DNA of 64,000 bases, from NCBI RefSeq assembly GCF_013328815.1, contig NZ_JABUHN010000005.1, forward strand, positions 124,001 to 188,000, read 5' to 3'. Within the stretch, counting starts at the first letter, position 1; each line of letters starts with the position of its first letter. The position numbers and the translations under genes are program-made. Positions 1 to 64,000 of this stretch are shown here, in pieces. Source of the DNA: Tabrizicola fusiformis (GTDB taxonomy: Bacteria; Pseudomonadota; Alphaproteobacteria; Rhodobacterales; Rhodobacteraceae). The notes under the pieces were generated by a model that saw nothing but the letters and a program-made list of their open reading frames with translations, was not told the DNA's origin and did not search any database.

Positions 1-724
1 GGGTCAGGGTGGCGCCCACCATCGCCTCGGCCAGTTCGCGCGCGGATGAGGTCTTGGGGTCGGCGGTGCCCACCACCTTGCCCCGCCGCAGGATCGTGGC
101 CGCATCGCACAGGCTGCGGATTTCTTCGAGCTTGTGGCTGATATAGAGGATCGCGGTGCCTTCGGCCGACAATTGCCGCAGGGTGCGGAACAGAATCTCC
201 ACCTCTTGCGGCGTCAGAACCGAGGTCGGCTCGTCCATGATCAAAAGCTTGGGGTCTTGCAGCAGGCAGCGGATGATCTCGACCCGCTGACGCTCCCCGG
301 CAGAAAGGTCGCCCACCATCCGCGACGGGTCCAGCGGCAGGCCATATTCCTCGCTGACGGCGCGAATCTTGGCGGCCAGTTCCTTCATCGGCGGCGGGTT
401 TTCCATGCCGAGGGCGACGTTTTCGGCCACGTTCAGCGCCTCGAACAGGCTGAAATGCTGAAACACCATCGCCACGCCGGTTGCCCGGGCCGCACGCGGC
501 GCCGCCGGGGCATAATCCGCACCCTTCCAGACCATGCGCCCCTGATCCGGCTTGACCAGCCCGTAGATCATCTTGACCAGAGTCGATTTGCCCGCGCCGT
601 TTTCGCCCAGAAGCGCGTGAACCTCGCCCTCGCCGATGGAAAAGGACACATCCGCATTGGCCACCACGCCCGGATAGGCTTTGGTGATACCTTCGACCGC
701 CAGAAGAACAGGCCGTTCGCTCAT
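1..724 (-). CDS. ABC transporter ATP-binding protein (nucleoside/simple-sugar type), 3' part missing
   Basis: ATPase of an importer of the simple-sugar/nucleoside class (double-ABC, RbsA/NupA-like); only the first about 241 residues lie in the window. The N-terminal cassette is visible: Walker A GENGAGKS at residues 40-47, signature LSAGERQRV near 143, Walker B LLIMDEPTS near 160, then an ISHKLEE H-loop. The ATG at 722-724 overlaps the xdhC stop as ATGA, so it is translationally coupled to the xdh operon. That linkage suggests uptake of purines or nucleosides that feed xanthine dehydrogenase, which is inference. The second cassette and the permeases should lie to the left of the window. Confidence 0.85.
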   Translation of the reverse strand, partial: MSERPVLLAVEGITKAYPGVVANADVSFSIGEGEVHALLGENGAGKSTLVKMIYGLVKPDQGRMVWKGADYAPAAPRAARATGVAMVFQHFSLFEALNVAENVALGMENPPPMKELAAKIRAVSEEYGLPLDPSRMVGDLSAGERQRVEIIRCLLQDPKLLIMDEPTSVLTPQEVEILFRTLRQLSAEGTAILYISHKLEEIRSLCDAATILRRGKVVGTADPKTSSARELAEAMVGATLT

Positions 725-1677
725 CCGATGCGCTCCTTCAGGGTTCGGGCCGGGCTGCGGCCCAGGATTTCGGCGGCGACCGATATTGCGATGGCCTGCG
801 GATGCTTGCCTAGCGCGGGATTGCCGATCGGGCAAAGGATGGTTGCGATAATTTCGGGCGAATGCCCCAAAGCGTGCAACCGGCTGCGAAACCGTGCCCA
901 TTTCGTGGCCGAACCGATCAAGCCGCAGGCAGCAAAGCCATGGGCCAGCAGCCGGTGGCACAGCTCAAGGTCCAGCGCATGGCTGAAGGTCAGAACCAGA
1001 TGCTCCGCGTCCTGCGGCGCAAGGGCTACCGCCGCCGCCATATCGGGCGCGGGCAGGGCGCGCACCCCGGGCGGGACGCTGTCGGGAAACCGCTCTGGCG
1101 CCACGTCAACCCAGGTGATTGCGAGATCGGGCAGGGGCGCCAGCACCGAAACCAGCGCCCGCCCGACATGGCCCGCCCCCCAGATCCACAGCGCGCGGGC
1201 AGGCTGTGCCACAGGCTCGACCAGCCAGCCCTGAACCAGCGTGGTTGCAGGCCGCGCACCCTGCGCCCGTGCCCGGTCCAGAAGCCGTGCCACGGCGAGC
1301 GGGGGAGGTGAGCCGTCCAGCGCCCGCGCCACCAGCCCCGATTTCGCTTCGGGCAGGGTGGTGGCATCGTAAACCTCGCTCACCAGCGTCACCGCGCCGC
1401 CGCAGCATTGGCCGATGTTCGGACCCAGCGCGACGCGCTCAACCACCGTTCCGCCGGTGGCCAGCATCGCCCGCGCCCGCGTTGCCGCCTGATGTTCCAG
1501 CGCGCCGCCGCCGATCGTGCCCGATTGCCCCCCGTTCTGGCCCCCGGCCCAGACCAGCATCGCTGCCCCCGCCTCGCGCGGTGAGGAACCTTCGTGCGCC
1601 GCAATCACCACGCGGGCCACGCGGCCGTGCAGGGCAATCGCCGCACGCAGGGCCTCAAGATCAAACATCGGGGCCAC
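721..1677 (-). CDS. xdhC: Xanthine dehydrogenase accessory protein XdhC
   Basis: Molybdenum-cofactor chaperone that binds sulfurated Moco and helps insert it into xanthine dehydrogenase; cytoplasmic. It is 318 aa, usual for the family. The N-terminal XdhC/CoxI part has GSSPREAGAAML (about 30-41), GTIGGGALEHQ (about 53-63) and the cysteine-bearing GPNIGQCCGG (about 84-93). The C-terminal half is a Rossmann fold with WGAGHVGRAL near 168. It overlaps the 3' end of xdhB by 17 bases and the following ABC ATPase by an ATGA. A perfect palindrome lies just upstream of its start, inside xdhB. Confidence 0.93.
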   Translation of the reverse strand: MAPMFDLEALRAAIALHGRVARVVIAAHEGSSPREAGAAMLVWAGGQNGGQSGTIGGGALEHQAATRARAMLATGGTVVERVALGPNIGQCCGGAVTLVSEVYDATTLPEAKSGLVARALDGSPPPLAVARLLDRARAQGARPATTLVQGWLVEPVAQPARALWIWGAGHVGRALVSVLAPLPDLAITWVDVAPERFPDSVPPGVRALPAPDMAAAVALAPQDAEHLVLTFSHALDLELCHRLLAHGFAACGLIGSATKWARFRSRLHALGHSPEIIATILCPIGNPALGKHPQAIAISVAAEILGRSPARTLKERIG

Positions 1678-4048
1678 CCGCCGAAGAATTTTCGTCCGAA
1701 AATTCTTCGCGCCCCTCCTGACGCCGCACGGCCATCAGCACCCGTTCCGCCGTGGCCGGGGCGTCCAGCGCGACATAGCGCGAGCCGTCGCCACAGGCCG
1801 CCACCGCGTTCGACAGCGCATAAAGCGCCGAAATGCCCAGCATGAAGGGCGGCTCACCCACCGCCTTGGACTTGCCCACACTATCCTCGCGGTTGGGGCG
1901 GTCCCAGAGGGCGACATTGAACACCCGCGGCCGGTCCGAGCAGGCCGGAATCTTGTAGGTGCTGGGGGCGTGGGTGGTCAGCCGCCCCTTGCCGTCCCAG
2001 ACCAGCTCTTCGGTGGTCAGCCAGCCCGCGCCCTGCACATAGGCGCCTTCGATCTGCCCGATGTCGATGGCGGGGTTCAGCGAGGTGCCGGTGTCATGCA
2101 GGATATCGGTGCGCAGGATGCGGTTCTCGCCGGTCAGCCGGTCAATCACCACCTCGGTCACCGCCGCGCCATAGGCGAAGTAGAAGAACGGACGCCCCCG
2201 GCCCTTGACCCGGTCCCAGGTGATCTTGGGGGTGGCATAAAAGCCGGTGGAGGACAGCGACACCCGCGCCTGATAGGCCCAGGCAGCAACGCGGGCAAAG
2301 TCATGCGCCTCACCCGCCACATGCACCAGCCCGCCCTCGAACCGCACCGAGGCGGCGGGCACGCCATGCTTGTCGGCGATGAAATCCGCCAGCCGCCCGC
2401 GCAGCGTCTCGCAGGCCGTCCTGACCGCCATGCCGTTCAGGTCCGACCCGGAAGAGGCGGCGGTGGCGCTGGTATTGGGCACTTTCGCGGTATCGGTGGC
2501 GGTGATCTTGACCGCGCCGGTATCGACCCCGAACACCCCCGCCGCGACTTGGGCGACCTTCTGGAACAGGCCCTGTCCCATCTCGGTCCCGCCATGGTTC
2601 ACGATGATCGAGCCATCCTGATAGACATGCACCAAGGCGCCCGCCTGATTGAGCCAGGTGAGCGTGAAGGAAATCCCGAACTTCACCGGGGTCAGGGCGA
2701 TGCCGCGCTTCAGGATCGGGTTTTTAGTATTCCACGCCGCGATCTCGGCCCGACGGGCCTGATAATTGCTGGATTTCTCCAACTCGGCGACCAGTTCATG
2801 GCCGATGAAGTCCTCGACCTCCATATGGTAGGGCGTGGTTTGCGGTGCCGAATTGACCGGCGAATGCGCCCCGCCAAAGCGGTGCCCGGTGCCCGGGCCG
2901 GTCGGTCCGGCGGCGCGGTAGAAGTTGGCCCGGCGCACCTCAAGCGGGTCGCGGCCCACGGCAAAGGCCACATGGTCCAGCACCCGCTCGATCCCGACCA
3001 TGCCCTGCGGGCCGCCGAAACCGCGATAGGCGGTGGCGCTTTGGGTATTGGTCTTGAGCCGGTGGCTTTCGATACGGATATCGGGCAGGTGATAGCAGTT
3101 GTCGGCATGCAGCATGGCCCGGTCGGCCACCGGCAGCGACAGATCCTGGCTCCAGCCGCAGCGGAAAAGGTGGGTGAACTCCACCCCCAGAATCTTGCCG
3201 GTGGCATCATGGCCCACCCGGTAGCGGATGCGCAGGTCATGCCGCTTGCCGGTGATCATCATGTCGTCGTCGCGGTCATAGCGCATCTTGGCGGCGCGGC
3301 CCGTGCGGCTGGCCACCACCGCACAGGCGATGGCCAGCGCATTGCCCTGACTTTCCTTGCCGCCAAAGCCGCCGCCCATCCGCCGCACCTCGACGCGCAC
3401 CGCGCTCATCGGCAGGTGCAGCGCATGGGCGACCTTGTGCTGAATCTCGCTGGGGTGCTGGGTGGAGGAATAGACATGCACCCCGTCTTCCAGCGGCAGG
3501 GCGGCGGCGACCTGACCTTCCAGATAGAAATGCTCCTGCCCGCCGACCTCGAACGTGCCTTCGACCAGATGGGGGGCTGCGGCAATCGCCGCGGCGGCAT
3601 CGCCCTTGGTCCAGATCACCGGCCCCTGTTCAAAGCGGCTGTTCGCCGCAAGGGCGTCGTCCACTGTCAGGAGTGCAGGCAGGGGGGCGATGTCGAATTT
3701 CGCCAGCCGGGCGGCCTTGCGGGCGGCCAGATGGCTTTCGGCGGCCACCAGAAACACCGGCTGGCCAAGGTAATGCACCCGGCCCACCGCCAGCAGCGGC
3801 TCGTCATGGATCGAGGGGGAGCAATCGGGCATCTCGGCGAAATCTTCGGCCGACAGCACGGCGACCACACCCGGCGCCGCGCGCACCGCCGACAGGTCCA
3901 GCCCCCGGATATCGCCATGGGCGACGGGCGAAGTGCCAAAGGCCAGATGCAGCGCGCCCGCCGGCAGCGGGATATCGTCGGTGTAACGGGCGGCGCCGCT
4001 GACCTGCAACGGCGCCGAGTCATGGGGCAGGGGAAGGCCGGCGCTCAT
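1661..4048 (-). CDS. xdhB: Xanthine dehydrogenase, molybdopterin-binding subunit
   Basis: Large catalytic subunit (795 aa) of the alpha2beta2 bacterial xanthine dehydrogenase, oxidising hypoxanthine to xanthine and urate. Moco and substrate motifs are present: [10 protein letters not shown] near 226, [10 protein letters not shown] near 341, [12 protein letters not shown] near 489, and [10 protein letters not shown] near 732, where the glutamate is the catalytic base of the family. It starts with ATG and overlaps xdhA by 4 bases. The last roughly 16 residues, after MAVRRQEG, are encoded largely by a 28-bp palindromic repeat (1682-1709), so the tail looks like an insertion-derived extension rather than conserved sequence. 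This is the only oddity in an otherwise canonical protein. Confidence 0.95.
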
Positions 4049-5478
4049 GCCTCCACCTCCAGAACGCTGACAGTTTCGCCTGCCAGATCATGCAGATAGC
4101 GGCGCAGCATGTTCTGCGCCGTCTGCATCCGGTAGCCGGCAGAGGCGCGCATGTCGCTGAGGGGGGAAAAGTCGCCTGCCATCGCCGCCGCTGCCGCTTC
4201 GATTGTGGCCGCGCTCCAGCTTTGGCCCAGCAGCGCCGCCTCGGTGGCTGCCGCACGTTTGGGAATGCCCGCCATACCGCCAAAGGCGATGCGGGCGCCG
4301 GTCACAAGGCCGCCCTCAACCGTCACGTTGAAGGCGCCGCAGACGGCTGAGATATCCTGATCGAAGCGTTTGGACAGCTTGTAGACCCGCAGCGCCGGGG
4401 CGGTGGCGGGGATCGTCAGCGCCTCGACAAACTCGCCCGGGCGGCGGTCCTGCTTGCGGTAGTCGAGGAAGAATGCCTCCATCGGCATCTCGCGGCGGCT
4501 GTCGCCCTGCCGCAGATGCAACGTTGCCCCTAGGGCGATCAGCGGCGGCGGCCCGTCGCCGATGGGCGAACCATTGGCGATATTGCCGCCGATGGTGGCG
4601 GCATTGCGGATTTGCAGGCTGGCATAGCGGCGCAGCATGGCCGCGAAAGAGGGGTGCAGCGGTGCAATCGCCTGCCGCAGCGCCTCGACCGTGACGCCAG
4701 CGCCGATGCGCAGGCTGTCACCCTGACGGGTGATTACCTGCATCTCGGCAATGCCGTTCAGGAAGGCGACCGGGGCAAGGTCGCGCAACTGCTTGGTCAC
4801 CCAGAGGCCGACATCGGTGGCCCCGGCAATCAGCGTGGCATCGGGGTTGGCCTGATACCATGCCGCCAGTTCGTCGGCGGTGGTGGGGCGGAAAGCGCCG
4901 GGGGCGCTGCCCCCCGCGCCGATCGGTGCTTGAACCGATGGCGCACCAATCGGCGCGCCCTGGGGTAATTGGGCCAAGATGAAATTGCGGTCGGCTTTCA
5001 GGGCTTCGGGCACCGGCGCGCTTTCGGCGGCCTCGGCCGCGCGGATGATCGGGGCATAGCCGGTGCAGCGGCAGAGGTTGCCCGCCAGCACATCGTCATG
5101 GTCGCGCCGCCCGTTCAGATGGCCGACGGCCATCGAGACCACGAAACCGGGTGTGCAAAAGCCGCATTGGCTGCCGTGATGGGCGACCATGGCTGCCTGC
5201 ACCGGATGCGGCGTGCCATCGGGGGCAGCCAGCCCTTCGACCGTGCGGACAGCCTTGCCGTGAAGTTGCGGCAGAAACAGGATGCAGGCGTTCAGCGCCC
5301 GCGCGCCCGCCTCATCGGTGACCATGGCGGTGCAGGCCCCGCAATCGCCCTCGTTGCAGCCTTCCTTGGTGCCGGTCAGCCCGCGGCTTTCGCGCAGCCA
5401 GTCGAGAAGCGTGCGCGTCGCAGGTTCCCCCGCGATGCGCACCGGCGTTCCGTTCAGAAGAAACGCGACCTCGGTCAT
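4045..5478 (-). CDS. xdhA: Xanthine dehydrogenase small subunit (two [2Fe-2S] plus FAD)
   Basis: Electron-transfer subunit passing electrons from the Mo site through two Fe-S clusters to FAD and NAD+. I chose the ATG at 5476-5478 (477 aa): the protein then begins [10 protein letters not shown] as the family does, and AGGAAAAGGC precedes it; the open frame continues upstream but is unlike the family. The plant-type cluster motif [10 protein letters not shown] is near residues 41-50, the second cluster uses CGFCTPGF near 106 and CRCTGY near 136. The FAD-binding CODH-type domain has [11 protein letters not shown] near 212 and [15 protein letters not shown] near 290. It is first in the xdhA-xdhB-xdhC-ABC operon, behind a structured leader. 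Confidence 0.94.
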
Positions 5479-5526
5479 GCCTTTTCCTGCCGCGGTCTCC
5501 CCGTTCCCGGCCTTTTGCGTGCCCGC

Positions 5527-5602
5527 CCGATGCGGCGTAAAGCGGGCGCGCGGCCTGCCCGGCTTTTGCCGGGTCTTTATCCGATCAAGCCTGCCGCATC
5601 GG
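5527..5602 (-). ncRNA. Structured 5' leader of xdhA, candidate riboswitch
   Basis: On the minus strand, 48 bases before the xdhA start, a perfect 10-bp stem (CCGATGCGGC / GCCGCATCGG) closes a 56-base region. Inside it are a 5-bp stem TAAAG/CTTTA and a perfect hairpin CCCGGC-AAAA-GCCGGG. An alternative 6-bp stem GCCCGC/GCGGGC, one arm inside and one just past the closing stem, would trap the 3' arm of the closing stem in its loop, so the two folds look mutually exclusive. This is what a ligand- or protein-responsive leader looks like. I cannot match it to a known class from memory; a purine or molybdenum-cofactor sensor is a guess from the gene it precedes. Confidence 0.45.
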
Positions 5603-5707
5603 ATTCTGGCAAGCATTACCTTTCGGGAAAAGCGGGAAGCAGTTTCGCGCGATGCCGAACAATCATGCGCCCTTTCGTCCGGGCTGCCGCTTGGCTAGGC
5701 TGGGACC

Positions 5708-8700
5708 ATGCCGAATCCGCCCCGTTTCATCCATCTGCGCACCCATACCGAGCATTCCCTGTTGGAGGGTGCGATCCCGGTCAAGAAGCTGGTCAAGCTG
5801 TGCGCTGCCGCCGAGATGCCCGCCGTTGCGGTCACCGACAGCAACAACATGTTCTGCGCGCTGGAATTTTCCAGCCATGCCAAGGATGCCGGGCTGCAAC
5901 CGATCATCGGGTGCCAGATCACGCTGGCCTATGACCCGGCCCAGCCGGGCGAAAAGCCGCGGCTTCCGGCGCCGCTGGTCCTGCTCGCACAGTCCGAAGC
6001 GGGTTACATGAACCTGATGAAGCTGAACTCCTGCCTTTACATCGACAAGGGCGGGCAGTTGCCGCAGGTCACGGTTGAGGAACTGGCGGCCCATTCCGCC
6101 GGGCTGATCTGTCTTTCGGGCGGGCCGGACGGGCCTTTGGGGCGGCTGCTGGCGGCGGGGCAGGCGGCCAAGGCCCGTGCGCTGGTGGAACGGCTGGCGG
6201 CGATCTATCCCGACCGGCTTTATGTCGAGTTGCAGCGCCACCCCGGTGAGGGCGGCAAGCTGTCTGAACCCGAAGCCAATTCCGAACGCGGCCATCTGGA
6301 CCTGGCCTATGAGCTGGGCTTGCCGATCGTCGCCACCAATGACGTCTATTTCCCCAAGCCGGACATGTATGAGGCGCATGACGCGCTGATCTGCATTGCC
6401 GAAGGCGCCTATGTCGATCAGCAGGAGCCGCGGCGCCGCCTGACGCCGCAGCACTACCTGAAATCCGAAGCCGAGATGGTGGCACTGTTCGCCGATCTGC
6501 CCGAGGCGATTGAAAACACCGTCGAAATTGCCCGCCGCTGTGCCTTCATGGCCTACAAGCGCAAGCCGATCCTGCCGGTCTTTGCCGAGGATGAGGTGGA
6601 GGAGTTGCGCCGACAGGCGTGGGAAGGCCTTGAAAAGCGGCTGGCCGTTATTCCCCTTGCCGCCGAGCGCGCGGTTTATGAGGAACGCCTGCGGTTCGAA
6701 CTGGGCATCATCGAAAAGATGGGGTTTCCCGGCTATTTCCTGATCGTGTCCGATTTCATCAAATGGGCCAAGGATCACGATATTCCGGTCGGTCCGGGCC
6801 GGGGGTCGGGCGCGGGCAGCCTTGTGGCCTATGTCCTTTTGATCACCGATCTTGACCCTTTGCGCTATGCCTTGCTGTTCGAGCGGTTCCTGAACCCCGA
6901 ACGGGTCTCGATGCCCGACTTCGACATCGACTTCTGCATGGACCGCCGCGAAGAAGTGATCCGCTATGTGCAGGGCAAATATGGCCGCGAGAAGGTGGCG
7001 CAGATCATCACCTTCGGCGCGCTGCTGTCCAAGGCGGCGGTGCGCGACGTGGGCCGGGTGTTGCAGATGTCCTATGGGCAGGTGGACCGGCTCTCCAAGA
7101 TGATCCCGGTCGAAGGGGTCAAGCCGGTGTCGATCACCAAGGCGCTGGCCGACGAACCCCGCCTGCGCGAAGCGGCCAAGGAAGAGGTGGTGGGCCGCCT
7201 TCTGACCTATGCCGAACAGATTGAGGGGCTTTACCGCAACGCCAGCACCCACGCCGCCGGTGTGGTGATCGGCGACCGGCCGCTGGACGAGCTGGTGCCG
7301 CTCTATCAGGATCCCCGCTCGGACATGCCGGCGACTCAGTTCAACATGAAATGGGTCGAGGCGGCGGGGCTGGTGAAGTTCGACTTTCTGGGTCTGAAAA
7401 CCCTGACGGTGATCCAGAACGCGCTGGACCTTCTGAAGCTGCGGGGCGTGACGCTGGATATCAGCCTGATCCCCTTGGACGACAAGCCGACCTATGAGCT
7501 TTACGCGGCGGCGAAAACCGTTGCGGTGTTTCAGGTGGAAAGCTCGGGCATGATGGATGCGCTGCGGCGGATGAAGCCCACCTGCATCGAGGATATCGTG
7601 GCGCTGGTGGCCCTCTACCGCCCCGGCCCGATGGAGAACATCCCGACCTATTGCGAGGTGAAGAACGGGCTGCGCGACCTTGAGTCGATCCACCCGACCA
7701 TCGACCATATCCTGAAGGAAACCCAAGGCATCATCGTCTATCAGGAACAGGTGATGCAGATTGCGCAGGTCATGGCGGGCTATAGCCTTGGCGGCGCCGA
7801 CCTCTTGCGCCGCGCGATGGGCAAGAAGATTGCCGAGGAAATGGCCAAGGAACGGCCGAAATTCATCGAAGGCTGCAAGGCAACCCACGGTATCGACGCG
7901 AAAAAGTCGGGTGAAGTCTTTGACCTGCTGGAGAAGTTCGCCAACTACGGCTTCAACAAGTCGCACGCCGCCGCCTATGCCGTGGTCAGCTATCAGACCG
8001 GCTATCTGAAAGCGAATTACCCGGTAGAGTTCATGGCTGCGGTGATGAACTGCGATATCCACCTGACCGACAAGCTTGCCGTCTACAAGCGCGAGGTGGA
8101 CAAGCTGGGCATCACCACGGTTGCGCCTTGCGTTAACGCCAGCCTTGCCACCTTTACGGTGCGCGATGGGCAGGTGGTTTATGCGCTGGGCGCGCTGAAG
8201 AATGTCGGTGTCGATGCGATGGGTCTGATCGTGTCGGCGCGGGGGCAAAAACCCTTTGCCACGCTTTTCGATTTTGCCCGGCGGGTGGACCTGAAACGGG
8301 TGGGCAAGCGCCCCTTGGAAATGCTGGCGCGCGCCGGGGCCTTTGATCAGCTTGACCCCAACCGCGCCCGGGTGTTCGAGGCGCTGGATGCGCTGGTGGC
8401 CTATTCGGCGGCGATCCATGAGGCGAAAACCTCAAGCCAGGTCAGCCTGTTCGGTGAGGCGGGGGCCGATCTGCCGGAGCCCAGGCTTCCCTACCGCGAC
8501 GACTGGCTGCCGGTTGAGCGGCTGGCGCAGGAACATCAGGCGGTGGGCTTCTATCTGTCGGGCCATCCGCTGGACGATTATATGGGGCCACTGAAACGCA
8601 AGGATGTGAAAACCCTGGCCGAGATCATCCGCCTGTCCGAACGCGGCCCGCTGATTGCCAAGATCGCTGGTTCCGTCTCGGTCAAGCAGGAGCGGAAATC

Positions 8701-9139
8701 GGCCAAGGGCAACCGTTTTGCCTTTGTGTCGCTGTCGGACCCGACCGGGCTTTATGAGGTGACGGTGTTTTCGGACGTGCTGGAGGCAGCGCGCGACCAT
8801 CTGGAGCCGGGCAAGAATGTGGTGCTGACGGTCAAGGTCGATCCCGACGGCGAGAATGTGAAGATGCTGGCCAATGCGGTGCAGCCGATTGATCAGGTCG
8901 CGGCAGAGGCCGGGGCAAGCGCCTTGCGCATCCACCTGAACCGGGCCGAAGCCATCCCCTCGCTGGCCGGTCTGTTTGCCAAGGTCGAAGGGCGCAACCG
9001 GGCGCAGATCACCCTCTGCCTGCCCGACGATCAGGGACGCGAAATCGACGTGACCTTGCCGCAGCCCTATCCGGTAACACCGCAGATCAAGGGCGCGATC
9101 AAGGCAATGCAGGGCGTGGTGCTGGTCGAGGAGATGTAG
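5708..9139 (+). CDS. dnaE: DNA polymerase III alpha subunit
   Basis: Replicative polymerase catalytic subunit, 1143 aa, the usual DnaE1 length for alphaproteobacteria. The N-terminal PHP domain begins FIHLRTHTEHS (residues 6-16). The polymerase core has GPGRGSGAGSL near 362 and the catalytic MPDFDIDF at about 402-409, then KFDFLGLKT. A helix-hairpin-helix region and an OB fold (about 980-1060, VSVKQERKSAKGNRFAFVSL) follow. The start ATG lies only 6 bases after a TAGGCT -10-like hexamer, so the mRNA may be nearly leaderless. It is divergent from xdhA and stands alone. Confidence 0.97.
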   Translation: MPNPPRFIHLRTHTEHSLLEGAIPVKKLVKLCAAAEMPAVAVTDSNNMFCALEFSSHAKDAGLQPIIGCQITLAYDPAQPGEKPRLPAPLVLLAQSEAGYMNLMKLNSCLYIDKGGQLPQVTVEELAAHSAGLICLSGGPDGPLGRLLAAGQAAKARALVERLAAIYPDRLYVELQRHPGEGGKLSEPEANSERGHLDLAYELGLPIVATNDVYFPKPDMYEAHDALICIAEGAYVDQQEPRRRLTPQHYLKSEAEMVALFADLPEAIENTVEIARRCAFMAYKRKPILPVFAEDEVEELRRQAWEGLEKRLAVIPLAAERAVYEERLRFELGIIEKMGFPGYFLIVSDFIKWAKDHDIPVGPGRGSGAGSLVAYVLLITDLDPLRYALLFERFLNPERVSMPDFDIDFCMDRREEVIRYVQGKYGREKVAQIITFGALLSKAAVRDVGRVLQMSYGQVDRLSKMIPVEGVKPVSITKALADEPRLREAAKEEVVGRLLTYAEQIEGLYRNASTHAAGVVIGDRPLDELVPLYQDPRSDMPATQFNMKWVEAAGLVKFDFLGLKTLTVIQNALDLLKLRGVTLDISLIPLDDKPTYELYAAAKTVAVFQVESSGMMDALRRMKPTCIEDIVALVALYRPGPMENIPTYCEVKNGLRDLESIHPTIDHILKETQGIIVYQEQVMQIAQVMAGYSLGGADLLRRAMGKKIAEEMAKERPKFIEGCKATHGIDAKKSGEVFDLLEKFANYGFNKSHAAAYAVVSYQTGYLKANYPVEFMAAVMNCDIHLTDKLAVYKREVDKLGITTVAPCVNASLATFTVRDGQVVYALGALKNVGVDAMGLIVSARGQKPFATLFDFARRVDLKRVGKRPLEMLARAGAFDQLDPNRARVFEALDALVAYSAAIHEAKTSSQVSLFGEAGADLPEPRLPYRDDWLPVERLAQEHQAVGFYLSGHPLDDYMGPLKRKDVKTLAEIIRLSERGPLIAKIAGSVSVKQERKSAKGNRFAFVSLSDPTGLYEVTVFSDVLEAARDHLEPGKNVVLTVKVDPDGENVKMLANAVQPIDQVAAEAGASALRIHLNRAEAIPSLAGLFAKVEGRNRAQITLCLPDDQGREIDVTLPQPYPVTPQIKGAIKAMQGVVLVEEM

Positions 9140-9165
9140 CGCACCGCCTTGTGACGCTGGGGTGG

Positions 9166-9194
9166 TTGTCTGGCGCTGCTGCTGTGGCTAGATT
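9166..9194 (+). promoter_or_regulatory. Promoter of the small gene at 9203
   Basis: TTGTCT (9166-9171), a 17-base spacer and TAGATT (9189-9194) form a housekeeping-type promoter. The -10 ends 8 bases before the ATG at 9203, implying a leaderless or nearly leaderless transcript. It supports the reality of the downstream open frame. Confidence 0.5.
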
Positions 9195-9202
9195 GCGCCG
9201 TG

Positions 9203-9571
9203 ATGTCCGCGCTCCGTTGCCATTTGCCTGCCCTGTCCCGCTTTGGCGGGGTGTGTCTGGCCATGCTCGTGGCGCTGGCGCTGCTTATTCTGCCGCCGCC
9301 CGCGCTGCGGCTGGGCGAGGCTGAACAGGCGGCGGTTCTGGTGCAGAGTGCCGCTGCCGCCGCGCCGACCCGGCTCGCCGCCGTCAAAGCCCCCAAGGCA
9401 GAGCCCGAGGCCCTGCCGCCCCTGACCCCGGCCGAAGCGGCAGCGGGGCCGATGCGGCCTTGGGCGTTCAGCCGTCTTGTCAGCCTTCCCCCTCTGTCCA
9501 ACGCGCCGCAGCGCCGTGCGCCGGGGCAGGGTGCCCGCGCACCGCCCGCGTTTTCTGACCGCTCAGTCTGA
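9203..9571 (+). CDS. Small membrane-anchored protein of unknown function
   Basis: I do not recognise this 122-residue protein. Residues about 12-32 form one hydrophobic segment (GGVCLAMLVALALLILPPP), followed by an Ala/Pro-rich, probably periplasmic tail with no clear motif. There is no Shine-Dalgarno sequence, but a good promoter ends 8 bases before the ATG; an in-frame GTG directly precedes the ATG. It sits between dnaE and a pair of even smaller membrane genes. It may be a signal-anchored periplasmic protein; real but uncharacterised is my best reading. Confidence 0.5.
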   Translation: MSALRCHLPALSRFGGVCLAMLVALALLILPPPALRLGEAEQAAVLVQSAAAAAPTRLAAVKAPKAEPEALPPLTPAEAAAGPMRPWAFSRLVSLPPLSNAPQRRAPGQGARAPPAFSDRSV

Positions 9572-9624
9572 TCTGCCGCGGGCCTTTGCCTTGCGGCATT
9601 CCTCTGATATCGCAAGGAAAACCC

Positions 9625-9813
9625 ATGTCCAATCCTGATCTGATCCGGGGCGCCGAAGGCGTGCCCGTCCGCAAACGCAGCACCGCCCCGCGCCCGACGC
9701 ATGACATGTCGCGCGGCCAGCTTCTGCTCAACTGGTTCATCTTTGTGGGCGGCGGAGGGTTGATCCTCCTCGGTGGCGCCCTGTTGCCCAGCCTGCTGGG
9801 AGGGGCGCCATGA
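9625..9813 (+). CDS. Small single-pass membrane protein, unknown
   Basis: This gene encodes 62 residues. The ATG at 9625 is chosen because AAGGAAAA lies just upstream; an upstream in-frame ATG (9586) lacks such a site. A basic N-terminal half (VRKRSTAPRPTHDMSRGQ) is followed by one membrane helix rich in glycine (WFIFVGGGGLILLGGALLP). Its stop overlaps the next start as ATGA. I do not recognise a family. It and its partner probably form a membrane-protein pair. Confidence 0.5.
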   Translation: MSNPDLIRGAEGVPVRKRSTAPRPTHDMSRGQLLLNWFIFVGGGGLILLGGALLPSLLGGAP

Positions 9814-9899
9814 AAAGCCCCGCTGTGAAACTGGCCATCGGGCTGCTCCTGGCCGGGGCGATCCTTGGTGGGGATCTGATTGCCCTGATGGGGCATTAA
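9810..9899 (+). CDS. 29-residue membrane peptide, unknown
   Basis: The ATG at 9810 overlaps the preceding stop (ATGA), which suggests translational coupling. The peptide MKSPAVKLAIGLLLAGAILG continues for nine more residues and ends GH; it is essentially one short hydrophobic helix with a basic N-terminus. It is too short for automated callers. It could be a small inner-membrane protein partnering the 62-residue protein; no function can be assigned. Confidence 0.45.
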   Translation: MKSPAVKLAIGLLLAGAILGGDLIALMGH

Positions 9900-9932
9900 A
9901 GCGGCGGGACGCGCGCTCAGGGCCATCAAATT

Positions 9933-10985
9933 TCAGGCCAGCCAGCGCGCCCCGATCCGCGCCACGGTCACCGACAGGATGATCCGGGCGACGTGATGCA
10001 AGGTGACGAAGATCACGCTCATCTTCAGGCTGAGGGCGATCAGCCCCATTTCGGCCAGCCCGCCCGGCGCGAAGGCCAGAAAGACCGCTGCCACCGGCTC
10101 TCCCACCGCCCAATGCAGGGCGGTGGCAAAGCCAAGGGCCAGACCCAGCGCCACCACGCCGTTGAGCGCGGCCAGACGCCCGGCGCGGATCAGCATGGCA
10201 TGGTCGATCCCGGCAAAGCGCGCGCCCAGACCGCAGCCCAAGACCACCTGCGTTGCCGCCACGAGCCAACCTGGCGTTCCCCCCTCGACAAACCCTAAGC
10301 CATGCAGCGCCGCCGAGGCCGCCAGCGGCCCCGTCATGATCCACGCCGGAAAGCGCAGCGCACGGCCGATGCCCACCCCGGCCAACCCGGCCGCAATCAG
10401 GATCACCGCCTCGCCCGGCGTCAGCGCCACCCGCGACAGCGTGGCACCCGAGGCAGAGCCGACAGCATGGCCGGTCAGCCCCCAGAACAGCATCGGGATG
10501 GCCACGATGGTGCCGATCAGCCGCAGGAAATGCAGCACGGTCAGCAGCCGCACATCTGCCCCCGCCTCTTCGCCCAACTGGATGCTTTCCAGCAAGCCGC
10601 CCGGCACCGAGCCGAAAAACGCCTCGGTCTTCGGCAGGCCGCCCCAGCGGAACAGGGCGTAACCCGCCAGATGCGCCAGCGGCACGAAAACGCAAAGTGC
10701 CGCCAGCGTCGGCCCCCAGCCCAGTGCCGCCTGCGCCACCTCGGGCGTGAAGGCGCCGCCGATCGACACACCGATCACCGGCACGAAAGAAAAACGCAGC
10801 CGGGGCGGCAGGGTCACCGGCTTGCCAAAGGGCCGCGCCCCCGACACCGCCAGCACTGCCGTCATCACCAGCGCGCCCAGCAGAAACCCCAGCGGCAGAT
10901 GCAGCGCCCACGCCACCGCCCCACCCGCCGCCGCAATGGCCAGCGTCAGCGCCAGCGCCAACGGATCAACACCCCGGATCAGCAT
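9933..10985 (-). CDS. AbrB-family membrane protein (COG3180)
   Basis: Integral membrane protein of the AbrB/ammonia-monooxygenase-like family (COG3180), 350 aa from the ATG at 10983-10985, with about ten hydrophobic segments. Family landmarks are two repeated halves with SVPGGLLESIQLGEEAG and LAFAPGGLAEMGLIAL; the PGGL-x-E motif is characteristic. It overlaps the preceding small membrane gene by 7 bases. The physiological role of this family is unsettled: it is sometimes annotated as a regulator, but the sequence shows a membrane protein and no DNA-binding domain. Confidence 0.8.
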   Translation of the reverse strand: MLIRGVDPLALALTLAIAAAGGAVAWALHLPLGFLLGALVMTAVLAVSGARPFGKPVTLPPRLRFSFVPVIGVSIGGAFTPEVAQAALGWGPTLAALCVFVPLAHLAGYALFRWGGLPKTEAFFGSVPGGLLESIQLGEEAGADVRLLTVLHFLRLIGTIVAIPMLFWGLTGHAVGSASGATLSRVALTPGEAVILIAAGLAGVGIGRALRFPAWIMTGPLAASAALHGLGFVEGGTPGWLVAATQVVLGCGLGARFAGIDHAMLIRAGRLAALNGVVALGLALGFATALHWAVGEPVAAVFLAFAPGGLAEMGLIALSLKMSVIFVTLHHVARIILSVTVARIGARWLA

Positions 10986-11323
10986 AGCGCCAGCCCGGCA
11001 AAGACCGCCGACACACCCAAAAGCAGCGGCACCGTGCCCGCAGCGTCCCCCGGGTCGGCCCATCCGGCCCATAGCGCCAGCCCCGCCCCCAAAGCGGCTA
11101 GACCCGCGGCAACCCGGCGCGGCCCCCGTCCGCCGCCACGCCAAAGCCGCCACACCACCCAGCCCATTGCCAACGCGCCCGCCAGTATCGCGGCGGAGCC
11201 GGGCAGCAGGCTTGCCACCGGCTGGTCATAGCCGCGTCCGAAGGCAAAAATCCCGACCGCCAGCCAAGCCAGCCCCAGCGCGCAAAGCGCCCCGGCCAGC
11301 AGCAGTATGGCACGCAGGATCAC
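10979..11323 (-). CDS. Small multi-pass membrane protein, unknown
   Basis: A 114-residue protein with about four predicted membrane segments ([69 protein letters not shown]). I favour the GTG at 11321-11323, which overlaps the slyX stop as GTGA; a TTG one codon upstream is the alternative. It lies between slyX and the AbrB-family gene in an overlapping operon, so the three are probably co-translated. No family recognised. Confidence 0.6.
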   Translation of the reverse strand: MILRAILLLAGALCALGLAWLAVGIFAFGRGYDQPVASLLPGSAAILAGALAMGWVVWRLWRGGGRGPRRVAAGLAALGAGLALWAGWADPGDAAGTVPLLLGVSAVFAGLALC

Positions 11324-11520
11324 CAATGCGGCGGCCTGACATTGGCAGCAGGGGCCTCACCCTCGCTCGCCTCGCGCTCGGCTTCGCGCTGCATCAGCAT
11401 GGCCACGCGGCGGGTCAGCAGGTCAATCTCGCGGCCCTGCCGGGCGACCATTTCTGACAGGTCGTCATTGGCGCGGATCAGGTGGCTGAGGCGTTCTTCA
11501 AGGGCGTCGATCCGGTCCAT
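11320..11520 (-). CDS. slyX: SlyX family protein
   Basis: A 66-residue cytoplasmic coiled-coil protein starting [14 protein letters not shown], the typical SlyX N-terminus, with a heptad-patterned helix to about residue 48 and the usual C-terminal RPPHW. The family is widespread but of unknown function. The start is the ATG at 11518-11520; the longer open frame upstream is not SlyX-like. It is divergent from hisS and first of a three-gene overlapping operon. Confidence 0.85.
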
Positions 11521-11531
11521 CGCGGGCGGTC

Positions 11532-11563
11532 CTTTAGAAAGGGGGCCTGCCCCCGTCCTAAAG
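11532..11563. other. Hairpin in the slyX-hisS divergent region
   Basis: CTTTAG (11532-11537) pairs with CTAAAG (11558-11563), and inside this GGGGGC-CT-GCCCCC forms a second 6-bp stem, separated by a 3x3 internal loop. The structure is symmetric enough to form on either strand. On the minus strand it would lie in the slyX leader. No poly-U follows. Confidence 0.4.
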
Positions 11564-11597
11564 CCAAGCGGCGGCGAACGGAAGGCCCCCCGCCCGC

Positions 11598-11626
11598 TTG
11601 CCGCCCGTGCCCCCATCCGCTAAGGC
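11598..11626 (+). promoter_or_regulatory. Candidate hisS promoter
   Basis: TTGCCG (11598-11603), 17 bases, TAAGGC (11621-11626); predicted transcript start about 25 bases before the hisS ATG. The -35 is good, the -10 weaker (TA only). Confidence 0.35.
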
Positions 11627-11655
11627 AGGCACGAATGCTCAAAGGGGTGCCGCCG

Positions 11656-13128
11656 ATGTCCGAAGGCAAGATCCGCCGTCCGAAAGCCGAAACCCCCAAA
11701 GGGTTCCGCGATTACTTTGGCGCCGAAGTGACCGAGCGCAAGGCGATGCTGGACAAGATCGCCGAGGTTTATCACCGCTACGGCTTTGACCCCTTGGAAA
11801 CCAGCGCCGTGGAAACGGTTGAGGCGCTGGGCAAGTTCCTGCCCGACGTGGACCGCCCGAACGAAGGCGTCTTTGCCTGGCAGGATGAGGACAAGGACTG
11901 GCTCGCACTGCGCTATGACCTGACCGCACCCTTGGCCCGGGTGGCGGCGCAGTATCGCAACGATCTGCCCACGCCCTACCGGCGCTATGCCATGGGTCCG
12001 GTCTGGCGCAACGAAAAGCCCGGCCCGGGCCGCTTCCGCCAGTTCTATCAATGCGATGCCGACACCGTGGGGTCGGGGTCCGTTGCGGCGGATGCCGAGA
12101 TTTGCGCCATGCTGTCGGATGCCTTGGAAACCGTCGGCATCCCGCGCGGCGACTATGTGGTGAAGGTGAACAACCGCAAGGTGCTGAACGGGGTGATGGA
12201 GGTCGCGGGCCTGTCGGGTGACGACAAGGAAGCCGAACGCGGCATCGTCCTGCGCGCCATCGACAAGATTGACCGTCTGGGCGAGGACGGCGTGCGCGCC
12301 CTGCTGGGCGCGGGCCGCAAGGACGAAAGCGGCGACTTCACCAAGGGCGCGGGGCTGTCGGATGCGCAGGCCGAGGTGGTGATGGGCTTCACCAGTGCCA
12401 AGCGTGACACAGGCGCCGAAACGATTGCGCGGCTGCGCGAACTGGTCGGGGCCTCTGTCATTGGCGCCGAAGGGGTGGATGAGTTGGAATCCATCGCCGC
12501 GCTGCTGGATGCGCAAGGCTATGGCGCGGACCGGATCGTTCTGGACCCCGGCGTGGTCCGGGGCCTTGGCTATTACACCGGCCCGGTCTACGAAGCCGAA
12601 CTGACCTTTGAAATCCTTGACGAAAAGGGCCGTAAACGGTCGTTCGGCTCGGTCGCCGGCGGGGGGCGCTATGACGGGCTGGTAAAACGCTTCACCGGGC
12701 AGGATGTGCCGGCGACGGGCGTTTCCATCGGGGTGGACCGGCTTTTGGCCGCCTTGCGGGCCAAGGGCCGCAGCACGGGCGACACGGCGGGGCCGGTGGT
12801 GGTGACCGTGATGGACCGCGACCGGATGGCGGATTACATGGCCATGGTGGGCGAGTTGCGCAGCGCGGGCATCCGGGCCGAGGTTTATCTGGGCAACCCC
12901 AAGAACTTCGGCAACCAATTGAAATATGCCGACAAACGCCAGTCGCCGATTGCCGTGATTCAGGGCGGGAACGAGGCGGCCGCCGGAACCGTGATCCTCA
13001 AAGACCTGATCCTTGGCGCGCAGATCGCGCAGAATGCCACGCTGGAGGAATGGAAAGACCGCCCGGCGCAGGTCGAGGTGCCGCGCGAGGGTCTCGTCGC
13101 CGCCGTGCGCAAGATGCTGGCGCCATGA
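11656..13128 (+). CDS. hisS: Histidyl-tRNA synthetase
   Basis: Class II aminoacyl-tRNA synthetase charging tRNA-His, 490 aa, normal for the alphaproteobacterial form. Motifs: [13 protein letters not shown] at the N-terminus, [17 protein letters not shown] (about 90), motif 2 around [20 protein letters not shown] (about 113-132), the histidine-A signature [13 protein letters not shown] (about 303) and the C-terminal anticodon-binding domain. The ATG at 11656 ([10 protein letters not shown]) is preceded by AAAGGGGT; an upstream ATG at 11635 is less likely. It is coupled to hisZ by an ATGA overlap. Confidence 0.95.
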
Positions 13129-14225
13129 TCGCCAAACCCGCCATCCGCGCCGAGGCCGAGCGGCTGTTCGCAGCCTTCAAGGCGGCGGGCGCGCTGCCGG
13201 TGGATGCCGATATCCTGCAACCGGCGGGCACCCTTCTGGACCTTTACGGCGAGGATATCCGCGCCCGCGCCTATGTGACGGCTGACCCGCTGGTGGGCGA
13301 GATGATGCTGCGTCCCGATTTCACCGTGCCGGTGGTGCAGGCGCATATGGCCAGCCTTGCCGAGGAACCGGCGCGCTATTGCTATATGGGCGAGGTGTTC
13401 CGCAAACAGGAACACCTTGACGCCCGGGCCCGCGAATACCTTCAGGTCGGGTTCGAGATTTTCGACGGTGCCGCGCCGCCGCAGGCGGATGCCGAAGTTT
13501 TCGCGCTGTTTTCCGATCTGTTGCAAGGGCTTGGCCTGCGGGCGGTGACCGGCGACATCGGCATTCTGATGGCCGCCGTGCGCGGGCTTGACACCACGCC
13601 GCGCCGCAAGGCCGCCCTCTTGCGCCACATCTGGCGCCCGGCGCGGTTCCGCGCGCTGCTGGACCGCTTTGCAGGTCGCGCCCCGGTGCCGCCTGCGCGG
13701 GCGCAACTGCTGGAGACGCTGGCCGGGGGGGCGCCGCAGGCGCTGATCGCCGCCGCCGGGCCGCTGATCGGGCTGCGCAGCGAAGAGGATATCGCCGCCC
13801 GCGCCGCCGCTTTGCTGGAGGACGCTGCGGCAAAGCCCATCGCGGCGCCGGAAGCCGCGATGCTTTATGACCTTCTGGGCTTGCAGGCCCCGGCGCGGGC
13901 CGCGCTGGACCATCTGCGCGGCATCACGCCGCTTCTGCCCGCCATCGCCCCGGCGGTGGACCGCTTTGCCGCGCGGCTGGACGCGCTGGCCGCCCACGGG
14001 ATTGACCCGGTGACGCTGCCCTTCGAGGCGAGCCTTGGACGCACCTCGATGGAATATTACGACGGCTTCACCTTTGCCTTCCTGACCGACGGCAACCGGC
14101 CCGCCGTTGCTTCGGGCGGGCGCTATGATGCGCTGACGGCGGTCCTGGGGCAGGGGCGGCAGATTCCGGCGATGGGCGGCGTGATCCGGCCCGCGATGGT
14201 GGCGGCTTTGCGGGGGGCGGTCTGA
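13125..14225 (+). CDS. hisZ: ATP phosphoribosyltransferase regulatory subunit HisZ
   Basis: HisRS-like paralogue without aminoacylation activity that activates the short HisG and confers histidine feedback control. It has 366 aa from the ATG overlapping the hisS stop. HisRS-fold landmarks remain: [12 protein letters not shown] (about 64), [11 protein letters not shown] (about 86), and near the C-terminus [18 protein letters not shown]. Compared with hisS it lacks the anticodon-binding domain. Its stop overlaps the hisG start by one base, fitting the stoichiometric HisZ-HisG complex. Confidence 0.93.
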
Positions 14226-14932
14226 TGCTCAAGATCGGGGTGCCCTCGAAAGGGCGGCTGATGGAGAAGACCTTCGACTGGTTCGGCGCGCGTGGCGTAA
14301 CCATGCGCCAGACCGGCAACGAACGCGAATATTCCGGCGCGGTCGAAGGCGTGGCAGGGGTGGAACTGGTCCTGCTCTCGGCCGGAGAAATCCCGCGTGA
14401 GTTGTCGGCGGGGCGCATCCACCTTGGCGTCACCGGCAGCGACCTTGTGCGCGACAAGCTGGCCGACTGGGCCGCACAGGTGGCCGAAGTGGCGCCGCTG
14501 GGCTTTGGCCATGCCGATCTGATCCTTGCGGTGCCCGCCTGCTGGATCGACGTGGATACGTTGGACGATCTGGACGCGGCGGCGGCGGCCTTTCGCGCGG
14601 CGCATGGCTTTCGGCTGCGCATCGCCACCAAATATCACCGCCTTGTGCGCGAATTCCTGACGGCGCAGGGCGTGGCGGATTATCAGTTGGTGGACAGTCA
14701 GGGCGCCACCGAAGGCACGGTCAAGAACCTGACCGCCGAGGCGATTGCCGACATCACCTCGACCGGCGAAACGCTGCGGGCCAACCACCTGAAAATCCTG
14801 TCGGACGGGCTGATCCACCAAAGTCAGGCCACGCTCTATGCGGCGCGGGGGGCGGATTGGGCGCAGGCGGCTGCGCCCTTGGCGGCGCTGGCGGCGCGGC
14901 TGGGCGTTGCGGTGCCGCAGGGCATCGGCTGA
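14225..14932 (+). CDS. hisG: ATP phosphoribosyltransferase, short form
   Basis: First step of histidine synthesis (ATP + PRPP to phosphoribosyl-ATP). At 235 aa it is the short HisG form, lacking the C-terminal regulatory domain, which explains the adjacent hisZ. Visible motifs are KIGVPSKGRLMEKT at the N-terminus and the PRPP-loop region DSQGATEGTVKNLTAE (about 158-173). It begins TGATG with hisZ. Other his genes are not in the window; pairing with hisS is a known alphaproteobacterial arrangement. It ends 11 bases before a double palindrome. Confidence 0.94.
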   Translation: MLKIGVPSKGRLMEKTFDWFGARGVTMRQTGNEREYSGAVEGVAGVELVLLSAGEIPRELSAGRIHLGVTGSDLVRDKLADWAAQVAEVAPLGFGHADLILAVPACWIDVDTLDDLDAAAAAFRAAHGFRLRIATKYHRLVREFLTAQGVADYQLVDSQGATEGTVKNLTAEAIADITSTGETLRANHLKILSDGLIHQSQATLYAARGADWAQAAAPLAALAARLGVAVPQGIG

Positions 14933-14943
14933 TCGCGGGGCGC

Positions 14944-14987
14944 CAAGTTCCTTCCAAGGAACTTGCAAATTTCTTCGAAGAAATTTG
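14944..14987. terminator. Double palindrome between convergent hisG and EamA genes
   Basis: Two abutting inverted repeats: CAAGTTCCTT-CC-AAGGAACTTG (14944-14965) and a perfect 22-bp palindrome of arms CAAATTTCTTC/GAAGAAATTTG (14966-14987). It lies exactly between the two convergent stop codons and probably ends transcription from both sides. The TTCTTCGAAGAA core resembles the palindrome at 1682-1709, so it is probably a dispersed repeat family. Confidence 0.65.
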
Positions 14988-14988
14988 G

Positions 14989-15858
14989 TCAGCGCCGGCT
15001 GGCCAGCGCCACGCCCAGACCCGCCAGCGCCATCCCGCCCCATGCCAGCGGTGGCATCGCCTCGCCCAGAAGCGGCCATGCGAAGAGGGCCGAAAGTGCC
15101 GGAACCAGATAGAACAGCGCCGAGACCCGGGCCACCTCGCCCATGCGGATCATGGCGAAGAGCAGGCTCATCGCCAGCAGCGAATTGGCGGCGACCAGAT
15201 AGACCAGCACCCAGATCAGCTCGCCATCCCAGTTGACCGACGTCACATCCTCGGTGATGAGCGCCAGCGGGATCGTGAAAACCGCCCCCACCGCATATTG
15301 GATCAGGTTGGCGGCAACGGGATGGTGGCTCACCCCATGGCGTTTTTCCCATAAAGTGCCGCCGGAGATGCCGAAGAGCGCGCCAAAGGCCAGCGCCACG
15401 CCCAGCCCGCTTTCCGCCGCCACCGCCGAGCGCCCGAAGATCACCAGTGCCGCCCCGGCAAGGCCGAGGGCAAGTCCGGCCCAGACCCGCGGCCCGACCT
15501 CTTCGCCGACAAAGCGCGGTGCGGCCAGTGCCACGAGGATCGGTTGCAGGCAGACGATGATCGCCACGCCCCCCGCCGAAACCCCCAGTTTGAACGCCTG
15601 ATAGCAGAGCGCGAAATAGACCACCTGCACCAGAAACCCCACCAGCGCGACATGGCCCCAGGCCCGAAGGCCCTGCGGCATCGGCACCCGCAAGATCAGC
15701 GCCAGAGGCAGCAACACCAGCACCAGAATGCCATAGCGCAGCGCCAGAAGCGTCATCGGCGGGGCATGGTCCAGCCCCAGCTTTGCCACGCCGAACCCGG
15801 CAGACCACAGGACCAGAAAGACGACGGGGGCAGCGCGCAGCCAGAACGGAGGTGTCAT
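14989..15858 (-). CDS. EamA/DMT-family transporter
   Basis: Inner-membrane drug/metabolite transporter, 289 aa, with ten hydrophobic segments arranged as two EamA repeats (about 10-140 and 150-285); GLGVALAFGALFGISGG opens the second half. The ATG at 15856-15858 is preceded by AAGGA. The substrate cannot be told from sequence; family members export amino acids, metabolites or drugs. It stands alone. Confidence 0.85.
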   Translation of the reverse strand: MTPPFWLRAAPVVFLVLWSAGFGVAKLGLDHAPPMTLLALRYGILVLVLLPLALILRVPMPQGLRAWGHVALVGFLVQVVYFALCYQAFKLGVSAGGVAIIVCLQPILVALAAPRFVGEEVGPRVWAGLALGLAGAALVIFGRSAVAAESGLGVALAFGALFGISGGTLWEKRHGVSHHPVAANLIQYAVGAVFTIPLALITEDVTSVNWDGELIWVLVYLVAANSLLAMSLLFAMIRMGEVARVSALFYLVPALSALFAWPLLGEAMPPLAWGGMALAGLGVALASRR

Positions 15859-15932
15859 GCCGTCCTTGTCGCGCGCGAAGGCCGCCGGTGACCGCCCGGG
15901 CGCGACGCCCGGAGTCGCAATCAGCGTCGCAA

Positions 15933-16358
15933 TCAGCGCAGGCCGATCTCGGCCAGCGCCTGCGCCAGCGCGGGCGGAAGGGCATCATCCAGCGCCCGGC
16001 CCTTCGGCAAGTCCCGCGGGCTTTCCTCGGGCGCCAGATAGCGCCAGCCCTGAAACGGGCGGCGCGGGGCGGCTTCGGTGCGGATCACTTCGGCATCCAT
16101 CACCAGCGCACAGCGCGCAATGCCGTCGCTGCCGCGCCGCTCTTCCAGCGCCAGAATGCGCTGGCGGCACAGGATCGCGCCCTTCACAACCCAGTAAAGC
16201 GAACCGCCGTCCAGCACCTCATCGGCGCGCTTGGGCCACATGCGGGTGACATGTTCTGCGGTGCCGGGCGCCCAGCGGTCGCGGTTCTGCGACTGCCAGT
16301 CCAGCAGATCCTCGACGCTTTCGGCACCGACGCACAGCTTGATGATGTTCAGCGCCAC
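15933..16358 (-). CDS. DUF1489 family protein
   Basis: A 141-residue cytoplasmic protein of the DUF1489 family, found mainly in alphaproteobacteria; function unknown. Diagnostic N-terminus LNIIKLCVGAESVEDLLDWQ and central WPKRADEVLDGGSLYWVVKG. The start is a GTG with GGGGGAA upstream. There are no membrane segments. It lies between a transporter and a Hint protein without overlap. Confidence 0.85.
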   Translation of the reverse strand: MALNIIKLCVGAESVEDLLDWQSQNRDRWAPGTAEHVTRMWPKRADEVLDGGSLYWVVKGAILCRQRILALEERRGSDGIARCALVMDAEVIRTEAAPRRPFQGWRYLAPEESPRDLPKGRALDDALPPALAQALAEIGLR

Positions 16359-16427
16359 CGGCTTCCCCCACAGGGCAAGGCCGCCCTGCGCCGGAAATTA
16401 ACCCTTGCAGCGGCGACGGCAAGCCCG

Positions 16428-17408
16428 TCAGGCCAGACTTTGTGCCAGAAGCCGCCCTTCGCGTGGCCGCAGCATGGGATAATCCGCCCGCATCCGCTTC
16501 ATCCGGCGATGCAGCTCGGGGAAGGCCTGCATCGCCTGCGTGACCGAGGAATGCTCTGGCGAACTGGGGGTGATGTCGCCCAGAAACAGGCTTTCGGCGG
16601 GCAGGCCATTGGCCAGAAGGATCACATGGCTGCGGCAGAGAACGTGGTAATATTGCACCCGGCGCAGGTGCCGTTCAAATGTCACGGTCATGCCCACCAT
16701 GGCCCGGGCCGGCACCAGCACGTCATGCGCGCCGAAAAGCGTTTCGGCCCAATGCGAGGCCATCAGAAGCCGGTGCTGCTGTGAGAGGAGCAGATCGCGG
16801 CTTGGCAGGCCCTTGCCGAAAGCATCCTTCACCACCCGCACCGGCAGCCATTTGCTGAACCCTGAAATCAGCCCGATGGGCAGGTCCGTCTTGCCACCGC
16901 CGACCCAGAGAATCTCATGCTCGATGCCTTTCCAGTCGATCACGGTATCGCCGGGCAGCAGGCTTTCGACCGGGCGTTCGCCGATCGGAGTGGCGATGCG
17001 GGTGCCGGCGTGAAAGCAGACCGGGTCGGCCACCCGATAGGCCGCCGGGGTCAGGTTCAGGACCAGCGCCGTCGCGGACGTGGTTTTGGGCGGACCTTCG
17101 GGGAAATGGAAATAGATCGTGCCGCCAGCGCGAAAGACGGCGGTCGGCACCGCAGCCCCGACCGGCGTCACGCCCCCGGTCAGCTTGCTGGCCGGCCGCA
17201 CCGTGCCGCTGCCGATATGGCTGATGGGCAGGCAGCGAAAGCTGCTGCTTGCGATGTCATCCGAACCGAACAGCCCGTCGCTGTCGTTCAGAATGCCGCT
17301 GACCGGCGCGCCGAACAGGTCGCAAGGCAGGCTGAGATGCCGCGTCAGCAATTCTGCGGCCGACAGCGTGCCAAGGTAAGGTGTGGCCGCGATTGTCGAT
17401 TCTGCCAT
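16428..17408 (-). CDS. Hint-domain protein
   Basis: A 326-residue protein with a Hedgehog/intein-type (Hint) domain in the C-terminal two thirds: the nucleophile region PVCFHAGTRIATPIGERPVE (about 131-150), LLPGDTVIDWKG, the conserved LLLSQQHRLLM (about 206-216) and the closing HVILLANGLPAESLFLG (about 266-282). The N-terminal roughly 130 residues show no recognised domain. In Rhodobacteraceae such proteins are common and usually uncharacterised; the fold can cleave the peptide bond before its cysteine. The ATG follows GGAG at 7 bases. A distant paralogue lies at 48803. Confidence 0.8.
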   Translation of the reverse strand: MAESTIAATPYLGTLSAAELLTRHLSLPCDLFGAPVSGILNDSDGLFGSDDIASSSFRCLPISHIGSGTVRPASKLTGGVTPVGAAVPTAVFRAGGTIYFHFPEGPPKTTSATALVLNLTPAAYRVADPVCFHAGTRIATPIGERPVESLLPGDTVIDWKGIEHEILWVGGGKTDLPIGLISGFSKWLPVRVVKDAFGKGLPSRDLLLSQQHRLLMASHWAETLFGAHDVLVPARAMVGMTVTFERHLRRVQYYHVLCRSHVILLANGLPAESLFLGDITPSSPEHSSVTQAMQAFPELHRRMKRMRADYPMLRPREGRLLAQSLA

Positions 17409-17557
17409 TGTGTCACTCCGGCCTTTGGGGTCTGGGATCGTTCACGCAGGGCGAAACACCCAGAGGTTGTTTTTCAAATGCGGCGAAAGCGTGCAATTTG
17501 AGTGAAACTTTCCGGGCGCCCGGTTTGGCGCAGTTTGCGGCCTACTACAGCCAGACC

Positions 17558-17590
17558 TTGCCGCCCGGGCCGTGCGGACATATTGTGTTC
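17558..17590 (+). promoter_or_regulatory. nrdJ promoter with a possible NrdR half-site
   Basis: TTGCCG (17558-17563), 17-base spacer and TATTGT (17581-17586) make a plausible promoter, giving a leader of about 67 bases. The -10 lies in ACATATTGTGTT; read on the other strand this is AACACAATATGT, whose ACACAATAT half matches the NrdR box, while the other half does not. The rest of 17409-17659 shows no cobalamin-riboswitch box that I can find. Confidence 0.4.
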
Positions 17591-17659
17591 GCCTGCCCGC
17601 ACCGAAGACAGCGACTTTGTGGCGATTTCGCGCGGGCCTTTGCAATGACAGGACGCGCC

Positions 17660-19936
17660 ATGACCCGATTCTCCGCCCCCATCGCCGAACAGATCTGGGA
17701 CATGAAATACCGCTTCAAGCACGCCGATGGCACGCCTATCGACGGCACGATCGAGGATACCTGGCGCCGGATCGCCCGCGCGCTGGCCGAGGTCGAGGCG
17801 GACCCGGCACTGTGGGAAGAGCGATTCTATGCCGCGCTGGAGGGGTTCAAATATCTGCCCGCCGGGCGCATCACGGCGGGGGCGGGCACCGGGCGGGCGG
17901 TCACGCTGTTCAACTGCTTTGTCATGGGCACGATTCCCGACAGCATGGGCGGCATCTTCGAGGCGCTGAAAGAGGCGGCGCTGACCATGCAGCAGGGCGG
18001 CGGCATCGGCTATGATTTCAGCCCGATCCGCCCGCGCGGCGCCGAGGTGAAGGGGGTCGCGGCCGATGCCAGCGGTCCCCTCAGTTTCATGGACGTGTGG
18101 GATGCGATGTGCCGCACGATCATGTCTGCGGGCAGCCGCCGCGGCGCGATGATGGCCACCATGCGCTGCGACCATCCCGATGTGGAAGCATTCATCGAGG
18201 CCAAGAAAGACCCGGCCCGGTTGCGCATGTTCAACCTGTCGGTGCTGATCACCGATGCCTTCATGGAGGCGGTCAAGGCCGATGGCATGTGGGAACTGGT
18301 CCACGGTGGCAAGGTCTATAAAACCCTTCCGGCACGCGATCTGTGGAACCGGATCATGCGCAACACCTATGATTTCGCCGAGCCGGGGGTGATCTTCATC
18401 GACCGGATCAACAAGGCCAACAACCTTAACTATGTCGAGACGATTGCCGCCACCAACCCCTGTGGGGAGCAGCCGCTGCCGCCCTATGGTGCCTGCCTGC
18501 TGGGTTCGGTCAATCTTGCGGTGCTGGTGAAGGATGCCTTCACGCCGCAGGCGGTACTGGACCCGGCGGCGCTGGATGATCTGGTGCGCCTGTCGGTGCG
18601 GATGATGGACAATGTGGTGGATGCCAGCCGCTTCCCGCTGCCCGAACAGGCCGCCGAGGCGCAGGCCAAGCGGCGGATCGGGCTGGGCGTGACCGGGCTG
18701 GCCGATGCGCTGCTGATGCTGGGTCTGCGCTATGGCAGCGCCGAGGCGGCGGCCCAGACCGAAATCTGGATGAAGGCCATCGCGCGGGCGGCCTATCTCG
18801 CCTCGGTCGATCTGGCGAAAGAGAAGGGGCCGTTCCCGCTGTTTGACGCCGAGGGCTATCTGGCCTCGGGCAACATGCGGGCGATGGACGCCGATGTCCG
18901 CGAGGCGGTCCGCAAACATGGCATCCGCAACGCGCTCCTCACCTCGATTGCGCCGACCGGCACCATCAGCCTGTTTGCGGGCAACGTCAGTTCCGGGATC
19001 GAGCCGGTCTTTGCCTATGCCTATACCCGCAAGGTGCTGCAAAAGGACGGCTCCCGCACCGAGGAAGAGGTGGTGGATTACGCCGTGCGCCTGTGGCGGG
19101 AGACCCACGGCGATACCCCGCTGCCCGATTACTTCGTGAATGCCCAGACCCTGCCGCCGCTGGACCATGTGCGGATGCAGGCGGCGGCGCAGAAATGGAT
19201 CGACAGCAGCATTTCCAAGACCATCAACTGCCCCGAAGACATCAGCTTTGACGATTTCGCGGGCGTCTACATGGCGGCCTGGGATCAGGGCTGCAAAGGC
19301 TGCACCACCTACCGGCCGAATGACGTGACAGGCTCTGTCCTGACCGTCAGCGAGGGGGCCGCCAGCCCGCCTTCGGAGGCGCCCGCGCAGATGCAGGGCG
19401 GCGAGGTGATTTACCTTTCTGAACCGCTGGACCGTCCGGCGGCGCTGGAAGGCCAGACCTACAAGGTCAAATGGCCGGGCAGCGAACATGCACTTTACAT
19501 CACCGTCAATGACATCGTGATCGCGGGCCATCGTCGCCCGTTCGAGGTCTTCATCAACTCCAAGAACATGGAGCATTTCGCCTGGACCGTGGCGCTGACC
19601 CGGATGATCTCGGCGGTGTTCCGGCGCGGCGGCGATATTTCCTTTGTAGTGGAGGAACTTAAGGCCGTGTTCGATCCGCGCGGCGGCGCATGGATGGAAG
19701 GGCGCTATATCCCCTCGATCCTCGCCGCCATCGGCGGGGTGATCGAGCGCCACCTTATCGCCATCGGCTTCATCGAGGGTGAGGGGCTGGGCCTGAAATC
19801 CGACCCCAAGGCCGAGGTGATGGTGGTGGGCGACAAGCCGCGTGGCAAATCCTGCCCCTCTTGCGGCAGTTTCGATCTGCGGATGGTCGAAGGCTGCATG
19901 ACCTGCGCCTCCTGCGGCCATTCGAAATGCGGCTGA
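17660..19936 (+). CDS. nrdJ: Adenosylcobalamin-dependent (class II) ribonucleotide reductase
   Basis: Makes deoxyribonucleotides using coenzyme B12 instead of oxygen, so it works aerobically and anaerobically. It has 758 aa from the ATG at 17660 (AGGA 7 bases upstream). Active-site landmarks: FNCFVMG (about 84) with the first redox cysteine, NPCGEQPLPPYG (266) with the Asn-Cys-Glu set, and GCKGCTTYRPND near 544. A TSCPD domain (about 600-720) follows, then a cysteine cluster CPSC-x13-C-x2-C-x2-C-x4-C at the end, probably zinc-binding or a shuttle. It is shorter than the roughly 1200-aa class II enzymes of many alphaproteobacteria. It is followed after 4 bases by a DEDDh exonuclease. Confidence 0.93.
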   Translation: MTRFSAPIAEQIWDMKYRFKHADGTPIDGTIEDTWRRIARALAEVEADPALWEERFYAALEGFKYLPAGRITAGAGTGRAVTLFNCFVMGTIPDSMGGIFEALKEAALTMQQGGGIGYDFSPIRPRGAEVKGVAADASGPLSFMDVWDAMCRTIMSAGSRRGAMMATMRCDHPDVEAFIEAKKDPARLRMFNLSVLITDAFMEAVKADGMWELVHGGKVYKTLPARDLWNRIMRNTYDFAEPGVIFIDRINKANNLNYVETIAATNPCGEQPLPPYGACLLGSVNLAVLVKDAFTPQAVLDPAALDDLVRLSVRMMDNVVDASRFPLPEQAAEAQAKRRIGLGVTGLADALLMLGLRYGSAEAAAQTEIWMKAIARAAYLASVDLAKEKGPFPLFDAEGYLASGNMRAMDADVREAVRKHGIRNALLTSIAPTGTISLFAGNVSSGIEPVFAYAYTRKVLQKDGSRTEEEVVDYAVRLWRETHGDTPLPDYFVNAQTLPPLDHVRMQAAAQKWIDSSISKTINCPEDISFDDFAGVYMAAWDQGCKGCTTYRPNDVTGSVLTVSEGAASPPSEAPAQMQGGEVIYLSEPLDRPAALEGQTYKVKWPGSEHALYITVNDIVIAGHRRPFEVFINSKNMEHFAWTVALTRMISAVFRRGGDISFVVEELKAVFDPRGGAWMEGRYIPSILAAIGGVIERHLIAIGFIEGEGLGLKSDPKAEVMVVGDKPRGKSCPSCGSFDLRMVEGCMTCASCGHSKCG

Positions 19937-19940
19937 GGGG

Positions 19941-20483
19941 ATGAACGTTCCGCCCTTTCCGCGCGGGCCGTTCCGCTTTTTCGCGCTGGACGTGGAAACG
20001 GCGAACGGCCAACGCGGCAGCATCTGCCAGATTGGCGTCGCCTGCGTTGCGCCGGACAATGCGGTGACGACCTGGGCCACCCATGTCGATCCGCAGACCG
20101 GCGACTGGTCCTGTTCCTGGGTGCATGGCATCACGGCGCAGGATGTGCGGGGCGCGCCGGTCTTTGCGCAGGTGATGCCCGTTCTGGCGCGGGCGCTGGC
20201 GGGGCGGCTGGTTTATCAGCATTCCGGCTTTGATCAGCGGGCCATGGCGGCGGCCTGCGCCCTTGCCGGGCTTGAGGCGCCGGATTGGCAATGGTCCAAC
20301 AGCGTGATCGTCGCGCGCAAGGCTTGGCCCGAGCTGAAGGGCAAGGGCGGCCATGGGCTGGCCTCGCTGAAATCGCATCTGGGTCTGCAATTCCGGCACC
20401 ATGACGCGGGCGAAGATGCCCGGGCGGCGGCAGAGGTTGTGCTGCACGCGGAACGGGCGGCGCTGGCCGCTTCGGCGGGCTGA
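19941..20483 (+). CDS. DEDDh-family 3'-5' exonuclease
   Basis: A 180-residue DnaQ-like exonuclease. The first acidic pair is in FFALDVETAN (about 13-22), followed by ICQIGVA; the second motif is around LVYQHSGFDQRAM; the third is HDAGEDARAAAEVV (about 153-166), with the histidine and aspartate of the DEDDh active site. It lies 4 bases after nrdJ, so it is probably co-transcribed; the pairing of nucleotide synthesis with a nuclease may reflect DNA repair, which is inference. Its stop directly abuts the convergent modC stop. Confidence 0.8.
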   Translation: MNVPPFPRGPFRFFALDVETANGQRGSICQIGVACVAPDNAVTTWATHVDPQTGDWSCSWVHGITAQDVRGAPVFAQVMPVLARALAGRLVYQHSGFDQRAMAAACALAGLEAPDWQWSNSVIVARKAWPELKGKGGHGLASLKSHLGLQFRHHDAGEDARAAAEVVLHAERAALAASAG

Positions 20484-21572
20484 TCAGGCCCCGCTTCCCA
20501 CATTCTCCTGCGCGACCGACACCGCCTTCAGCACGGCAAAGACCGGGCTGCCGGGCGCAAGGTTCAGCGCGGCGGCAGAGCGGCGGGTGATGCGGGCCAG
20601 TATCCTTTCGCCCCCGGCATCCAGTTGCACCAAGGCGCCGGGGCCATCGCCCAGCCGCAACTCCTGCACGACGGCGGGCAGGATGTTCAGGGCCGAAATC
20701 CCCTCGGGCCGGGTGGTGGCCAGCATCACATCCTGCGCCAGAATGCGCAGCCGCAGCGTGGTTCCCGGTGCCGCTGCGACACGGGGCAGCCAGAGCGGCC
20801 CCGCCGCCGTTTCAAGCCGGGTCAGGCCGTCCGGCTCTTGCGCGGCGACCCGCGCCGTCAGGATCGCCCCCGCCTCGCGCAGACCCAGTGCCGGGGCGGC
20901 GGCCGGATCGGCCAACAGGGTGGCTGCGGGGCCGGCGGCGGTCACTTGGCCCGCCTCGATCAGCACCAGCGTCGTCGCCAGCCGCGCCACTTCGGCCATC
21001 GAATGGCTGACATACAGGATCGGCAGCGCCACCTCGTCGCGCAGCCGTTCCAGATAGGGCAGGATTTCGGCCTTGCGCGCCTCGTCCAGCGCGGCAAGGG
21101 GCTCATCCATCAGCAAAATCCGCGGGTTCGACAGGATCGCGCGGCCCAGTGCCACGCGGCTGCGCTCTCCGCCCGACAATGCCCCGGGCTGGCGTGACAG
21201 AAGCGCGCCCAGCCCCAGAAGGTCAACGATCCGCTCCAGCGCCGGGCCGGGGCCGCGCGGGGCGAACCACCGGCCGTAAAGCAGGTTCTGCCCCACCGTC
21301 AGATGCGGGAAAAGCCGTGCGTCCTGAAAGACATAACCAACCCGGCGCCGATGCGGCGGCAGGTTGATCCGCGCCGCGGTGTCCAGAAGGACCACATCCC
21401 CCGCCACGATCCGCCCCGCTTCGGGCCGCAACAGTCCGGCCACCGCATTGACCACCGTTGTCTTGCCTGCGCCCGACCGGCCAAACAGCGCCGTCACCCC
21501 CGGCGGCGCCTGAAACGCCACATCCAGCGTCAGCCCGGCAAAGCGGTGCCGCAGGGTGACCGAAAGCGTCAT
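20484..21572 (-). CDS. modC: Molybdate ABC transporter ATP-binding protein
   Basis: ATPase of the molybdate importer, 362 aa. ABC part: Walker A GRSGAGKT (about 33-40), signature LSGGERSRVALGRA (about 133), Walker B RILLMDEPLAALDE. The C-terminal third is a Mop/TOBE region (RLRILAQDVMLATTRPEG, ARITRRSAAALNLAPGSPVF) that binds molybdate for regulation in this family. The ATG overlaps the modB stop (ATGA). Operon modA-modB-modC. Confidence 0.94.
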   Translation of the reverse strand: MTLSVTLRHRFAGLTLDVAFQAPPGVTALFGRSGAGKTTVVNAVAGLLRPEAGRIVAGDVVLLDTAARINLPPHRRRVGYVFQDARLFPHLTVGQNLLYGRWFAPRGPGPALERIVDLLGLGALLSRQPGALSGGERSRVALGRAILSNPRILLMDEPLAALDEARKAEILPYLERLRDEVALPILYVSHSMAEVARLATTLVLIEAGQVTAAGPAATLLADPAAAPALGLREAGAILTARVAAQEPDGLTRLETAAGPLWLPRVAAAPGTTLRLRILAQDVMLATTRPEGISALNILPAVVQELRLGDGPGALVQLDAGGERILARITRRSAAALNLAPGSPVFAVLKAVSVAQENVGSGA

Positions 21573-22267
21573 GGCCCGGCGATCCGGCGGGCCACGGCGC
21601 GGCTGATCCACTCCGACAGCAAGAGCGCCGCCATGGCGATGGCGATGGCCACGGCCACCAGCCGCGCCGCCTGCGCCTCCCCTCCCGGCACCTGCATGAA
21701 GCTGTAGATGGCCGAAGGCAGCGTTTGCGTCTGGCCGGGGATGTTGGAGACAAAGGTGATGGTTGCCCCGAACTCTCCCATCGCCTTGGCGAAGGCGAGG
21801 ATCACCCCAGCGATGATCCCCGGCAGGATCAGCGGCAACGTTACCGTTGCCAGAACCCACAGACGCGGTGCGCCCAAGGTGCCCGCCGCCTCTTCCAGCC
21901 TTGGGTCCACCGCCTCGATCGCCAGCCGGATTGCCCGCACCATCAGCGGAAAGGCCATCACCGCCGCCGCCAGCGCCGCCCCGGTCCAGCGGAAGGCAAA
22001 GACGATGCCGAACCATTCATCCAGCACCTGCCCGGCCCACCCCCGGCGCCCGAAGGTCAAGAGCAGCAGATACCCCGTCACCACCGGCGGCAGGATCAGC
22101 GGCAGATGCACCAGCCCGTTCAGCACTTGCTTGCCCGGAAACCGCCATCGGGCCAGTGCATAGGCCACGAATATCCCGAACGGCAGGCTGGCCAGCACCG
22201 CCCAGAACGACACGCGCAGCGACAGGGCCACTGCGCGCCATTCTTCGGGGGAAAGCCAGTCTGTCAT
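21569..22267 (-). CDS. modB: Molybdate ABC transporter permease
   Basis: Inner-membrane permease, 232 aa, with five to six membrane helices and the EAA coupling loop around EEAAGTLGAPRLWVLATVTLP (about 140-160). It delivers molybdate for Moco enzymes such as the xanthine dehydrogenase at 1661-5478. It lies 16 bases after modA and overlaps modC by 4 bases. Confidence 0.94.
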   Translation of the reverse strand: MTDWLSPEEWRAVALSLRVSFWAVLASLPFGIFVAYALARWRFPGKQVLNGLVHLPLILPPVVTGYLLLLTFGRRGWAGQVLDEWFGIVFAFRWTGAALAAAVMAFPLMVRAIRLAIEAVDPRLEEAAGTLGAPRLWVLATVTLPLILPGIIAGVILAFAKAMGEFGATITFVSNIPGQTQTLPSAIYSFMQVPGGEAQAARLVAVAIAIAMAALLLSEWISRAVARRIAGP

Positions 22268-22283
22268 GCCCTGCGGTTGCGCC

Positions 22284-23039
22284 CTATTTCAGGATGGCAA
22301 AGCCCTGTCCGGTGAACTTCGCATCCGCCGCGTCCGAGGACAATGCCTCATAAAACGCGGTGTCGGCAGCATCCGCCGCCCCGGTCAGCAGGGCCGCAGG
22401 ATAGATGATCGGCTTGTGGCTGTCGGCGGGGAAGGTGGCAACCACCGTCACATTGTCATCGGCCACCGCATCCGAGGCATAGACGATGCCATAGGGCGCC
22501 TCGCCCGAGGAGACCAGTGCCAGCGCGGCGCGGACGTTTTCCGCCTGTGCCACATGGGCCTCGACGCCGGCCCAGAGGCCAAGGCTTTCCAGCGACGCCT
22601 TGCCATATTGCCCGGCAGGCACGGAATCGACCAGCGCCATCGACAGTTTGCCATCGCCCAAAAGACCCGCAAGATCGGTGCCCGGTCCGATTTCCACCGG
22701 CGCGGCGCCTTTGCCATGGGCGATCAGAACCAGCGTATTGCCCAAAAGGTCTTCGCGGCTGCCCGGCACCACCAGCCCGGCCTTTTCCACCTCGTCCATC
22801 CAGTTGACGGCGGCGGAAACGAAGATGTCGGCAGGCGCGCCTTCGATGATCTGCTTGGCCAGCGCGTTTGAACCGGCATAGCTGATGGTCACGGTATGGC
22901 CGGTTGCCGCCTGAAAATCCGCCGCCACCGCATCCAGCGCGGTTTTCAGCGAGGCGGCGGCAAAAACCACCACCTCGTCGGCATGGGCCGCAGGGGCCGC
23001 GAGGGCAAGGGCAAGGCCAAGGAAAAGCGGGCGCGACAT
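22284..23039 (-). CDS. modA: Molybdate-binding periplasmic protein
   Basis: Periplasmic receptor of the molybdate importer, 251 aa. The signal peptide MSRPLFLGLALALAAPAAHA is followed by the family start DEVVVFAAASLKTALD; NALAKQIIEGAPADIFVSA is a further ModA motif with ligand-binding serines. The ATG at 23037-23039 is chosen because the signal peptide begins there and GGAGG precedes it. First gene of modABC, with a dyad in its promoter. Confidence 0.94.
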   Translation of the reverse strand: MSRPLFLGLALALAAPAAHADEVVVFAAASLKTALDAVAADFQAATGHTVTISYAGSNALAKQIIEGAPADIFVSAAVNWMDEVEKAGLVVPGSREDLLGNTLVLIAHGKGAAPVEIGPGTDLAGLLGDGKLSMALVDSVPAGQYGKASLESLGLWAGVEAHVAQAENVRAALALVSSGEAPYGIVYASDAVADDNVTVVATFPADSHKPIIYPAALLTGAADAADTAFYEALSSDAADAKFTGQGFAILK

Positions 23040-23047
23040 GGAACCTC

Positions 23048-23071
23048 CATTATGTTTTGAGGAACATATCG
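23048..23071 (-). promoter_or_regulatory. Candidate Mo-box (ModE-type operator) of modABC
   Basis: On the minus strand CGATATGTT-CCTCAA-AACATAATG is an imperfect dyad 8 bases before the modA start. Its spacing and CGnTAT ends resemble ModE-type Mo-boxes. It covers ATATGT, which with TTGCCT 18 bases upstream could be the promoter, so binding would repress. No modE gene is in the window. Confidence 0.4.
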
Positions 23072-23084
23072 CCCAGCAAGAATA

Positions 23085-23128
23085 GCAAGGCAAGCAATAT
23101 TTTCCGCAGGAAATATCGCTTGCCTTGC
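23085..23128 (-). terminator. Long hairpin ending the cys operon
   Basis: A nearly perfect inverted repeat: GCAAGGCAAGC-AATATTTTCC, a 3-base loop, then GGAAATATC-GCTTGCCTTGC. It begins 12 bases after the cysA stop and lies before modA, so it separates the cys and mod operons. There is no long U run after it. Confidence 0.6.
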
Positions 23129-23140
23129 CCCCGGCCGCGC

Positions 23141-23860
23141 TTAGGCCGAGATGAAGGACTGCACAAAGGCGCTGGCGGGCCGGGCGCGGATGTCCTGCGG
23201 CTTGCCGATCTGCTCGATCCGGCCCATCGACATCACCACCACCAGATCGGCCAGTTCCATTGCCTCTTCCTGATCATGGGTCACGAAAACCGTGGTCAGG
23301 CCGGTTTCGTCATGGATGTCGCGCAGGCCCTGCCGCAACTCCTTGCGGACCTTGGCATCCAGCGCGCCAAAGGGTTCGTCCAGCAAGAGCATCCGCGGCT
23401 CGATCGCCAGCGCCCGGGCCAGTGCCACGCGCTGCCGCTGGCCGCCCGAAAGCTGGCTGGGAAAGCGGCTGCCGATGTCGGGCAACTGGATCAGCTCCAG
23501 CAGCTTGGTCACCCGGCGGGTGATTTCGGCCTTGGGCGGGCGGCTGGCGCGGGGGCGGGCGGCAAGGCCATAGGCGATGTTGTCGAACACCGTCATATGG
23601 CGGAACAGGGCATAGCTCTGGAACACAAACCCCGCCCGGCGGTCCTGCACCGTCAGCCCCGTCGCATCCTGTCCGTCGAACAGCACCCGGCCCGAGGTCG
23701 GAAACTCAAGGCCCCCCAGAATGCGCAAAAGCGTGGTCTTGCCCGAACCCGAAGGCCCCAGCAGCGCCACCAGCGCGCCCGAGGGGATGGCCAGCGATAC
23801 CGGATGCAGCGCCGCGGTGACGCCAAACTGCTTGGAAATCTCGTCGATCTCGATTCTCAT
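23141..23860 (-). CDS. cysA: Sulfate/thiosulfate ABC transporter ATP-binding protein
   Basis: ATPase of the sulfate importer. Walker [10 protein letters not shown] (about 35-43), signature [16 protein letters not shown] (about 137), Walker [15 protein letters not shown]-loop [12 protein letters not shown]. At 239 aa it stops right after the ABC domain and lacks the roughly 110-residue C-terminal regulatory domain of the 365-aa E. coli CysA, so it probably escapes regulation through that domain. It follows cysW by 9 bases and is the last gene of the operon. Confidence 0.9.
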
Positions 23861-23869
23861 GGCTTTCTC

Positions 23870-24730
23870 CTAGTGGCGGTGGTTGGCGGCAAGTGCGTCG
23901 GCGTGGCGGACTTCCAGCGCGGTCTTCAGCAACAGGGTAACGAGGGCCAGCAGGGTCAGAACCGCCGCCATGCTGAAGGCCGCAACCGACAGGTATTCGT
24001 TATACAGCATCTCGATGGTGATCGGCATGGTCGCGGTCTGGCCCCGGATCTTGCCGGAAACCACGGCTACTGCGCCGAACTCGCCCATAGCGCGGGCGTT
24101 GCAGAGCAGCACGCCATAAAGCAGCGCCCAGCGGATGTTGGGCAGGGTCACGGTCCAGAACACCCGCCAGCCGCTGGCGCCCAGCGTCAGTGCCGCCTCT
24201 TCCTCGGCCCGGCCCTGTTCGATCATCACCGGGATCAGCTCGCGCGCAACGAAGGGGAAGGTTACGAACATCGTGGCAATCACGATGCCGGGCAGGGCAA
24301 AGACGATGGGATAGCCCTGCGCCACCAGCCAGCCGCCGGCCAGCGAATTGGCCCCGAACATCAGCACGATGCAGAGCCCCGCCACCACCGGCGAGACCGA
24401 GAAGGGCAGGTCGATCAGCGTGATCAGGAAGGCTTTGCCGCGAAAGTCGAACTTGGTGATGAACCATGCGGCGGCAATGCCGAAGGCGGCATTCAGCGGC
24501 ACCGAAATTGCCGCAATCAGCAGCGTCAGCTTGATCGCCGACAGCGCATCGCGGTTGCCAAGGCTTGCCACGGCGGCGCCGATGCCCTTGGCCAGCGCCT
24601 CGGCAAAGACGGCAATCAGCGGGGCGGCCACCAGAACGGCGATGCCCGCCACCGCAAGCCCCGTCAGCACCCAGCGGGCGACGGGGGTTTCGGTGGTGAC
24701 GGGGCGGAAGGTGGGGGCGATGTCAAACAT
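23870..24730 (-). CDS. cysW: Sulfate ABC transporter permease CysW
   Basis: Inner-membrane permease, 286 aa, six membrane helices, with the EAA loop EEEAALTLGASGWRVFWTVTLP (about 165-185) and the family motif NARAMGEFGAVAVVSGKIRG. The ATG at 24728-24730 (MFDIAPTF) is used; it overlaps the end of cysT by 8 bases. It pairs with CysT in the channel. Confidence 0.93.
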   Translation of the reverse strand: MFDIAPTFRPVTTETPVARWVLTGLAVAGIAVLVAAPLIAVFAEALAKGIGAAVASLGNRDALSAIKLTLLIAAISVPLNAAFGIAAAWFITKFDFRGKAFLITLIDLPFSVSPVVAGLCIVLMFGANSLAGGWLVAQGYPIVFALPGIVIATMFVTFPFVARELIPVMIEQGRAEEEAALTLGASGWRVFWTVTLPNIRWALLYGVLLCNARAMGEFGAVAVVSGKIRGQTATMPITIEMLYNEYLSVAAFSMAAVLTLLALVTLLLKTALEVRHADALAANHRH

Positions 24731-25559
24731 ATCCGATCCTCCGGCGGCTCCAGACCTGAATGAGGTTGATGGCCAGCAACATGCCAAAGCTGATCAGAAG
24801 CATGGCAATGCCGATGGCGGCGGCGCCGTCATAGTTGAACTCTTCCAACTGGATCACGATCAGCAGCGGGGCGATTTCGGTCTTGAGCGGGATATTCCCG
24901 GCAATGAAGATGACCGAACCGTATTCCCCAACCGCCCGCGCCAGCGCCAGCGCAAAGCCGGTCAGCGCGGCAGGCATCAGCATCGGCAGAACCACCCGCC
25001 GCAGCGTGTAAAGGCGGCTGGCGCCCAGGGTGGCCGAAGCCTCTTCCACCTCGCGCTCGATCTCTTCCACTACGGGCTGCACGGTGCGGGTGACGAAGGG
25101 CAGGCCGACAAAGATCAGCGCAATGAAGATGCCCCATTGGGTATAGGCGATCTTCAGGCCCAACTCTTTGGCGATGGCGCCAAAGGCGCCGTTCGGCGCG
25201 TAAAGGGCTGTCAGCGCGATCCCGGCCACCGCCGTCGGCAGGGCGAAGGGCAGGTCAACGGCGGCATCCAGCAGCCTGCGGCCCGGAAAGCGGTAGCGCA
25301 CCAGAACCCAGGCCAGGATCACCCCGAACACCAGATTGAACAGCGCCGCAAAGAACGACAGCCGGAACGACAGGAAAAGCGCCGCCCAGACGCGCTCGCG
25401 GTTCACGGTGTCCCAGATGTTGCCAATGCCAAAAGTGGCGCCCTTCAAGAGAAGGGCGCCGATGGGCAGAAGCACGACAAGGGAAAGCATCGTGAGGGTG
25501 ATCCCCATGGACAAGCCAAGGCCGGGCATGGGGGATCGGTGGATCAGGGGTCTGCCCAT
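24723..25559 (-). CDS. cysT: Sulfate ABC transporter permease CysT
   Basis: Inner-membrane permease, 278 aa, six helices; DLPFALPTAVAGIALTALY and ARAVGEYGSVIFIAGNIPLK are CysT/CysU signatures, and EEASATLGASRLYTLRRVVLP is the EAA loop. It starts with ATG 9 bases after the cysP stop and overlaps cysW. Confidence 0.93.
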   Translation of the reverse strand: MGRPLIHRSPMPGLGLSMGITLTMLSLVVLLPIGALLLKGATFGIGNIWDTVNRERVWAALFLSFRLSFFAALFNLVFGVILAWVLVRYRFPGRRLLDAAVDLPFALPTAVAGIALTALYAPNGAFGAIAKELGLKIAYTQWGIFIALIFVGLPFVTRTVQPVVEEIEREVEEASATLGASRLYTLRRVVLPMLMPAALTGFALALARAVGEYGSVIFIAGNIPLKTEIAPLLIVIQLEEFNYDGAAAIGIAMLLISFGMLLAINLIQVWSRRRIGYV

Positions 25560-25568
25560 CAGGTCACC

Positions 25569-26687
25569 TTATTTGGGAACGTAGATCTGGTCGAAGATGC
25601 CGCCGTCGCCGAAGTGTTCGGGTTGAACCTTGGCCCAGCCGCCGAAGTGGGCGATGTCCACCAGTTCGATCTGCGGGAAGCGGGCCACATCCTCGGGGTT
25701 GGCCGCCGAAGCATCCCAGGCGCGGTAGAAGTTCTTGAAGGCGATGGCCTGACCTTCGGGGCTGTAGAGATAGTCCAGATAAGCGGTCGCAAGGGCGCGC
25801 TGCTCATCCGACTTGATGTTGCTTTCCACCAGAGCGACCGGCGGTTCGGCCAGAACCGAGACCGAGGGCACCACGATGTCGAACTGATCTTCGCCCAGTT
25901 CGGCCAGCGCCAGATAGGCTTCGTTTTCCCAGGCCAGCAGCACATCGCCGATGCCACGCTGGGCAAAGGTGGTGGTCGAACCGCGGGCACCGCTGTCCAG
26001 CACCGGCACATGCTTGAAGAGGTCGCCGACGAAGGTCTTGGGGTCTTGACCATTCTTTTCGGCCCAGGCCCAGGCGCCCAGATAGTTCCAGCGCGCCCCG
26101 CCCGAGGTTTTGGGGTTCGGCGTGATCACCTCAACCCCGTCGCCGATCAGGTCGCCCCAATCCTTGATGCCCTTCGGATTGCCCTCCCGCACCAGAAACA
26201 CGATGGTCGAGGTGTAGGGCGACGAGTTGTGCGGCAGCTTGCTCTGCCAGTCGGCGGGCAGTTTGCCCTCTTTGGCAATCTTGTCGATGTCCGAGGCAAG
26301 GGCCAGCGTGACCACCTGCGCCTCAAGCCCGTCGATCACCGCCCGCGCCTGGGCGCCGGAACCGCCGTGGCTGGCTTCGATGGTGGGGGCGGCATTTCCG
26401 AGCGATTCCCAATGTTTGGCGAAGGCTTCGTTGAATTCACGATAGAGTTCGCGGGTCGGGTCATAGCTGACATTCAGCAGGGTTTCGGCATGGGCCACCG
26501 GGGCCGCGCCGAAGGTGACCGCCGCCAGCGCCGAGAAGAGCCCGCGCAGGCTGCGGCGGCGCTGTTGCACGGGCCAGCCGGTCAGGTTGTGGCGGCCCGA
26601 GGCGATGGTGACGCGGCCATCGGGCAGTTGGTTCAGCTCAATGCCGATTTCGGTGCTGCCGTTCGGAAGGGTGATGGTGCGGATCAT
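25569..26687 (-). CDS. cysP: Sulfate-binding periplasmic protein with an N-terminal extension
   Basis: Periplasmic receptor for sulfate/thiosulfate. The mature part begins after AHA with [19 protein letters not shown], a CysP/Sbp signature; [14 protein letters not shown] and [11 protein letters not shown] follow. I chose the ATG at 26685-26687 (GGAGA 6 bases upstream), giving 372 aa. About 40 residues then precede a normal signal sequence ([17 protein letters not shown]...AHA). A GTG at 26568-26570 would start right at the signal peptide but has no ribosome site. The RRRSLRG stretch could be a twin-arginine signal with a long n-region. Second gene after the small protein at 26717. Confidence 0.9.
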
Positions 26688-26716
26688 GGGTGTCTCCGTT
26701 TGCAATGGGGCGTGGG

Positions 26717-26971
26717 TCAGGCGGCCTGCGGGCCAAGACGTTCGATGCGGGCCTCCCAGACCAGAGGGTCGCGGCCGTTGAGCAGATCGGCGGCGGCCTC
26801 TTCGGGGCGACGGGTGAAGATGACCAGCGGCGTGCCGTTGATGCGGTGGGCCGAACCCGTCCGCCGGTCGATCAGATGCACGGCACAGGTGCCCTGCAGA
26901 CCCGTCTCGGTGCCGGCCATCCGGTTTGCGGCGCGGGCCTGTTGGATTTCGAAACCAGTTGCTGCGATCAT
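26717..26971 (-). CDS. Small protein of the cys operon, unknown
   Basis: An 84-residue soluble protein starting [18 protein letters not shown]. The ATG is chosen for the strong AAGGAG 7 bases upstream. It contains single cysteine and histidine residues and ends [11 protein letters not shown] do not recognise a domain. It is the first gene of the sulfate-uptake operon, 29 bases ahead of cysP and directly behind the candidate operator, so a role in sulfur uptake or its control is likely but unproven. Confidence 0.6.
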
Positions 26972-26998
26972 CGTGATCTCCTTCGTCTTCATATCCTT

Positions 26999-27035
26999 AA
27001 TAACGACAGGGATTGTCGAGTATTTCAACGGAATA
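26999..27035 (-). promoter_or_regulatory. cys operon promoter overlapped by an Rrf2-like box
   Basis: On the minus strand TTGAAA (27028-27023), 18 bases and GTTATT (27004-26999) form a candidate promoter. TATTCC-GTT-GAAATA (27035-27021), an imperfect dyad of the CymR/Rrf2 type, covers the -35. With the Rrf2 gene directly upstream, repression of the cys operon by that protein is a reasonable inference. Confidence 0.4.
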
Positions 27036-27073
27036 ATCTCGGCGATTTTTGTCGCCATTGGAGGAGATTATTC
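27031..27073. repeat. Nested inverted repeat upstream of the cys promoter
   Basis: Perfect 10-bp outer arms GAATAATCTC (27031-27040) and GAGATTATTC (27064-27073) enclose inner arms GGCGA (27041-27045) and TCGCC (27052-27056). Its left edge overlaps the Rrf2-like box by 5 bases. It could be a second operator, a hairpin ending the Rrf2 transcript, or both. Confidence 0.5.
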
Positions 27074-27155
27074 TACCGACTGGCGCAGCAGGCCGGCACG
27101 GCAGCACCGCCCGGTGGGGCCGGGGGAGCCAGAAGTCCGTTGATTTTATTGAATT

Positions 27156-27617
27156 TTACGCCTGCGCCGTTCCGAGCACCTGCTCTGCGACGGCGCCGGA
27201 GCGGAGCATGTCTTCGAGCGTGAGCGAGTCGATGATGACGAGGTAGGACCAGAACACCTCGGCAAAGACCTTGCGGATGCGGCAGCTTGCCTCGTCCACG
27301 CAGTCCTCGCAGCGTTGGTAGGCGCGGCGCGACAGGCAGGGCAGCGGCGCAATCGGCCCGTCGATGGTGCGCAGGAGTTCGGAAATTGACACTTCGCCGG
27401 GCGCCTTGATCAGGCTGTAACCGCCCGAGCGGCCGCGGATCGAGGCGATGATCCCGGCATTGCGCACTTCCAGCAGGATATGCTCGAGAAACCGCTTCGG
27501 CGTGCCGGAGCGCCGGGCGATCTCTTCGATCGTCAGCGGCTCGGGCCGCGGCTTGGCGGCCTCGTCGGCAAGGGTCAGCAGCGCCTTCAGCGCATATTTC
27601 ATCTTCTGCGTGATCAT
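27156..27617 (-). CDS. Rrf2-family transcriptional regulator
   Basis: A 153-residue winged-helix regulator of the Rrf2 family (IscR/CymR/NsrR relatives). The helix-turn-helix lies at about 28-53 (LTIEEIARRSGTPKRFLEHILLEVRNAG), then the wing IRGRSGGYSL (60-69). Four cysteines at 94, 103, 106 and 112 could hold an Fe-S cluster or sense redox/sulfur state. It lies 185 bases upstream of the sulfate-uptake operon on the same strand, so it is the probable regulator of that operon. Its ATG comes 6 bases after the -10, implying a leaderless mRNA. Confidence 0.88.
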   Translation of the reverse strand: MITQKMKYALKALLTLADEAAKPRPEPLTIEEIARRSGTPKRFLEHILLEVRNAGIIASIRGRSGGYSLIKAPGEVSISELLRTIDGPIAPLPCLSRRAYQRCEDCVDEASCRIRKVFAEVFWSYLVIIDSLTLEDMLRSGAVAEQVLGTAQA

Positions 27618-27623
27618 TCCCGA

Positions 27624-27652
27624 ACGCTAGGCGGTTAACAGCGCGGAATCAA
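27624..27652 (-). promoter_or_regulatory. Promoter of the Rrf2 gene (leaderless arrangement)
   Basis: Minus strand: TTGATT (27652-27647), 17 bases, TAGCGT (27629-27624), then only TCGGGA before the ATG. Transcription would start at or next to the start codon. Confidence 0.55.
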
Positions 27653-27664
27653 CGGAGGGAATAG

Positions 27665-27691
27665 AAAAAACCGCGCCCCCACGGTGGTTTG
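27665..27691 (-). terminator. Weak terminator of the envelope operon
   Basis: Minus strand: AAACC, a 13-base loop and GGTTTTTT form a short stem followed by a U run, just after the stop of the zinc-ribbon gene. The short stem makes this uncertain. Confidence 0.35.
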
Positions 27692-27697
27692 ACCGCG

Positions 27698-28819
27698 TTA
27701 CCGGCCGTCGAACACGCCTTGCTCATTCAGGTAGAACGCAACCCCGGCAACGACCAGCACCGCCAGCACCGCGAAGGTGATCTTCCACACGCTCCACGGG
27801 CGTTCGCCGCGGACCTCGCCCGTCTGGCCGTTGACCAGAAACTGATAGCTTTTGCCGCCATATTTATAGGCCGCCATCCAGACCGGCAGCAGGATATGCT
27901 TGAAGGTTTCGTCCTGCCAATCGGTGTCGATGCTGTCCACCCGCTGCTCGTCGCCGCCGATGTCCTGGCGCACATCCCCGTCGATCACCCGTTCCATGTG
28001 GTCGCGGGCGCGGTCATGGCCATCGGCCAGCGCCAGCGTATAGCCCTCGGCCTGAAACCCGGCGAGGTAATCGGGGGAGTAGGGGGCAAGCCCCGCCAGA
28101 TCCCAGTTCGACAGCGCATTGCCCAGATGCTGCGGCACCCCGGTCGAGGCCATGACCAGCACATCGTCGAACCGCCGCGACACCCGGCCCGAGGCGCTGG
28201 ACCAACGGGTATGGCGGACCTGTTCCTGCCTTTGCTGGCGCTTGCCGTTGACCGTCACGGTGACGGTGCGGGTTTCGTAATAGTAATCGCCGCGCTGGCC
28301 GCGATAGCGGCTGTCGGTATCGGCATCGAAGGTCCAGTAGGGCACATAAATGCCGTTCAGCGCCCGGCCCTTGCGGGTGAACTCCAGCAGGCGGTTGGGC
28401 GCGAACCACAGGCTGCCCAGCCATGCCGTCAGCCGGTCGCGCGCCTCTTCCTCTTTCAGCACGAAAGGCACCAGCGCTTGCGGTTTCAGCCGGCGGTGGC
28501 TGCCGGTGTCGATCACCACCGGCGTGGCGCAGAACGGGCATTCCGTGGCATGGGCGGCGCCCTTGAACTCTACCACCGCGCCGCAAGACGGGCAGGAGGT
28601 GGAGCGCACATCCTCTTGCGCCGCTTCGGGCAGATCGTCGTCCAGCCCGCGCTCCAGCGGGATTTCCCCCAGCGCACGGGTCTTTTTCGGGGCCGAAGCC
28701 GCCGGAATGGCCTGAACAAAGCCGCAATGATCACAGGTCAACTCGGTCTGACCGGGCGTAAAGCGCAGGTCGGCACCGCACTGGGCACAGGGCCAGCGGT
28801 GTTCCTCGGTGACCGGCAT
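27698..28819 (-). CDS. Zinc-ribbon membrane protein (YdjG-like)
   Basis: A 373-residue protein with two zinc ribbons at the N-terminus, CAQCG...CDHCG (about 11-32) and CPSCG...CPFCA (about 76-97), a long soluble middle part (YVPYWTFDADTDSRY) and one membrane helix near the C-terminus (ITFAVLAVLVVAGVAFYL). Databases often call such proteins replication-factor-Y-like, but only the ribbons resemble PriA. The domain layout is like Bacillus YdjG, a membrane anchor that works with the SPFH protein YdjI. It follows the SPFH gene by 3 bases and is the last gene of the operon. Confidence 0.75.
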   Translation of the reverse strand: MPVTEEHRWPCAQCGADLRFTPGQTELTCDHCGFVQAIPAASAPKKTRALGEIPLERGLDDDLPEAAQEDVRSTSCPSCGAVVEFKGAAHATECPFCATPVVIDTGSHRRLKPQALVPFVLKEEEARDRLTAWLGSLWFAPNRLLEFTRKGRALNGIYVPYWTFDADTDSRYRGQRGDYYYETRTVTVTVNGKRQQRQEQVRHTRWSSASGRVSRRFDDVLVMASTGVPQHLGNALSNWDLAGLAPYSPDYLAGFQAEGYTLALADGHDRARDHMERVIDGDVRQDIGGDEQRVDSIDTDWQDETFKHILLPVWMAAYKYGGKSYQFLVNGQTGEVRGERPWSVWKITFAVLAVLVVAGVAFYLNEQGVFDGR

Positions 28820-28822
28820 CTG

Positions 28823-29926
28823 TCAGACTCCTGGCGGCGGGGGCGGCGGCACCATGGCGAAAAGCCGCGCCAGTTCGGTTTCCCCGGCGGGTTTCCAGCC
28901 ATCCTGCCCGGCGGCCCAGACCATGCTGGCCCGGGTCAGCGCGCCCGAAGCGGCCTGCGCGGCAAGATCGGCCTCGGTGAAGGGGCCCTTGGTGGCGCCA
29001 TTCTCGGCCAGATGCCACGCTTTGGCGGCGGCGGGCGGCGGCGGGGGTGGAGGCGCCGCGGCGGCGGCTGCCGGTGCGGCCCCCCATGGGCCGATGTTCT
29101 GCGCCATGCCCGCGCCGATGCCCGCCGCCATGCCCGCACCCATCATGCCACCCGCGCCCGTGGCGGGATTGCCCAGCGCCTCGGCCGCATTGAACTGCAT
29201 GTATTTGCCCAGATCGCCCGCCACGCCCATCGAGGTGCGCTTGTCGAGAACCTTTTCGACCTCTTCGGGCAGGCTGATGTTTTCAATATAGAATTCCGGG
29301 ATTCCCAGACCATATTCGGCCACTTTGGGCGCAATCGCCTGCACGATGATGCGGCCCAGATCGGCGGTGTTGCCCGCCATGTCCAGCACCGGAATGCCCG
29401 ATTTGGCAAGAACCTGCGACGCTTCCTGCACGATCACGTTGCGGATCTGGTTCGACACTTCATCCGAGGTGAACTCGCCATCGGTGCCGACGATTTCCTT
29501 GAGGAATTTGCCCGGATCGGCGACGCGCATGGAATAGTTGCCAAAGGCCCGCAGCCGCACTGGCCCGAATTCCGGGTCGCGGCACATGATCGGGTTCTTG
29601 GTGCCCCATTTCTGATCGTTGAAGCGGGTGGTATTGACGAAATAGATCTCGGACTGGAAGGGCGACTGAAAGCCGTGGTCCCAGTGCTGCAAGGTGGTCA
29701 GGATCGGCATGTTGTTGGTTTCAAGCATGTAAAGCCCGGGGCCGAACACATCGGCCAACTGCCCCTCATGCACGAAAACCGCCGCCTGCCCTTCGCGCAC
29801 GGTCAGCTTGGCGCCGTATTTGATGGCATTCCCACGCCGCTCGAACCGCCAGACCATCGTGTCGCGCGTGTCATCCAGCCACGAGATGACGTCGATGAAT
29901 TCGCCTTTGAGAAAATCGAAGACCAT
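28823..29926 (-). CDS. SPFH-domain protein with C-terminal GYF_2 domain
   Basis: A 367-residue protein of the YdjI/virion-core SPFH group. The SPFH/Band-7 domain covers about 20-245 (AVFVHEGQLADVFGPGLYML, then RLRAFGNYSMRVADPGKFL). A Gly/Met/Ala-rich linker with a long proline run follows, then a GYF_2 domain at about 308-352 (WHLAENGATKGPFTEADL, GWKPAGETELARLF). Such proteins form membrane-associated scaffolds; the GYF part probably binds proline-rich partners, possibly its own tail PPPPPPG. It is co-transcribed with the zinc-ribbon protein. Confidence 0.82.
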   Translation of the reverse strand: MVFDFLKGEFIDVISWLDDTRDTMVWRFERRGNAIKYGAKLTVREGQAAVFVHEGQLADVFGPGLYMLETNNMPILTTLQHWDHGFQSPFQSEIYFVNTTRFNDQKWGTKNPIMCRDPEFGPVRLRAFGNYSMRVADPGKFLKEIVGTDGEFTSDEVSNQIRNVIVQEASQVLAKSGIPVLDMAGNTADLGRIIVQAIAPKVAEYGLGIPEFYIENISLPEEVEKVLDKRTSMGVAGDLGKYMQFNAAEALGNPATGAGGMMGAGMAAGIGAGMAQNIGPWGAAPAAAAAAPPPPPPPAAAKAWHLAENGATKGPFTEADLAAQAASGALTRASMVWAAGQDGWKPAGETELARLFAMVPPPPPPGV

Positions 29927-29950
29927 GGGTTGCTCCTTCCCCGGATGGGG

Positions 29951-30883
29951 TCATGTTTCGCCGTCAACCAGCCGCGTTGCAAGCTCGGTGACGATGGGGC
30001 GGGCCTCTGCCTCGGTCATGCCGGGGCGCAGGGCGGGGTTGTAGAGGATGCGCAGCATCAGCTCGTCCATGCGGGTGAGCAGGGCAAACTCTTCGTCGTC
30101 GTTGAAGATCGAGGGGCGGGCCGAGGGGCTGTCATTCGGCAGGCCCAGACCTTGGGCGATTTCCTCATGCAGGCAGGACAGGCGCAAAAGGTCGGGATGT
30201 TCGGCCCGGATCACCGCAAAGGCGCGCTGATAGATGCCGGAGGTGCCCCGCGACTGCGCCAGCACGATGCAATAGGTCGAGCGGGGCAGATCGGTGATGC
30301 CCGCCACATCCTGCGGCGCAAGATCGGGCATCGCCGCGCGCAGCACCGGGCCAAGCGCGCGCCGCTCATCTTCGGACACGACATGGATCAGGAAATTCGG
30401 ATTGGCATCGTCCAGCCGGATCGGATGGCCGCTGGCTCGCGCCAGCCGCGCCAGATAGGAGGAGATGCGCGCGGTATCGGTCGCCCGCCGTTCCGCCGGA
30501 ACCGAGGCGCCAAAGCGCAGGCCCACCCGCACCGGCCCGTCCCAGCGGCGCAACTCGCCACTGGCAGACCCGGCGCCGCCGCGGTCGTATTCATCATAAA
30601 GCGCGATCCGCAGGAAATTCTCGGTCAGCATCCGCGCGGTGAACGGCGTGTCCGGCCCGCCGCCATCGGTGCGCAACAGCCCCTGCGACAGCAGCGCCTG
30701 TTGCACCTGCGCGTAATAGCCCCGGGCTGCGGCGCTGGCGGGGGTGTCTTCCGTCACCGGCGCCGGGGCTTCGGGCCGTGGCGGCGGTGTGGGGCTGCGC
30801 CCGGGCGTGGTCGCCACGCAGGCCGAAAGGGCCAGCGCGGCAACCGGCAGGGCAGAAAACAGGCGCAGCACGGCGGAAATCAT
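29951..30883 (-). CDS. DUF2927-domain lipoprotein
   Basis: A 310-residue exported protein. The N-terminus carries a lipobox (ALALSAC, cysteine about 22), so it is probably lipid-anchored. A proline-rich linker is followed by the DUF2927 domain: FTARMLTENFLRIALYDEY, RWDGPVRVGLRFG and CLHEEIAQGLGLPNDS (about 240-255). The HEE...GL pattern recalls a metallopeptidase-type zinc helix, and the domain may be hydrolytic, which is inference. Its ATG overlaps the telA stop (ATGA). Confidence 0.75.
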   Translation of the reverse strand: MISAVLRLFSALPVAALALSACVATTPGRSPTPPPRPEAPAPVTEDTPASAAARGYYAQVQQALLSQGLLRTDGGGPDTPFTARMLTENFLRIALYDEYDRGGAGSASGELRRWDGPVRVGLRFGASVPAERRATDTARISSYLARLARASGHPIRLDDANPNFLIHVVSEDERRALGPVLRAAMPDLAPQDVAGITDLPRSTYCIVLAQSRGTSGIYQRAFAVIRAEHPDLLRLSCLHEEIAQGLGLPNDSPSARPSIFNDDEEFALLTRMDELMLRILYNPALRPGMTEAEARPIVTELATRLVDGET

Positions 30884-32070
30884 GCCTCGGTCGCGCCTCC
30901 GACGGCCTCGCCAAAGCCGGTCTTGCGGGCGCGGGCGGCCGACAGCGTGTCGCGCAGCTCATGCTCCATCTTGATCAGGCTTTCCTCGGCGGCGGCGCGG
31001 CGGGCCTTGCCCTCATCCGCGATGGCAAGGCTTTCCTCGATCGTGTCGATCAGGCTGCTGTTGGCTTTCTGCACCGCCTCGATGTCGAACACGCCGCGCT
31101 CCATTTCCGTGCGCACGATGCGGTTGGCCTCTTGCAGGTTTTCCGCATTGGCCGTCAGCAATTCGTTGGTCAGATCGTTGGCATCCTTGATCGCCTCTGC
31201 CGCTTCCTTGCTGCGTTGGATGGTCACCGCCTGCGCAAGCTGGGTTTCCCACAGCGGCACCGTGTTCACGAGGGTCGAGTTGATCTTGCCGACCAGCGAC
31301 TTGTCATTTTCCTGCACCAGCCGGATCGAGGGCAGCGACTGCATCGTCACCTGCCGCGTCAGCTTGAGGTCATGCACCCGGCGTTCCAGATCGTCACGCG
31401 CCGAACGCAGGTCGCGCAGTTCCTGCGCCTTCTTCACCTGATCGGCCTCGGGGGCGGCCTGCACCTCGGCCTCTTTGGCCGGGATCACCGTGGCGTCGAG
31501 GTCTTTCAGCTTGGCCTCGCCCGCCGCGATGTAAAGCGCCAGCTCGTCATAGAAGCGCAGGGTCTTTTCATAGAGCAGGTCCAGCGACTTGATGTCTTTC
31601 AAGAGCGTATGTTCGTGCGTCAGCAGGTTTTCGGTGATCTTGTCGATCTGGCCCTGCACCTCTTCATACCGCGCCATGAACTGCGCCAGCGGGGCTGCGG
31701 CGCCCGTCAGACGCTCCCACCAGCTCCGCTCGCGGTTCACGTCCAGCTCTTCGCCGGAAAAGCCCCGGATGGTGGAAACGATGTCGCGCAGACTGTCGCC
31801 CGCCGGGCCGACATCCTTGTTCTTCACGCCCGACAGCATTTCCTGGCTGATCACCTGCAATTCGGCCTGCGCACCGGCACCGAAAGAGATGATCGACTGG
31901 GTGTTGGTCATGTCGATCTCGGCCATCCGCTTGCGGATTTCCTCGGCCTGCGGGGCGCTGGCCTCTTCCAGCGGAACAAGGGCGGTGCCGGGTTCGGGCA
32001 GGATGACGGCGGTCACCTTTTCCACTTCGGCAAGGGCGGTGGCGGCTTGGTCGCGGATGGTATCGGTCAT
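30880..32070 (-). CDS. telA: TelA-family protein
   Basis: A 396-residue cytoplasmic, mostly helical protein of the TelA (toxic anion resistance, KlaA/YaaN) family, using the ATG at 32068-32070. Family landmarks are FSGEELDVNRERSWWERLTG (about 105-124) and the long coiled-coil central part, then SIRLVQENDKSLVGKINSTLVNTVPLWETQLAQAV. The name comes from plasmid tellurite-resistance loci; most chromosomal homologues act in envelope or stress physiology of unclear mechanism. It follows xpaC by 35 bases, the same pairing as xpaC-yaaN in Bacillus. Confidence 0.88.
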   Translation of the reverse strand: MTDTIRDQAATALAEVEKVTAVILPEPGTALVPLEEASAPQAEEIRKRMAEIDMTNTQSIISFGAGAQAELQVISQEMLSGVKNKDVGPAGDSLRDIVSTIRGFSGEELDVNRERSWWERLTGAAAPLAQFMARYEEVQGQIDKITENLLTHEHTLLKDIKSLDLLYEKTLRFYDELALYIAAGEAKLKDLDATVIPAKEAEVQAAPEADQVKKAQELRDLRSARDDLERRVHDLKLTRQVTMQSLPSIRLVQENDKSLVGKINSTLVNTVPLWETQLAQAVTIQRSKEAAEAIKDANDLTNELLTANAENLQEANRIVRTEMERGVFDIEAVQKANSSLIDTIEESLAIADEGKARRAAAEESLIKMEHELRDTLSAARARKTGFGEAVGGATEA

Positions 32071-32105
32071 GGTCACTCTCACTATGGGTTTGCCCGCAGA
32101 GGGGA

Positions 32106-32987
32106 TCAGGCTTCCAGTTTAAGGCGGTCGCGCAACACCTGAATTTCAACATCCAGATCACTGTGGCTGTTGGCCAGAAGCGCTGTCGAGCGTTCGGCGA
32201 AGGTGGTTTCAAGATCGGTCAGCAGCGCCTCGTAATCGGCGCGCACCTTGGCATCGCGGGTCTGGGCGTAATGGTCGGCGAATTTCACCGTCGCGTCACG
32301 GGCGCCCATCAGATAGACCGACAGATACTTGCGGGCCGCCGTCAGATCGCCCGGATCGCCCTCGATCGTGCGGAACAACTGGCGGGCGGCCGTGGCAAAG
32401 CGGTCAACCCGGGCGTCGAGTGCGCGGTCACCCGCACGCAGGATGGCGTCCTTCATGGCCGACAGATATTTCTCGGCCTCGTCCACCGCACGCGCAACGC
32501 GGTCGGTCTGGAACTGGTCCACTCCTTCCAGCCCCTTGTCGCGCAGGGGATCGGGTCCGAAGGCCAAGAGATGCAGCCCGATGCCCAAAATTGCGAAGAG
32601 CAGCGGGTAAAGCGGCCCGTTCTGCGACACCAGCCCCCCCAGCGCCAGCGCCACGCCGATCAGCACGGCGCCGAACAGCTTGCGCGGGATCGCCGGGCGG
32701 CGGGCGACGCGGCGGGCGTCATAGGCGTCATGGGCCTTGACCCCCTCTTGCGTCAGCCATGCCGCCAGCAGGATCAGCCCGCCCGCGACAAGCGACAGCA
32801 CCATCTCGCGCGGGGTGCCGCGAAAGGCCGGGATCAGAAAGGCGAAGGCCGGAAAGAACAGGATGCGCGCCCGGCGTGCCGCACGGCTGGCAGGCACCGG
32901 GGGCGGTGCCGGGTGCGTCGCCGCCGAACCCGCAGGGGTATCCGGGGCGCCGGGGCTGTATTTGCCGCCAAAACGTTGTGCCATCAT
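32106..32987 (-). CDS. xpaC: XpaC-family membrane protein
   Basis: A 293-residue protein of the XpaC (5-bromo-4-chloroindolyl phosphate hydrolysis) family. A Pro/Ala-rich N-terminus, paired membrane segments (about 42-80 and 105-140) and a helical cytoplasmic C-terminal half (YLSAMKDAILRAGDRALDARVDR) match the family; no phosphatase motif is visible, so the historical name should not be taken as function. Two adjacent ATGs are possible (32987 or 32984); the first overlaps the stop of the tiny upstream gene as ATGA. Confidence 0.82.
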   Translation of the reverse strand: MMAQRFGGKYSPGAPDTPAGSAATHPAPPPVPASRAARRARILFFPAFAFLIPAFRGTPREMVLSLVAGGLILLAAWLTQEGVKAHDAYDARRVARRPAIPRKLFGAVLIGVALALGGLVSQNGPLYPLLFAILGIGLHLLAFGPDPLRDKGLEGVDQFQTDRVARAVDEAEKYLSAMKDAILRAGDRALDARVDRFATAARQLFRTIEGDPGDLTAARKYLSVYLMGARDATVKFADHYAQTRDAKVRADYEALLTDLETTFAERSTALLANSHSDLDVEIQVLRDRLKLEA

Positions 32988-33067
32988 GCGCCTCCGCTGG
33001 CCGCGACATAAAGGATCAGCGCCAGCAGCAGAAAGAACGAGACCGTGCGAAACCCGTTGGACGACAT
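32984..33067 (-). CDS. 27-residue single-helix membrane peptide
   Basis: A tiny gene with a strong site GCGGAGGTGCC directly before the ATG at 33065-33067. The peptide begins MSSNGFRTVSFFLLLALILY and ends VAASGGA: one membrane helix with a basic N-terminus. The stop overlaps the xpaC start (ATGA), so it looks translationally coupled. It has no recognised family; its position at the head of the XpaC-TelA-SPFH operon makes it a candidate subunit or regulator. Confidence 0.6.
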   Translation of the reverse strand: MSSNGFRTVSFFLLLALILYVAASGGA

Positions 33068-33211
33068 GGCACCTCCGCGCAAGACCGGCCGGACGGTTTG
33101 ACTATAGGCAAGGGGCCACGGCCTTGCCAGAGCCACGGGGGGGAAATCGGCGGGAATATTCCCCCTGCCGGTTTCGATGCCCGGACCGGGGCGCCCTTGG
33201 CCGATGGTGCT

Positions 33212-33230
33212 GCCTCCGGCGGGAGTATTT
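33212..33230 (+). repeat. Intergenic element core, copy 1
   Basis: GCCTCCGGCGGGAGTATTT, one base-pair swap away from the core of copies 2 (52790) and 3 (57959). It lies after the hmuV stop. The rest of 33068-33265 holds only GC-rich short dyads (for example GGGAATATTCCC at 33152-33163) and no gene. Confidence 0.6.
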
Positions 33231-33265
33231 GGAAAGGTGCAAATGCGGGGAGTGCAGGGGGCCTG

Positions 33266-34045
33266 TCAGGCCAGCGCGGCCGCCTGCGGCAAGAGCCAGA
33301 TGCCCTTGGGCGGCGCGGTGTTCACGCAAAGCCGGCAGCGGTAGGCCGACGACAGCAGGGGGTCTGTCATCACCTCGGTCGGGCGGCCCGCCGCCACGAT
33401 CCGCCCGCCGTCCATCAGCACCATGCGGTCGGCGTGCATCGCCGTCAGGTTCAGGTCATGCATCACCGCCACCACGCCGCCCCCCGCATCGGCAAAGCGG
33501 CGCAGCAGTGTCATCACCTGCAACTGATGGCCGATGTCCAGCGCCGCCACCGGCTCGTCCACGAAGAGCCACGAGGGGCGACCGTCGCGCATCGGCTCCC
33601 AGACCTGTGCGCGGACGCGGGCGAGGTGGCCGCGCGCCTGCTCGCCGCCCGACATGTCGTGAAAGAAGCCGTCGATCTTGCGCGAAAGACCCACTTCGGC
33701 CACGGCCTCGTCCACGATGCCGGGGCGGTGGGCGGCATGGCCTGCCTCATGCCCCATCCGCACGATCTCGCGTAGCGTGAAGGGAAAGCCCACCGCCGTC
33801 GCCTGCGGCAGCACCGCCCGGCGCTGTGCCAAGGCGCGGGGCGCCATGGTGGCGGGCGTGTCGCCGTCAAGGCTGATCGCGCCTTGCCCCGCCAGATCGC
33901 CGGTCAGCATCCGCAAGAGCGTGGTCTTGCCAGAGCCATTCGGTCCGACGATGGCGGTGATCTGGCCGGGCTGCGCCTCGAAAGCGACATCCGACAGCAC
34001 CGGACGGCGGCCCAGCGATACGCTCAATCCGCTTGCCAGAAGCAT
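33266..34045 (-). CDS. hmuV: Hemin ABC transporter ATP-binding protein
   Basis: ATPase of the heme importer HmuTUV, 259 aa. Walker A GPNGSGKTT (about 36-44), signature MSGGEQARGHLARV (about 130), Walker B WLFVDEPVAALD, H-loop VAVMHDLNLTAMHADR. It starts with ATG, 3 bases after hmuU. Last gene of hmuRSTUV. Confidence 0.93.
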   Translation of the reverse strand: MLLASGLSVSLGRRPVLSDVAFEAQPGQITAIVGPNGSGKTTLLRMLTGDLAGQGAISLDGDTPATMAPRALAQRRAVLPQATAVGFPFTLREIVRMGHEAGHAAHRPGIVDEAVAEVGLSRKIDGFFHDMSGGEQARGHLARVRAQVWEPMRDGRPSWLFVDEPVAALDIGHQLQVMTLLRRFADAGGGVVAVMHDLNLTAMHADRMVLMDGGRIVAAGRPTEVMTDPLLSSAYRCRLCVNTAPPKGIWLLPQAAALA

Positions 34046-34048
34046 GGC

Positions 34049-35110
34049 CTAAATCTCCATCGTTGCGCGGCGCGCCAGCAGAATCCACAGGAAGACCGGC
34101 GCCCCGATCAGCGCCATGATGATGCCGATGGGCAGTTCGGCGGGCGAGACCACCAGCCGCGACACCGTATCGGCGGCAATCAGCAGGGCCGCGCCGAACA
34201 GGGCGGCGGTGGGCAACAGGCTGCGGTGGTCCGGCCCGATCGCCAGCCGCAGGATATGCGGCACCACGATGCCGACAAAGCCGATGCCGCCCGAGACCGC
34301 GACCGAAGCCCCGGTCATCGCCGCCACGATCAGGATGGCGCCGCGTTTCACCCCTTCGACCGGCACGCCCAGATGACGGGCCACGCCTTCGCCCAATGCC
34401 ATCGCATTCAGCCCCCGCGCCAAGAGCGGCGACAGCGCCAGCCCGGCGATCAGGATGGGCGCCGCCGCTGCCAGTTTGGTCCAGTTCGCCCCGGCAAGCG
34501 AGCCGAGGCCCCAGAAGGTCAGGTCGCGCAACTGGTTGTCATCGGCCAGATAGACCAGCACCCCGGTCGCGGCCCCGGCCAGCGCGCCCAGCACGATCCC
34601 GGCCAAGAGCATGGTGGCAATTGAGGTCTGGCCCCGCAGGCTGGCGACGCGGTAGAGGATCAGCGTTGTCGCCCAGCCGCCGAAAAAGGCGAAAAGCGGC
34701 ACCAGATACATGCCCGTTGCGGCATGGATCGCGGCGGGCATAAGGCCACCCAGCACGATGGCCACCACCGCGCCCAGACCGGCGCCGGCACCCACCCCCA
34801 CCAGCCCCGGATCGGCCAGCGGGTTGCGGAACAGCCCCTGCATCAGCGCCCCCGACACCGCAAGGCTTGCCCCCACCAGCGCGCCCAAAAGCAGCCGGGG
34901 CAGGCGGATGTCCAAGAGGATCGCGCGTTCCGCGGGCGAAAGGTCGCGGCTGAACAGCTCCCACGGCAAAAGGCCCGAGGCGCCAAGGCTCAGGCTGGCC
35001 GCCGCCGTTGTCAGCAGGATCAGCGCAAGACCCGCCGTCACCGCACCCACCTTGAGGCGTGGGGCGGTGACAGCGGTTGCCGGGGCCGCGGCGATTGCTG
35101 CGGTGGCCAT
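34049..35110 (-). CDS. hmuU: Hemin ABC transporter permease
   Basis: FecCD-family permease, 353 aa, about ten membrane helices; ASLAVSGALMQGLFRNPLADP (about 82-102) and VSGGIGFVGIVVPHILRL (about 273-290) are family signatures. It moves heme from HmuT into the cytoplasm. It begins 2 bases after hmuT. Confidence 0.93.
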   Translation of the reverse strand: MATAAIAAAPATAVTAPRLKVGAVTAGLALILLTTAAASLSLGASGLLPWELFSRDLSPAERAILLDIRLPRLLLGALVGASLAVSGALMQGLFRNPLADPGLVGVGAGAGLGAVVAIVLGGLMPAAIHAATGMYLVPLFAFFGGWATTLILYRVASLRGQTSIATMLLAGIVLGALAGAATGVLVYLADDNQLRDLTFWGLGSLAGANWTKLAAAAPILIAGLALSPLLARGLNAMALGEGVARHLGVPVEGVKRGAILIVAAMTGASVAVSGGIGFVGIVVPHILRLAIGPDHRSLLPTAALFGAALLIAADTVSRLVVSPAELPIGIIMALIGAPVFLWILLARRATMEI

Positions 35111-35112
35111 GC

Positions 35113-35955
35113 TCAGTTGCCCTTGGCGTAAAGGGCGGCGTTCAGGGCAAGGATCGCTTCGGGCGTGCGCGGGCCAAAGCCCAAAAGGAACATCCCCGGC
35201 ATCCGCACCACCCGTTTCGCCTGTCCGGCGGGCGTGGCCGCCAGCGCGGCATGGGCATAAAGCGGGTCGTCGCCCGGCATACCCGGGCCTTCGCTGCTTT
35301 CCATGGCCAGAATGATATCGGGGGCGGCGGCGGCCACCGCCTCATCCGTCAGGGCCTTGTAGCCGGCAAAGCCTTCGATGGCATTCACGCCCCCCGCAAG
35401 GGCGATCATCGCGGCGGCAGAGGTATCGCTGCCCGCGCCGGTCAGCCGCCCGCCCGAATTGCCAAGGACGAAAAGGACGCGCGGCTTCGGCCCCGGCTGC
35501 GCAGCAACCGTGGCCAGCGCCGCAGCGGTTTCGGCCTCGATCCGGGCGGCCAGTTCGGCGCCTCTGGCCTCTTGGCCCAGCGCCGCAGCCACCGCCTGCA
35601 CCTTGGCCTCCACGCCTTCGGGGCTGTCGGCGCCCGGGATGGTGACGATCTTCACACCGGCGCCTTCCAGCGTGGCCAGCGTTTCGGCAGGCCCTGCGCC
35701 CGCCTCCATCAGGATCAGGTCGGGCGAGACCGACAGAACCCCTTCGGGAGAAAGGGCGCGCATATAGCCCACATCCGGCAGCGCCTCGACCGCGGCGGGA
35801 TAGGTCGAGGTGGTGTCGCGCCCGACAAGCCGCCCCTCCTGTCCCAGCGCATAGACGATCTCGCTGACCGAACCGCCGATCGACAGCACCCGGTCCTGCG
35901 CGGCGGCGGTCAGCGGCAAGAGGGCCAGCGCCGTGGCAAGGAGCAGGCGGCTCAC
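35113..35955 (-). CDS. hmuT: Periplasmic hemin-binding protein
   Basis: Heme receptor of the ABC importer, 280 aa. The GTG at 35953-35955 is chosen: it overlaps the hmuS stop as GTGA and places the signal peptide (SRLLLATALALLPLTAAAQ) at the N-terminus. The mature part starts DRVLSIGGSVSEIVYALGQ, with VGRDTTSTYPAAVEALPDVG carrying the tyrosine region used for heme in HmuT/ShuT. Fold: TroA/helical-backbone binding protein. Confidence 0.92.
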   Translation of the reverse strand: MSRLLLATALALLPLTAAAQDRVLSIGGSVSEIVYALGQEGRLVGRDTTSTYPAAVEALPDVGYMRALSPEGVLSVSPDLILMEAGAGPAETLATLEGAGVKIVTIPGADSPEGVEAKVQAVAAALGQEARGAELAARIEAETAAALATVAAQPGPKPRVLFVLGNSGGRLTGAGSDTSAAAMIALAGGVNAIEGFAGYKALTDEAVAAAAPDIILAMESSEGPGMPGDDPLYAHAALAATPAGQAKRVVRMPGMFLLGFGPRTPEAILALNAALYAKGN

Positions 35956-36998
35956 AATGCCACCTCTTCTTCCAGCGCGGGCAGGTCGGCCACCAGCGCG
36001 TTCCACGCCGCAGCCGCCTTTTCCCCGGCGCGCAAAACGCCGAAAATCTGCGCGATCAGCGCGCCGCGCCCGTCAAAGAACTCGACGGAATGGGCCGGGC
36101 CGCGCTGGGTGTTCTTCACCACATGGTAGATTTCGGCGATGTGGTCCATCCGCAGATGCAGGTCAAAGCCGGGGTCCAGCACGTTGATCCAAGGGCCCAT
36201 CTCCACCACCCGCACAATCGGGCCGGTGTGAATTTCAATCGTGCCGGAATTGCCGACAAAGAACATGGTGGGCACGGCGGTTTCCGCCGCCCGCTTCATC
36301 AGCGTTTCCACCGAACCCGGCACCAGACGGCGCACGAAAGGCGCCCCGGCGATGCGATAGGCGCCCAGCCGGTTCATCTTGAGCCGGGCGGTCACGCGCA
36401 TGAACTGATGGGTGTCGGTCATCTCTTGCCAGTCATGGCGCAGCTCTTCGGCCCGGTCAGGGTTGCCCTTGGCGGCCTCGGGTGCGCGGCGCTGCTCGGT
36501 GATCAGGGTTTGCGACTGATCCTCCAGCGACAGCTCGGCCACCAGCGGCGCCCACGGGGCCACGTCGCTGTCGGCCCGCAGATAGACCTTGTGAACCGCA
36601 TCGCCCGCCGCGTCGAAGATCTGGAACGAGCGTTTCGGGCCGTTCGAACCCTCTTCCTCGACCGCGAAACCATGCTGCCAATGGCCGGGGAAAATCCGCA
36701 GGTCGATGGTTTCATTGACCACCAGCGCGGCATGGGGGCCGGGGCGATACTGGTCATAGACCCCGACCTTTTCGATCACGCAGCTTTCGTTGCGGGTCAG
36801 TGCCATCACCGGGCCAAAGGCGGTCAGCCGCGGCAAAAGCCCGTCGGGATGGGCGGCGATGCGGGTCGCGCCATGGCCGACATGGGCGGCAACAAGAGCA
36901 GCCTCGGAAATGCCCAAGGTTTGGGCCAGATCGCGCGCACGCGCCTTGGGGTTTTCGGCGCGGGCGGCGCGGATGGCCTCGGGGAAGGTCTGGGTCAT
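35952..36998 (-). CDS. hmuS: Hemin-degrading/heme-trafficking factor
   Basis: Cytoplasmic HemS/HmuS-family protein (348 aa) made of two repeated halves, each with a stretch of the type LRIFPGHWQHGFAVEE (first half, about 93-108) and LHLRMDHIAEIYHVVKN (second half). It accepts imported heme and helps release iron or hand heme on. It lies 59 bases after hmuR, from which it is separated by a GC hairpin, and overlaps hmuT by 4 bases. Confidence 0.93.
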   Translation of the reverse strand: MTQTFPEAIRAARAENPKARARDLAQTLGISEAALVAAHVGHGATRIAAHPDGLLPRLTAFGPVMALTRNESCVIEKVGVYDQYRPGPHAALVVNETIDLRIFPGHWQHGFAVEEEGSNGPKRSFQIFDAAGDAVHKVYLRADSDVAPWAPLVAELSLEDQSQTLITEQRRAPEAAKGNPDRAEELRHDWQEMTDTHQFMRVTARLKMNRLGAYRIAGAPFVRRLVPGSVETLMKRAAETAVPTMFFVGNSGTIEIHTGPIVRVVEMGPWINVLDPGFDLHLRMDHIAEIYHVVKNTQRGPAHSVEFFDGRGALIAQIFGVLRAGEKAAAAWNALVADLPALEEEVAL

Positions 36999-37027
36999 GG
37001 GGCTGCTCCTTGATGAGGGGGAAGGGG

Positions 37028-37052
37028 GGCGGGGGGCGATTTGCCCCCCGCC
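37028..37052 (-). terminator. GC hairpin between hmuR and hmuS
   Basis: Perfect 10-bp stem GGCGGGGGGC / GCCCCCCGCC with a 5-base loop, directly after the hmuR stop and without a U run. It could partly end transcription or protect the hmuR message, giving more receptor than transporter. Confidence 0.5.
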
Positions 37053-37057
37053 GCGTG

Positions 37058-39085
37058 TCAGAACTTCAGCGCGCCGCCGATGGTGATGGTGCGGCCACGC
37101 CCACCCAGATTGCCGGTCGTCTCGGTAAAGGCGGCATTGGCGGTCTGATAGAAGCTGTCGGTGACATTCTCGACATTGGCGTAAAGGTCGAAATTCTCAC
37201 GCACTTTCCAGCTTGCATAAAGATCGACCACGGTGCTGGCGTCGATGCCGACCGGGGTTGCCGTGCCGGTCCAGACCTCGCCCGCGCCGGTGTGGCGAAC
37301 GCGCAGGCCGGTCGTCACCGTCTCATCCCGCCAGCGCATCCCGACATCCAGCGTCGCATAATCGTCCGGCAGCGTGCCCATGTCCGAGATCATCCCCGGA
37401 TAGGTCGTCAGCGGCTTGTCGGTATTGGCCAGCGTCAGCGACAGGCTGGTGTAGAACCGCCCGGTGTCATAGCGGCCTTCCAGTTCCAGACCCGACAGCA
37501 CCGTTTCGCCCGGCAGGTTCACCCAGCGCAGGTTGCCATCGGTCGGATCGGTGCTGTAGCCGATGTAATTCTCGATCTGGTTGCGGAACAAAGCCGCCGA
37601 ACCCGAGAACGGGCCGGATTCATAGGTAAGGCCCAATTCGGCATTCAGCGCCTCTTCCGGCACCAGATCGGGGTTGTTGTTGATCGCGGTCGAAGTCACG
37701 TCGCTATGGGCAAAGACGGCGCCCGGATAGAACATCTCCGAGGCGGTCGGCGGCCGCATCGTGGTGGACAGCGCGCCATAAAGGCTGGTCGTTTCGCTGG
37801 CCTGCCAATCCGCCCGCAGGCTGGGATTGAACTTGCCGCCCGACTTGCTGTCGATTGCAACCGGGGTGCCGTCGGCCAGGTAATCGGTCACGCCCTCGGT
37901 CCGCCAATGGTCATAGCGCAGGCCGCCGGTCACCATGACCTGACCCAGCCCATAGCGGGCCTCGACGAAGACTCCCGATTTGGTCAGCGCGCCATCGGCA
38001 TTGGCCCCTGACTTGGCGTTGCCGTCATAATCGTCCTTCGACCAGCCCAGACCATAGCTGAGGTCCAGCGGATTGCCGCCCAGATCCAGCCGCGACACGT
38101 TGGAAACATCGAAGCCGGTGCCCAGATTGACCCCCTCGCGCCCCGCATAGACGCCGCCGGTGCCTGCCGAGTTGATCGGGAAGCGAATCTTGTTCTCGCT
38201 GACCCATGCGTTCAGCTTCAGCTCGTCGCGGCTGTAATTCAGCACAAGGTTGCGGGTGTCCACCTCCCAGACATAGCCCGAAGAGATCGGCGCGCTAAAT
38301 TCATTGCCATATTGCATGGCGCTGATCTTGAGCTTGCCGAAACCGGCAGCTTCATATTCCGCCTTCAGCAGGAAGGATTGCGGCTCTTGCCCCTTGGTCG
38401 CGGTGGTTTCCACCCCGTTGCCGTCCTTGTAGGGCGTTTCCTTGAAGCCAGAGATGGCCCCGACCAGCCCCAGCGTGCCCTCGCCAAAGCGATAGCGCTG
38501 GGCAAAGGCGGCGGTGGCGTTCCAGTCCTTGCCATTGGTGCCCGCGCCAAAGCGCAAGAGGGCGCCGCTGTCGCGCCCCTCGATCAGCACATCCGAAACG
38601 TCCAGCGTGCGGAAATTGGCCGAACCGCCCAGCGTGCCGATCCCTTCGGCGCCCGAAACCGTGCCGCGCGTCACCTCGACCCCGGCCAGCAGACCCGGAT
38701 CGACAAAGACCAGCGTGTTCAGCGTGCCTGCATGGCCCGACATGTTGCGCGTGTTCTGCGGAATGCCGTCGATCATCGAATTGACCCGGCCAAAGCTTTG
38801 CAGGCCACGGATGTTCACGGTGATGCCGGGGTTGTCGGGCGTCGAACGGGTATAGGTGCCCGCAAGATTGCGCAGCGCCGTGTCCAGATCGCCGGCATTG
38901 ACCTCGATCACGGCCGAGCCGCTGACGCTGCCGCGCCCGGGCTGCGTCGTGCTGCCCGCGCCCTGCACCAGAATCGGGTCAAGCACGGTGGTCGTCTGTT
39001 GCGCGGCCAATTCTGCGGCGGGCAGCAGGGACAGCGCGGTGGAACAAAAGAGAAGCGCGCCAAGGCGGCGGTCGGAACCGGACAT
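37058..39085 (-). CDS. hmuR: TonB-dependent heme receptor
   Basis: Outer-membrane heme receptor, 675 aa: signal peptide to about residue 28, TonB-box/plug region (TVLDPILVQGAG, then SVSGSAVIEVNAGDL), and a beta-barrel ending in F (GGALKF). The heme-receptor pair of motifs is present as MRPPTASEMF and NNPDLVPEEALN with a histidine (FAHSDV) between them, matching the FRAP/NPNL signature. First gene of hmuRSTUV, behind an iron-box-like promoter. Confidence 0.94.
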   Translation of the reverse strand: MSGSDRRLGALLFCSTALSLLPAAELAAQQTTTVLDPILVQGAGSTTQPGRGSVSGSAVIEVNAGDLDTALRNLAGTYTRSTPDNPGITVNIRGLQSFGRVNSMIDGIPQNTRNMSGHAGTLNTLVFVDPGLLAGVEVTRGTVSGAEGIGTLGGSANFRTLDVSDVLIEGRDSGALLRFGAGTNGKDWNATAAFAQRYRFGEGTLGLVGAISGFKETPYKDGNGVETTATKGQEPQSFLLKAEYEAAGFGKLKISAMQYGNEFSAPISSGYVWEVDTRNLVLNYSRDELKLNAWVSENKIRFPINSAGTGGVYAGREGVNLGTGFDVSNVSRLDLGGNPLDLSYGLGWSKDDYDGNAKSGANADGALTKSGVFVEARYGLGQVMVTGGLRYDHWRTEGVTDYLADGTPVAIDSKSGGKFNPSLRADWQASETTSLYGALSTTMRPPTASEMFYPGAVFAHSDVTSTAINNNPDLVPEEALNAELGLTYESGPFSGSAALFRNQIENYIGYSTDPTDGNLRWVNLPGETVLSGLELEGRYDTGRFYTSLSLTLANTDKPLTTYPGMISDMGTLPDDYATLDVGMRWRDETVTTGLRVRHTGAGEVWTGTATPVGIDASTVVDLYASWKVRENFDLYANVENVTDSFYQTANAAFTETTGNLGGRGRTITIGGALKF

Positions 39086-39163
39086 GCGTAACCTCCAGAG
39101 GTGAAGCGGTTAGGGGCTTCGCTGGCGGGAGGCTGGCGGATGATCGCCGTCTGATGGATTAGA

Positions 39164-39179
39164 TGAGTGTTATTGTCAA
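39164..39179 (-). promoter_or_regulatory. hmu promoter -35 with an iron-responsive-type operator
   Basis: Minus strand TTGACAATAACACTCA: a perfect -35 TTGACA overlaps TGA-N9-TCA (39178-39164), the form of the iron-responsive operator used by RirA-type repressors. It lies 79 bases before hmuR. No good -10 is found at the usual distance. Confidence 0.4.
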
Positions 39180-39207
39180 GATTGCCCCGGCGCTCTGGCC
39201 GGAAATT

Positions 39208-40995
39208 TCAGCGATTGGCGAAAGCCGCCTCGAAAAACGCTGCCGAACGGCGCAGATAGGTGGCCACATTGCTGCGGCGAAAGACACCGTGGCCTTCGTT
39301 TTCAAACAGCAGCACCTCATGCGGAATGCCTGCGGCCGTCAGTTCCCGCACTGCGGTATGGGTGTTTTCCGGGCCGACATTGCTGTCGGCCAGCCCATGC
39401 ACGATCATCAGCCGCCCCTTGATCTGCTGAATGAAATTCCCGGGTGAGGCATTGGCGTATTTCTCGGGGAACTCTTCGGGCGTGCCGCCCATCATCTCTT
39501 CGCTATAGGCGCGGCCATGGGGCATTTCGGTTTCATGATAGTCGATGTCCAGCCGATACATGCCGCACATCGGAATGGCGGCATCCACAAGGTCGGCGTG
39601 GCGGGTGATTCCGGTCCAGCTTGAAAAGCCGCCATAGGAATTGCCCGCCATGCCGATGCGCCCGCGCCGGGCATGGCCTGCGGCAATGGCGGCTTCGATC
39701 CCGGCGCGGATGTCGGTCTGTTCGCGCCCGCCCCAGCCGTCGTCCTTGACCGCCTCGCGGAAGGCCGCGCCAAAGCCGGTGGAGCCGCGATAGTTTGGGT
39801 CCAGCACGGCATAGCCCGATTGCACCCAGAAGCCGATCTTGGGGTTCACCCAATCCTCGGAATGCCATGTCGGGCCGCCATGGACATAGGTGATAAAGCC
39901 GCGCGGCGGGCCTTCGGGCAGGTAAAGCCAGCCCTGCAAGGGCGTGCCGTCGGCGGCGGTCCAGCGGAAATCCTGCGGCGCGATATGGGCCCTTGCGGTT
40001 TCGGGCGGGGTGAAAAGCCGGGTGCAGGTGCCATCGGCGGCCACGGCCACCACCTCATGCGGGGCATCGCCGTCATAAGCCTCGGCCAGCCAGCCGCCGC
40101 CCGGCAATGCGTCATGCGGCAAGAGGCTGCGGCGGCCCGAAAGGTTGGGCAAGCGCGTGCCGCCGGGGAAGATCACCGCCTCGGTATGGGACTGGCGATG
40201 CGCGATACAGGCAAAGCCTTCGCTGCCGGGGACAACGGCATGGGGGTAAAGCTCCGGCTCGCCGCCCAGCCAATCAAGCGCGCCGGTGGACAGGGTCAGC
40301 ACCCCCAGCCGGTCGCGCCCGTCATGGTCGGTGACCACGGCGATACGGTCATCGTCCAGCCATTCGCCCCGGCTGTTGGCGGTTTCGCTGATCCGCAGCA
40401 CCTCGCGCAGAGCGCTGCCATCGGCATTCAGCACCCACAACTGCGTGGCGCCCGGCTTTGCCTCATGCCGGTGCCACAGGATGCGGGCGCCGTCGGGCGA
40501 CAGTTTCGGCCCGGTCTCGAACGGGCTGTCCGAGCGGGCAAGGCAGGCCCGCGCGCCGCTGATCAGATCCTGCCGCCAGAGCCAGCCGCCCGCCGTGACC
40601 GTGCCGCTGTCATAGTCGAAATCCGCCAGAAACAGCACGGCATCCCCCGCCGCCGTGAAGACCCCGCCATACAGGTAATGGCTGTCCTGCACCGGGGTCA
40701 GCCGGGTCAGGACGCCACCGGCGCGTTCAAACAGCAAGAGGTGGTCGTGTTCATTGGCATGAACCGATTGCGCCAGAATGACCCGCCCGCCATCAGGTGA
40801 CACATCGCGGAGGCTCAGATGATCCTCGGTAAAGGTCAGCCGCGCGGCAGGGGCCGACCCATCGGTCGGCGCGCCCCAAAGCTCGTCGGTTTCGCTCAAC
40901 CCGCCGCAGGTCCAGAAGGCCCATCTGCCATCCCCCGACGCGCGCATTGTGGTGATTGCAGGCAGTTCGGCCCAAAGCGTGGCAAGGTCGGTCAT
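39208..40995 (-). CDS. S9-family serine peptidase
   Basis: A 595-residue prolyl-oligopeptidase/acylaminoacyl-peptidase type enzyme, no signal peptide, so cytoplasmic. The N-terminal beta-propeller (about 1-340) is followed by an alpha/beta-hydrolase domain with the nucleophile in GNSYGGFSSW (about 448-457), the aspartate in HGLADSNVGPENTH (about 533) and the histidine in ENEGHGVF (about 567). It follows oppF by 3 bases and is the last gene of the peptide operon, so it probably trims imported peptides. Confidence 0.88.
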   Translation of the reverse strand: MTDLATLWAELPAITTMRASGDGRWAFWTCGGLSETDELWGAPTDGSAPAARLTFTEDHLSLRDVSPDGGRVILAQSVHANEHDHLLLFERAGGVLTRLTPVQDSHYLYGGVFTAAGDAVLFLADFDYDSGTVTAGGWLWRQDLISGARACLARSDSPFETGPKLSPDGARILWHRHEAKPGATQLWVLNADGSALREVLRISETANSRGEWLDDDRIAVVTDHDGRDRLGVLTLSTGALDWLGGEPELYPHAVVPGSEGFACIAHRQSHTEAVIFPGGTRLPNLSGRRSLLPHDALPGGGWLAEAYDGDAPHEVVAVAADGTCTRLFTPPETARAHIAPQDFRWTAADGTPLQGWLYLPEGPPRGFITYVHGGPTWHSEDWVNPKIGFWVQSGYAVLDPNYRGSTGFGAAFREAVKDDGWGGREQTDIRAGIEAAIAAGHARRGRIGMAGNSYGGFSSWTGITRHADLVDAAIPMCGMYRLDIDYHETEMPHGRAYSEEMMGGTPEEFPEKYANASPGNFIQQIKGRLMIVHGLADSNVGPENTHTAVRELTAAGIPHEVLLFENEGHGVFRRSNVATYLRRSAAFFEAAFANR

Positions 40996-40998
40996 GGC

Positions 40999-41973
40999 TT
41001 ATTCTTCGATGAAATGGCAGGCGGCGCAGCGACCGCCGGGCAGGGCCTGCAGCGCCGGACGCTCGGCGTGGCAGAGCGGCTGCACAAGGGGGCAGCGGCT
41101 GGCAAAGACACAGCCCGGCGGAGGGCGGGCGATCGAGGGCAATTCACCCTGCAAGGACTGGCCGCGCCGCAGCCGTTCCGCCACCGGATCCGGCTCTGGC
41201 ACGGCGGCTTTCAGGGCCTGGGCGTAAGGATGCAGCGGGCGGACGTAAAAGGCGTCGCGCGGCGCCTCTTCCACCACCCGGCCAAGGCACATCACCATGA
41301 TGCGGTGGCTGATCTGCCGCACCACGGCCAGATTGTGCGAGATGAAGACCAGCGCCAGCCCCAGCTCGGCCTGAATATCCATCAAGAGGTTCACCACCTG
41401 CGCCTGAATGGAAACGTCCAGCGCCGAAACCGGCTCGTCACAGATGATCACCTTCGGCTTGCCGATCAGCGCGCGGGCGATGCCCACCCGCTGCGCCTGA
41501 CCGCCGGACAATTCATGCGGATAGCGGCGGGCGAAATCTTCGGACAGGCCCACCAGCCGCAGCGCCTCGGCCACGCGGGCGCTGCGGTCGGCGGGGCTCA
41601 ACCCCGGTTCGAAAGTGGCCAAGGGGCGCGAAACGATCTGGCCCAGCGTCATGCGAGGGTCCAGCGCGGCAATCGGGTCTTGAAAGATGATCTGCATCTC
41701 CGCCCGCCTGCGCCGCAGGGCGTCGCGGGGCAGGCTGGCCGGATCGTCACCGTTCCACAGCACCTGCCCACCGTCGCGCGGGATCAGATGCAAGAGGGCG
41801 CGGCCAAGGGTGGACTTGCCGCAACCGGATTCGCCCACGATGCCAAGGGTCTGCCCCGCCTCCAGCCGCAGGTTGATGTCATGCAGGATCGGCAACACCC
41901 GGCTGCGCGCCAGAAGGCCGCCGCTGATCCGGTAGCCCACCGAAAGGCCCTGCGCCTCAAGCACCGGGGTCAT
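40999..41973 (-). CDS. oppF: Oligopeptide ABC transporter ATP-binding protein (OppF/DppF type)
   Basis: ATPase, 324 aa, using the ATG at 41971-41973 that overlaps the oppD stop. Walker A GESGCGKST (about 48-56), signature LSGGQAQRVGIARAL, Walker B KVIICDEPVSALD. The C-terminus has the Opp/Dpp cysteine motif (PPGCVFASRCPLVQPLCHAE) that can hold an Fe-S cluster in this family. Confidence 0.92.
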   Translation of the reverse strand: MTPVLEAQGLSVGYRISGGLLARSRVLPILHDINLRLEAGQTLGIVGESGCGKSTLGRALLHLIPRDGGQVLWNGDDPASLPRDALRRRRAEMQIIFQDPIAALDPRMTLGQIVSRPLATFEPGLSPADRSARVAEALRLVGLSEDFARRYPHELSGGQAQRVGIARALIGKPKVIICDEPVSALDVSIQAQVVNLLMDIQAELGLALVFISHNLAVVRQISHRIMVMCLGRVVEEAPRDAFYVRPLHPYAQALKAAVPEPDPVAERLRRGQSLQGELPSIARPPPGCVFASRCPLVQPLCHAERPALQALPGGRCAACHFIEE

Positions 41974-42941
41974 GGCTGCACCCCGTAAAGATGGCAGGCC
42001 AGCCGCCCCGCGCCCTGCGGCACAAGCGGCGGCTGCACCCGGTCGCATTCGGCAATCCGCTCGGTGCAGCGGGGCGCAAACGGGCAGCCCGGCAGCATCG
42101 CCCCGCCCGAGCGCGGCGTGCCCGGGATCGTCACCAGACGCGGCGGCATTTCGGCCTCCATCCGTGGCGTGGCCTGCAACAGGCCACGGCTATAGGGGTG
42201 GCTCGGCTGCGACAGCATGGTTTCGGCCGAACCCTCTTCCATGATCCGGCCGCCATAGAGGACCACCACCCGGTCACACAGCCGCGCCACCACTCCCAGG
42301 TCGTGCGTCACAAGGATGATCGCCGTTCCCGTTTCCCGCGCAATCTCTGACATCAGGTCCAGCACCTGCGCCTGAATGGTCACGTCCAGCGCGGTTGTCG
42401 GTTCATCCGCCAACAGGAGTTTCGGTTTCACCAGCAGGGCCATCGCAATCATCACCCGCTGCCGCATTCCGCCCGAAAACTCATGCGGATAGCGCAGGGC
42501 GGCGCGGGCGGCATCGGGGATGCGCACCCGGTCCAGCATGGCCACTGCCGCTGCATGGGCCGCCCGCCGTCCCATGCCCTGATGCACCACCAGCCCCTCG
42601 GCCAGTTGGTCGCCCACCCGCTGATAGGGGTTGAGCGAGGTCATCGGATCTTGAAAAATCATCGAGACCGAGACACCCCGCACCCGGTCCAGCGCGCGGG
42701 GTGACAGGGCCAGCAGGTTCTGCCCGCCGAACAGCGCCACCCCCTCGACCCGGGCATTTGCCGCCAGAAGCCCCATCAGCGAAAACAAGAGCTGGCTTTT
42801 GCCCGAGCCGCTCTCGCCCACAATCCCCAGAACCTCGCCCGGGGCAAGATCCAGCGACACGCGGTCAAGCGCCGTCATCTCGCCGTCCGGCAGGCGGAAA
42901 TGGACCGAGAGGTCCGTTATGGACAAAAGGCTATCTGTCAT
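41970..42941 (-). CDS. oppD: Oligopeptide ABC transporter ATP-binding protein (OppD/DppD type)
   Basis: ATPase, 323 aa. The ATG at 42939-42941 is used; a TTG three codons upstream is less likely. Walker [10 protein letters not shown] (about 40-48), signature [16 protein letters not shown], Walker [14 protein letters not shown], and the C-terminal cysteine motif [19 protein letters not shown]. It overlaps oppC by 11 bases and oppF by 4. Confidence 0.92.
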
Positions 42942-43791
42942 TTGGATCAAGGGCGTCCCGCAGCCCGTCGGCGATGAAGTTGAGGCAGAACAGCACCACG
43001 GCCAGAAGCGAGGCCGGCAGCAGCAACAGCCGCAGGTCGGTCTGCATCTGCCCGGTTCCGGCGGCGATCAGGTTGCCCCAGCTTGCCTGCGGCTCTTTGA
43101 TGCCGATGCCAAGGAAGGACAGGAAGCTTTCCGACAGGATCACCTCGGGCACCAGAAGGCTGCCGTAGACGATCACAAGGCTGATGGTGTTGGGCACGAT
43201 ATGCTGCGTCACGATCTGCCAGCCGGTCATGCCGCCCGCCCGCGCCGCCTCGATAAACGGGCGGCGGGCCAGCGATTGCGCCTGTGCCCGCACGATCACC
43301 GCAGGCGTCAGCCAGAGGGTGAAGACGATGGCGACAAAGAGCGCAATGTTGCCGCCGCCGAACAGCAGACTGAGCAGGATCACAAGGATCACATAGGGAA
43401 AGCCATAAAGAATCTCGACCGCGCGCATCATCAGCCCGTCGGTGCGCCCGCCGACAAAACCCGAAACCGCGCCGTAAAGCACCCCGATCACCCCGGCGAC
43501 AAAGGCCCCGGCAAAGCCGATCAGCAGCGAGACCCGCCCCCCCTCCATCACCCGCACCAGAAGGTCGCGGCCATAATCATCGGTGCCAAAGGGATGGGCC
43601 GAGAAGAGATCAATCCCGGCGCCGATATTGTCGAAATCGGCGTCCTCGCCGTTGAAGGGAAATGCCAGCGGGCCAAGAAAGCACAGGGCCACCACGGCCA
43701 ACAGCACAAGGACCGACAGCATCGCCAGCCGGTTCTGGCGAAAGCGGCGGAATTGCAGGGCGGTGGTGCTCCGCGGGCTGTCAACCGTCAT
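42931..43791 (-). CDS. oppC: Oligopeptide ABC transporter permease (OppC type)
   Basis: Inner-membrane permease, 286 aa, from the ATG at 43789-43791 overlapping oppB by 11 bases. N-terminal OppC domain (FRQNRLAMLSVLVLLAVVAL), then HPFGTDDYGRDLLVRVMEGGR, a signature of this subunit, and the EAA loop EAARAGGMTGWQIVTQHIVP. Confidence 0.92.
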   Translation of the reverse strand: MTVDSPRSTTALQFRRFRQNRLAMLSVLVLLAVVALCFLGPLAFPFNGEDADFDNIGAGIDLFSAHPFGTDDYGRDLLVRVMEGGRVSLLIGFAGAFVAGVIGVLYGAVSGFVGGRTDGLMMRAVEILYGFPYVILVILLSLLFGGGNIALFVAIVFTLWLTPAVIVRAQAQSLARRPFIEAARAGGMTGWQIVTQHIVPNTISLVIVYGSLLVPEVILSESFLSFLGIGIKEPQASWGNLIAAGTGQMQTDLRLLLLPASLLAVVLFCLNFIADGLRDALDPNDR

Positions 43792-44704
43792 GGCGCACCC
43801 GTGGATCAAGCCAGCCGCGCAGAAGGTCGGTCAGAATGTTGAACACGATCAGAAAGGCGCCGTAGGTGATGGTGATGCCCATGACCAAGGGATAATCCCG
43901 GTTCAGCGCGGCATCGACGAAATGCCGCCCCACGCCGGGCACGGCAAACATCGTCTCGATCAGGATTGACCCGGTGATCAGCGCCGCCGCCGCCGGGCCA
44001 AGATAGGCCACCACCGGCAACAAGGCCCCCGTCAGCGCATGGCGCCACAGCACCCGCCAGCCGCCGATGCCCTTGGCGCGGGCGGTGCGGACGTGGTTTT
44101 CCCGCAAGCTCTCGATCAGCGATGATCGTGTCAGCCGCGAGATATAGGCGATGTTCGGCAGCGCCAGCACCACCACCGGCAGCACGACCGACCGCCAGCC
44201 GTTGTTCCAGCCGCCGACCGGAAACCAGCCCAGATGCAGCGAGAAATAAAGCTGCATCAGCGGCCCGATGATGAAGATCGGAATGGCAATGCCAATCACC
44301 CCCACGGTGCCCGCGACATAATCCGTCACCCCGTTGCGCCGCAGCGCCCCCGCCAGCCCCAGCGCAATCCCCACCAGCGCGGCAATCAGGATGGCCCAGA
44401 AGCCGATGGTCAGGGAATAGGGCAGGCCCGAGGCGATCAGGTCATTCACCGAATAATCGCGGTGCCGCGTCGATGGCCCAAGGTCCAGCCGCAGGATGCC
44501 CCAGAGATAGCGCCCGAACTGCTGCCAGACCGGCTCGTCCAGATGGAAGGCGGCCTCGATATTGGCCTGCACTTCGGGGCTGATCTTGCGATTGCGCGAG
44601 AACGGACCCCCCGGCGTCAGCCGCATGACAAAGAAGGTCAGCGTTGCCAGTGCGGCCAGCGTGAGGAACCCGTTCCAGAGGCGTCTTGCGATAAAGGGAA
44701 TCAT
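43781..44704 (-). CDS. oppB: Oligopeptide ABC transporter permease (OppB type)
   Basis: Inner-membrane permease, 307 aa, six helices; MIPFIARRLWNGFLTLAALA at the N-terminus, LTPGGPFSRNRKISPEV and the EAA region RTARAKGIGGWRVLWRHALTG are typical. It starts 13 bases after oppA and overlaps oppC. Confidence 0.92.
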   Translation of the reverse strand: MIPFIARRLWNGFLTLAALATLTFFVMRLTPGGPFSRNRKISPEVQANIEAAFHLDEPVWQQFGRYLWGILRLDLGPSTRHRDYSVNDLIASGLPYSLTIGFWAILIAALVGIALGLAGALRRNGVTDYVAGTVGVIGIAIPIFIIGPLMQLYFSLHLGWFPVGGWNNGWRSVVLPVVVLALPNIAYISRLTRSSLIESLRENHVRTARAKGIGGWRVLWRHALTGALLPVVAYLGPAAAALITGSILIETMFAVPGVGRHFVDAALNRDYPLVMGITITYGAFLIVFNILTDLLRGWLDPRVRHDG

Positions 44705-44717
44705 GGCGCGGGGCGCA

Positions 44718-46325
44718 TCACTCCAGCGTCATGTATTGCGAGTTGTGATAGCCTGCGGCCGAAGCCTCGAACCCTTTCACATTGGGTTTGACCAGATGGC
44801 GATAGGGTTCAATCGCAAGGGGCGCAAAGATGTAGTCGTCCAGCAGGATCTTTTCTGCCGCCGCCAGCGCCTCATACCGACTGGCCTTGTCGGGTTTGGT
44901 CGCGGCCACGTCCATAGCGGCGTCATATTCCGGTTTCACCCAGTCATAGCCCGGCTCGGCCGAAGGGCGCATATAGGACAGGAAGGTTTCCGGCCCGGCG
45001 AAATCGCCCACGAGGTTGTCGGCAAACACGTCCCAGTCATCGGTATAGAACAGGTCCAGCCAAGCCTTGCGTTCCTGCGCATTGACCACCGCATCGACGC
45101 CCAGCACCTTTTTCCACATCAGGGCAATGCCCTGCGCGCGGCGGGTGTTGATTTCGGCCACCGTGCTGGCGATCGACAGTTTGAGCGGATTGTCCGGCCC
45201 ATAGCCCGCCTTGGCATAAAGCTCTTTCGCCAGCGCCTCACGCTCGGCCTGGGTCATGGCGGCTTCGGCAATGTCGGGGCCATGATATTCGGGGTCGAAC
45301 CCGCCGGCATAGTTCAGCTTCGGCACCGCCTCGCCCTTGACGATCTTGCCTTCCAGCACCTCGCGGTCGATGGCCAGCGACAGCGCGCGGCGCAGGTCGA
45401 TATTGGCCAATTCCGGCTTGGACAGGTTGAAGCTGTAATAGATCAGATAGGTCGAGGCGAAGGTCTTCACCTCATCCGGGATTTCGGCCTTGAGCTGTTC
45501 AAGCTGGCCAAGCGGAATGTCATAGGTCACGTCCAGCTCGCCCGCCTGATAGCGTTTCAGCTCAGTCGAGACATCTTCGGTGACGTGATATTTGACGAAG
45601 GGGATATTCACATTGGCCGCGTCCCAGTAGTTCGGGTTCCGCTCCAAGAGGACATGGCTTTGCGGCACCACCTCCTTGATCACATAGGCGCCGTTTGACA
45701 CCACCTTGCCCGGGTCGATGAAGCCCGCCGCGCCATTGGCGGCAAAGCTGGCGCCGTGCAGCGGCGTCACCTGAAAACTGCCCATCAGGTCAAGGATATG
45801 CGGCGCGGGGGTGTCCATGGCGATGACAACGGTGCGCGCATCGGGCGCCGTGACGCCAAGGGTGGCGATGTTGGTCGTCTCGCCATTGGCAATCGCCTCG
45901 GCCCCGGTGACCTTGATCGTCGAATAGAAGTAGTAGCCCTTTTCCGAAGCTGTCGCCGGGTTCAGCGTGCGAAAGATGCCATCGACGAATTCCTGCGCCA
46001 CCAGCGGGTCGCCGTTGGACCATTTCAGCCCCTCGCGCAGATGGAAGGTATAGGTCTTGCCGTCGGCACTCGCCTCCCAGCTTTCGGCGGCGCCCGGGAT
46101 GATCTTGCCCATGGGATCGAAGGTCACCAGCCCCTCATAGACATCGGATTGAATCCAGCCCGCCGCCGCGTCGAAATTCACATGCGGATCAAGTGAGGAC
46201 CATTCGGACCCGATGCCACGGTCCAGCGTGTCATCGGCGCGGGCCGGGGCGGCCAGCAGGGTGGCGGCCATCAGGCCCGCAGCCAAGAGAAGGCCGCGAA
46301 AGGTAAAGGGTGTCTTCAGTCGCAT
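44718..46325 (-). CDS. oppA: Oligopeptide-binding periplasmic protein
   Basis: Family 5 solute-binding protein, 535 aa, with a signal peptide ending APARA (about 30). The core begins DDTLDRGIGSEWSSLDPHVN and has the family motif KTYTFHLREGLKWSNGDPL (about 91-109). It binds peptides for OppBCDF. It follows the M14-like gene by 31 bases. Substrate length or composition cannot be read from sequence. Confidence 0.9.
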   Translation of the reverse strand: MRLKTPFTFRGLLLAAGLMAATLLAAPARADDTLDRGIGSEWSSLDPHVNFDAAAGWIQSDVYEGLVTFDPMGKIIPGAAESWEASADGKTYTFHLREGLKWSNGDPLVAQEFVDGIFRTLNPATASEKGYYFYSTIKVTGAEAIANGETTNIATLGVTAPDARTVVIAMDTPAPHILDLMGSFQVTPLHGASFAANGAAGFIDPGKVVSNGAYVIKEVVPQSHVLLERNPNYWDAANVNIPFVKYHVTEDVSTELKRYQAGELDVTYDIPLGQLEQLKAEIPDEVKTFASTYLIYYSFNLSKPELANIDLRRALSLAIDREVLEGKIVKGEAVPKLNYAGGFDPEYHGPDIAEAAMTQAEREALAKELYAKAGYGPDNPLKLSIASTVAEINTRRAQGIALMWKKVLGVDAVVNAQERKAWLDLFYTDDWDVFADNLVGDFAGPETFLSYMRPSAEPGYDWVKPEYDAAMDVAATKPDKASRYEALAAAEKILLDDYIFAPLAIEPYRHLVKPNVKGFEASAAGYHNSQYMTLE

Positions 46326-46356
46326 CGCAATCTCCCGGTTGGTTTGTTTTTATATG

Positions 46357-47556
46357 TCAGGCGGACAGAAGGTCTCCGCTTCGGCGGGGCTCCGCCCCCG
46401 CCACATGCGCCAGCCCCTGCCCACGCAGGCAGGATGGCCAGAGTTCGATACGAAACAACAGGCCCGCACAGGGCGCGGTAACGGGCAGGCGCAGACGCAT
46501 CATCGGGTCGGTCACATGGCCCAGAACCTGACCTTCGGTCACGGTATCGCCGGGGCGGGCAGCCCATGTCACCACGCCACCCTGCGGTGCAAAGACCTCA
46601 AGCGCGCCGGAGAGCGGCAGATGCCGGGCGTCGGGATGGGACAGGATTGCCTGCCCGGCCAGAACGCCGACGGCGGTCAGGTAATCCATCAGCCCCGCCG
46701 CATCGCGCGCCGCGGTGGCATCGTCCACATCCATCTGGCCGCGCAGTTCCAGGGTTGTGGCAAAACAGGCGGCAGGAATCGGAAAGCGGTCGCCAAAGCA
46801 GCGGCGCAGCAGCACCCATGACGCTGAATGCGCCTCGTCAAAGGCATGCCCGCCCGAGATTTCCTCGATCAGGGCCAGTTCCGCCCCCATCGCCCGGCAC
46901 AGCGCGGCAGTATCGCCGGGCCGCGCGGGTGAGGCGTAAAGATGCAGCACCGCATGATGGTCACAGTGGATGTCCAGCACATGGTCGGCGTCATGTGACC
47001 AGCCCATCAGCGCCAGCCGCAGCGCCGCGCCCTGATCGGGCGCCGGGGCCGCCGCCAGCGCCCGGCCAAAGGCGGCGCGGATCGCCTGAACGTTCTGCGC
47101 CGGATCGTCGCCCAACCGCTCTTCAAGATCGTCGCCGGCAAGCGCCGCCAGATCGGGAAAGCCGCGGTTGAAATTCTGCATCGTGCCAAGGTCTTGCCGC
47201 CCCTGCGGCTTGCCCTGCACCCATTGCGCAAAGCCGATGGGATTGGCCAGCGGCACCACCAGAACCTCCCCGGCGATCCGGCCTTCGGCCTCGGCGGTTT
47301 CAAGCAACGGGATAAGATGTTGCAAGGTCAGAACGCCCGGCATCTCATCGGCATGAAGCCCGGCCTGCAGATAGGCTTTGGGCCGCGCCCCCGGGGCGCC
47401 AAAGCGCAGACAGGTCAGCGCAAGGCTGCTTCCGGGGCTGTCGGCGGCTAGGGGGCGGGTCTTGGTGATCACGGGGCGCGGATTGTCCTTGTTGAAGCGG
47501 TATTCAAAACCATTGGTGCGCGCCGCTGTGGGGTTCGTCTTGTCGGTTTCCGACAT
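46357..47556 (-). CDS. Succinylglutamate desuccinylase/aspartoacylase-family zinc hydrolase
   Basis: A 399-residue M14-like zinc enzyme, no signal peptide. Zinc ligands are seen in LQAGLHADEMPG (H-x2-E, about 73) and later in LDIHCDHHAVLHLY (about 195); the catalytic glutamate region is EISGGHAFDEAH or TLELRGQMD. The start is the ATG at 47554-47556. The C-terminal part has a small biotinyl-lipoyl-like beta domain (FAPQGGVVTWAARPGDTVTEGQVLG). As first gene of the opp operon it probably deacylates or hydrolyses an imported peptide-like compound. Confidence 0.82.
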   Translation of the reverse strand: MSETDKTNPTAARTNGFEYRFNKDNPRPVITKTRPLAADSPGSSLALTCLRFGAPGARPKAYLQAGLHADEMPGVLTLQHLIPLLETAEAEGRIAGEVLVVPLANPIGFAQWVQGKPQGRQDLGTMQNFNRGFPDLAALAGDDLEERLGDDPAQNVQAIRAAFGRALAAAPAPDQGAALRLALMGWSHDADHVLDIHCDHHAVLHLYASPARPGDTAALCRAMGAELALIEEISGGHAFDEAHSASWVLLRRCFGDRFPIPAACFATTLELRGQMDVDDATAARDAAGLMDYLTAVGVLAGQAILSHPDARHLPLSGALEVFAPQGGVVTWAARPGDTVTEGQVLGHVTDPMMRLRLPVTAPCAGLLFRIELWPSCLRGQGLAHVAGAEPRRSGDLLSA

Positions 47557-47747
47557 TGGCGGCGGCGCGAAACACCGTTGCACCGGCAGGGCGCCCTGTC
47601 ACCCGATTTCGCGCTTTGCCACCTTGTTGCCACAATTGCGGTCTTTCTGCCGCCATACTGCGGTTGCAGTCTTGCGGCGGACACGCCAGAAGGCGATCAC
47701 AACAGCATTGGACAATCGGAGCGCGAAGCTTCGGGCCGGAGGCAGGC

Positions 47748-48671
47748 ATGAGTGGGTATCGGGCGCTGAAAGCGGGCCTTGTGGGTCTGGCTTGTCTGGC
47801 GGGGCTTTGTGCGCCCGCGCGGGCCGAAGAGCGGGTGACCCTCGGCTGGGGCCGGATGTTCCACAATGACGCCATCGGCGACGGCAATGACCGCTGGCAA
47901 AGCGGCGGCTACAGCGTGAGCATGGTGCGCGGTGTGTCTTATGGCGGCACCTTGCCAGCCAGCCCGGGCGAGATTCTTGAATTCCGGCTGGCGGCCGACA
48001 TCATGGCGCCCGCGAACCTGAGCAGCCCCGCTGCTGATGACCGCCGCTATGCCGGTGCCCTCAGCTTCGGGGTGCATACGCATTTCGACTGGAAGGGCAC
48101 CGAAATCAGCCTTGGCGGCGATCTGGTGGCCACCGGGCCGCAAACCGGCATTGGCCGCTTCCAGAGCTGGGTTCATGAACGGCTGGACATGCCGGTGCCC
48201 GGCGCGCTGGACGATCAGATCGAAAATGGCATCCACCCCACGCTTCTGGCCGAGGCCGGGCGCAGCTATGCCCTTGGCAGCGGCGCGGCGCGGCCCTTCG
48301 TGCAGGTGCAGGCGGGCGCGGAAACGCTGGTGCGGCTGGGGGCCGACCTGACCTTCGGCGGCTTTGGCCAAGGTGACCTGATGCTGCGCGACGGCGCGAC
48401 GGGCCTGCGCTATCGCGCGGTTGAAGGCGACCGCAAGGGCGGCATTTCTTTCGTGCTGGGCGGCGATGTGGCCCATGTCTTTGACAGCATCTATCTGCCC
48501 GAAGGTGGCGCGGTCACGCTGACGCCCGACCGGCTGCGGCTGCGCGCCGGCGTGCATTGGCAGGGTGTGCGCAATTCGGTCTTCTATGGCGTCAGCTATC
48601 TGTCGCCCGAGTTTGAAGAACAATCCTCGGGGCAGCTTGTGGGCGGACTTAGCGTCAACCTGAAGTTCTGA
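47748..48671 (+). CDS. LpxR-like outer-membrane lipid A deacylase
   Basis: A 307-residue protein of the lipid A-modifying LpxR family (DUF2219). A signal peptide ends PARA (about 26). The mature N-terminus has GRMFHNDAIGDGNDRWQSGG with the Asn-Asp pair of the active site, and GPQTGIGRFQSWVHERLDMP (about 131-150) carries the conserved catalytic histidine. The chain is beta-barrel-like and ends with F (SVNLKF), as outer-membrane proteins do. LpxR removes the 3'-acyloxyacyl chain of lipid A in Salmonella. It is divergent from the opp operon and monocistronic. Alternative upstream starts lack the signal peptide. Confidence 0.82.
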   Translation: MSGYRALKAGLVGLACLAGLCAPARAEERVTLGWGRMFHNDAIGDGNDRWQSGGYSVSMVRGVSYGGTLPASPGEILEFRLAADIMAPANLSSPAADDRRYAGALSFGVHTHFDWKGTEISLGGDLVATGPQTGIGRFQSWVHERLDMPVPGALDDQIENGIHPTLLAEAGRSYALGSGAARPFVQVQAGAETLVRLGADLTFGGFGQGDLMLRDGATGLRYRAVEGDRKGGISFVLGGDVAHVFDSIYLPEGGAVTLTPDRLRLRAGVHWQGVRNSVFYGVSYLSPEFEEQSSGQLVGGLSVNLKF

Positions 48672-48694
48672 TTGAAGTTCGGGCGCCAGCCGGC

Positions 48695-48725
48695 TGCAAT
48701 GGAACAGAAATTCTGTTTCGTTGCA
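48695..48725. other. Inverted repeat after the LpxR-like gene
   Basis: Arms TGCAATGGAACAGAA and TTCTGTTTCGTTGCA pair over 15 positions with two G-U-type mismatches and a one-base loop, 24 bases after the stop. No U run follows; it may stabilise the message or be an operator for the Hint gene at 48803. Confidence 0.4.
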
Positions 48726-48802
48726 CAAATGCAATAGCATCTTTCTGCCGCTATTGTTAACGTCTGCTCACAAACAAAAACAAAACGAGCAGGCAAACAG
48801 GC

Positions 48803-49870
48803 ATGAAAACGGGCTCTCCGGGCACGTTCGTCATATCCTGGTCACAAACGGAAGTAGACGGCCTCAAGGCCGCGTCCTTGGATGTTCTTGCGGTCGGCAC
48901 CACCTGGCGGTGGAGCGGGGCGGCGGTAAGGGTGGACGGACCGCAGGGGGTTCTGCTTCTGGAAGGGGCCGAGGGGGCAGCGGATATCCGCAAACGCGCG
49001 GCGCGCATGGTGCGTCGGCTGGTCGGAACGGCGGTGGGGACCGCCGTCACCGAAACGACCGAGGATGAGGCGCCGGAACTGCCGGACCAAAGTTTCATCG
49101 TCACCGACGGGCATCAGAGCTTTACCGTGACCATCATACCCGTTCCCGATACCGGGGCGCGTCTTTTGATGCTGGTGGGCGATTTGCCGCCGCCGGATCA
49201 GGATTTGTGGGTGGTGCGCACGGCGATCGACCGCTCGCAGACGGCGGGCGGCGCGCGGGTGGCGGCCGGGGTGATCTGCTTTGCCCCCGACACGCGGCTG
49301 ACCACGCCCTGGGGCGCCCGGGCCATTCAGGATCTGCGCCCCGGCGATCTGATCCAGACCCGCGACAATGGTGCCCAACCAATCCTGTGGACCGGCCATC
49401 GCCGGATGTCGGGCGCACGGCTTTACGCCATGCCGCACCTGCGCCCGATCCGCTTCAAGGCGGGTGCGCTGGGCATCGGGCGCCCGGACGACGACCTGCT
49501 GGTTTCGCCGCAGCACCGGATGCTGCTCCGCGGACCCGCGGCGCAGGCGCTGTTCAGCACGCCCGAGGTTCTGGTGGCCGCCGAAGACCTGATCAACGAC
49601 AGCACGATCTGCGTCGATCATGCGCTGCGCGAAGTGACCTATATCCATGTCATGCTCGAAGCGCATAACGTGGTCTGGGCCAACGGGCTGGAAACCGAGA
49701 GCTTCCATCCGTCGAACACCGCGCTGGATATGCTCGACCCGGCGCAGCGCGATGTGCTGCTGGGCCTTCTGCCCGGCATTGCCGAGAATCCGCATTCCTA
49801 TGGCGATTATGCCCGCCGCAACCTTTCTGCCTCCGAAGCGGCGATCCTGCGGCACGAATTGGCGGCATAA
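48803..49870 (+). CDS. Hint-domain protein
   Basis: A 355-residue protein, no signal peptide. The N-terminal roughly 150 residues are unrecognised. The Hint domain starts with the nucleophile cysteine in GVICFAPDTRLTTPWGARAI (about 151-170), then LRPGDLIQTRDNG, the conserved LLVSPQHRMLL (about 232-242) and HVMLEAHNVVWANGLETESF (about 277-296). It shares this core, but not its N-terminus, with the protein at 16428-17408. The function of these Rhodobacteraceae proteins is unknown; autoprocessing is possible because the cysteine is kept. Confidence 0.8.
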   Translation: MKTGSPGTFVISWSQTEVDGLKAASLDVLAVGTTWRWSGAAVRVDGPQGVLLLEGAEGAADIRKRAARMVRRLVGTAVGTAVTETTEDEAPELPDQSFIVTDGHQSFTVTIIPVPDTGARLLMLVGDLPPPDQDLWVVRTAIDRSQTAGGARVAAGVICFAPDTRLTTPWGARAIQDLRPGDLIQTRDNGAQPILWTGHRRMSGARLYAMPHLRPIRFKAGALGIGRPDDDLLVSPQHRMLLRGPAAQALFSTPEVLVAAEDLINDSTICVDHALREVTYIHVMLEAHNVVWANGLETESFHPSNTALDMLDPAQRDVLLGLLPGIAENPHSYGDYARRNLSASEAAILRHELAA

Positions 49871-49885
49871 ACTGCCGGGCGGCGG

Positions 49886-49913
49886 TTGACTCTGCTTTGA
49901 CCGACTGTATAAG
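49886..49913 (+). promoter_or_regulatory. rpsD promoter
   Basis: TTGACT (49886-49891), 16-base spacer, TATAAG (49908-49913). The predicted transcript begins near 49920, about 118 bases ahead of the rpsD ATG. Confidence 0.6.
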
Positions 49914-49919
49914 CCCTCC

Positions 49920-49947
49920 AAGTCCCGGATGAGAGTCCGGGGCTTTT
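49920..49947 (+). terminator. Terminator-like hairpin at the start of the rpsD leader
   Basis: AAGTCCCGGA (49920-49929), loop TGAGAG, TCCGGGGCTT (49936-49945), then a short U run. The 10-bp stem (one G-U) begins right where the rpsD transcript is expected to start. It may end the upstream Hint-gene transcript, or act as a 5' stabiliser or attenuator of rpsD. Confidence 0.5.
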
Positions 49948-50037
49948 CATTGGTGTTGGTGGACTTCGCAAGAAGAACCCTGTCAGGCCGCAAGGCCAAA
50001 GGACAACGCCCTTCGTAACGTCAGAAGGAGATCAGAG

Positions 50038-50658
50038 ATGACCAAGCGCACCTCTGCCAAGTATAAGATTGACCGCCGTATGGGCGAAAACATCTGGGGC
50101 CGTCCGAAGTCCCCGGTGAACAAGCGCGAATACGGCCCCGGTCAGCACGGCCAGCGCCGCAAGAACAAGCTGTCGGATTTCGGCACCCAGCTGCGCGCCA
50201 AGCAGAAGCTGAAGGGTTACTACGGCGACCTGACCGAAAAGCAGTTCCGCAAGATCTACGGCGAAGCCGAGCGGGTCAAGGGCGACACCGGCGAAATGCT
50301 GATCGGTCTGCTGGAGCGCCGTCTGGATGCGGTCGTCTACCGTGCCAAATTCGTCCCGACCATCTTCGCCGCCCGTCAGTTCGTGAACCACGGCCACGTC
50401 ACCGTGAACGGCAAGCGCGTGAACATCGCTTCCTACAAGGTTTCGGAAGGCGACATCATCGAGGTTCGCACCAAGTCGAAGCAACTGGCCCTCGTGCTGG
50501 AAGCCGTGGCGCTGACCGAGCGGGATGTGCCCGACTATCTGGAAGTTGACCACAACAAGATGACCGCCAAATTCGTCCGCACCCCGGGCTTGGGCGACGT
50601 GCCCTATCCGGTCAAGATGGAACCGAACCTGGTCGTCGAATACTACGCCAAGAACTAA
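50038..50658 (+). CDS. rpsD: 30S ribosomal protein S4
   Basis: Primary 16S rRNA-binding protein of the small subunit, 206 aa, normal length. N-terminus [20 protein letters not shown]; the S4 RNA-binding domain is at about 97-160 ([36 protein letters not shown] spans its start). AAGGAG lies 7 bases before the ATG. It is monocistronic with its own promoter and terminator, as usual in alphaproteobacteria. Confidence 0.97.
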
Positions 50659-50681
50659 GCTCTGCCCCCGTTGGCAGAAGG

Positions 50682-50715
50682 GGGCCCGTCGCCATGCGGC
50701 GGGCCCTTTCATTTT
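50682..50715 (+). terminator. rpsD terminator
   Basis: Stem GGGCCCGTCGC / GCGGCGGGCCC (11 bp, one G-U) with loop CAT, followed by TTTCATTTT, 24 bases after the rpsD stop. Confidence 0.85.
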
Positions 50716-50731
50716 ACCAGACGAGGTTTCC

Positions 50732-51268
50732 ATGTCCGACAAACCCGGGATCGAGGCGCGGTTCGAGCGCGGTCTTTTCGCCAGCCGCTGGCTGATGGCG
50801 CCGATGTATCTGGGGCTGGTGATCAGCCTGGCGATGCTTCTGGTGATCTTCCTCAAGGAACTGGCCTATTACGCGCCGCAGGCCCTGACCCTGACCGCCG
50901 ATCAGGGGATTCTGGCAATCCTGACGCTGATCGACCTCAGCCTTGCCGCCAATCTGCTGTTGATCGTGCTGTTCTCGGGCTATGAGAATTTCGTCTCCAA
51001 ACTGGAAATCGGCGATACCGCCGACCGGCCCGACTGGATGGGCAAGGTCGATTTCTCGGGGCTGAAGATGAAGCTGATCGCCTCGATCGTGGCGATTTCG
51101 GGGATCCATCTGCTCAAGGTCTTCATGGCGCTGGGCAAGGGGGATCCGGCCCATTCGCCGACCGCCGAGACGCTGCGCTGGATGGTGATCATTCACCTGA
51201 CCTTCGTGATCTCGGGGGTGCTACTGGCGCTGATGGACTGGCTGGCGGCCAAGACCGACAAGCACTGA
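50732..51268 (+). CDS. UPF0114 (YqhA) family membrane protein
   Basis: A 178-residue inner-membrane protein of the UPF0114/TIGR00645 family with four helices (about 20-45, 63-85, 110-130, 145-168). Signatures are FERGLFASRWLMAPMYLGL and FSGYENFVSKLE. Function unknown. GAGG precedes the ATG. It lies 10 bases before homospermidine synthase and is probably co-transcribed. Confidence 0.88.
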   Translation: MSDKPGIEARFERGLFASRWLMAPMYLGLVISLAMLLVIFLKELAYYAPQALTLTADQGILAILTLIDLSLAANLLLIVLFSGYENFVSKLEIGDTADRPDWMGKVDFSGLKMKLIASIVAISGIHLLKVFMALGKGDPAHSPTAETLRWMVIIHLTFVISGVLLALMDWLAAKTDKH

Positions 51269-51278
51269 GGGACCAATC

Positions 51279-52694
51279 ATGACCCATCCCGTCCATGCCC
51301 GTATCGAGGGGCCGCTGGTGATGATCGGCTTCGGCTCGATCGGGCGCGGCACGCTGCCGCTGATCGAGCGCCACATCGCGTTCGACCGCGACCAGTTCAC
51401 CGTGATCGAACCCTCGGGCGAATTTGCCCATATCCTGAAGGAGCATGGCATCCGCCACCTGCAACTGGCCCTGACCGAAGCGAATTTTGCCGAGGTGCTG
51501 CGCGGGCTGTTCCCGAACGGCAAGGGGTTCGTGGTGAACCTTTCGGTCGATGTGGATTCGGTGGAGCTGATGACGCTCTGCCAGGAACTGGGCGTGCAAT
51601 ATATCGACACCGTGGTCGAACCTTGGCCCGGTTTCTACTTCGGCTCGCCCCTGCCCAATGCCGAGCGGACGAATTACCCGCTGCGCGAACGGGTGCGCGA
51701 GCTGGGCAAATCCTATGTCGGCGGGCCGACGGCGGTCTCGTGCTGCGGCGCCAATCCGGGGATGGTGTCGTGGCTCTTCAAAGAGGCGCTGCTGCGTCTG
51801 GCAGCCGATACCGGCGTGACGGCGACCCCGCAAAGCCGCGCGGATTGGGCCCTGCTGGCGATGACGCTGGGCGTCAAGGGCGTGCATGTCGCCGAACGTG
51901 ACACCCAGATTTCGGCGCGGCCCAAACCGGCGGGGGTTTTCGTCAACACCTGGTCGGTGGACGGGCTTTTGTCCGAGGGCTATCAGCCCGCCGAGCTGGG
52001 CTGGGGCACCCATGAGAAGAAACTGCCGCCCGAAGGCCACCGCTTTGACCATGGCCCGGGCTATGCCATCTGGATCGACCGGCCCGGCGCCGATACCCGC
52101 GTGCGGTCATGGTGCCCCGGGGTGGGGCCGCAATTCGGCTATGTGGTGACCCATAACGAGGCGCTGTCGATTCCCGATTACTATACCGTCTGGGATGGGC
52201 CGCAGGCGCTGTATCGCCCGACCTGCCATTACGCCTATCACCCCTGCAACGATGCGATCCTGTCCTTGCATGAAATCAACGGCGCGGGCCTGCTGCCGGA
52301 AGAAAAGCACATCCTGACCGCGGACGAGATTGTGGCGGGTGGCGACGATCTGGGCGTTTTCCTTTATGGCCATGCCAAGGGGGCGATGTGGTATGGCTCG
52401 CGGCTGACGATGGATCAGGCACGCGCTCTGGCGCCCTATCAGAATGCCACCGGGATGCAGGTGACCTCTGCGGTGCTGGCGGCGATGGTCTGGGTTGCCG
52501 AAAATCCGCGGGCCGGCTTCGTCGAAGCCGACGAGATGGACCACGCCCGTTGCCTTGAGGTGCAGCGCCCCTATCTGGGCAGCGTCGAATGCCACTACAC
52601 CGACTGGACGCCCTTGCAGAACCGCATCAACCGCTTTGCCGGCGACCGGGACGAGGATGACCCCTGGCAATTCACCAATTTCCTTGCGGTCTGA
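51279..52694 (+). CDS. hss: Homospermidine synthase
   Basis: NAD-dependent enzyme making sym-homospermidine from two putrescines, 471 aa, the family's usual length. The N-terminal Rossmann motif VMIGFGSIGRGTLPLI (about 14-29) and YIDTVVEPWPGFYF (about 108-121), then VSCCGANPGMVSWL, mark the saccharopine-dehydrogenase-like family. No carboxyspermidine genes lie nearby, so homospermidine may be a main long-chain polyamine of this organism (inference). Confidence 0.93.
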   Translation: MTHPVHARIEGPLVMIGFGSIGRGTLPLIERHIAFDRDQFTVIEPSGEFAHILKEHGIRHLQLALTEANFAEVLRGLFPNGKGFVVNLSVDVDSVELMTLCQELGVQYIDTVVEPWPGFYFGSPLPNAERTNYPLRERVRELGKSYVGGPTAVSCCGANPGMVSWLFKEALLRLAADTGVTATPQSRADWALLAMTLGVKGVHVAERDTQISARPKPAGVFVNTWSVDGLLSEGYQPAELGWGTHEKKLPPEGHRFDHGPGYAIWIDRPGADTRVRSWCPGVGPQFGYVVTHNEALSIPDYYTVWDGPQALYRPTCHYAYHPCNDAILSLHEINGAGLLPEEKHILTADEIVAGGDDLGVFLYGHAKGAMWYGSRLTMDQARALAPYQNATGMQVTSAVLAAMVWVAENPRAGFVEADEMDHARCLEVQRPYLGSVECHYTDWTPLQNRINRFAGDRDEDDPWQFTNFLAV

Positions 52695-52715
52695 GACAGC
52701 CCCAAAATGAATAGC

Positions 52716-52752
52716 GCCGCCGTTTCTTGCGAAACGGCGGCATTTTTCTTTT
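52716..52752 (+). terminator. Terminator of hss
   Basis: Perfect 11-bp stem GCCGCCGTTTC / GAAACGGCGGC with loop TTGC, followed by ATTTTTCTTTTC; 21 bases after the hss stop. Confidence 0.9.
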
Positions 52753-52789
52753 CTCGCCTCTGGCGTGCCGCCAACCGGCTCGGGCAGAT

Positions 52790-52852
52790 GCCTCCGGCGG
52801 GGATATTTGCGCCAAGATGAATGGGGTGGATTTCATCTTGGCCTAAATATCC
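52790..52852. repeat. Intergenic element copy 2, with inverted partner
   Basis: GCCTCCGGCGGGGATATTT plus GCGCCAAGATGAA (52790-52821), 30 of 32 bases identical to copy 3 at 57959. Its second part is repeated in inverted orientation (52832-52852, 19 of 21 matching), forming a hairpin with a 10-base loop between hss and the convergent phosphatase gene. Confidence 0.7.
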
Positions 52853-52886
52853 CGGGGGCCCGGGGGCTGGCCCCCGGTCCGGGGTC

Positions 52887-53675
52887 TCAGCCGCGCAGCG
52901 TCTTGCAGAAGGGCTCGAACAGGGCCTCATTGGCGGCGATCACGGCGCCTTTGCCAAGGATGTCTTCGCCCTCGCGCACCGGGCCGACCATGCCGCCCGC
53001 TTCCTTGACGAGGAGCAGGCCCGCCGCGATGTCCCAGGGCTGCAGCTCGCGTTCCCAATAGCCTTCGTAGCGGCCCGCGGCGACATAGGCGAGGTCGAGC
53101 GAGGCGGCGCCCCAGCGGCGCACGCCGGCGCAGGTGGGCATCAGCCGGGCAAGGTCTTGCAATGTGGCGGGCAGGGTCTTTTTCGCGGCGAAGGGAACGC
53201 CGGTGGCGAAGACCGCCTCGATCATCTGGCGGCGGCCCGAGACACGAATGCGGCGGCTGTCGTTCAGCCAGGCGCCGGCGCCCTTCTCGGCCCAGAACAT
53301 CTCGTCCTTTGCCGGGTCATAGACCACGGCCGAGACGATTTCGCCCTTGTGTTCCAGCGCGATCGAAATGGCCCAATGCGGCATCCCGTGCAGGAAGTTG
53401 GTGGTGCCGTCAAGCGGATCGACGATCCAGCGGCGGGTGGGGTCTTGCCCCTCTTCGCCGCCGGTTTCCTCGCCCAGCCAGCCATAGGTGGGGCGGCCGC
53501 CCATCAGCTCTTCCTTGATCAGGCGTTCGGCCTCACGGTCGGCTTTCGACACGAAATCGCCCGGTCCTTTGGAAGAGACCTGAAGGTTTTCGACTTCACG
53601 GAAGTCTTTGACCAGCGATTTGGCAGCCTTGCGGGCGGCCTTGATCATCAGGTTGAGGTTGGCGCTGCCTTGCAT
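52887..53675 (-). CDS. Inositol monophosphatase family protein
   Basis: Mg-dependent phosphatase of the SuhB/IMPase family, 262 aa. Metal-binding motifs: GEETGG (about 68-73, preceded by WL), WIVDPLDGTTNFLHG (about 83-97) and ELQPWDIAAGLLLVKEAGG (about 214-232). AGGAGTCCCCG precedes the ATG. It may act on inositol phosphate or related sugar phosphates, and SuhB-like members also aid rRNA transcription; sequence does not decide. Monocistronic. Confidence 0.9.
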   Translation of the reverse strand: MQGSANLNLMIKAARKAAKSLVKDFREVENLQVSSKGPGDFVSKADREAERLIKEELMGGRPTYGWLGEETGGEEGQDPTRRWIVDPLDGTTNFLHGMPHWAISIALEHKGEIVSAVVYDPAKDEMFWAEKGAGAWLNDSRRIRVSGRRQMIEAVFATGVPFAAKKTLPATLQDLARLMPTCAGVRRWGAASLDLAYVAAGRYEGYWERELQPWDIAAGLLLVKEAGGMVGPVREGEDILGKGAVIAANEALFEPFCKTLRG

Positions 53676-53742
53676 CGGGGACTCCTGCCGTTCAAGCGCC
53701 TTCCCCTACACGCGCAGGGGGCAGAAGGGAAGGGGGCGCGCA

Positions 53743-55248
53743 TCAGCCGCCCCCCAGTTCGGCGGCCAGGAAGGGTTCCGGGCTGTCCACTTCGGTCAGT
53801 TGGCCGCGGCTGATCTGCCAGAACCGGGTGGCTGTGGCGCGCAGGAAGGCGCGGTCATGGCTGACCAGAAGGCAGGCGGCCTCTTGCCGGCACAGCTCGG
53901 CTTCGAGCATCTCCTGCCCTTCCAGATCAAGATGGTTGGTCGGTTCGTCCAGCAGGTAGAGGTTCGGCCGCTGCAACCGCAGCATCAGCAGGGCCAGTCT
54001 GGCCCGCTGCCCGCCGGAAAGCTGACCTGCCGGGCGGGTCTGGGCCTCGGGGCGGAGACCGGCGGCGGCCAGCGCGCTGCGGGTCTGGGCGTCGCCGGGG
54101 CCAAGGCGGCTGACCAGATCAAAGGGGGTAACCTCTGTCGGCACCTGCCGCAGAAGCTGGTCGGAATGGCCGATTGCCGCGCTGGGGGCGACGCGCAGCG
54201 ACGCCTCTCCGGTGCGGGCCGCCGCCAGAACCGCCTTGATCAGCCGGGTCTTGCCGCTGCCATTGGCGCCAAGCAGAACCACCCGGTCGCCCGGCACGAT
54301 CCATTTGCGTCCGGTGCGGAACAGCAGGCGCCCGTCGGGTGTCGCGATCGCGGCATCCTCAAGCGTCAGGAGGGCGCGGGCATGGCTGGCCGTGCCTTCC
54401 AGACGGATCGTCCCGGCGCCGGTCTCACGGTGGGCGGGGCGGGCGGCGGCCTCGATCCTTGCGGCGCGGTCGCCCAATTGGCGGGTCTTCAGCGTCAGCA
54501 GGTCCGAGCCGGAGTTGATGCCGATGTTCTTCAGCTTGGCCGCCTGCCGCCGCAACTGATCGGCCTTGGCCAGATCGTTGCGAAAGCGGCGGTCGTCGGC
54601 GGCATCGGCTTCGTGCAGCGCGGCGCGTGCCGCAGTGAAGGGCAGGGCGAAGAGGCGGCTGGCGGTTTCGCGCAGGAAAAGGCTGCGGCTTGTGACGTTA
54701 TCAAGGAAGGCACGGTCATGGCTGGTGACGATCACCGCGGTCTGGCGTGGCAGGGTTTCGAGCCAGCGTTGCAGATGGCCGATCCGGGCAAGGTCGAGGT
54801 GGTTCGTCGGTTCGTCCAGCAGGTAGAGATCGGGGTCGCCCACCGCCGCGCGGGCCAGAAGCACGCTGCGCTGCCAGCCGCCCGAGAGTGTGGCAAGCGG
54901 CTGATCGCGCAGCGCCTGCGGGATGGCCAGATCGTCCAGCGCGATATCGACGCGCCATTCCTCGCTGGGGTCGGCAAGTCCGGTGGCCACGGCCTGCCGC
55001 AAGGGCAGCGGGGCAAGATCGGGCGGCAGATTCTGCGGCACGAAGGCCGTCTGCAGGCCGCGGGCACGGGTGATGTCGCCTGCGGTCGGGTCGATGCTGC
55101 CTGCAAGGCAGCGCAGCAGCGCGGTCTTGCCGCGCCCGTTGGCGGCAACAAGGCCAAGGCGGTCACCGGCGGCAAGGGTGAAGGAAAGGTCAGAGAAAAG
55201 CGGCTGGCCAAGGGTCAGCGCAAGGGCGCGGGCGGAAAGAAGGGTCAT
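53743..55248 (-). CDS. ABC-F family ATPase
   Basis: A 501-residue soluble protein of two ABC domains and no membrane segments, as in translation factors of the ABC-F family. First cassette: Walker A AANGRGKT (about 35-42), LSGGWQRSVLLARA, LYLLDEPTNHLDL. Second: GANGSGKT (about 317-324), LSGGQRARLALLML, LYLLDEPTNHLDL. The linker (about 205-260) is short and charged, unlike the long Uup tail. Such proteins rescue or protect ribosomes. The leader of about 190 bases is strongly structured and contains a short open frame, as in regulated antibiotic-resistance ABC-F genes. Confidence 0.9.
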   Translation of the reverse strand: MTLLSARALALTLGQPLFSDLSFTLAAGDRLGLVAANGRGKTALLRCLAGSIDPTAGDITRARGLQTAFVPQNLPPDLAPLPLRQAVATGLADPSEEWRVDIALDDLAIPQALRDQPLATLSGGWQRSVLLARAAVGDPDLYLLDEPTNHLDLARIGHLQRWLETLPRQTAVIVTSHDRAFLDNVTSRSLFLRETASRLFALPFTAARAALHEADAADDRRFRNDLAKADQLRRQAAKLKNIGINSGSDLLTLKTRQLGDRAARIEAAARPAHRETGAGTIRLEGTASHARALLTLEDAAIATPDGRLLFRTGRKWIVPGDRVVLLGANGSGKTRLIKAVLAAARTGEASLRVAPSAAIGHSDQLLRQVPTEVTPFDLVSRLGPGDAQTRSALAAAGLRPEAQTRPAGQLSGGQRARLALLMLRLQRPNLYLLDEPTNHLDLEGQEMLEAELCRQEAACLLVSHDRAFLRATATRFWQISRGQLTEVDSPEPFLAAELGGG

Positions 55249-55253
55249 GGGAC

Positions 55254-55350
55254 AGGTCCGGTCGATCAGGGCAGACGGGCGCTATTGCGCCGGGGGATCG
55301 GGCGGACCTTGGGAATGTGCCTTCGGTCAGCCCTGCGGGTTGCGCAGGGC
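55254..55350 (-). promoter_or_regulatory. Structured leader of the ABC-F gene (attenuator-like)
   Basis: Minus strand: a perfect 8-bp stem GCCCTGCG/CGCAGGGC (55350-55330) overlaps the end of a short reading frame; downstream, AGGTCCG (55309-55303) pairs with CGGACCT (55260-55254), enclosing a hairpin GGCGC-AATA-GCGCC (55291-55278). The last arm ends 5 bases before the ABC-F ATG and would hide the ribosome-binding region. Confidence 0.5.
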
Positions 55351-55410
55351 CGAAACAGGGCCGGGTCGCCGGGCCTTGTAGCAATGGGCTTTGGGTTGCA
55401 GCATCGACAT
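55327..55410 (-). CDS. Possible leader peptide of the ABC-F gene
   Basis: A 27-codon frame beginning MSMLQPKAHCYKARRPGP and ending SALRNPQG, in the leader of the ABC-F gene; a second in-frame ATG (55404) is possible. Its last codons form one arm of a hairpin and its stop sits just past that hairpin. No strong ribosome-binding site is seen, so translation is uncertain. It is the sort of short frame used for ribosome-stalling attenuation. Confidence 0.35.
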   Translation of the reverse strand: MSMLQPKAHCYKARRPGPVSALRNPQG

Positions 55411-55440
55411 GCGGCAATGATGCCGGATTGCCGTCCGCCG

Positions 55441-56352
55441 TCAAGCCTGACTGCGCTGCATCTTCACCGGCTCGGACCGGCAGAGGCGCAGGAAATGTGC
55501 CATGAAGGGTTTGCTGACATCTTCTTCGCGGGTGGCGGCGTAGAGGCGTTTGGTGATCTCGCCCGGGCCGAGGGGGCGGGTGAGGTAATCGTCACTGCCC
55601 TTCACCTCGCGCAGCACCCAGTCGGGCAGCACCGCCACCCCCCGCCCCGAGGCGACCAGCATCAGGATCACCGCCGTCAGTTCCGCCGTGCGCTGGGCGC
55701 GGGGTTCCACCTTGGCCGGCGTCAGAAGTTCAGTGAAAACGTCCAGTTTGTCGCGGCCCACCGGATAAGTGATCAGCACCTGCTCGCGGAAATCCTCGGC
55801 CTCGATGAAGGGTTTGGCGCAGTTGGGCGTGTTGGCGGCAGCAACGAAGGTGGGGTGGTAATCGAACAGCGGGTTGAAGGTGATGCCGGGCAGGGTGACC
55901 GGATCGGAGGAAATCACAAGATCGACCTCTTCGCGGTTCAGCGCGGGCATCGCATCAAAGGCCAGACCGGCGCGGATATCGACATCAACCTCGGGCCAGG
56001 CGTGACGGAAGAGTTCCAGCACCGGGAACAGCCAATCAAAGCAGGCATGGCATTCGATGGCGATGTGCAGCCGCCCGGTCTTGCCCGAGCGCAGCGCGCG
56101 GAACTCTTCCTCCATCGCGTCGATTTCAGGCAGGATGCGTTCGGCGGCGCGCAGCATTCGGTGCCCCGCCGCCGAGAGCCGCATGGGTTTGGACCGGCGG
56201 ACGAAAAGCTCCATCCCGGCCTGATCCTCAAGCCCGGCCACCTGATGCGACAGGGCGGATTGCGTCATGTTCAGCATCTCGGCGGCACGGGCAAGGCCGC
56301 CGGCCTGATGGATGGCGCGGATGGTGCGCAGGTGGCGGAGTTCGATATACAT
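55441..56352 (-). CDS. metR: LysR-family regulator MetR
   Basis: Activator of methionine genes, 303 aa. The helix-turn-helix is in residues 5-45 (LRHLRTIRAIHQAGGLARAA, then AALSHQ-type recognition helix MTQSALSHQVAGLE). The effector domain starts about 90 (RLHIAIECHACFDWLFPVLE), a stretch typical of MetR, which senses homocysteine. The ATG at 56350-56352 is used. It is divergent from metF and shares a palindrome-rich 88-base region with it, the classic MetR arrangement. Confidence 0.92.
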   Translation of the reverse strand: MYIELRHLRTIRAIHQAGGLARAAEMLNMTQSALSHQVAGLEDQAGMELFVRRSKPMRLSAAGHRMLRAAERILPEIDAMEEEFRALRSGKTGRLHIAIECHACFDWLFPVLELFRHAWPEVDVDIRAGLAFDAMPALNREEVDLVISSDPVTLPGITFNPLFDYHPTFVAAANTPNCAKPFIEAEDFREQVLITYPVGRDKLDVFTELLTPAKVEPRAQRTAELTAVILMLVASGRGVAVLPDWVLREVKGSDDYLTRPLGPGEITKRLYAATREEDVSKPFMAHFLRLCRSEPVKMQRSQA

Positions 56353-56360
56353 GCGGACAA

Positions 56361-56397
56361 CCTCATAATGATCGTGAGGATTATGAATTGGCCTCAC
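56361..56397. promoter_or_regulatory. MetR operator region between metR and metF
   Basis: TCATAAT (56363-56369) and ATTATGA (56380-56386) form a perfect dyad with a 10-base spacer; CCTCA/TGAGG (56361-56365 / 56375-56379) and GTGAGG/CCTCAC are overlapping dyads. The layout fits a LysR-type site controlling both genes. Confidence 0.5.
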
Positions 56398-56440
56398 AAT
56401 GCCGAATCTGCGACAAAGGGGCAAGTCCAAGGAGCAGACC

Positions 56441-57310
56441 ATGACCCAGACCCCGCGCATCTCGTTCGAGTTTTTCCCGCCGCAATCGCTGGACGCTTCG
56501 TTCCGGCTTTGGGAAACGGTGCAGGCTCTGGCGCCGATGGGGCCGGATTTCGTCTCGGTCACCTATGGGGCGGGCGGCACCACCCGCAAGCTGACCCATG
56601 ACGCGGTGGGCACGATCCACCGCAACTATGGGCTGAACGTGGCGGCGCATCTGACCTGCGTCGATGCGTCGAAGGCCGAAACGCTTGAGATTGCCGAAGC
56701 CTATCATGCCGCCGGTGTGCGCGAGATCGTGGCGCTGCGCGGCGATGCCCCGGCCGGTGCGGCGCGCTTCACGCCGCATCCCGAAGGCTTTGCCAATTCG
56801 GCCGAGCTGGTCGAGGCGCTGGCCAAGACCGGCAAGTTCAAGGTCCGCGTCGGCGCCTATCCCGAGCCGCACCCGGATGCCGCCGATACGGCGCAGGATG
56901 TCACCTGGCTGAAACGCAAGATCGACGCCGGGGCCTCGTCGGCCATCACCCAGTTCTTCTTTGATGCCGATACCTTCTTCCGCTTCCGCGATGCCTGCGC
57001 GAAGGCCGGGATCACGGCGCCGGTCATCCCGGGGATCCTGCCGATTCAGGGCTGGGCGGGTGTCAAGAAATTCGCCGCCCGCTGTGGCGCCAAGGTTCCG
57101 GCCCGGCTGGACGAGGCGTTCACCACCGCCGCCCGCGATGGCCGCGAAGACCTGCTTGCGCTGGCGCAATGCACCGCGCTCTGCGACCGGCTGATCGAAG
57201 GCGGCGTGGACGCCTTGCATTTCTACACGCTGAACCGTCCGGGTCTGACCCGCGAAGTGGTGCGCGCCCTTGGGCTGGTGCCCGAGGTCGCCCTGGAAAA
57301 GGTTGCCTGA
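56441..57310 (+). CDS. metF: Methylenetetrahydrofolate reductase
   Basis: FAD enzyme reducing 5,10-methylene-THF to 5-methyl-THF for methionine synthesis, 289 aa, normal length. N-terminus RISFEFFPPQSLDA with the catalytic glutamate (about 10), VTYGAGGTTR (about 41-50), ALRGDAPAG (about 98-106), SSAITQFFFDADTFFRF (about 166-182). AAGGAGCAGACC precedes the ATG. It is controlled by the divergent metR and ends in a hairpin. Confidence 0.95.
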   Translation: MTQTPRISFEFFPPQSLDASFRLWETVQALAPMGPDFVSVTYGAGGTTRKLTHDAVGTIHRNYGLNVAAHLTCVDASKAETLEIAEAYHAAGVREIVALRGDAPAGAARFTPHPEGFANSAELVEALAKTGKFKVRVGAYPEPHPDAADTAQDVTWLKRKIDAGASSAITQFFFDADTFFRFRDACAKAGITAPVIPGILPIQGWAGVKKFAARCGAKVPARLDEAFTTAARDGREDLLALAQCTALCDRLIEGGVDALHFYTLNRPGLTREVVRALGLVPEVALEKVA

Positions 57311-57354
57311 GCCAGTCGTTCCCTGTCGGCTCGTCCCCATGAAGGCAACCTTTC

Positions 57355-57384
57355 GCGCGCGCCCTGCCGGGCGCGCGCCTTTTC
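57355..57384 (+). terminator. metF terminator
   Basis: Perfect 10-bp stem GCGCGCGCCC / GGGCGCGCGC, loop TGCC, then CTTTTC; 45 bases after the metF stop. A second, longer-range repeat (AAAAGGTTGCC at 57297, GGCAACCTTT at 57344) brackets the stop codon. Confidence 0.8.
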
Positions 57385-57402
57385 ATTCGCGTTGCGGCGG
57401 CT

Positions 57403-57431
57403 TTGCAGCCCGGCGGCGGATCGGCTAGTCT
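57403..57431 (+). promoter_or_regulatory. aroQ promoter
   Basis: TTGCAG (57403-57408), 17 bases, TAGTCT (57426-57431). The transcript should begin near 57438, about 46 bases ahead of the start codon. A 13-bp tandem duplication (GGGCCAGATGCAG, 57446-57471) lies in the leader. Confidence 0.5.
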
Positions 57432-57483
57432 GACGCCGGATGTAAGGGCCAGATGCAGGGGCCAGATGCAGGGGAATGCCGCC

Positions 57484-57927
57484 GTGACCAAGCCGATCTT
57501 CGTTCTGAACGGACCGAACCTGAACCTTCTGGGCCAGCGCCAGCCGGAAATCTATGGCCGCGAGACGCTGGAAGACGTGGCGCAGGCGCTGTCGGAACTG
57601 TCCGAGGAGCTGGGCCTGTCGGTGCGCTGCCTGCAATCCAACCATGAAGGCCAGTTGATCGACTGGATTCAGCAGGCCCGGCGTGATGCCGCGGGCATCA
57701 TCATCAACCCGGGCGCCTACAGCCACACATCGGTGGCCATTCTGGATGCGCTGAACGCCTTTGACGGGCCGGTGCTGGAGGTTCACATCTCGAACATCCA
57801 CAAACGTGAGGCGTTCCGGCACCATTCCTTCGTCTCGGCCCGGGCCGAAGGGGTGATCGCGGGCTTCGGCACCGAAGGCTATCTTCTGGCGCTGCGCCGG
57901 ATGGCGACGCTTGTCGCCGGGCGCTGA
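57484..57927 (+). CDS. aroQ: 3-dehydroquinate dehydratase, type II
   Basis: Shikimate-pathway dehydratase, 147 aa, the normal length. I chose the GTG at 57484 because the family begins [16 protein letters not shown] there and AGGGGAA is upstream; an ATG at 57466 would add six residues. Active-site motifs: GQRQPEIYG with the catalytic tyrosine (about 24), [28 protein letters not shown] (about 76-91) and [17 protein letters not shown] with the catalytic histidine (about 103). Confidence 0.94.
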
Positions 57928-57958
57928 CCTGACGCGCGGCGCGGGCGGCGATGTGGAA

Positions 57959-57990
57959 GCCTCCGGCGGGGATATTTTGGCCAAGATGAA
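57959..57990 (+). repeat. Intergenic element copy 3, supplying the ligase start
   Basis: GCCTCCGGCGGGGATATTT followed by TGGCCAAGATGAA. The ATGAA at its end is the start of the acyl-CoA ligase gene, so the repeat provides the translation initiation region. Confidence 0.7.
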
Positions 57991-59158
57991 TGCAGGATTT
58001 CGCAGCCATCCTGCCGCCCGGCTGTTCGATGCCGGGGGCGAGGTGGCCTTGACCCCTGTCGCGCGGCCTGCGGTGCTGGAGGACCGGCCCGGGGCGGCGG
58101 CGCTTCTTGCGGCTTTGGGCCGCGGGGCGGGGTTCCGCATCGGCGGCGCGGGGCCGGCGCCCGAGGGGGAGGGGGTGTTTGAAACGCTCACCTCCGGTTC
58201 ATCGGGCGAACCGCGCCGTATCAGGCGCAGCGTTGCTTCGTGGCAGGCGAGTTTTGCTGTGAATGCGGGGCTTTTTGGCATCGGGCCGGGGCAGGCGGTG
58301 GCGGTTCTGGGGCGGCTTTCACATTCGCTGGCGCTTTACGGCGCGCTGGAGGGGCTGGCGCTGGGGGCGGCGGTGCATCTGCTGGACGGGTTGCGTCCCG
58401 ACCGGCAGCGGGCGGCACTGGCGGCGCGGGGCGTGACGGTCATCCATGCCACGCCGGCGCAACTGCGCCTGTTGGTCGAGGCGGGCGGGCCGCTGCTGCC
58501 CGAGTTGCGGCTGGTGCTGGTGGGGGGATCGAAGCTGGACCCGGGCCTGAGGTCCGCGATGGCCGCGATGGCCCCGGGGGCGGCGCTGCGCGAGTTTTAT
58601 GGCGCGGCGGAGGCGAGTTTCATCACCCTTGCCGATGCGGATACGCCTGCGGATTCGGTCGGTGCCCCCTATCCGGGGGTGGAGGTGCAGTTGCGCGGCG
58701 GGGAGCTGGGCGAAATCTGGGTGCGCAGCCCCTATTTGTTTCAGGGTTATGGCGGCGACGATCCGGGCAGCGCGCGCTGGGATGCGGGCTGGCTTTCGGT
58801 GGGGGAGATGGGCTGGCTGCGGCAGGGCCATCTTTATCTGGCCGGGCGGGCCGGGCGCATGGTGACGGTGGCCGATCAGAACGTCTTTCCCGAAGAGATC
58901 GAGGCGTTGATGCAGGGCCTGTCGGGCGTGGCCCGGGTGGCGGTGCTGCCGCGGCCCGACGGTTTGCGCGGGCAGGTTCTGATCGCGGTCTGTCAGGGCG
59001 ATCCGGCGGCAGAGGCAGAGATTTTGCGGGCGGCGCGGCAGGTGCTTGGCCCGCTCAAGGCGCCGCGGGCGCTGATCTGGCGGCAGGATTGGCCGGTCCT
59101 CGCCTCGGGCAAGAGCGATCTGGAGCGGATCGACCGGGAGGCCGGGCCATGGCCGTGA
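57986..59158 (+). CDS. Short AMP-dependent acyl-CoA ligase
   Basis: ANL-superfamily enzyme activating an unknown carboxylic acid, 390 aa, much shorter than the usual 500-550. The AMP-binding P-loop LTSGSSGEPRR (about 69-79), YGAAEASFI (about 208-216), the VGEMGWL region (about 271-277) and the A10 catalytic lysine in LASGKSDLERI (about 372-382) are all there, so the shortening is mostly N-terminal. The gene starts inside an intergenic repeat. It overlaps the thiolase by 10 bases, and the pair is convergent with bioMNY. The substrate is unknown. Confidence 0.8.
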   Translation: MNAGFRSHPAARLFDAGGEVALTPVARPAVLEDRPGAAALLAALGRGAGFRIGGAGPAPEGEGVFETLTSGSSGEPRRIRRSVASWQASFAVNAGLFGIGPGQAVAVLGRLSHSLALYGALEGLALGAAVHLLDGLRPDRQRAALAARGVTVIHATPAQLRLLVEAGGPLLPELRLVLVGGSKLDPGLRSAMAAMAPGAALREFYGAAEASFITLADADTPADSVGAPYPGVEVQLRGGELGEIWVRSPYLFQGYGGDDPGSARWDAGWLSVGEMGWLRQGHLYLAGRAGRMVTVADQNVFPEEIEALMQGLSGVARVAVLPRPDGLRGQVLIAVCQGDPAAEAEILRAARQVLGPLKAPRALIWRQDWPVLASGKSDLERIDREAGPWP

Positions 59159-60231
59159 TCCTTGCCGCAAGGCGGACGGCGGTGGTGCCGCGCGGCGGGG
59201 CCTTTGCCCGGCTGTTGCTGGAAGAGCTGGCGGCGCCGGTGATTGCCGCAGTTCTGGCCGATGCCGGATTGCCCGCCGCGATGGTGGATGAGGTGATTGC
59301 CGCCAATGCCTTGGGGGCTGGGGGCAATCCGGCGCGGCGGCTGGCGCTGGCGGCGGGGTTGCCAGAACGGGTGGCGGGGCTGACGATCGACCGGCAATGC
59401 GTGGGCGGGCTGGATGCGATCCTGCTGGCGCGGGCGCTGGTGGACAGTGGGGCGGCGCGGATCGTGCTGGCCGGGGGTGTCGAAAGCTATTCCCGCCGGC
59501 CGCTGCGCCTTGCGACCGACCCGGACGGGGGGCCGCCGATGCCCTATGACCAGCCGCCCTTTACGCCATGGCCCGGGCGCGACCCTGACATGACTGCGGC
59601 GGCGGCGGCACTGGCCGACCGGCTGGACCTGAGCCGCGCCGCGCAAGAGGATTGGGCCGCGGCAAGTCACGCCCGGGCGCTGCGCGCCGCGCCGCAGGGC
59701 ATCGTGGCGCTGAACGGGCAGGAGCGTGACCCCTTTGCCCGGGCTTTGCGCCCCGGTCTTCTGGCGCGTGCGCCGGTTCTGGCGGGCAGCATCACGGCGG
59801 CAACGGCGGCGGTTGCGGCGGATGCGGCGGCCTTCGCTCTGGTCGCGGGCGATGATCTGGCCCGCCCCGGGGCGTTGCGGCTTGGCCCCGGGCGCACGCT
59901 GGGCGCTGCGCCGGAAGAGCCGGGGCTGGCCCCGGTTCCGGCAATCCGCGCCGTGCTGGCCGAGGCGGGGCTGATGCCCGCCGATCTGACGCAGGTCGCG
60001 TTGATGGAGGCTTATGCGGCGCAGGCGATGGCTTGTGCGCGGCTGGCGCTGGCGGGTCTCGACCCGGAGCGGATCAACCCGGACGGCGGTGCGCTGGCCC
60101 GCGGGCATCCGATTGGCGCCTCGGGCGCCGTTCTGGCGGTGGAGTTGTTCCACGGCTTGCGCGCCGGGCCCGGCCTTGCCGCCATTGCGGCGGCGGGGGG
60201 GCTGGGCAGCGCGCTGATCGTCAGGCGATAG
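59149..60231 (+). CDS. Thiolase-family protein with altered active site
   Basis: A 360-residue thiolase-fold protein. The nucleophile cysteine is kept in IDRQCVGGLDAI (about 81-92) and the histidine in NPDGGALARGHPIGASG (about 311-327). The usual NEAF is replaced by MEAYAAQA, and the C-terminal C-x-G-G-G motif by AIAAAGGLGSA, so the second catalytic cysteine is an alanine. It may be a thioester-handling enzyme that does not carry out the normal Claisen reaction. It overlaps the ligase gene, suggesting that the ligase product is its substrate. Confidence 0.78.
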   Translation: MAVILAARRTAVVPRGGAFARLLLEELAAPVIAAVLADAGLPAAMVDEVIAANALGAGGNPARRLALAAGLPERVAGLTIDRQCVGGLDAILLARALVDSGAARIVLAGGVESYSRRPLRLATDPDGGPPMPYDQPPFTPWPGRDPDMTAAAAALADRLDLSRAAQEDWAAASHARALRAAPQGIVALNGQERDPFARALRPGLLARAPVLAGSITAATAAVAADAAAFALVAGDDLARPGALRLGPGRTLGAAPEEPGLAPVPAIRAVLAEAGLMPADLTQVALMEAYAAQAMACARLALAGLDPERINPDGGALARGHPIGASGAVLAVELFHGLRAGPGLAAIAAAGGLGSALIVRR

Positions 60232-60250
60232 GGCGGGGGTTCCCCCGCCC
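60231..60250. terminator. Hairpin between convergent thiolase and bioY
   Basis: GGGCGGGGG-TT-CCCCCGCCC, perfect 9-bp stem starting at the last base of the thiolase stop; 7 bases before the bioY stop. No U run. Confidence 0.5.
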
Positions 60251-60257
60251 CGGCCGG

Positions 60258-60842
60258 TCAGGCCCGCGACAACAGCGAGGCGGGCCGCATCCTGGCCACG
60301 GTTGCCGTCACCGCCGCGGCGATCACCGCCTTGATGATATCGCCCGGCAGGAACAGCGCGCAAAGCGCCACCGGCAGCGGCAATTCGCGGTAGGCGGGCA
60401 GGTCGGCGAACATCTTGGCAAGGCTCTCCTCGCTCAGATGCGCGGCCATGACCGGCACGCCGATGGCATAAAGCACGACGATCCCGCCCAGAACCGCGCC
60501 GGCAAAGGCAGCAATCCCGACCCGCGCCCGCAGGTTCTGCACGACCAGCCCGGCAACAAAGGCCGCCACCGGAAAGCCGATCAGGAACCCGCCGCGCGGG
60601 CCAAAGAACATGCCTAGGCCACCAACCCCGCCCGCCAAGAGCGGCAGACCCGCCGCGACCAGCGCGATGAACAAAAGTGCGGCAAGCCCGCCCCGTTTCG
60701 CCCCCAGCACCGTGCCGCAGAGCATGATGCCCAGCGACTGGCCGGAAATCGGCACTCCGGTTGCCAGCATCATCGACGGCATCAGCCCCAGCGCCGCGAT
60801 CAGCGCGGAAAAAAGGGCGATATGGGTCAGGCTCTTTTCCAT
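60258..60842 (-). CDS. bioY: Biotin transporter substrate-binding component BioY
   Basis: S-component of the ECF-type biotin importer, 194 aa with six membrane helices. Signatures are ATGVPISGQSLGIMLCGTVLGAKRGGLA (about 27-54) and FLIGFPVAAFVAGL. The ATG at 60840-60842 has AGGAG upstream. It lies 28 bases after bioN; the order bioM-bioN-bioY matches Rhodobacter capsulatus. Confidence 0.93.
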   Translation of the reverse strand: MEKSLTHIALFSALIAALGLMPSMMLATGVPISGQSLGIMLCGTVLGAKRGGLAALLFIALVAAGLPLLAGGVGGLGMFFGPRGGFLIGFPVAAFVAGLVVQNLRARVGIAAFAGAVLGGIVVLYAIGVPVMAAHLSEESLAKMFADLPAYRELPLPVALCALFLPGDIIKAVIAAAVTATVARMRPASLLSRA

Positions 60843-60870
60843 GGTAAAACTCCTGTTGCGCCAAGGGGCA

Positions 60871-61467
60871 TTACCCTGCACCACCCCTTGCGCGCAAGGC
60901 TTCGGCAACGCGGTCTGCATCGTCCAGCGCCGCCATCGTCGCCGGCAGGATCACCCGCCAGCCCGGGCGCCGGGCCGAACGTGCCCGCCAGCTTTCGGCA
61001 ATCTGGGCGCTGCGAAGCTGCATCACCGGCAGAAAGCGGATCACCAGCGCCACCGCAAGGCCGATCATCCGGGGCGAAAGACCAAGCCGGGCAAGGGGCC
61101 GCAGCAGCCATTCGAACACTGCCAGCATATCGCTCAGTCGGGTGGTCATCGTCACGAAATTCGCGGCGGCAACGGCGGTGGCCATCCGCAACAGAATGAC
61201 CAGCCCACCCGGGTCGCGCAGCCACAGATGCCAGAGTGCCACCAGCGCGACAAAGGGCCACAGCGGCCGCAGCATCCGCAGGCTCGCACCGGCAAAGCGG
61301 CGCCCACCGCTTGCGATCAGTGCCAGCACCGCCACAAGGGCGACCGTCAGGGGCAGGATGCCGTGCAGGCTGAACAACAGCAGCGTTCCGGCGCAAAGCA
61401 GCGCCAGCTTCACCCCGGCGGGCCAGCGATGCGCCCAGATCTCAACCGGAGAGGTGAGTGTCAGCAT
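60871..61467 (-). CDS. bioN: Biotin ECF transporter T-component BioN
   Basis: Coupling membrane protein, 198 aa, about five helices. The Ala-Arg-Gly/Ser signatures of the T-component are seen as ESWRARSARRPGW (about 155-167) and AEALRARGGAG at the C-terminus. The ATG at 61465-61467 overlaps the end of bioM by 26 bases. It links BioY to the ATPase BioM. Confidence 0.9.
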   Translation of the reverse strand: MLTLTSPVEIWAHRWPAGVKLALLCAGTLLLFSLHGILPLTVALVAVLALIASGGRRFAGASLRMLRPLWPFVALVALWHLWLRDPGGLVILLRMATAVAAANFVTMTTRLSDMLAVFEWLLRPLARLGLSPRMIGLAVALVIRFLPVMQLRSAQIAESWRARSARRPGWRVILPATMAALDDADRVAEALRARGGAG

Positions 61468-62173
61468 CCTGCTCTCCCAGACGGGCCATTTCGGCGCGGA
61501 AGGCGGGCAGCACTTCGCCCGGGGGGCCGTCGGCGCGCAACCGGCCCGCGTCAAGCCAGATCACCCGCTCGGCCGTGGCGACGGCGGCGGGATCATGCGA
61601 GATGGTGATCAGCCGTTGCGGCAATGCGGCAAAGCGCCGGATCAGGCGGGCCTGCGTCGGCAGGTCCAGCCCGGCAAAGGGTTCGTCAAGAAGGATCGTC
61701 GCGGGCTGCATCATCAGCACCGCCATCAGGCAAAGATATTGCTTCTGCCCCTGGCTGAGGGTGTGGCAATGCGCGTCATGCCAATGGCTGCGCCCTTCGC
61801 CGGCAAGGGCGGCGCGCACGCGCTCGGCGGCTTCGGCGGCGGGCAGGCCCTGCTGGCGCAGGCCAAAGGCCAGTTCCTCGGCCACGGTGGGAAACAGGAT
61901 CTGATGGTCGGGGTTCTGGAACAGGATGCCCAAGTGCCGCAGCATCGCCTTGCGGTCGCGGCAAGGGTCGATGCCGCCGACGCGCACCTGACCGCCGTCC
62001 GGCGCGATCAGCCCCGCCATCAGCCGCAGAAGCGTGGTCTTGCCCGAACCGTTGCGCCCGATGATGCCGATGCGCCCTTCGTCCAGATGCAGCGAGAGGT
62101 CCGACAGCACCGCACGCCCCGCAAGGCGGACCTGCACATCGGTCAGCACGATGCCAGAGGCGGAATGGGGCAT
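61442..62173 (-). CDS. bioM: Biotin ECF transporter ATPase BioM
   Basis: ATPase of the biotin importer, 243 aa. Walker A GRNGSGKTT (about 39-47), Q-loop LFQNPDHQILFPTV (about 83-96, typical of ECF ATPases), signature LSQGQKQYLCLMAVL, Walker B TILLDEPFAGLDL. The ATG at 62171-62173 has AAGGA upstream. No BioR-type box (TTATnnATAA) is visible in the 97 bases before it. Confidence 0.92.
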   Translation of the reverse strand: MPHSASGIVLTDVQVRLAGRAVLSDLSLHLDEGRIGIIGRNGSGKTTLLRLMAGLIAPDGGQVRVGGIDPCRDRKAMLRHLGILFQNPDHQILFPTVAEELAFGLRQQGLPAAEAAERVRAALAGEGRSHWHDAHCHTLSQGQKQYLCLMAVLMMQPATILLDEPFAGLDLPTQARLIRRFAALPQRLITISHDPAAVATAERVIWLDAGRLRADGPPGEVLPAFRAEMARLGEQDADTHLSG

Positions 62174-62270
62174 GGCGGTCCTTCGGCTCTTTGCGGCGGG
62201 TTGTAGCCGCTGCGCCGCCGCGGGAAAAGCGGCAATCCTTGCCGCCTTGCGCCCCCGGTTCGGTCCGCGT

Positions 62271-63407
62271 TCAGTCCAGCCGGGACAAGAGCCCGCCCGC
62301 CTGCCGCAGGATGCGCCCCTCAAGCTCCAGCGTGACAAGGGCCGGGGCCAGCGTCGCGGGGGGCAGCGCAAGGTCGCGCAGCAACTGATCCTCGGCCAGC
62401 GGGCTAGGCCCCAGTCGGGCAAGGATCAGGCTGTGGACCGCCGCAATCTCGTGCAGCGGGCGGGCGGCGGGTTGCGGGCCGGGCAGCGGCGGGGCTGGTT
62501 TGGCTGTCATGGCGGGGGCGGGCAATGCCGCTTCGATCCCCAGCGCCTCAAGCACGTCTTGCGGGCCGCGCACCAGAACCGCCCCTTCGCGCAGAAGCTG
62601 GTTGCAGCCCGCCGCCCTTGCGTCAAACGGATGGCCTGGCACTGCCATCACCTCACGCCCCTGATCCAGCGCGTTTTTCGCGGTGATCAGACTGCCCGAG
62701 CGGGTGGCCGCCTCGACCACCACAACGGCGCGGGCAAGGCCCGAGATGATCCGGTTGCGCTGCGGAAAATGCCGGGTCTGCGGTTGCAGCCCCATCGGAT
62801 GTTCGGACACAAGGCAGCCGTTGCGGGCGATATCGGCGGCAAGACCGGCATGTTCTTCGGGGTAGGGCACATCCAGCCCGCCCGCCATCACGGCAACCGT
62901 GCCGGTCGCCAGCGCGGCGCGATGCGCCTCGGCGTCGATCCCGCGGGCGAGGCCCGAAACCACGACCTGCCCCGCCGCGCCCAACCCCTCGGCCAGCCGC
63001 CCCGCCATGCGCAGGCCAAGCGATGAGGCGTTGCGCGCCCCCACCATGGCCACCATGGGCCGGGCCAGCAGGCCCGGATCGCCCTTGGCCCAAAGGATCG
63101 GCGGCGCATCGGGCAGGTCCATCAGCGCCGCCGGATAGCCGGGCTGGCCGTGGATCAAGAGCCGGGCGCCCGCCAGCCGCCCCCCGGCCATTTCATGACG
63201 GGCCACCTCGGCGGGGCAGACATGATATTCCGTCAGTCCCGCTGCGCGGGCGATGCCGGGCAGGGCGGCAAGGGCCGCCCCGGCGCTGCCATGTTCGGCC
63301 AGCAGGCGATGATAGGTCACCGCCCCCACCCGGCGCGAGCGGATCAGTTGCAGGCAGGCCAGCGCCGCCTCTGCCCGCGCCGTGGCGCGGCCCGCGTCTA
63401 GGTCCAT
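62271..63407 (-). CDS. dprA: DNA processing protein DprA
   Basis: Loads RecA on incoming single-stranded DNA in transformation, and is also kept in species not known to be competent. It has 378 aa from the ATG at 63405-63407 (GGGGGA 5 bases upstream; an ATG seven codons earlier is possible). The Rossmann core is at about 115-285: GARNASSLGLRMAGRLAEGL, VVSGLARGIDAEAH, RNRIISGLARAVVVVEA, SGSLITAKNALDQGREV. A C-terminal winged helix (about 315-378) follows a Pro-rich linker. Confidence 0.93.
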   Translation of the reverse strand: MDLDAGRATARAEAALACLQLIRSRRVGAVTYHRLLAEHGSAGAALAALPGIARAAGLTEYHVCPAEVARHEMAGGRLAGARLLIHGQPGYPAALMDLPDAPPILWAKGDPGLLARPMVAMVGARNASSLGLRMAGRLAEGLGAAGQVVVSGLARGIDAEAHRAALATGTVAVMAGGLDVPYPEEHAGLAADIARNGCLVSEHPMGLQPQTRHFPQRNRIISGLARAVVVVEAATRSGSLITAKNALDQGREVMAVPGHPFDARAAGCNQLLREGAVLVRGPQDVLEALGIEAALPAPAMTAKPAPPLPGPQPAARPLHEIAAVHSLILARLGPSPLAEDQLLRDLALPPATLAPALVTLELEGRILRQAGGLLSRLD

Positions 63408-63650
63408 CGCAATCCCCCTCTGGTGCATCTGTGGTTCGGTGGCAGCCGTAGCAGATGTCGGCAGAGTGACTCGCCAAGGTTAACAACTGATGAATCCCGC
63501 CTTGGACCTAAAATCCTGCCAGACTGGACCTATGGAACGGTGCCATCGCGGTTGAAGCGGCGGCCAAAACTTGATCAAATGCGCGCAGCCGGGCGCGGTG
63601 TGACAAACCCGCCCCCAACCGCTTTTCCGCATATCCCGGAGGATACCGCC

Positions 63651-64000
63651 ATGTTGAACGCCGATGTCGCCAAGCGCCGCACAGATGCCATTTCGCGCGG
63701 GGTGGGCATGCAGACCCAGATATATGTCGATCGGGCGCTGAACTCGGAAGTCTGGGATATCGAGGGCAACCGCTATATCGACTTTGCCGCCGGCATCGCC
63801 GTGGTCAACACCGGCCATTGCCACCCCAAGGTGATGGACGCGGTGAGCAAGCAACTGTCGAAATTCACCCATACCTGCCATCAGGTGCTGCCTTATGAGC
63901 ATTACATCCGTCTGGCCGAGCGTCTGAACGCGCTGGTTCCGGGGGAGGGGCCGAAGAAGACCGTTTTCGTCACCACCGGTGCCGAAGCGGTAGAGAATGC
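63651..64000 (+). CDS. gabT: 4-aminobutyrate aminotransferase, 5' part
   Basis: PLP-dependent class III aminotransferase converting GABA to succinate semialdehyde; the first 116 residues are in the window. The N-terminus MLNADVAKRRTDAISRGVG, then VWDIEGNRYIDFAAGIAVVN and GHCHPKVMDAV, are GabT-like; the frame is open to the edge. GGAGG lies 8 bases before the ATG. The 243 bases between dprA and gabT hold no gene; I see no convincing operator there. Confidence 0.88.
   Translation, partial: MLNADVAKRRTDAISRGVGMQTQIYVDRALNSEVWDIEGNRYIDFAAGIAVVNTGHCHPKVMDAVSKQLSKFTHTCHQVLPYEHYIRLAERLNALVPGEGPKKTVFVTTGAEAVEN

Follow-up and report, generated by a model that had tools for sequence, protein, structure and literature searches.

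The window, the 64,000-nucleotide stretch of Tabrizicola fusiformis DNA that was analysed, carries a six-gene cluster encoding a very short membrane peptide, XpaC, TelA, a DUF2927 lipoprotein, an SPFH protein and a zinc-ribbon membrane protein, and these six genes probably build one membrane-protection machine. Our main reading, held at a probability of about 0.5, is that they form one transcription unit for an inner-membrane protection complex with a periplasmic arm. Relatives of the single parts suggest that the operon would protect the inner membrane under envelope stress, and the single stress or remodelling system proposed in the first-pass annotation is plausible. The set also appears to be undescribed, as that annotation had supposed, since, among 5.39 million openly licensed papers, outside which most subscription papers lie, none brought TelA, XpaC and SPFH together and none contained three of five related terms. 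New here is the prediction, for DUF2927, of a matrix-metalloproteinase fold in which all three zinc histidines are replaced.

Organization and conservation of the operon

The ORF coordinates confirmed all six genes of the first-pass annotation, each on the minus strand, and the region comprises the following features:

27670–27685, minus strand: terminator-like hairpin with a T-run, 12 nt past the last gene (zinc ribbon), from a sequence scan
27698–28819, minus strand: YdjG-like protein with two zinc ribbons and a single hydrophobic segment near the C-terminus (residues 341–367)
28823–29926, minus strand: SPFH (Band_7_1) protein with a C-terminal GYF_2 domain (Pfam), no hydrophobic segment
28826–28849, minus strand: proline-rich tail at the SPFH C-terminus, PPPPPPGV (last columns of the alignment)
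28880–29017, minus strand: GYF_2 domain of the SPFH protein, residues 304–349 (Pfam)
29951–30883, minus strand: DUF2927 lipoprotein (PF11150, Pfam), predicted matrixin fold with replaced zinc ligands
30131–30166, minus strand: putative DUF2927 pseudo-active-site helix, E240-E241-x-x-Q244-x-x-G247-x-x-N250-D251 (profile alignment and conservation)
30880–32070, minus strand: TelA (PF05816, Pfam), predicted all-helical, no hydrophobic segment
32106–32987, minus strand: XpaC-like membrane protein (PF10112, Pfam), conserved start MAQRFGGKYSPG
32984–33067, minus strand: ORF1, 27-residue single-helix membrane peptide MSSNGFRTVSFFLLLALILYVAASGGA (ORF call and conservation)
33101–33130, minus strand: promoter-like site CTGGCA-18-TATAGT, 33 nt before ORF1 (sequence scan)
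33137–33146, minus strand: C-tract TTTCCCCCCC, directly upstream of the promoter-like site (sequence)

The genes are tightly packed, with intergenic gaps of −4 nt (ORF1/XpaC), 35 nt (XpaC/TelA), −4 nt (TelA/DUF2927), 24 nt (DUF2927/SPFH) and 3 nt (SPFH/zinc ribbon). Three promoter-like sites were found in the scanned stretch against 0.9 expected, and 14 of the 68 upstream regions (150 nt each) contained such a site (shuffle mean 1.5, maximum 5); in this multi-locus scan, the first match in the window's own region was another, weaker-looking site. The C-tract may be a regulatory element, and TTYCCCC, a pattern picked after viewing the upstream regions, was present in 23 of the 68 against 1.9 expected. 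No regulator was identified for either of these two enriched patterns. At the other end, terminator-like sites in the scanned stretch numbered 6 against 4.7 expected, a count not enriched over shuffles. A link to heme uptake was rejected because the hmu-like genes upstream (33266–36998) did not adjoin the operon in 18 relatives read at 17–18 kb, where five ABC-ATPase matches were only 28–32% identical and more than 2 kb off. Separately, an ABC-ATPase match somewhere in the locus was seen in 17 of 80 named loci.

The Rhodobacteraceae are a large bacterial family found in the sea and in soil. Among 80 named loci of this family, chosen by SPFH similarity, XpaC, TelA, DUF2927, SPFH and the zinc ribbon followed each other in the window's order in 68, while 7 of the 12 loci without the full five-gene order end at a contig edge. 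Genes overlapped or nearly overlapped in many relatives. Three other alphaproteobacterial families carry XpaC-TelA-SPFH-zinc ribbon without DUF2927, which indicates that a YdjI/YdjG-like pair and an XpaC-TelA pair were joined and that DUF2927 is a separable addition. Thus, the gene order in relatives bore out the proposed joining of the two pairs, whereas DUF2927 lost its standing as an obligatory part, being absent from beside TelA in those three families and in 3 of 26 Rhodobacteraceae loci. Some relatives carry inserted genes between the operon genes, which encode presumably b561-like or DUF6338-like proteins or a second helical membrane protein.

Regarding ORF1, Pfam and a further search gave no family match. 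The co-conservation on which the first-pass annotation had staked its proposal nevertheless extended from the five large genes to the peptide, as 66 of the 68 loci have a hydrophobic ORF of 20–50 residues whose end coincides with the start of XpaC. Such ORFs were rare at the starts of TelA (0/72), DUF2927 (0/72), SPFH (1/80) and the zinc ribbon (8/74), and at random positions (13/1600). Mismatch by codon position was 0.40/0.25/0.53 across 53 peptides, with crude anchoring. Judged from its sequence, ORF1 is a conserved gene, which adds a candidate regulator or anchor to the system. Three TelA-bearing Paracoccus loci showed no XpaC match and no such peptide before TelA. The P. denitrificans locus contains TelA, DUF2927, SPFH and the zinc ribbon, with no match to XpaC.

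These arrangements also bear on the explanation that XpaC-TelA and SPFH-zinc ribbon are two independent modules, co-transcribed with a lipoprotein as low-level envelope housekeeping genes and sharing no machine. The SPFH and zinc-ribbon genes occur without the other pair in Vibrio, Comamonas and Tsukamurella, so the two pairs can work apart; likewise, two loci (L173 and L180) have SPFH-zinc ribbon with no TelA nearby, another (L037) has XpaC-TelA-DUF2927 with no SPFH pair nearby, and in one genome (G160) TelA and SPFH lie approximately 128 kb apart. However, adjacency held in the 68 loci and in the three further families of the class, and the frequent overlaps or near-overlaps of genes argue in the same direction, which makes independence unlikely.

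The XpaC-TelA and SPFH/zinc-ribbon pairs

The adjacent PF10112 and PF05816 genes make up an XpaC-TelA pair, as do, we assume, xpaC and yaaN of B. subtilis. The XpaC protein matched Halogen_Hydrol/XpaC at 1.7e-23 (Pfam) and has hydrophobic segments at residues 60–81, 99–117 and 124–145. TelA matched its family at 1.7e-105, its conserved start being the ATG at 32070 with a GTG upstream at 32082. The predicted TelA model was poor (pLDDT 69) and contains two long helices (130–209 and 212–290). Its best fold matches were ClyA-type helical bundles (Z 12.3), within the background for helical proteins, and the matches listed by the fold search with this model included two F-BAR proteins, one N-BAR protein and an ESCPE-1 coat, none with an E below 0.16, with no PspA among the matches listed. 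An ESCRT-III-like or BAR-like identity of TelA was set aside, as the fold searches were uninformative. In the proposed machine, XpaC and the small membrane peptide would anchor helical TelA at the inner face of the membrane.

The family name of TelA suggests a tellurite or toxic-anion resistance operon, in which the other genes would help TelA to exclude oxyanions or mend their damage. A passage of the review PMC6955997, citing O'Gara 1997, lists Rhodobacter sphaeroides telA as a chromosomal tellurite determinant, and this is probably the gene of the present operon, given the single TelA in each of the 26 sampled Rhodobacteraceae genomes that have one. In contrast, the six genes include no transporter or reductase, and TelA occurs in all but one of the 27 family members sampled, which speaks against a specialised resistance. 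In Listeria, the telA (lmo1967) mutant is harder hit by nisin (sensitivity up 4-fold) than by tellurite (2-fold), as cited in a passage of PMC12791056, which also states that levels of the xpaC-telA pair rise with a bacteriocin. We therefore regard a resistance operon as quite unlikely. TelA and XpaC are widespread and misleadingly named, after tellurite resistance and bromochloroindolyl phosphate hydrolysis, respectively; their constant position next to a YdjI/YdjG-like pair in most of the family members sampled ties them to membrane protection, and the operon offers a genetic system whose parts can be removed singly, making the role of TelA directly testable.

The SPFH protein matched Band_7_1 (PF13421; E 4.8e-102) and GYF_2 (8.8e-17; 61.1 bits against a cut-off of 25.8). 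All 80 relatives have PP among the last ten SPFH residues, and GYF (by signature pattern) and the proline tail occur together in all 80 Rhodobacteraceae proteins. The SPFH proteins of Vibrio and Tsukamurella and three further ones from Alphaproteobacteria likewise have both, and the three SPFH proteins seen without GYF also have no proline tail. The neighbouring gene, in the position of YdjG beside SPFH, encodes a YdjG-like double zinc-ribbon membrane protein; all its Pfam zinc-ribbon matches were sub-threshold, yet its four CxxC half-sites are invariant in 33/33 aligned members. It is homologous over its full length to an Enterococcus gallinarum protein encoded between SPFH and TPM genes (26%, E 3e-39), and the comparison was made with this homologue in the YdjG position. 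The seven window proteins scanned gave no match to a TPM protein (YdjH). In the proposed machine, the zinc-ribbon protein would dock the soluble SPFH protein to the membrane, the role that YdjG/H have for YdjI, and the SPFH protein would assemble into a scaffold, perhaps with the GYF domain of one subunit holding the proline tail of the next.

PspA (PF04012) was absent from the operon products scanned by profile and from the window's whole genome. Its absence from the operon, as first annotated, was thus upheld, but it does not extend to a general trait, since PspA is encoded in 48 of the order's 149 genomes analysed, and three of these (G033, G018 and G147; loci L046, L049 and L045) carry both PspA and the cluster. 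All five class-level genomes with clustered XpaC-TelA-SPFH lack PspA. This distribution concerns the proposal that the operon replaces the PspA system, with TelA doing PspA's membrane-coat work, a proposal encouraged by the composition of a comparable Bacillus operon (PspA, YdjG, YdjH and a band-7 protein, according to a passage of PMC11237479). The genomes with PspA, cluster-bearing ones included, rule out a strict replacement and leave the proposal very unlikely.

A predicted matrixin fold in DUF2927

The DUF2927 protein (Pfam match 1e-63) has the lipobox LSAC, with Cys22 as the lipid site by motif. The lipobox pattern was found in 67/72 relatives and Cys22 is invariant in 51/51 alignment rows, gene starts having been chosen with the lipobox in view. 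The AlphaFold2 model (pLDDT 91.1, pTM 0.84) retrieved matrix metalloproteinases in all of the first 13 Foldseek rows (best E 1.3e-3, none ≤0.001), and superposed on a matrix metalloproteinase with Z 11.7 and rmsd 2.6 over 147 residues. Additionally, a broad DUF2927 profile aligned with matrixins by hhalign (probability 81, E 1.2e-5), and did so in the register that had been set down in advance, a positive result that depends on the choice of an alignment built to take in distant families. The profile of Rhodobacteraceae DUF2927 alone gave no match to matrixins (probability 0.4, E 0.14), hmmsearch of PDB sequences with the DUF2927 alignment found no matrixin, and comparing 13 diverse DUF2927 domains with Pfam at E up to 10 did not bring up PF00413.

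Where matrixins have the zinc-binding motif HExxHxxGxxH, DUF2927 has E-E-x-x-Q-x-x-G-x-x-N. The helix had first been described as HEE-type; H239, however, is V/L/A/I in 9/13 diverse domains, and the conserved element is E-E-x-x-Q-x-x-G-x-x-N-D, each position of which is kept in 11 to 13 of the 13. The reading as an active zinc protease was rejected in view of these replaced ligand positions. An active metalloprotease with an unusual metal site, processing an envelope substrate, would agree with the predicted fold and with the general-base position E241, kept in 51/51 and 12/13 members, and the oxygen-rich E240, Q244, N250 and D251 could hold a hard metal, for instance calcium or manganese. It is nonetheless highly improbable, as no histidine occurs at the three ligand positions in any of the 51 and 13 alignment rows and the Met-turn methionine is out of place, aligning, on our reading, with Ser258 of PSIFN.

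The model is best read as a lipid-anchored pseudo-protease that would bind instead of cut. In the proposed machine, DUF2927 would be held in the periplasm by its lipid anchor, probably at the outer membrane, and as a pseudo-matrixin may bind peptides or a wall or lipoprotein ligand uncut and so sense or tether the outer envelope. A fuller version is tentative and, in all its parts, more doubtful than probable: the DUF2927 proteins would be pseudo-matrixins whose zinc site has been converted to oxygen ligands (Glu, Gln, Asn and Asp) that bind either a hard metal or no metal. In this version they would act on the periplasmic side as the sensor or tether for a scaffold of SPFH, TelA, XpaC and the 27-residue peptide that works independently of PspA; the scaffold would polymerise by GYF-proline-tail contacts and, across Rhodobacteraceae, couple repair of the inner membrane to the outer envelope. 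DUF2927, for which the openly licensed literature (most subscription papers lie outside it) held no paper, thereby gains a predicted fold and a testable reading, that of a metalloprotease scaffold put to binding.

Comparison with known systems

DUF2927 shares with the matrixins (MMPs, karilysin; PF00413) the predicted fold, the active-site helix, the spacing and the last helix L(S/T)xxD...LY. In contrast to them, its zinc histidines are replaced by E, Q and N, the Met-turn methionine is missing, and the protein has an additional helix at its N-terminus, two conserved cysteines (Cys205 and Cys237) and a lipid anchor. The Firmicutes XpaC-TelA pairs, such as Listeria lmo1966-lmo1967, likewise consist of adjacent PF10112-type and PF05816-type genes, but the pair in the window is preceded by the 27-residue peptide and followed by DUF2927, SPFH and the zinc ribbon. 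In B. subtilis, YdjI, with YdjG/H, recruits PspA to the membrane, according to a passage of PMC8581546. The SPFH protein of the B. subtilis pspA-ydjGHI system belongs to the same PF13421 family, whose profile also matched in the B. subtilis control; in both systems, the SPFH protein has no membrane segment of its own and its gene adjoins that of a two-zinc-ribbon protein with one hydrophobic segment. Unlike pspA-ydjGHI, the operon in the window lacks PspA and a TPM protein, its SPFH C-terminus is a GYF domain with a proline tail and not a zinc ribbon, and it adds XpaC, TelA, DUF2927 and the microprotein. Finally, the SPFH/zinc-ribbon pairs of Vibrio, Comamonas and Tsukamurella and the SPFH-zinc ribbon-TPM genes of E. 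gallinarum, all from plasmid records, encode homologous proteins in the same order and, in contrast to the operon in the window, stand with no XpaC, TelA or DUF2927 among their annotated neighbours or tblastn matches.

Operon organization and conservation

The operon and its flanks comprised the following features:

27698-33067, minus strand: six-gene operon, with gaps in order of -4, 35, -4, 24 and 3 nt
33266-36998, minus strand: heme-uptake-like genes (presumably an ABC ATPase, permease, binding protein and HmuS-like protein), directly upstream, 198 nt from ORF1
27156-27617, minus strand: Rrf2-family regulator (PF02082, 1.5e-32), immediately following the operon
24723-26705: genes adjoining the Rrf2-family regulator, which we take to be sulfate-transport-like

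The first gene, ORF1, encodes a 27-residue membrane peptide. It is followed by genes for an XpaC-like membrane protein, TelA and a DUF2927 lipoprotein, and the last two genes encode a GYF-bearing SPFH protein and a protein with two zinc ribbons and a single hydrophobic segment at its C-terminus. By sequence, the operon is bounded by a promoter-like site that ends 33 nt before ORF1 and by a terminator-like hairpin that begins 12 nt past the last stop codon; neither site type proves function, and terminator-like sites were no more numerous than in shuffles. The Rrf2-family regulator was CymR/IscR/RirA-like, yet below every equivalog cut-off listed, and the heme-uptake-like genes adjoined the operon in none of 18 relatives checked. 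Upstream of ORF1 in relatives (e.g., loci L188 and L198), four-base pairs spelling TTCCCCCTAG, and CTAG or CCTA with CCTA 18-19 nt further along, were observed in 15-17 of the 68 regions (at most 10 in shuffles); a regulator may bind there.

Conservation was assessed by searching, with the window proteins, the neighbourhoods of the 80 top-ranked among 578 confirmed places in named genomes, a set biased by being chosen and ranked by SPFH similarity. Among these 80, SPFH and zinc-ribbon genes were each present at 80 loci, TelA at 76, DUF2927 at 75, and XpaC at 69, with all five large genes in the same order at 68. At seven of the remaining 12 loci (L130, L131, L147, L166, L172, L189, L197), the SPFH gene lay less than 2.4 kb from where the contig stops, which truncates the cluster. 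The five real departures were L143 and L206 (Paracoccus) without XpaC, L168 without DUF2927, and two loci that had SPFH and zinc ribbon only, L173 (Paracoccus caeni) and L180 (Rhodosalinus). A second, SPFH-independent draw of 27 Rhodobacteraceae genomes, possibly overlapping those of the first set, contained TelA in 26; within about 1.5 kb of it, a reach that undercounts SPFH, XpaC was found in 24/26, DUF2927 in 23/26, and SPFH in 20/26. Inserted genes, presumably encoding cytochrome b561-like and DUF6338-like proteins, were observed between SPFH and zinc ribbon (L038, L042, L045), DUF2927 and SPFH (L032), or XpaC and TelA (L034, L040); they include an additional helical membrane protein and are possible accessory subunits.

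A hydrophobic ORF of 20-50 residues ended at the XpaC start at 66/68 loci (67/69 by a looser version of the test), while control frequencies were 0/72 at TelA starts, 0/72 at DUF2927, 1/80 at SPFH, 8/74 at zinc ribbon, and 13/1600 at random positions. The neighbourhood conservation that the first-pass annotation had proposed checking thus holds for the five large genes and the peptide alike. In a set of 18 loci, XpaC was present in 17 and the peptide in 17/17 (L031 by eye), and at three Paracoccus loci where XpaC gave no match, the stretch ahead of TelA held no peptide of this kind. Mismatch by codon position was 0.40, 0.25, and 0.53 (53 peptides, crude anchoring), indicating that substitutions track the codon frame. 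From these patterns we take ORF1 as a real gene that accompanies XpaC.

The DUF2927 lipoprotein

The AlphaFold2 model of DUF2927 (pLDDT 91.1, pTM 0.84) returned matrix metalloproteinases in its first 13 Foldseek rows (best E 1.3e-3, probability 1.00; none with E ≤0.001); among the 50 rows listed, the three of other kinds were 1kuh and ADAMTS4, which we take to be metzincin-type proteases, and ATP synthase. In VIA-align 2, where models without a clear Foldseek match usually reach Z 7-8, MMP-7 gave Z 11.7 (rmsd 2.6 over 147 residues) and karilysin Z 11.6, and all 50 rows listed were matrix metalloproteinases or karilysin. With the matrixin register recorded in advance, hhalign of seven class matrixins against 13 diverse DUF2927 domains (probability 81, E 1.2e-5) placed His-Glu-x-x-His-x-x-Gly-x-x-His over E240-E241-x-x-Q244-x-x-G247-x-x-N250, read by eye; a narrow Rhodobacteraceae-only alignment gave probability 0.4, and sequence searches with DUF2927 found no matrixin.

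In an alignment of 51 copies (the window and 50 named loci) and the 13 diverse domains, respectively, E240, E241, Q244, and D251 were each kept in 51/51 and 12/13, G247 in 51/51 and 13/13, and N250 in 50/51 and 11/13. DUF2927 thus appears to keep the matrixin frame with the zinc histidines gone, a model-based and new fold assignment, and the replacement residues are a conserved set in their own right, which points to a binding role that was kept. The histidine of the "HEE-type helix" singled out earlier (H239) fared less well, being conserved in 49/51 but only 4/13 diverse domains. Cys205 and Cys237, kept in 51/51 and 13/13, probably form a disulfide, which fits a periplasmic location. Under the Lol rule, the residue after the lipid Cys directs lipoprotein location, and the Val found here favours the outer membrane. 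A second DUF2927 domain was observed in the genome (G000:C34:221549-222154, L081) within a 642-residue open frame, where it carries the motif CLHEEMAQALGPLND; across the order, most genomes hold at least two copies.

SPFH protein, four-gene core and PspA

The GYF-like signature and a PP within the last ten residues were each present in 80/80 named relatives, and in 37/80 the terminal residues were P-G and one of A, V, I, L, M, or F. A proline-rich tail recurred in SPFH proteins with GYF from Vibrio, Tsukamurella, and three other alphaproteobacterial families, while the three seen without GYF all lacked it, ending in HTH_17 (Comamonas, L236:7995-9095), a zinc ribbon (Enterococcus), or a sub-threshold SHOCT (genome G160). 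The C-terminal module of this family therefore varies by lineage: GYF, HTH, SHOCT-like, or zinc ribbon. Since eukaryotic GYF domains bind proline-rich peptides, SPFH self-assembly through the GYF domain and tail is, by analogy, an attractive idea.

In a class-wide draw of about one genome per family (123 genomes, two from the window's own family), TelA occurred in 12, XpaC in 8, and DUF2927 in 16, and a strong Band_7_1 match (E <1e-70) was seen in 6. Genomes G204, G211, and G264, from three other families, had XpaC-TelA-SPFH-zinc ribbon adjacent without DUF2927 (on other contigs in the partial G211), and Rhodobacteraceae loci L246, L257, and L263 had no DUF2927 next to TelA; DUF2927 is thus an optional addition to a core of four genes.

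The earlier remark that the system lacks PspA stands for the window's genome, where none was found, but does not extend to the order, where 48/149 genomes have PspA (47 over the cut-off). PspA was present in 19/123 class genomes and in 0/5 of those with the clustered core. The operon as a strict PspA replacement was rejected, given that both coexist in G033, G018, and G147.

Proposed mechanism and relation to known systems

Beyond the observed anatomy, we infer the interactions, location, and stress role of the proteins. Our best reading, at about even odds, is that an inner-membrane scaffold and a lipid-anchored pseudo-protease protect the membrane under envelope stress: the zinc-ribbon protein would dock SPFH at the inner membrane, XpaC and ORF1 would hold TelA, and DUF2927 would serve as a periplasmic ligand-binding arm.

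In the openly licensed literature, no paper was found on TelA, XpaC, and SPFH together or on DUF2927, nor any that combined three of five related terms. For the TelA side, the Listeria xpaC-telA pair is described as bacteriocin-induced in PMC12791056, which also cites a nisin- and tellurite-sensitive telA mutant, and R. sphaeroides telA appears as a tellurite determinant in a review (PMC6955997). On the SPFH side, the window protein has no hydrophobic segment, as in YdjI, which PMC8581546 calls likely soluble and shows to recruit PspA to the membrane with YdjG/H in B. subtilis. A survey of PSP partners describes the B. subtilis ydjF operon, its main text naming neither TelA nor XpaC (PMC11237479), and archaeal ESCRT loci hold SPFH/zinc-ribbon proteins according to PMC10936438. 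The SPFH-zinc ribbon pair stands by itself in Vibrio, Comamonas, and Tsukamurella plasmids, whereas in Enterococcus gallinarum it is followed by a TPM gene, corresponding to the YdjI-YdjG-YdjH set; the E. gallinarum zinc-ribbon protein is homologous to that of the window over its full length (26% identity, E 3e-39). The operon described here joins two known kinds, an XpaC-TelA pair and a YdjI/YdjG-like pair.
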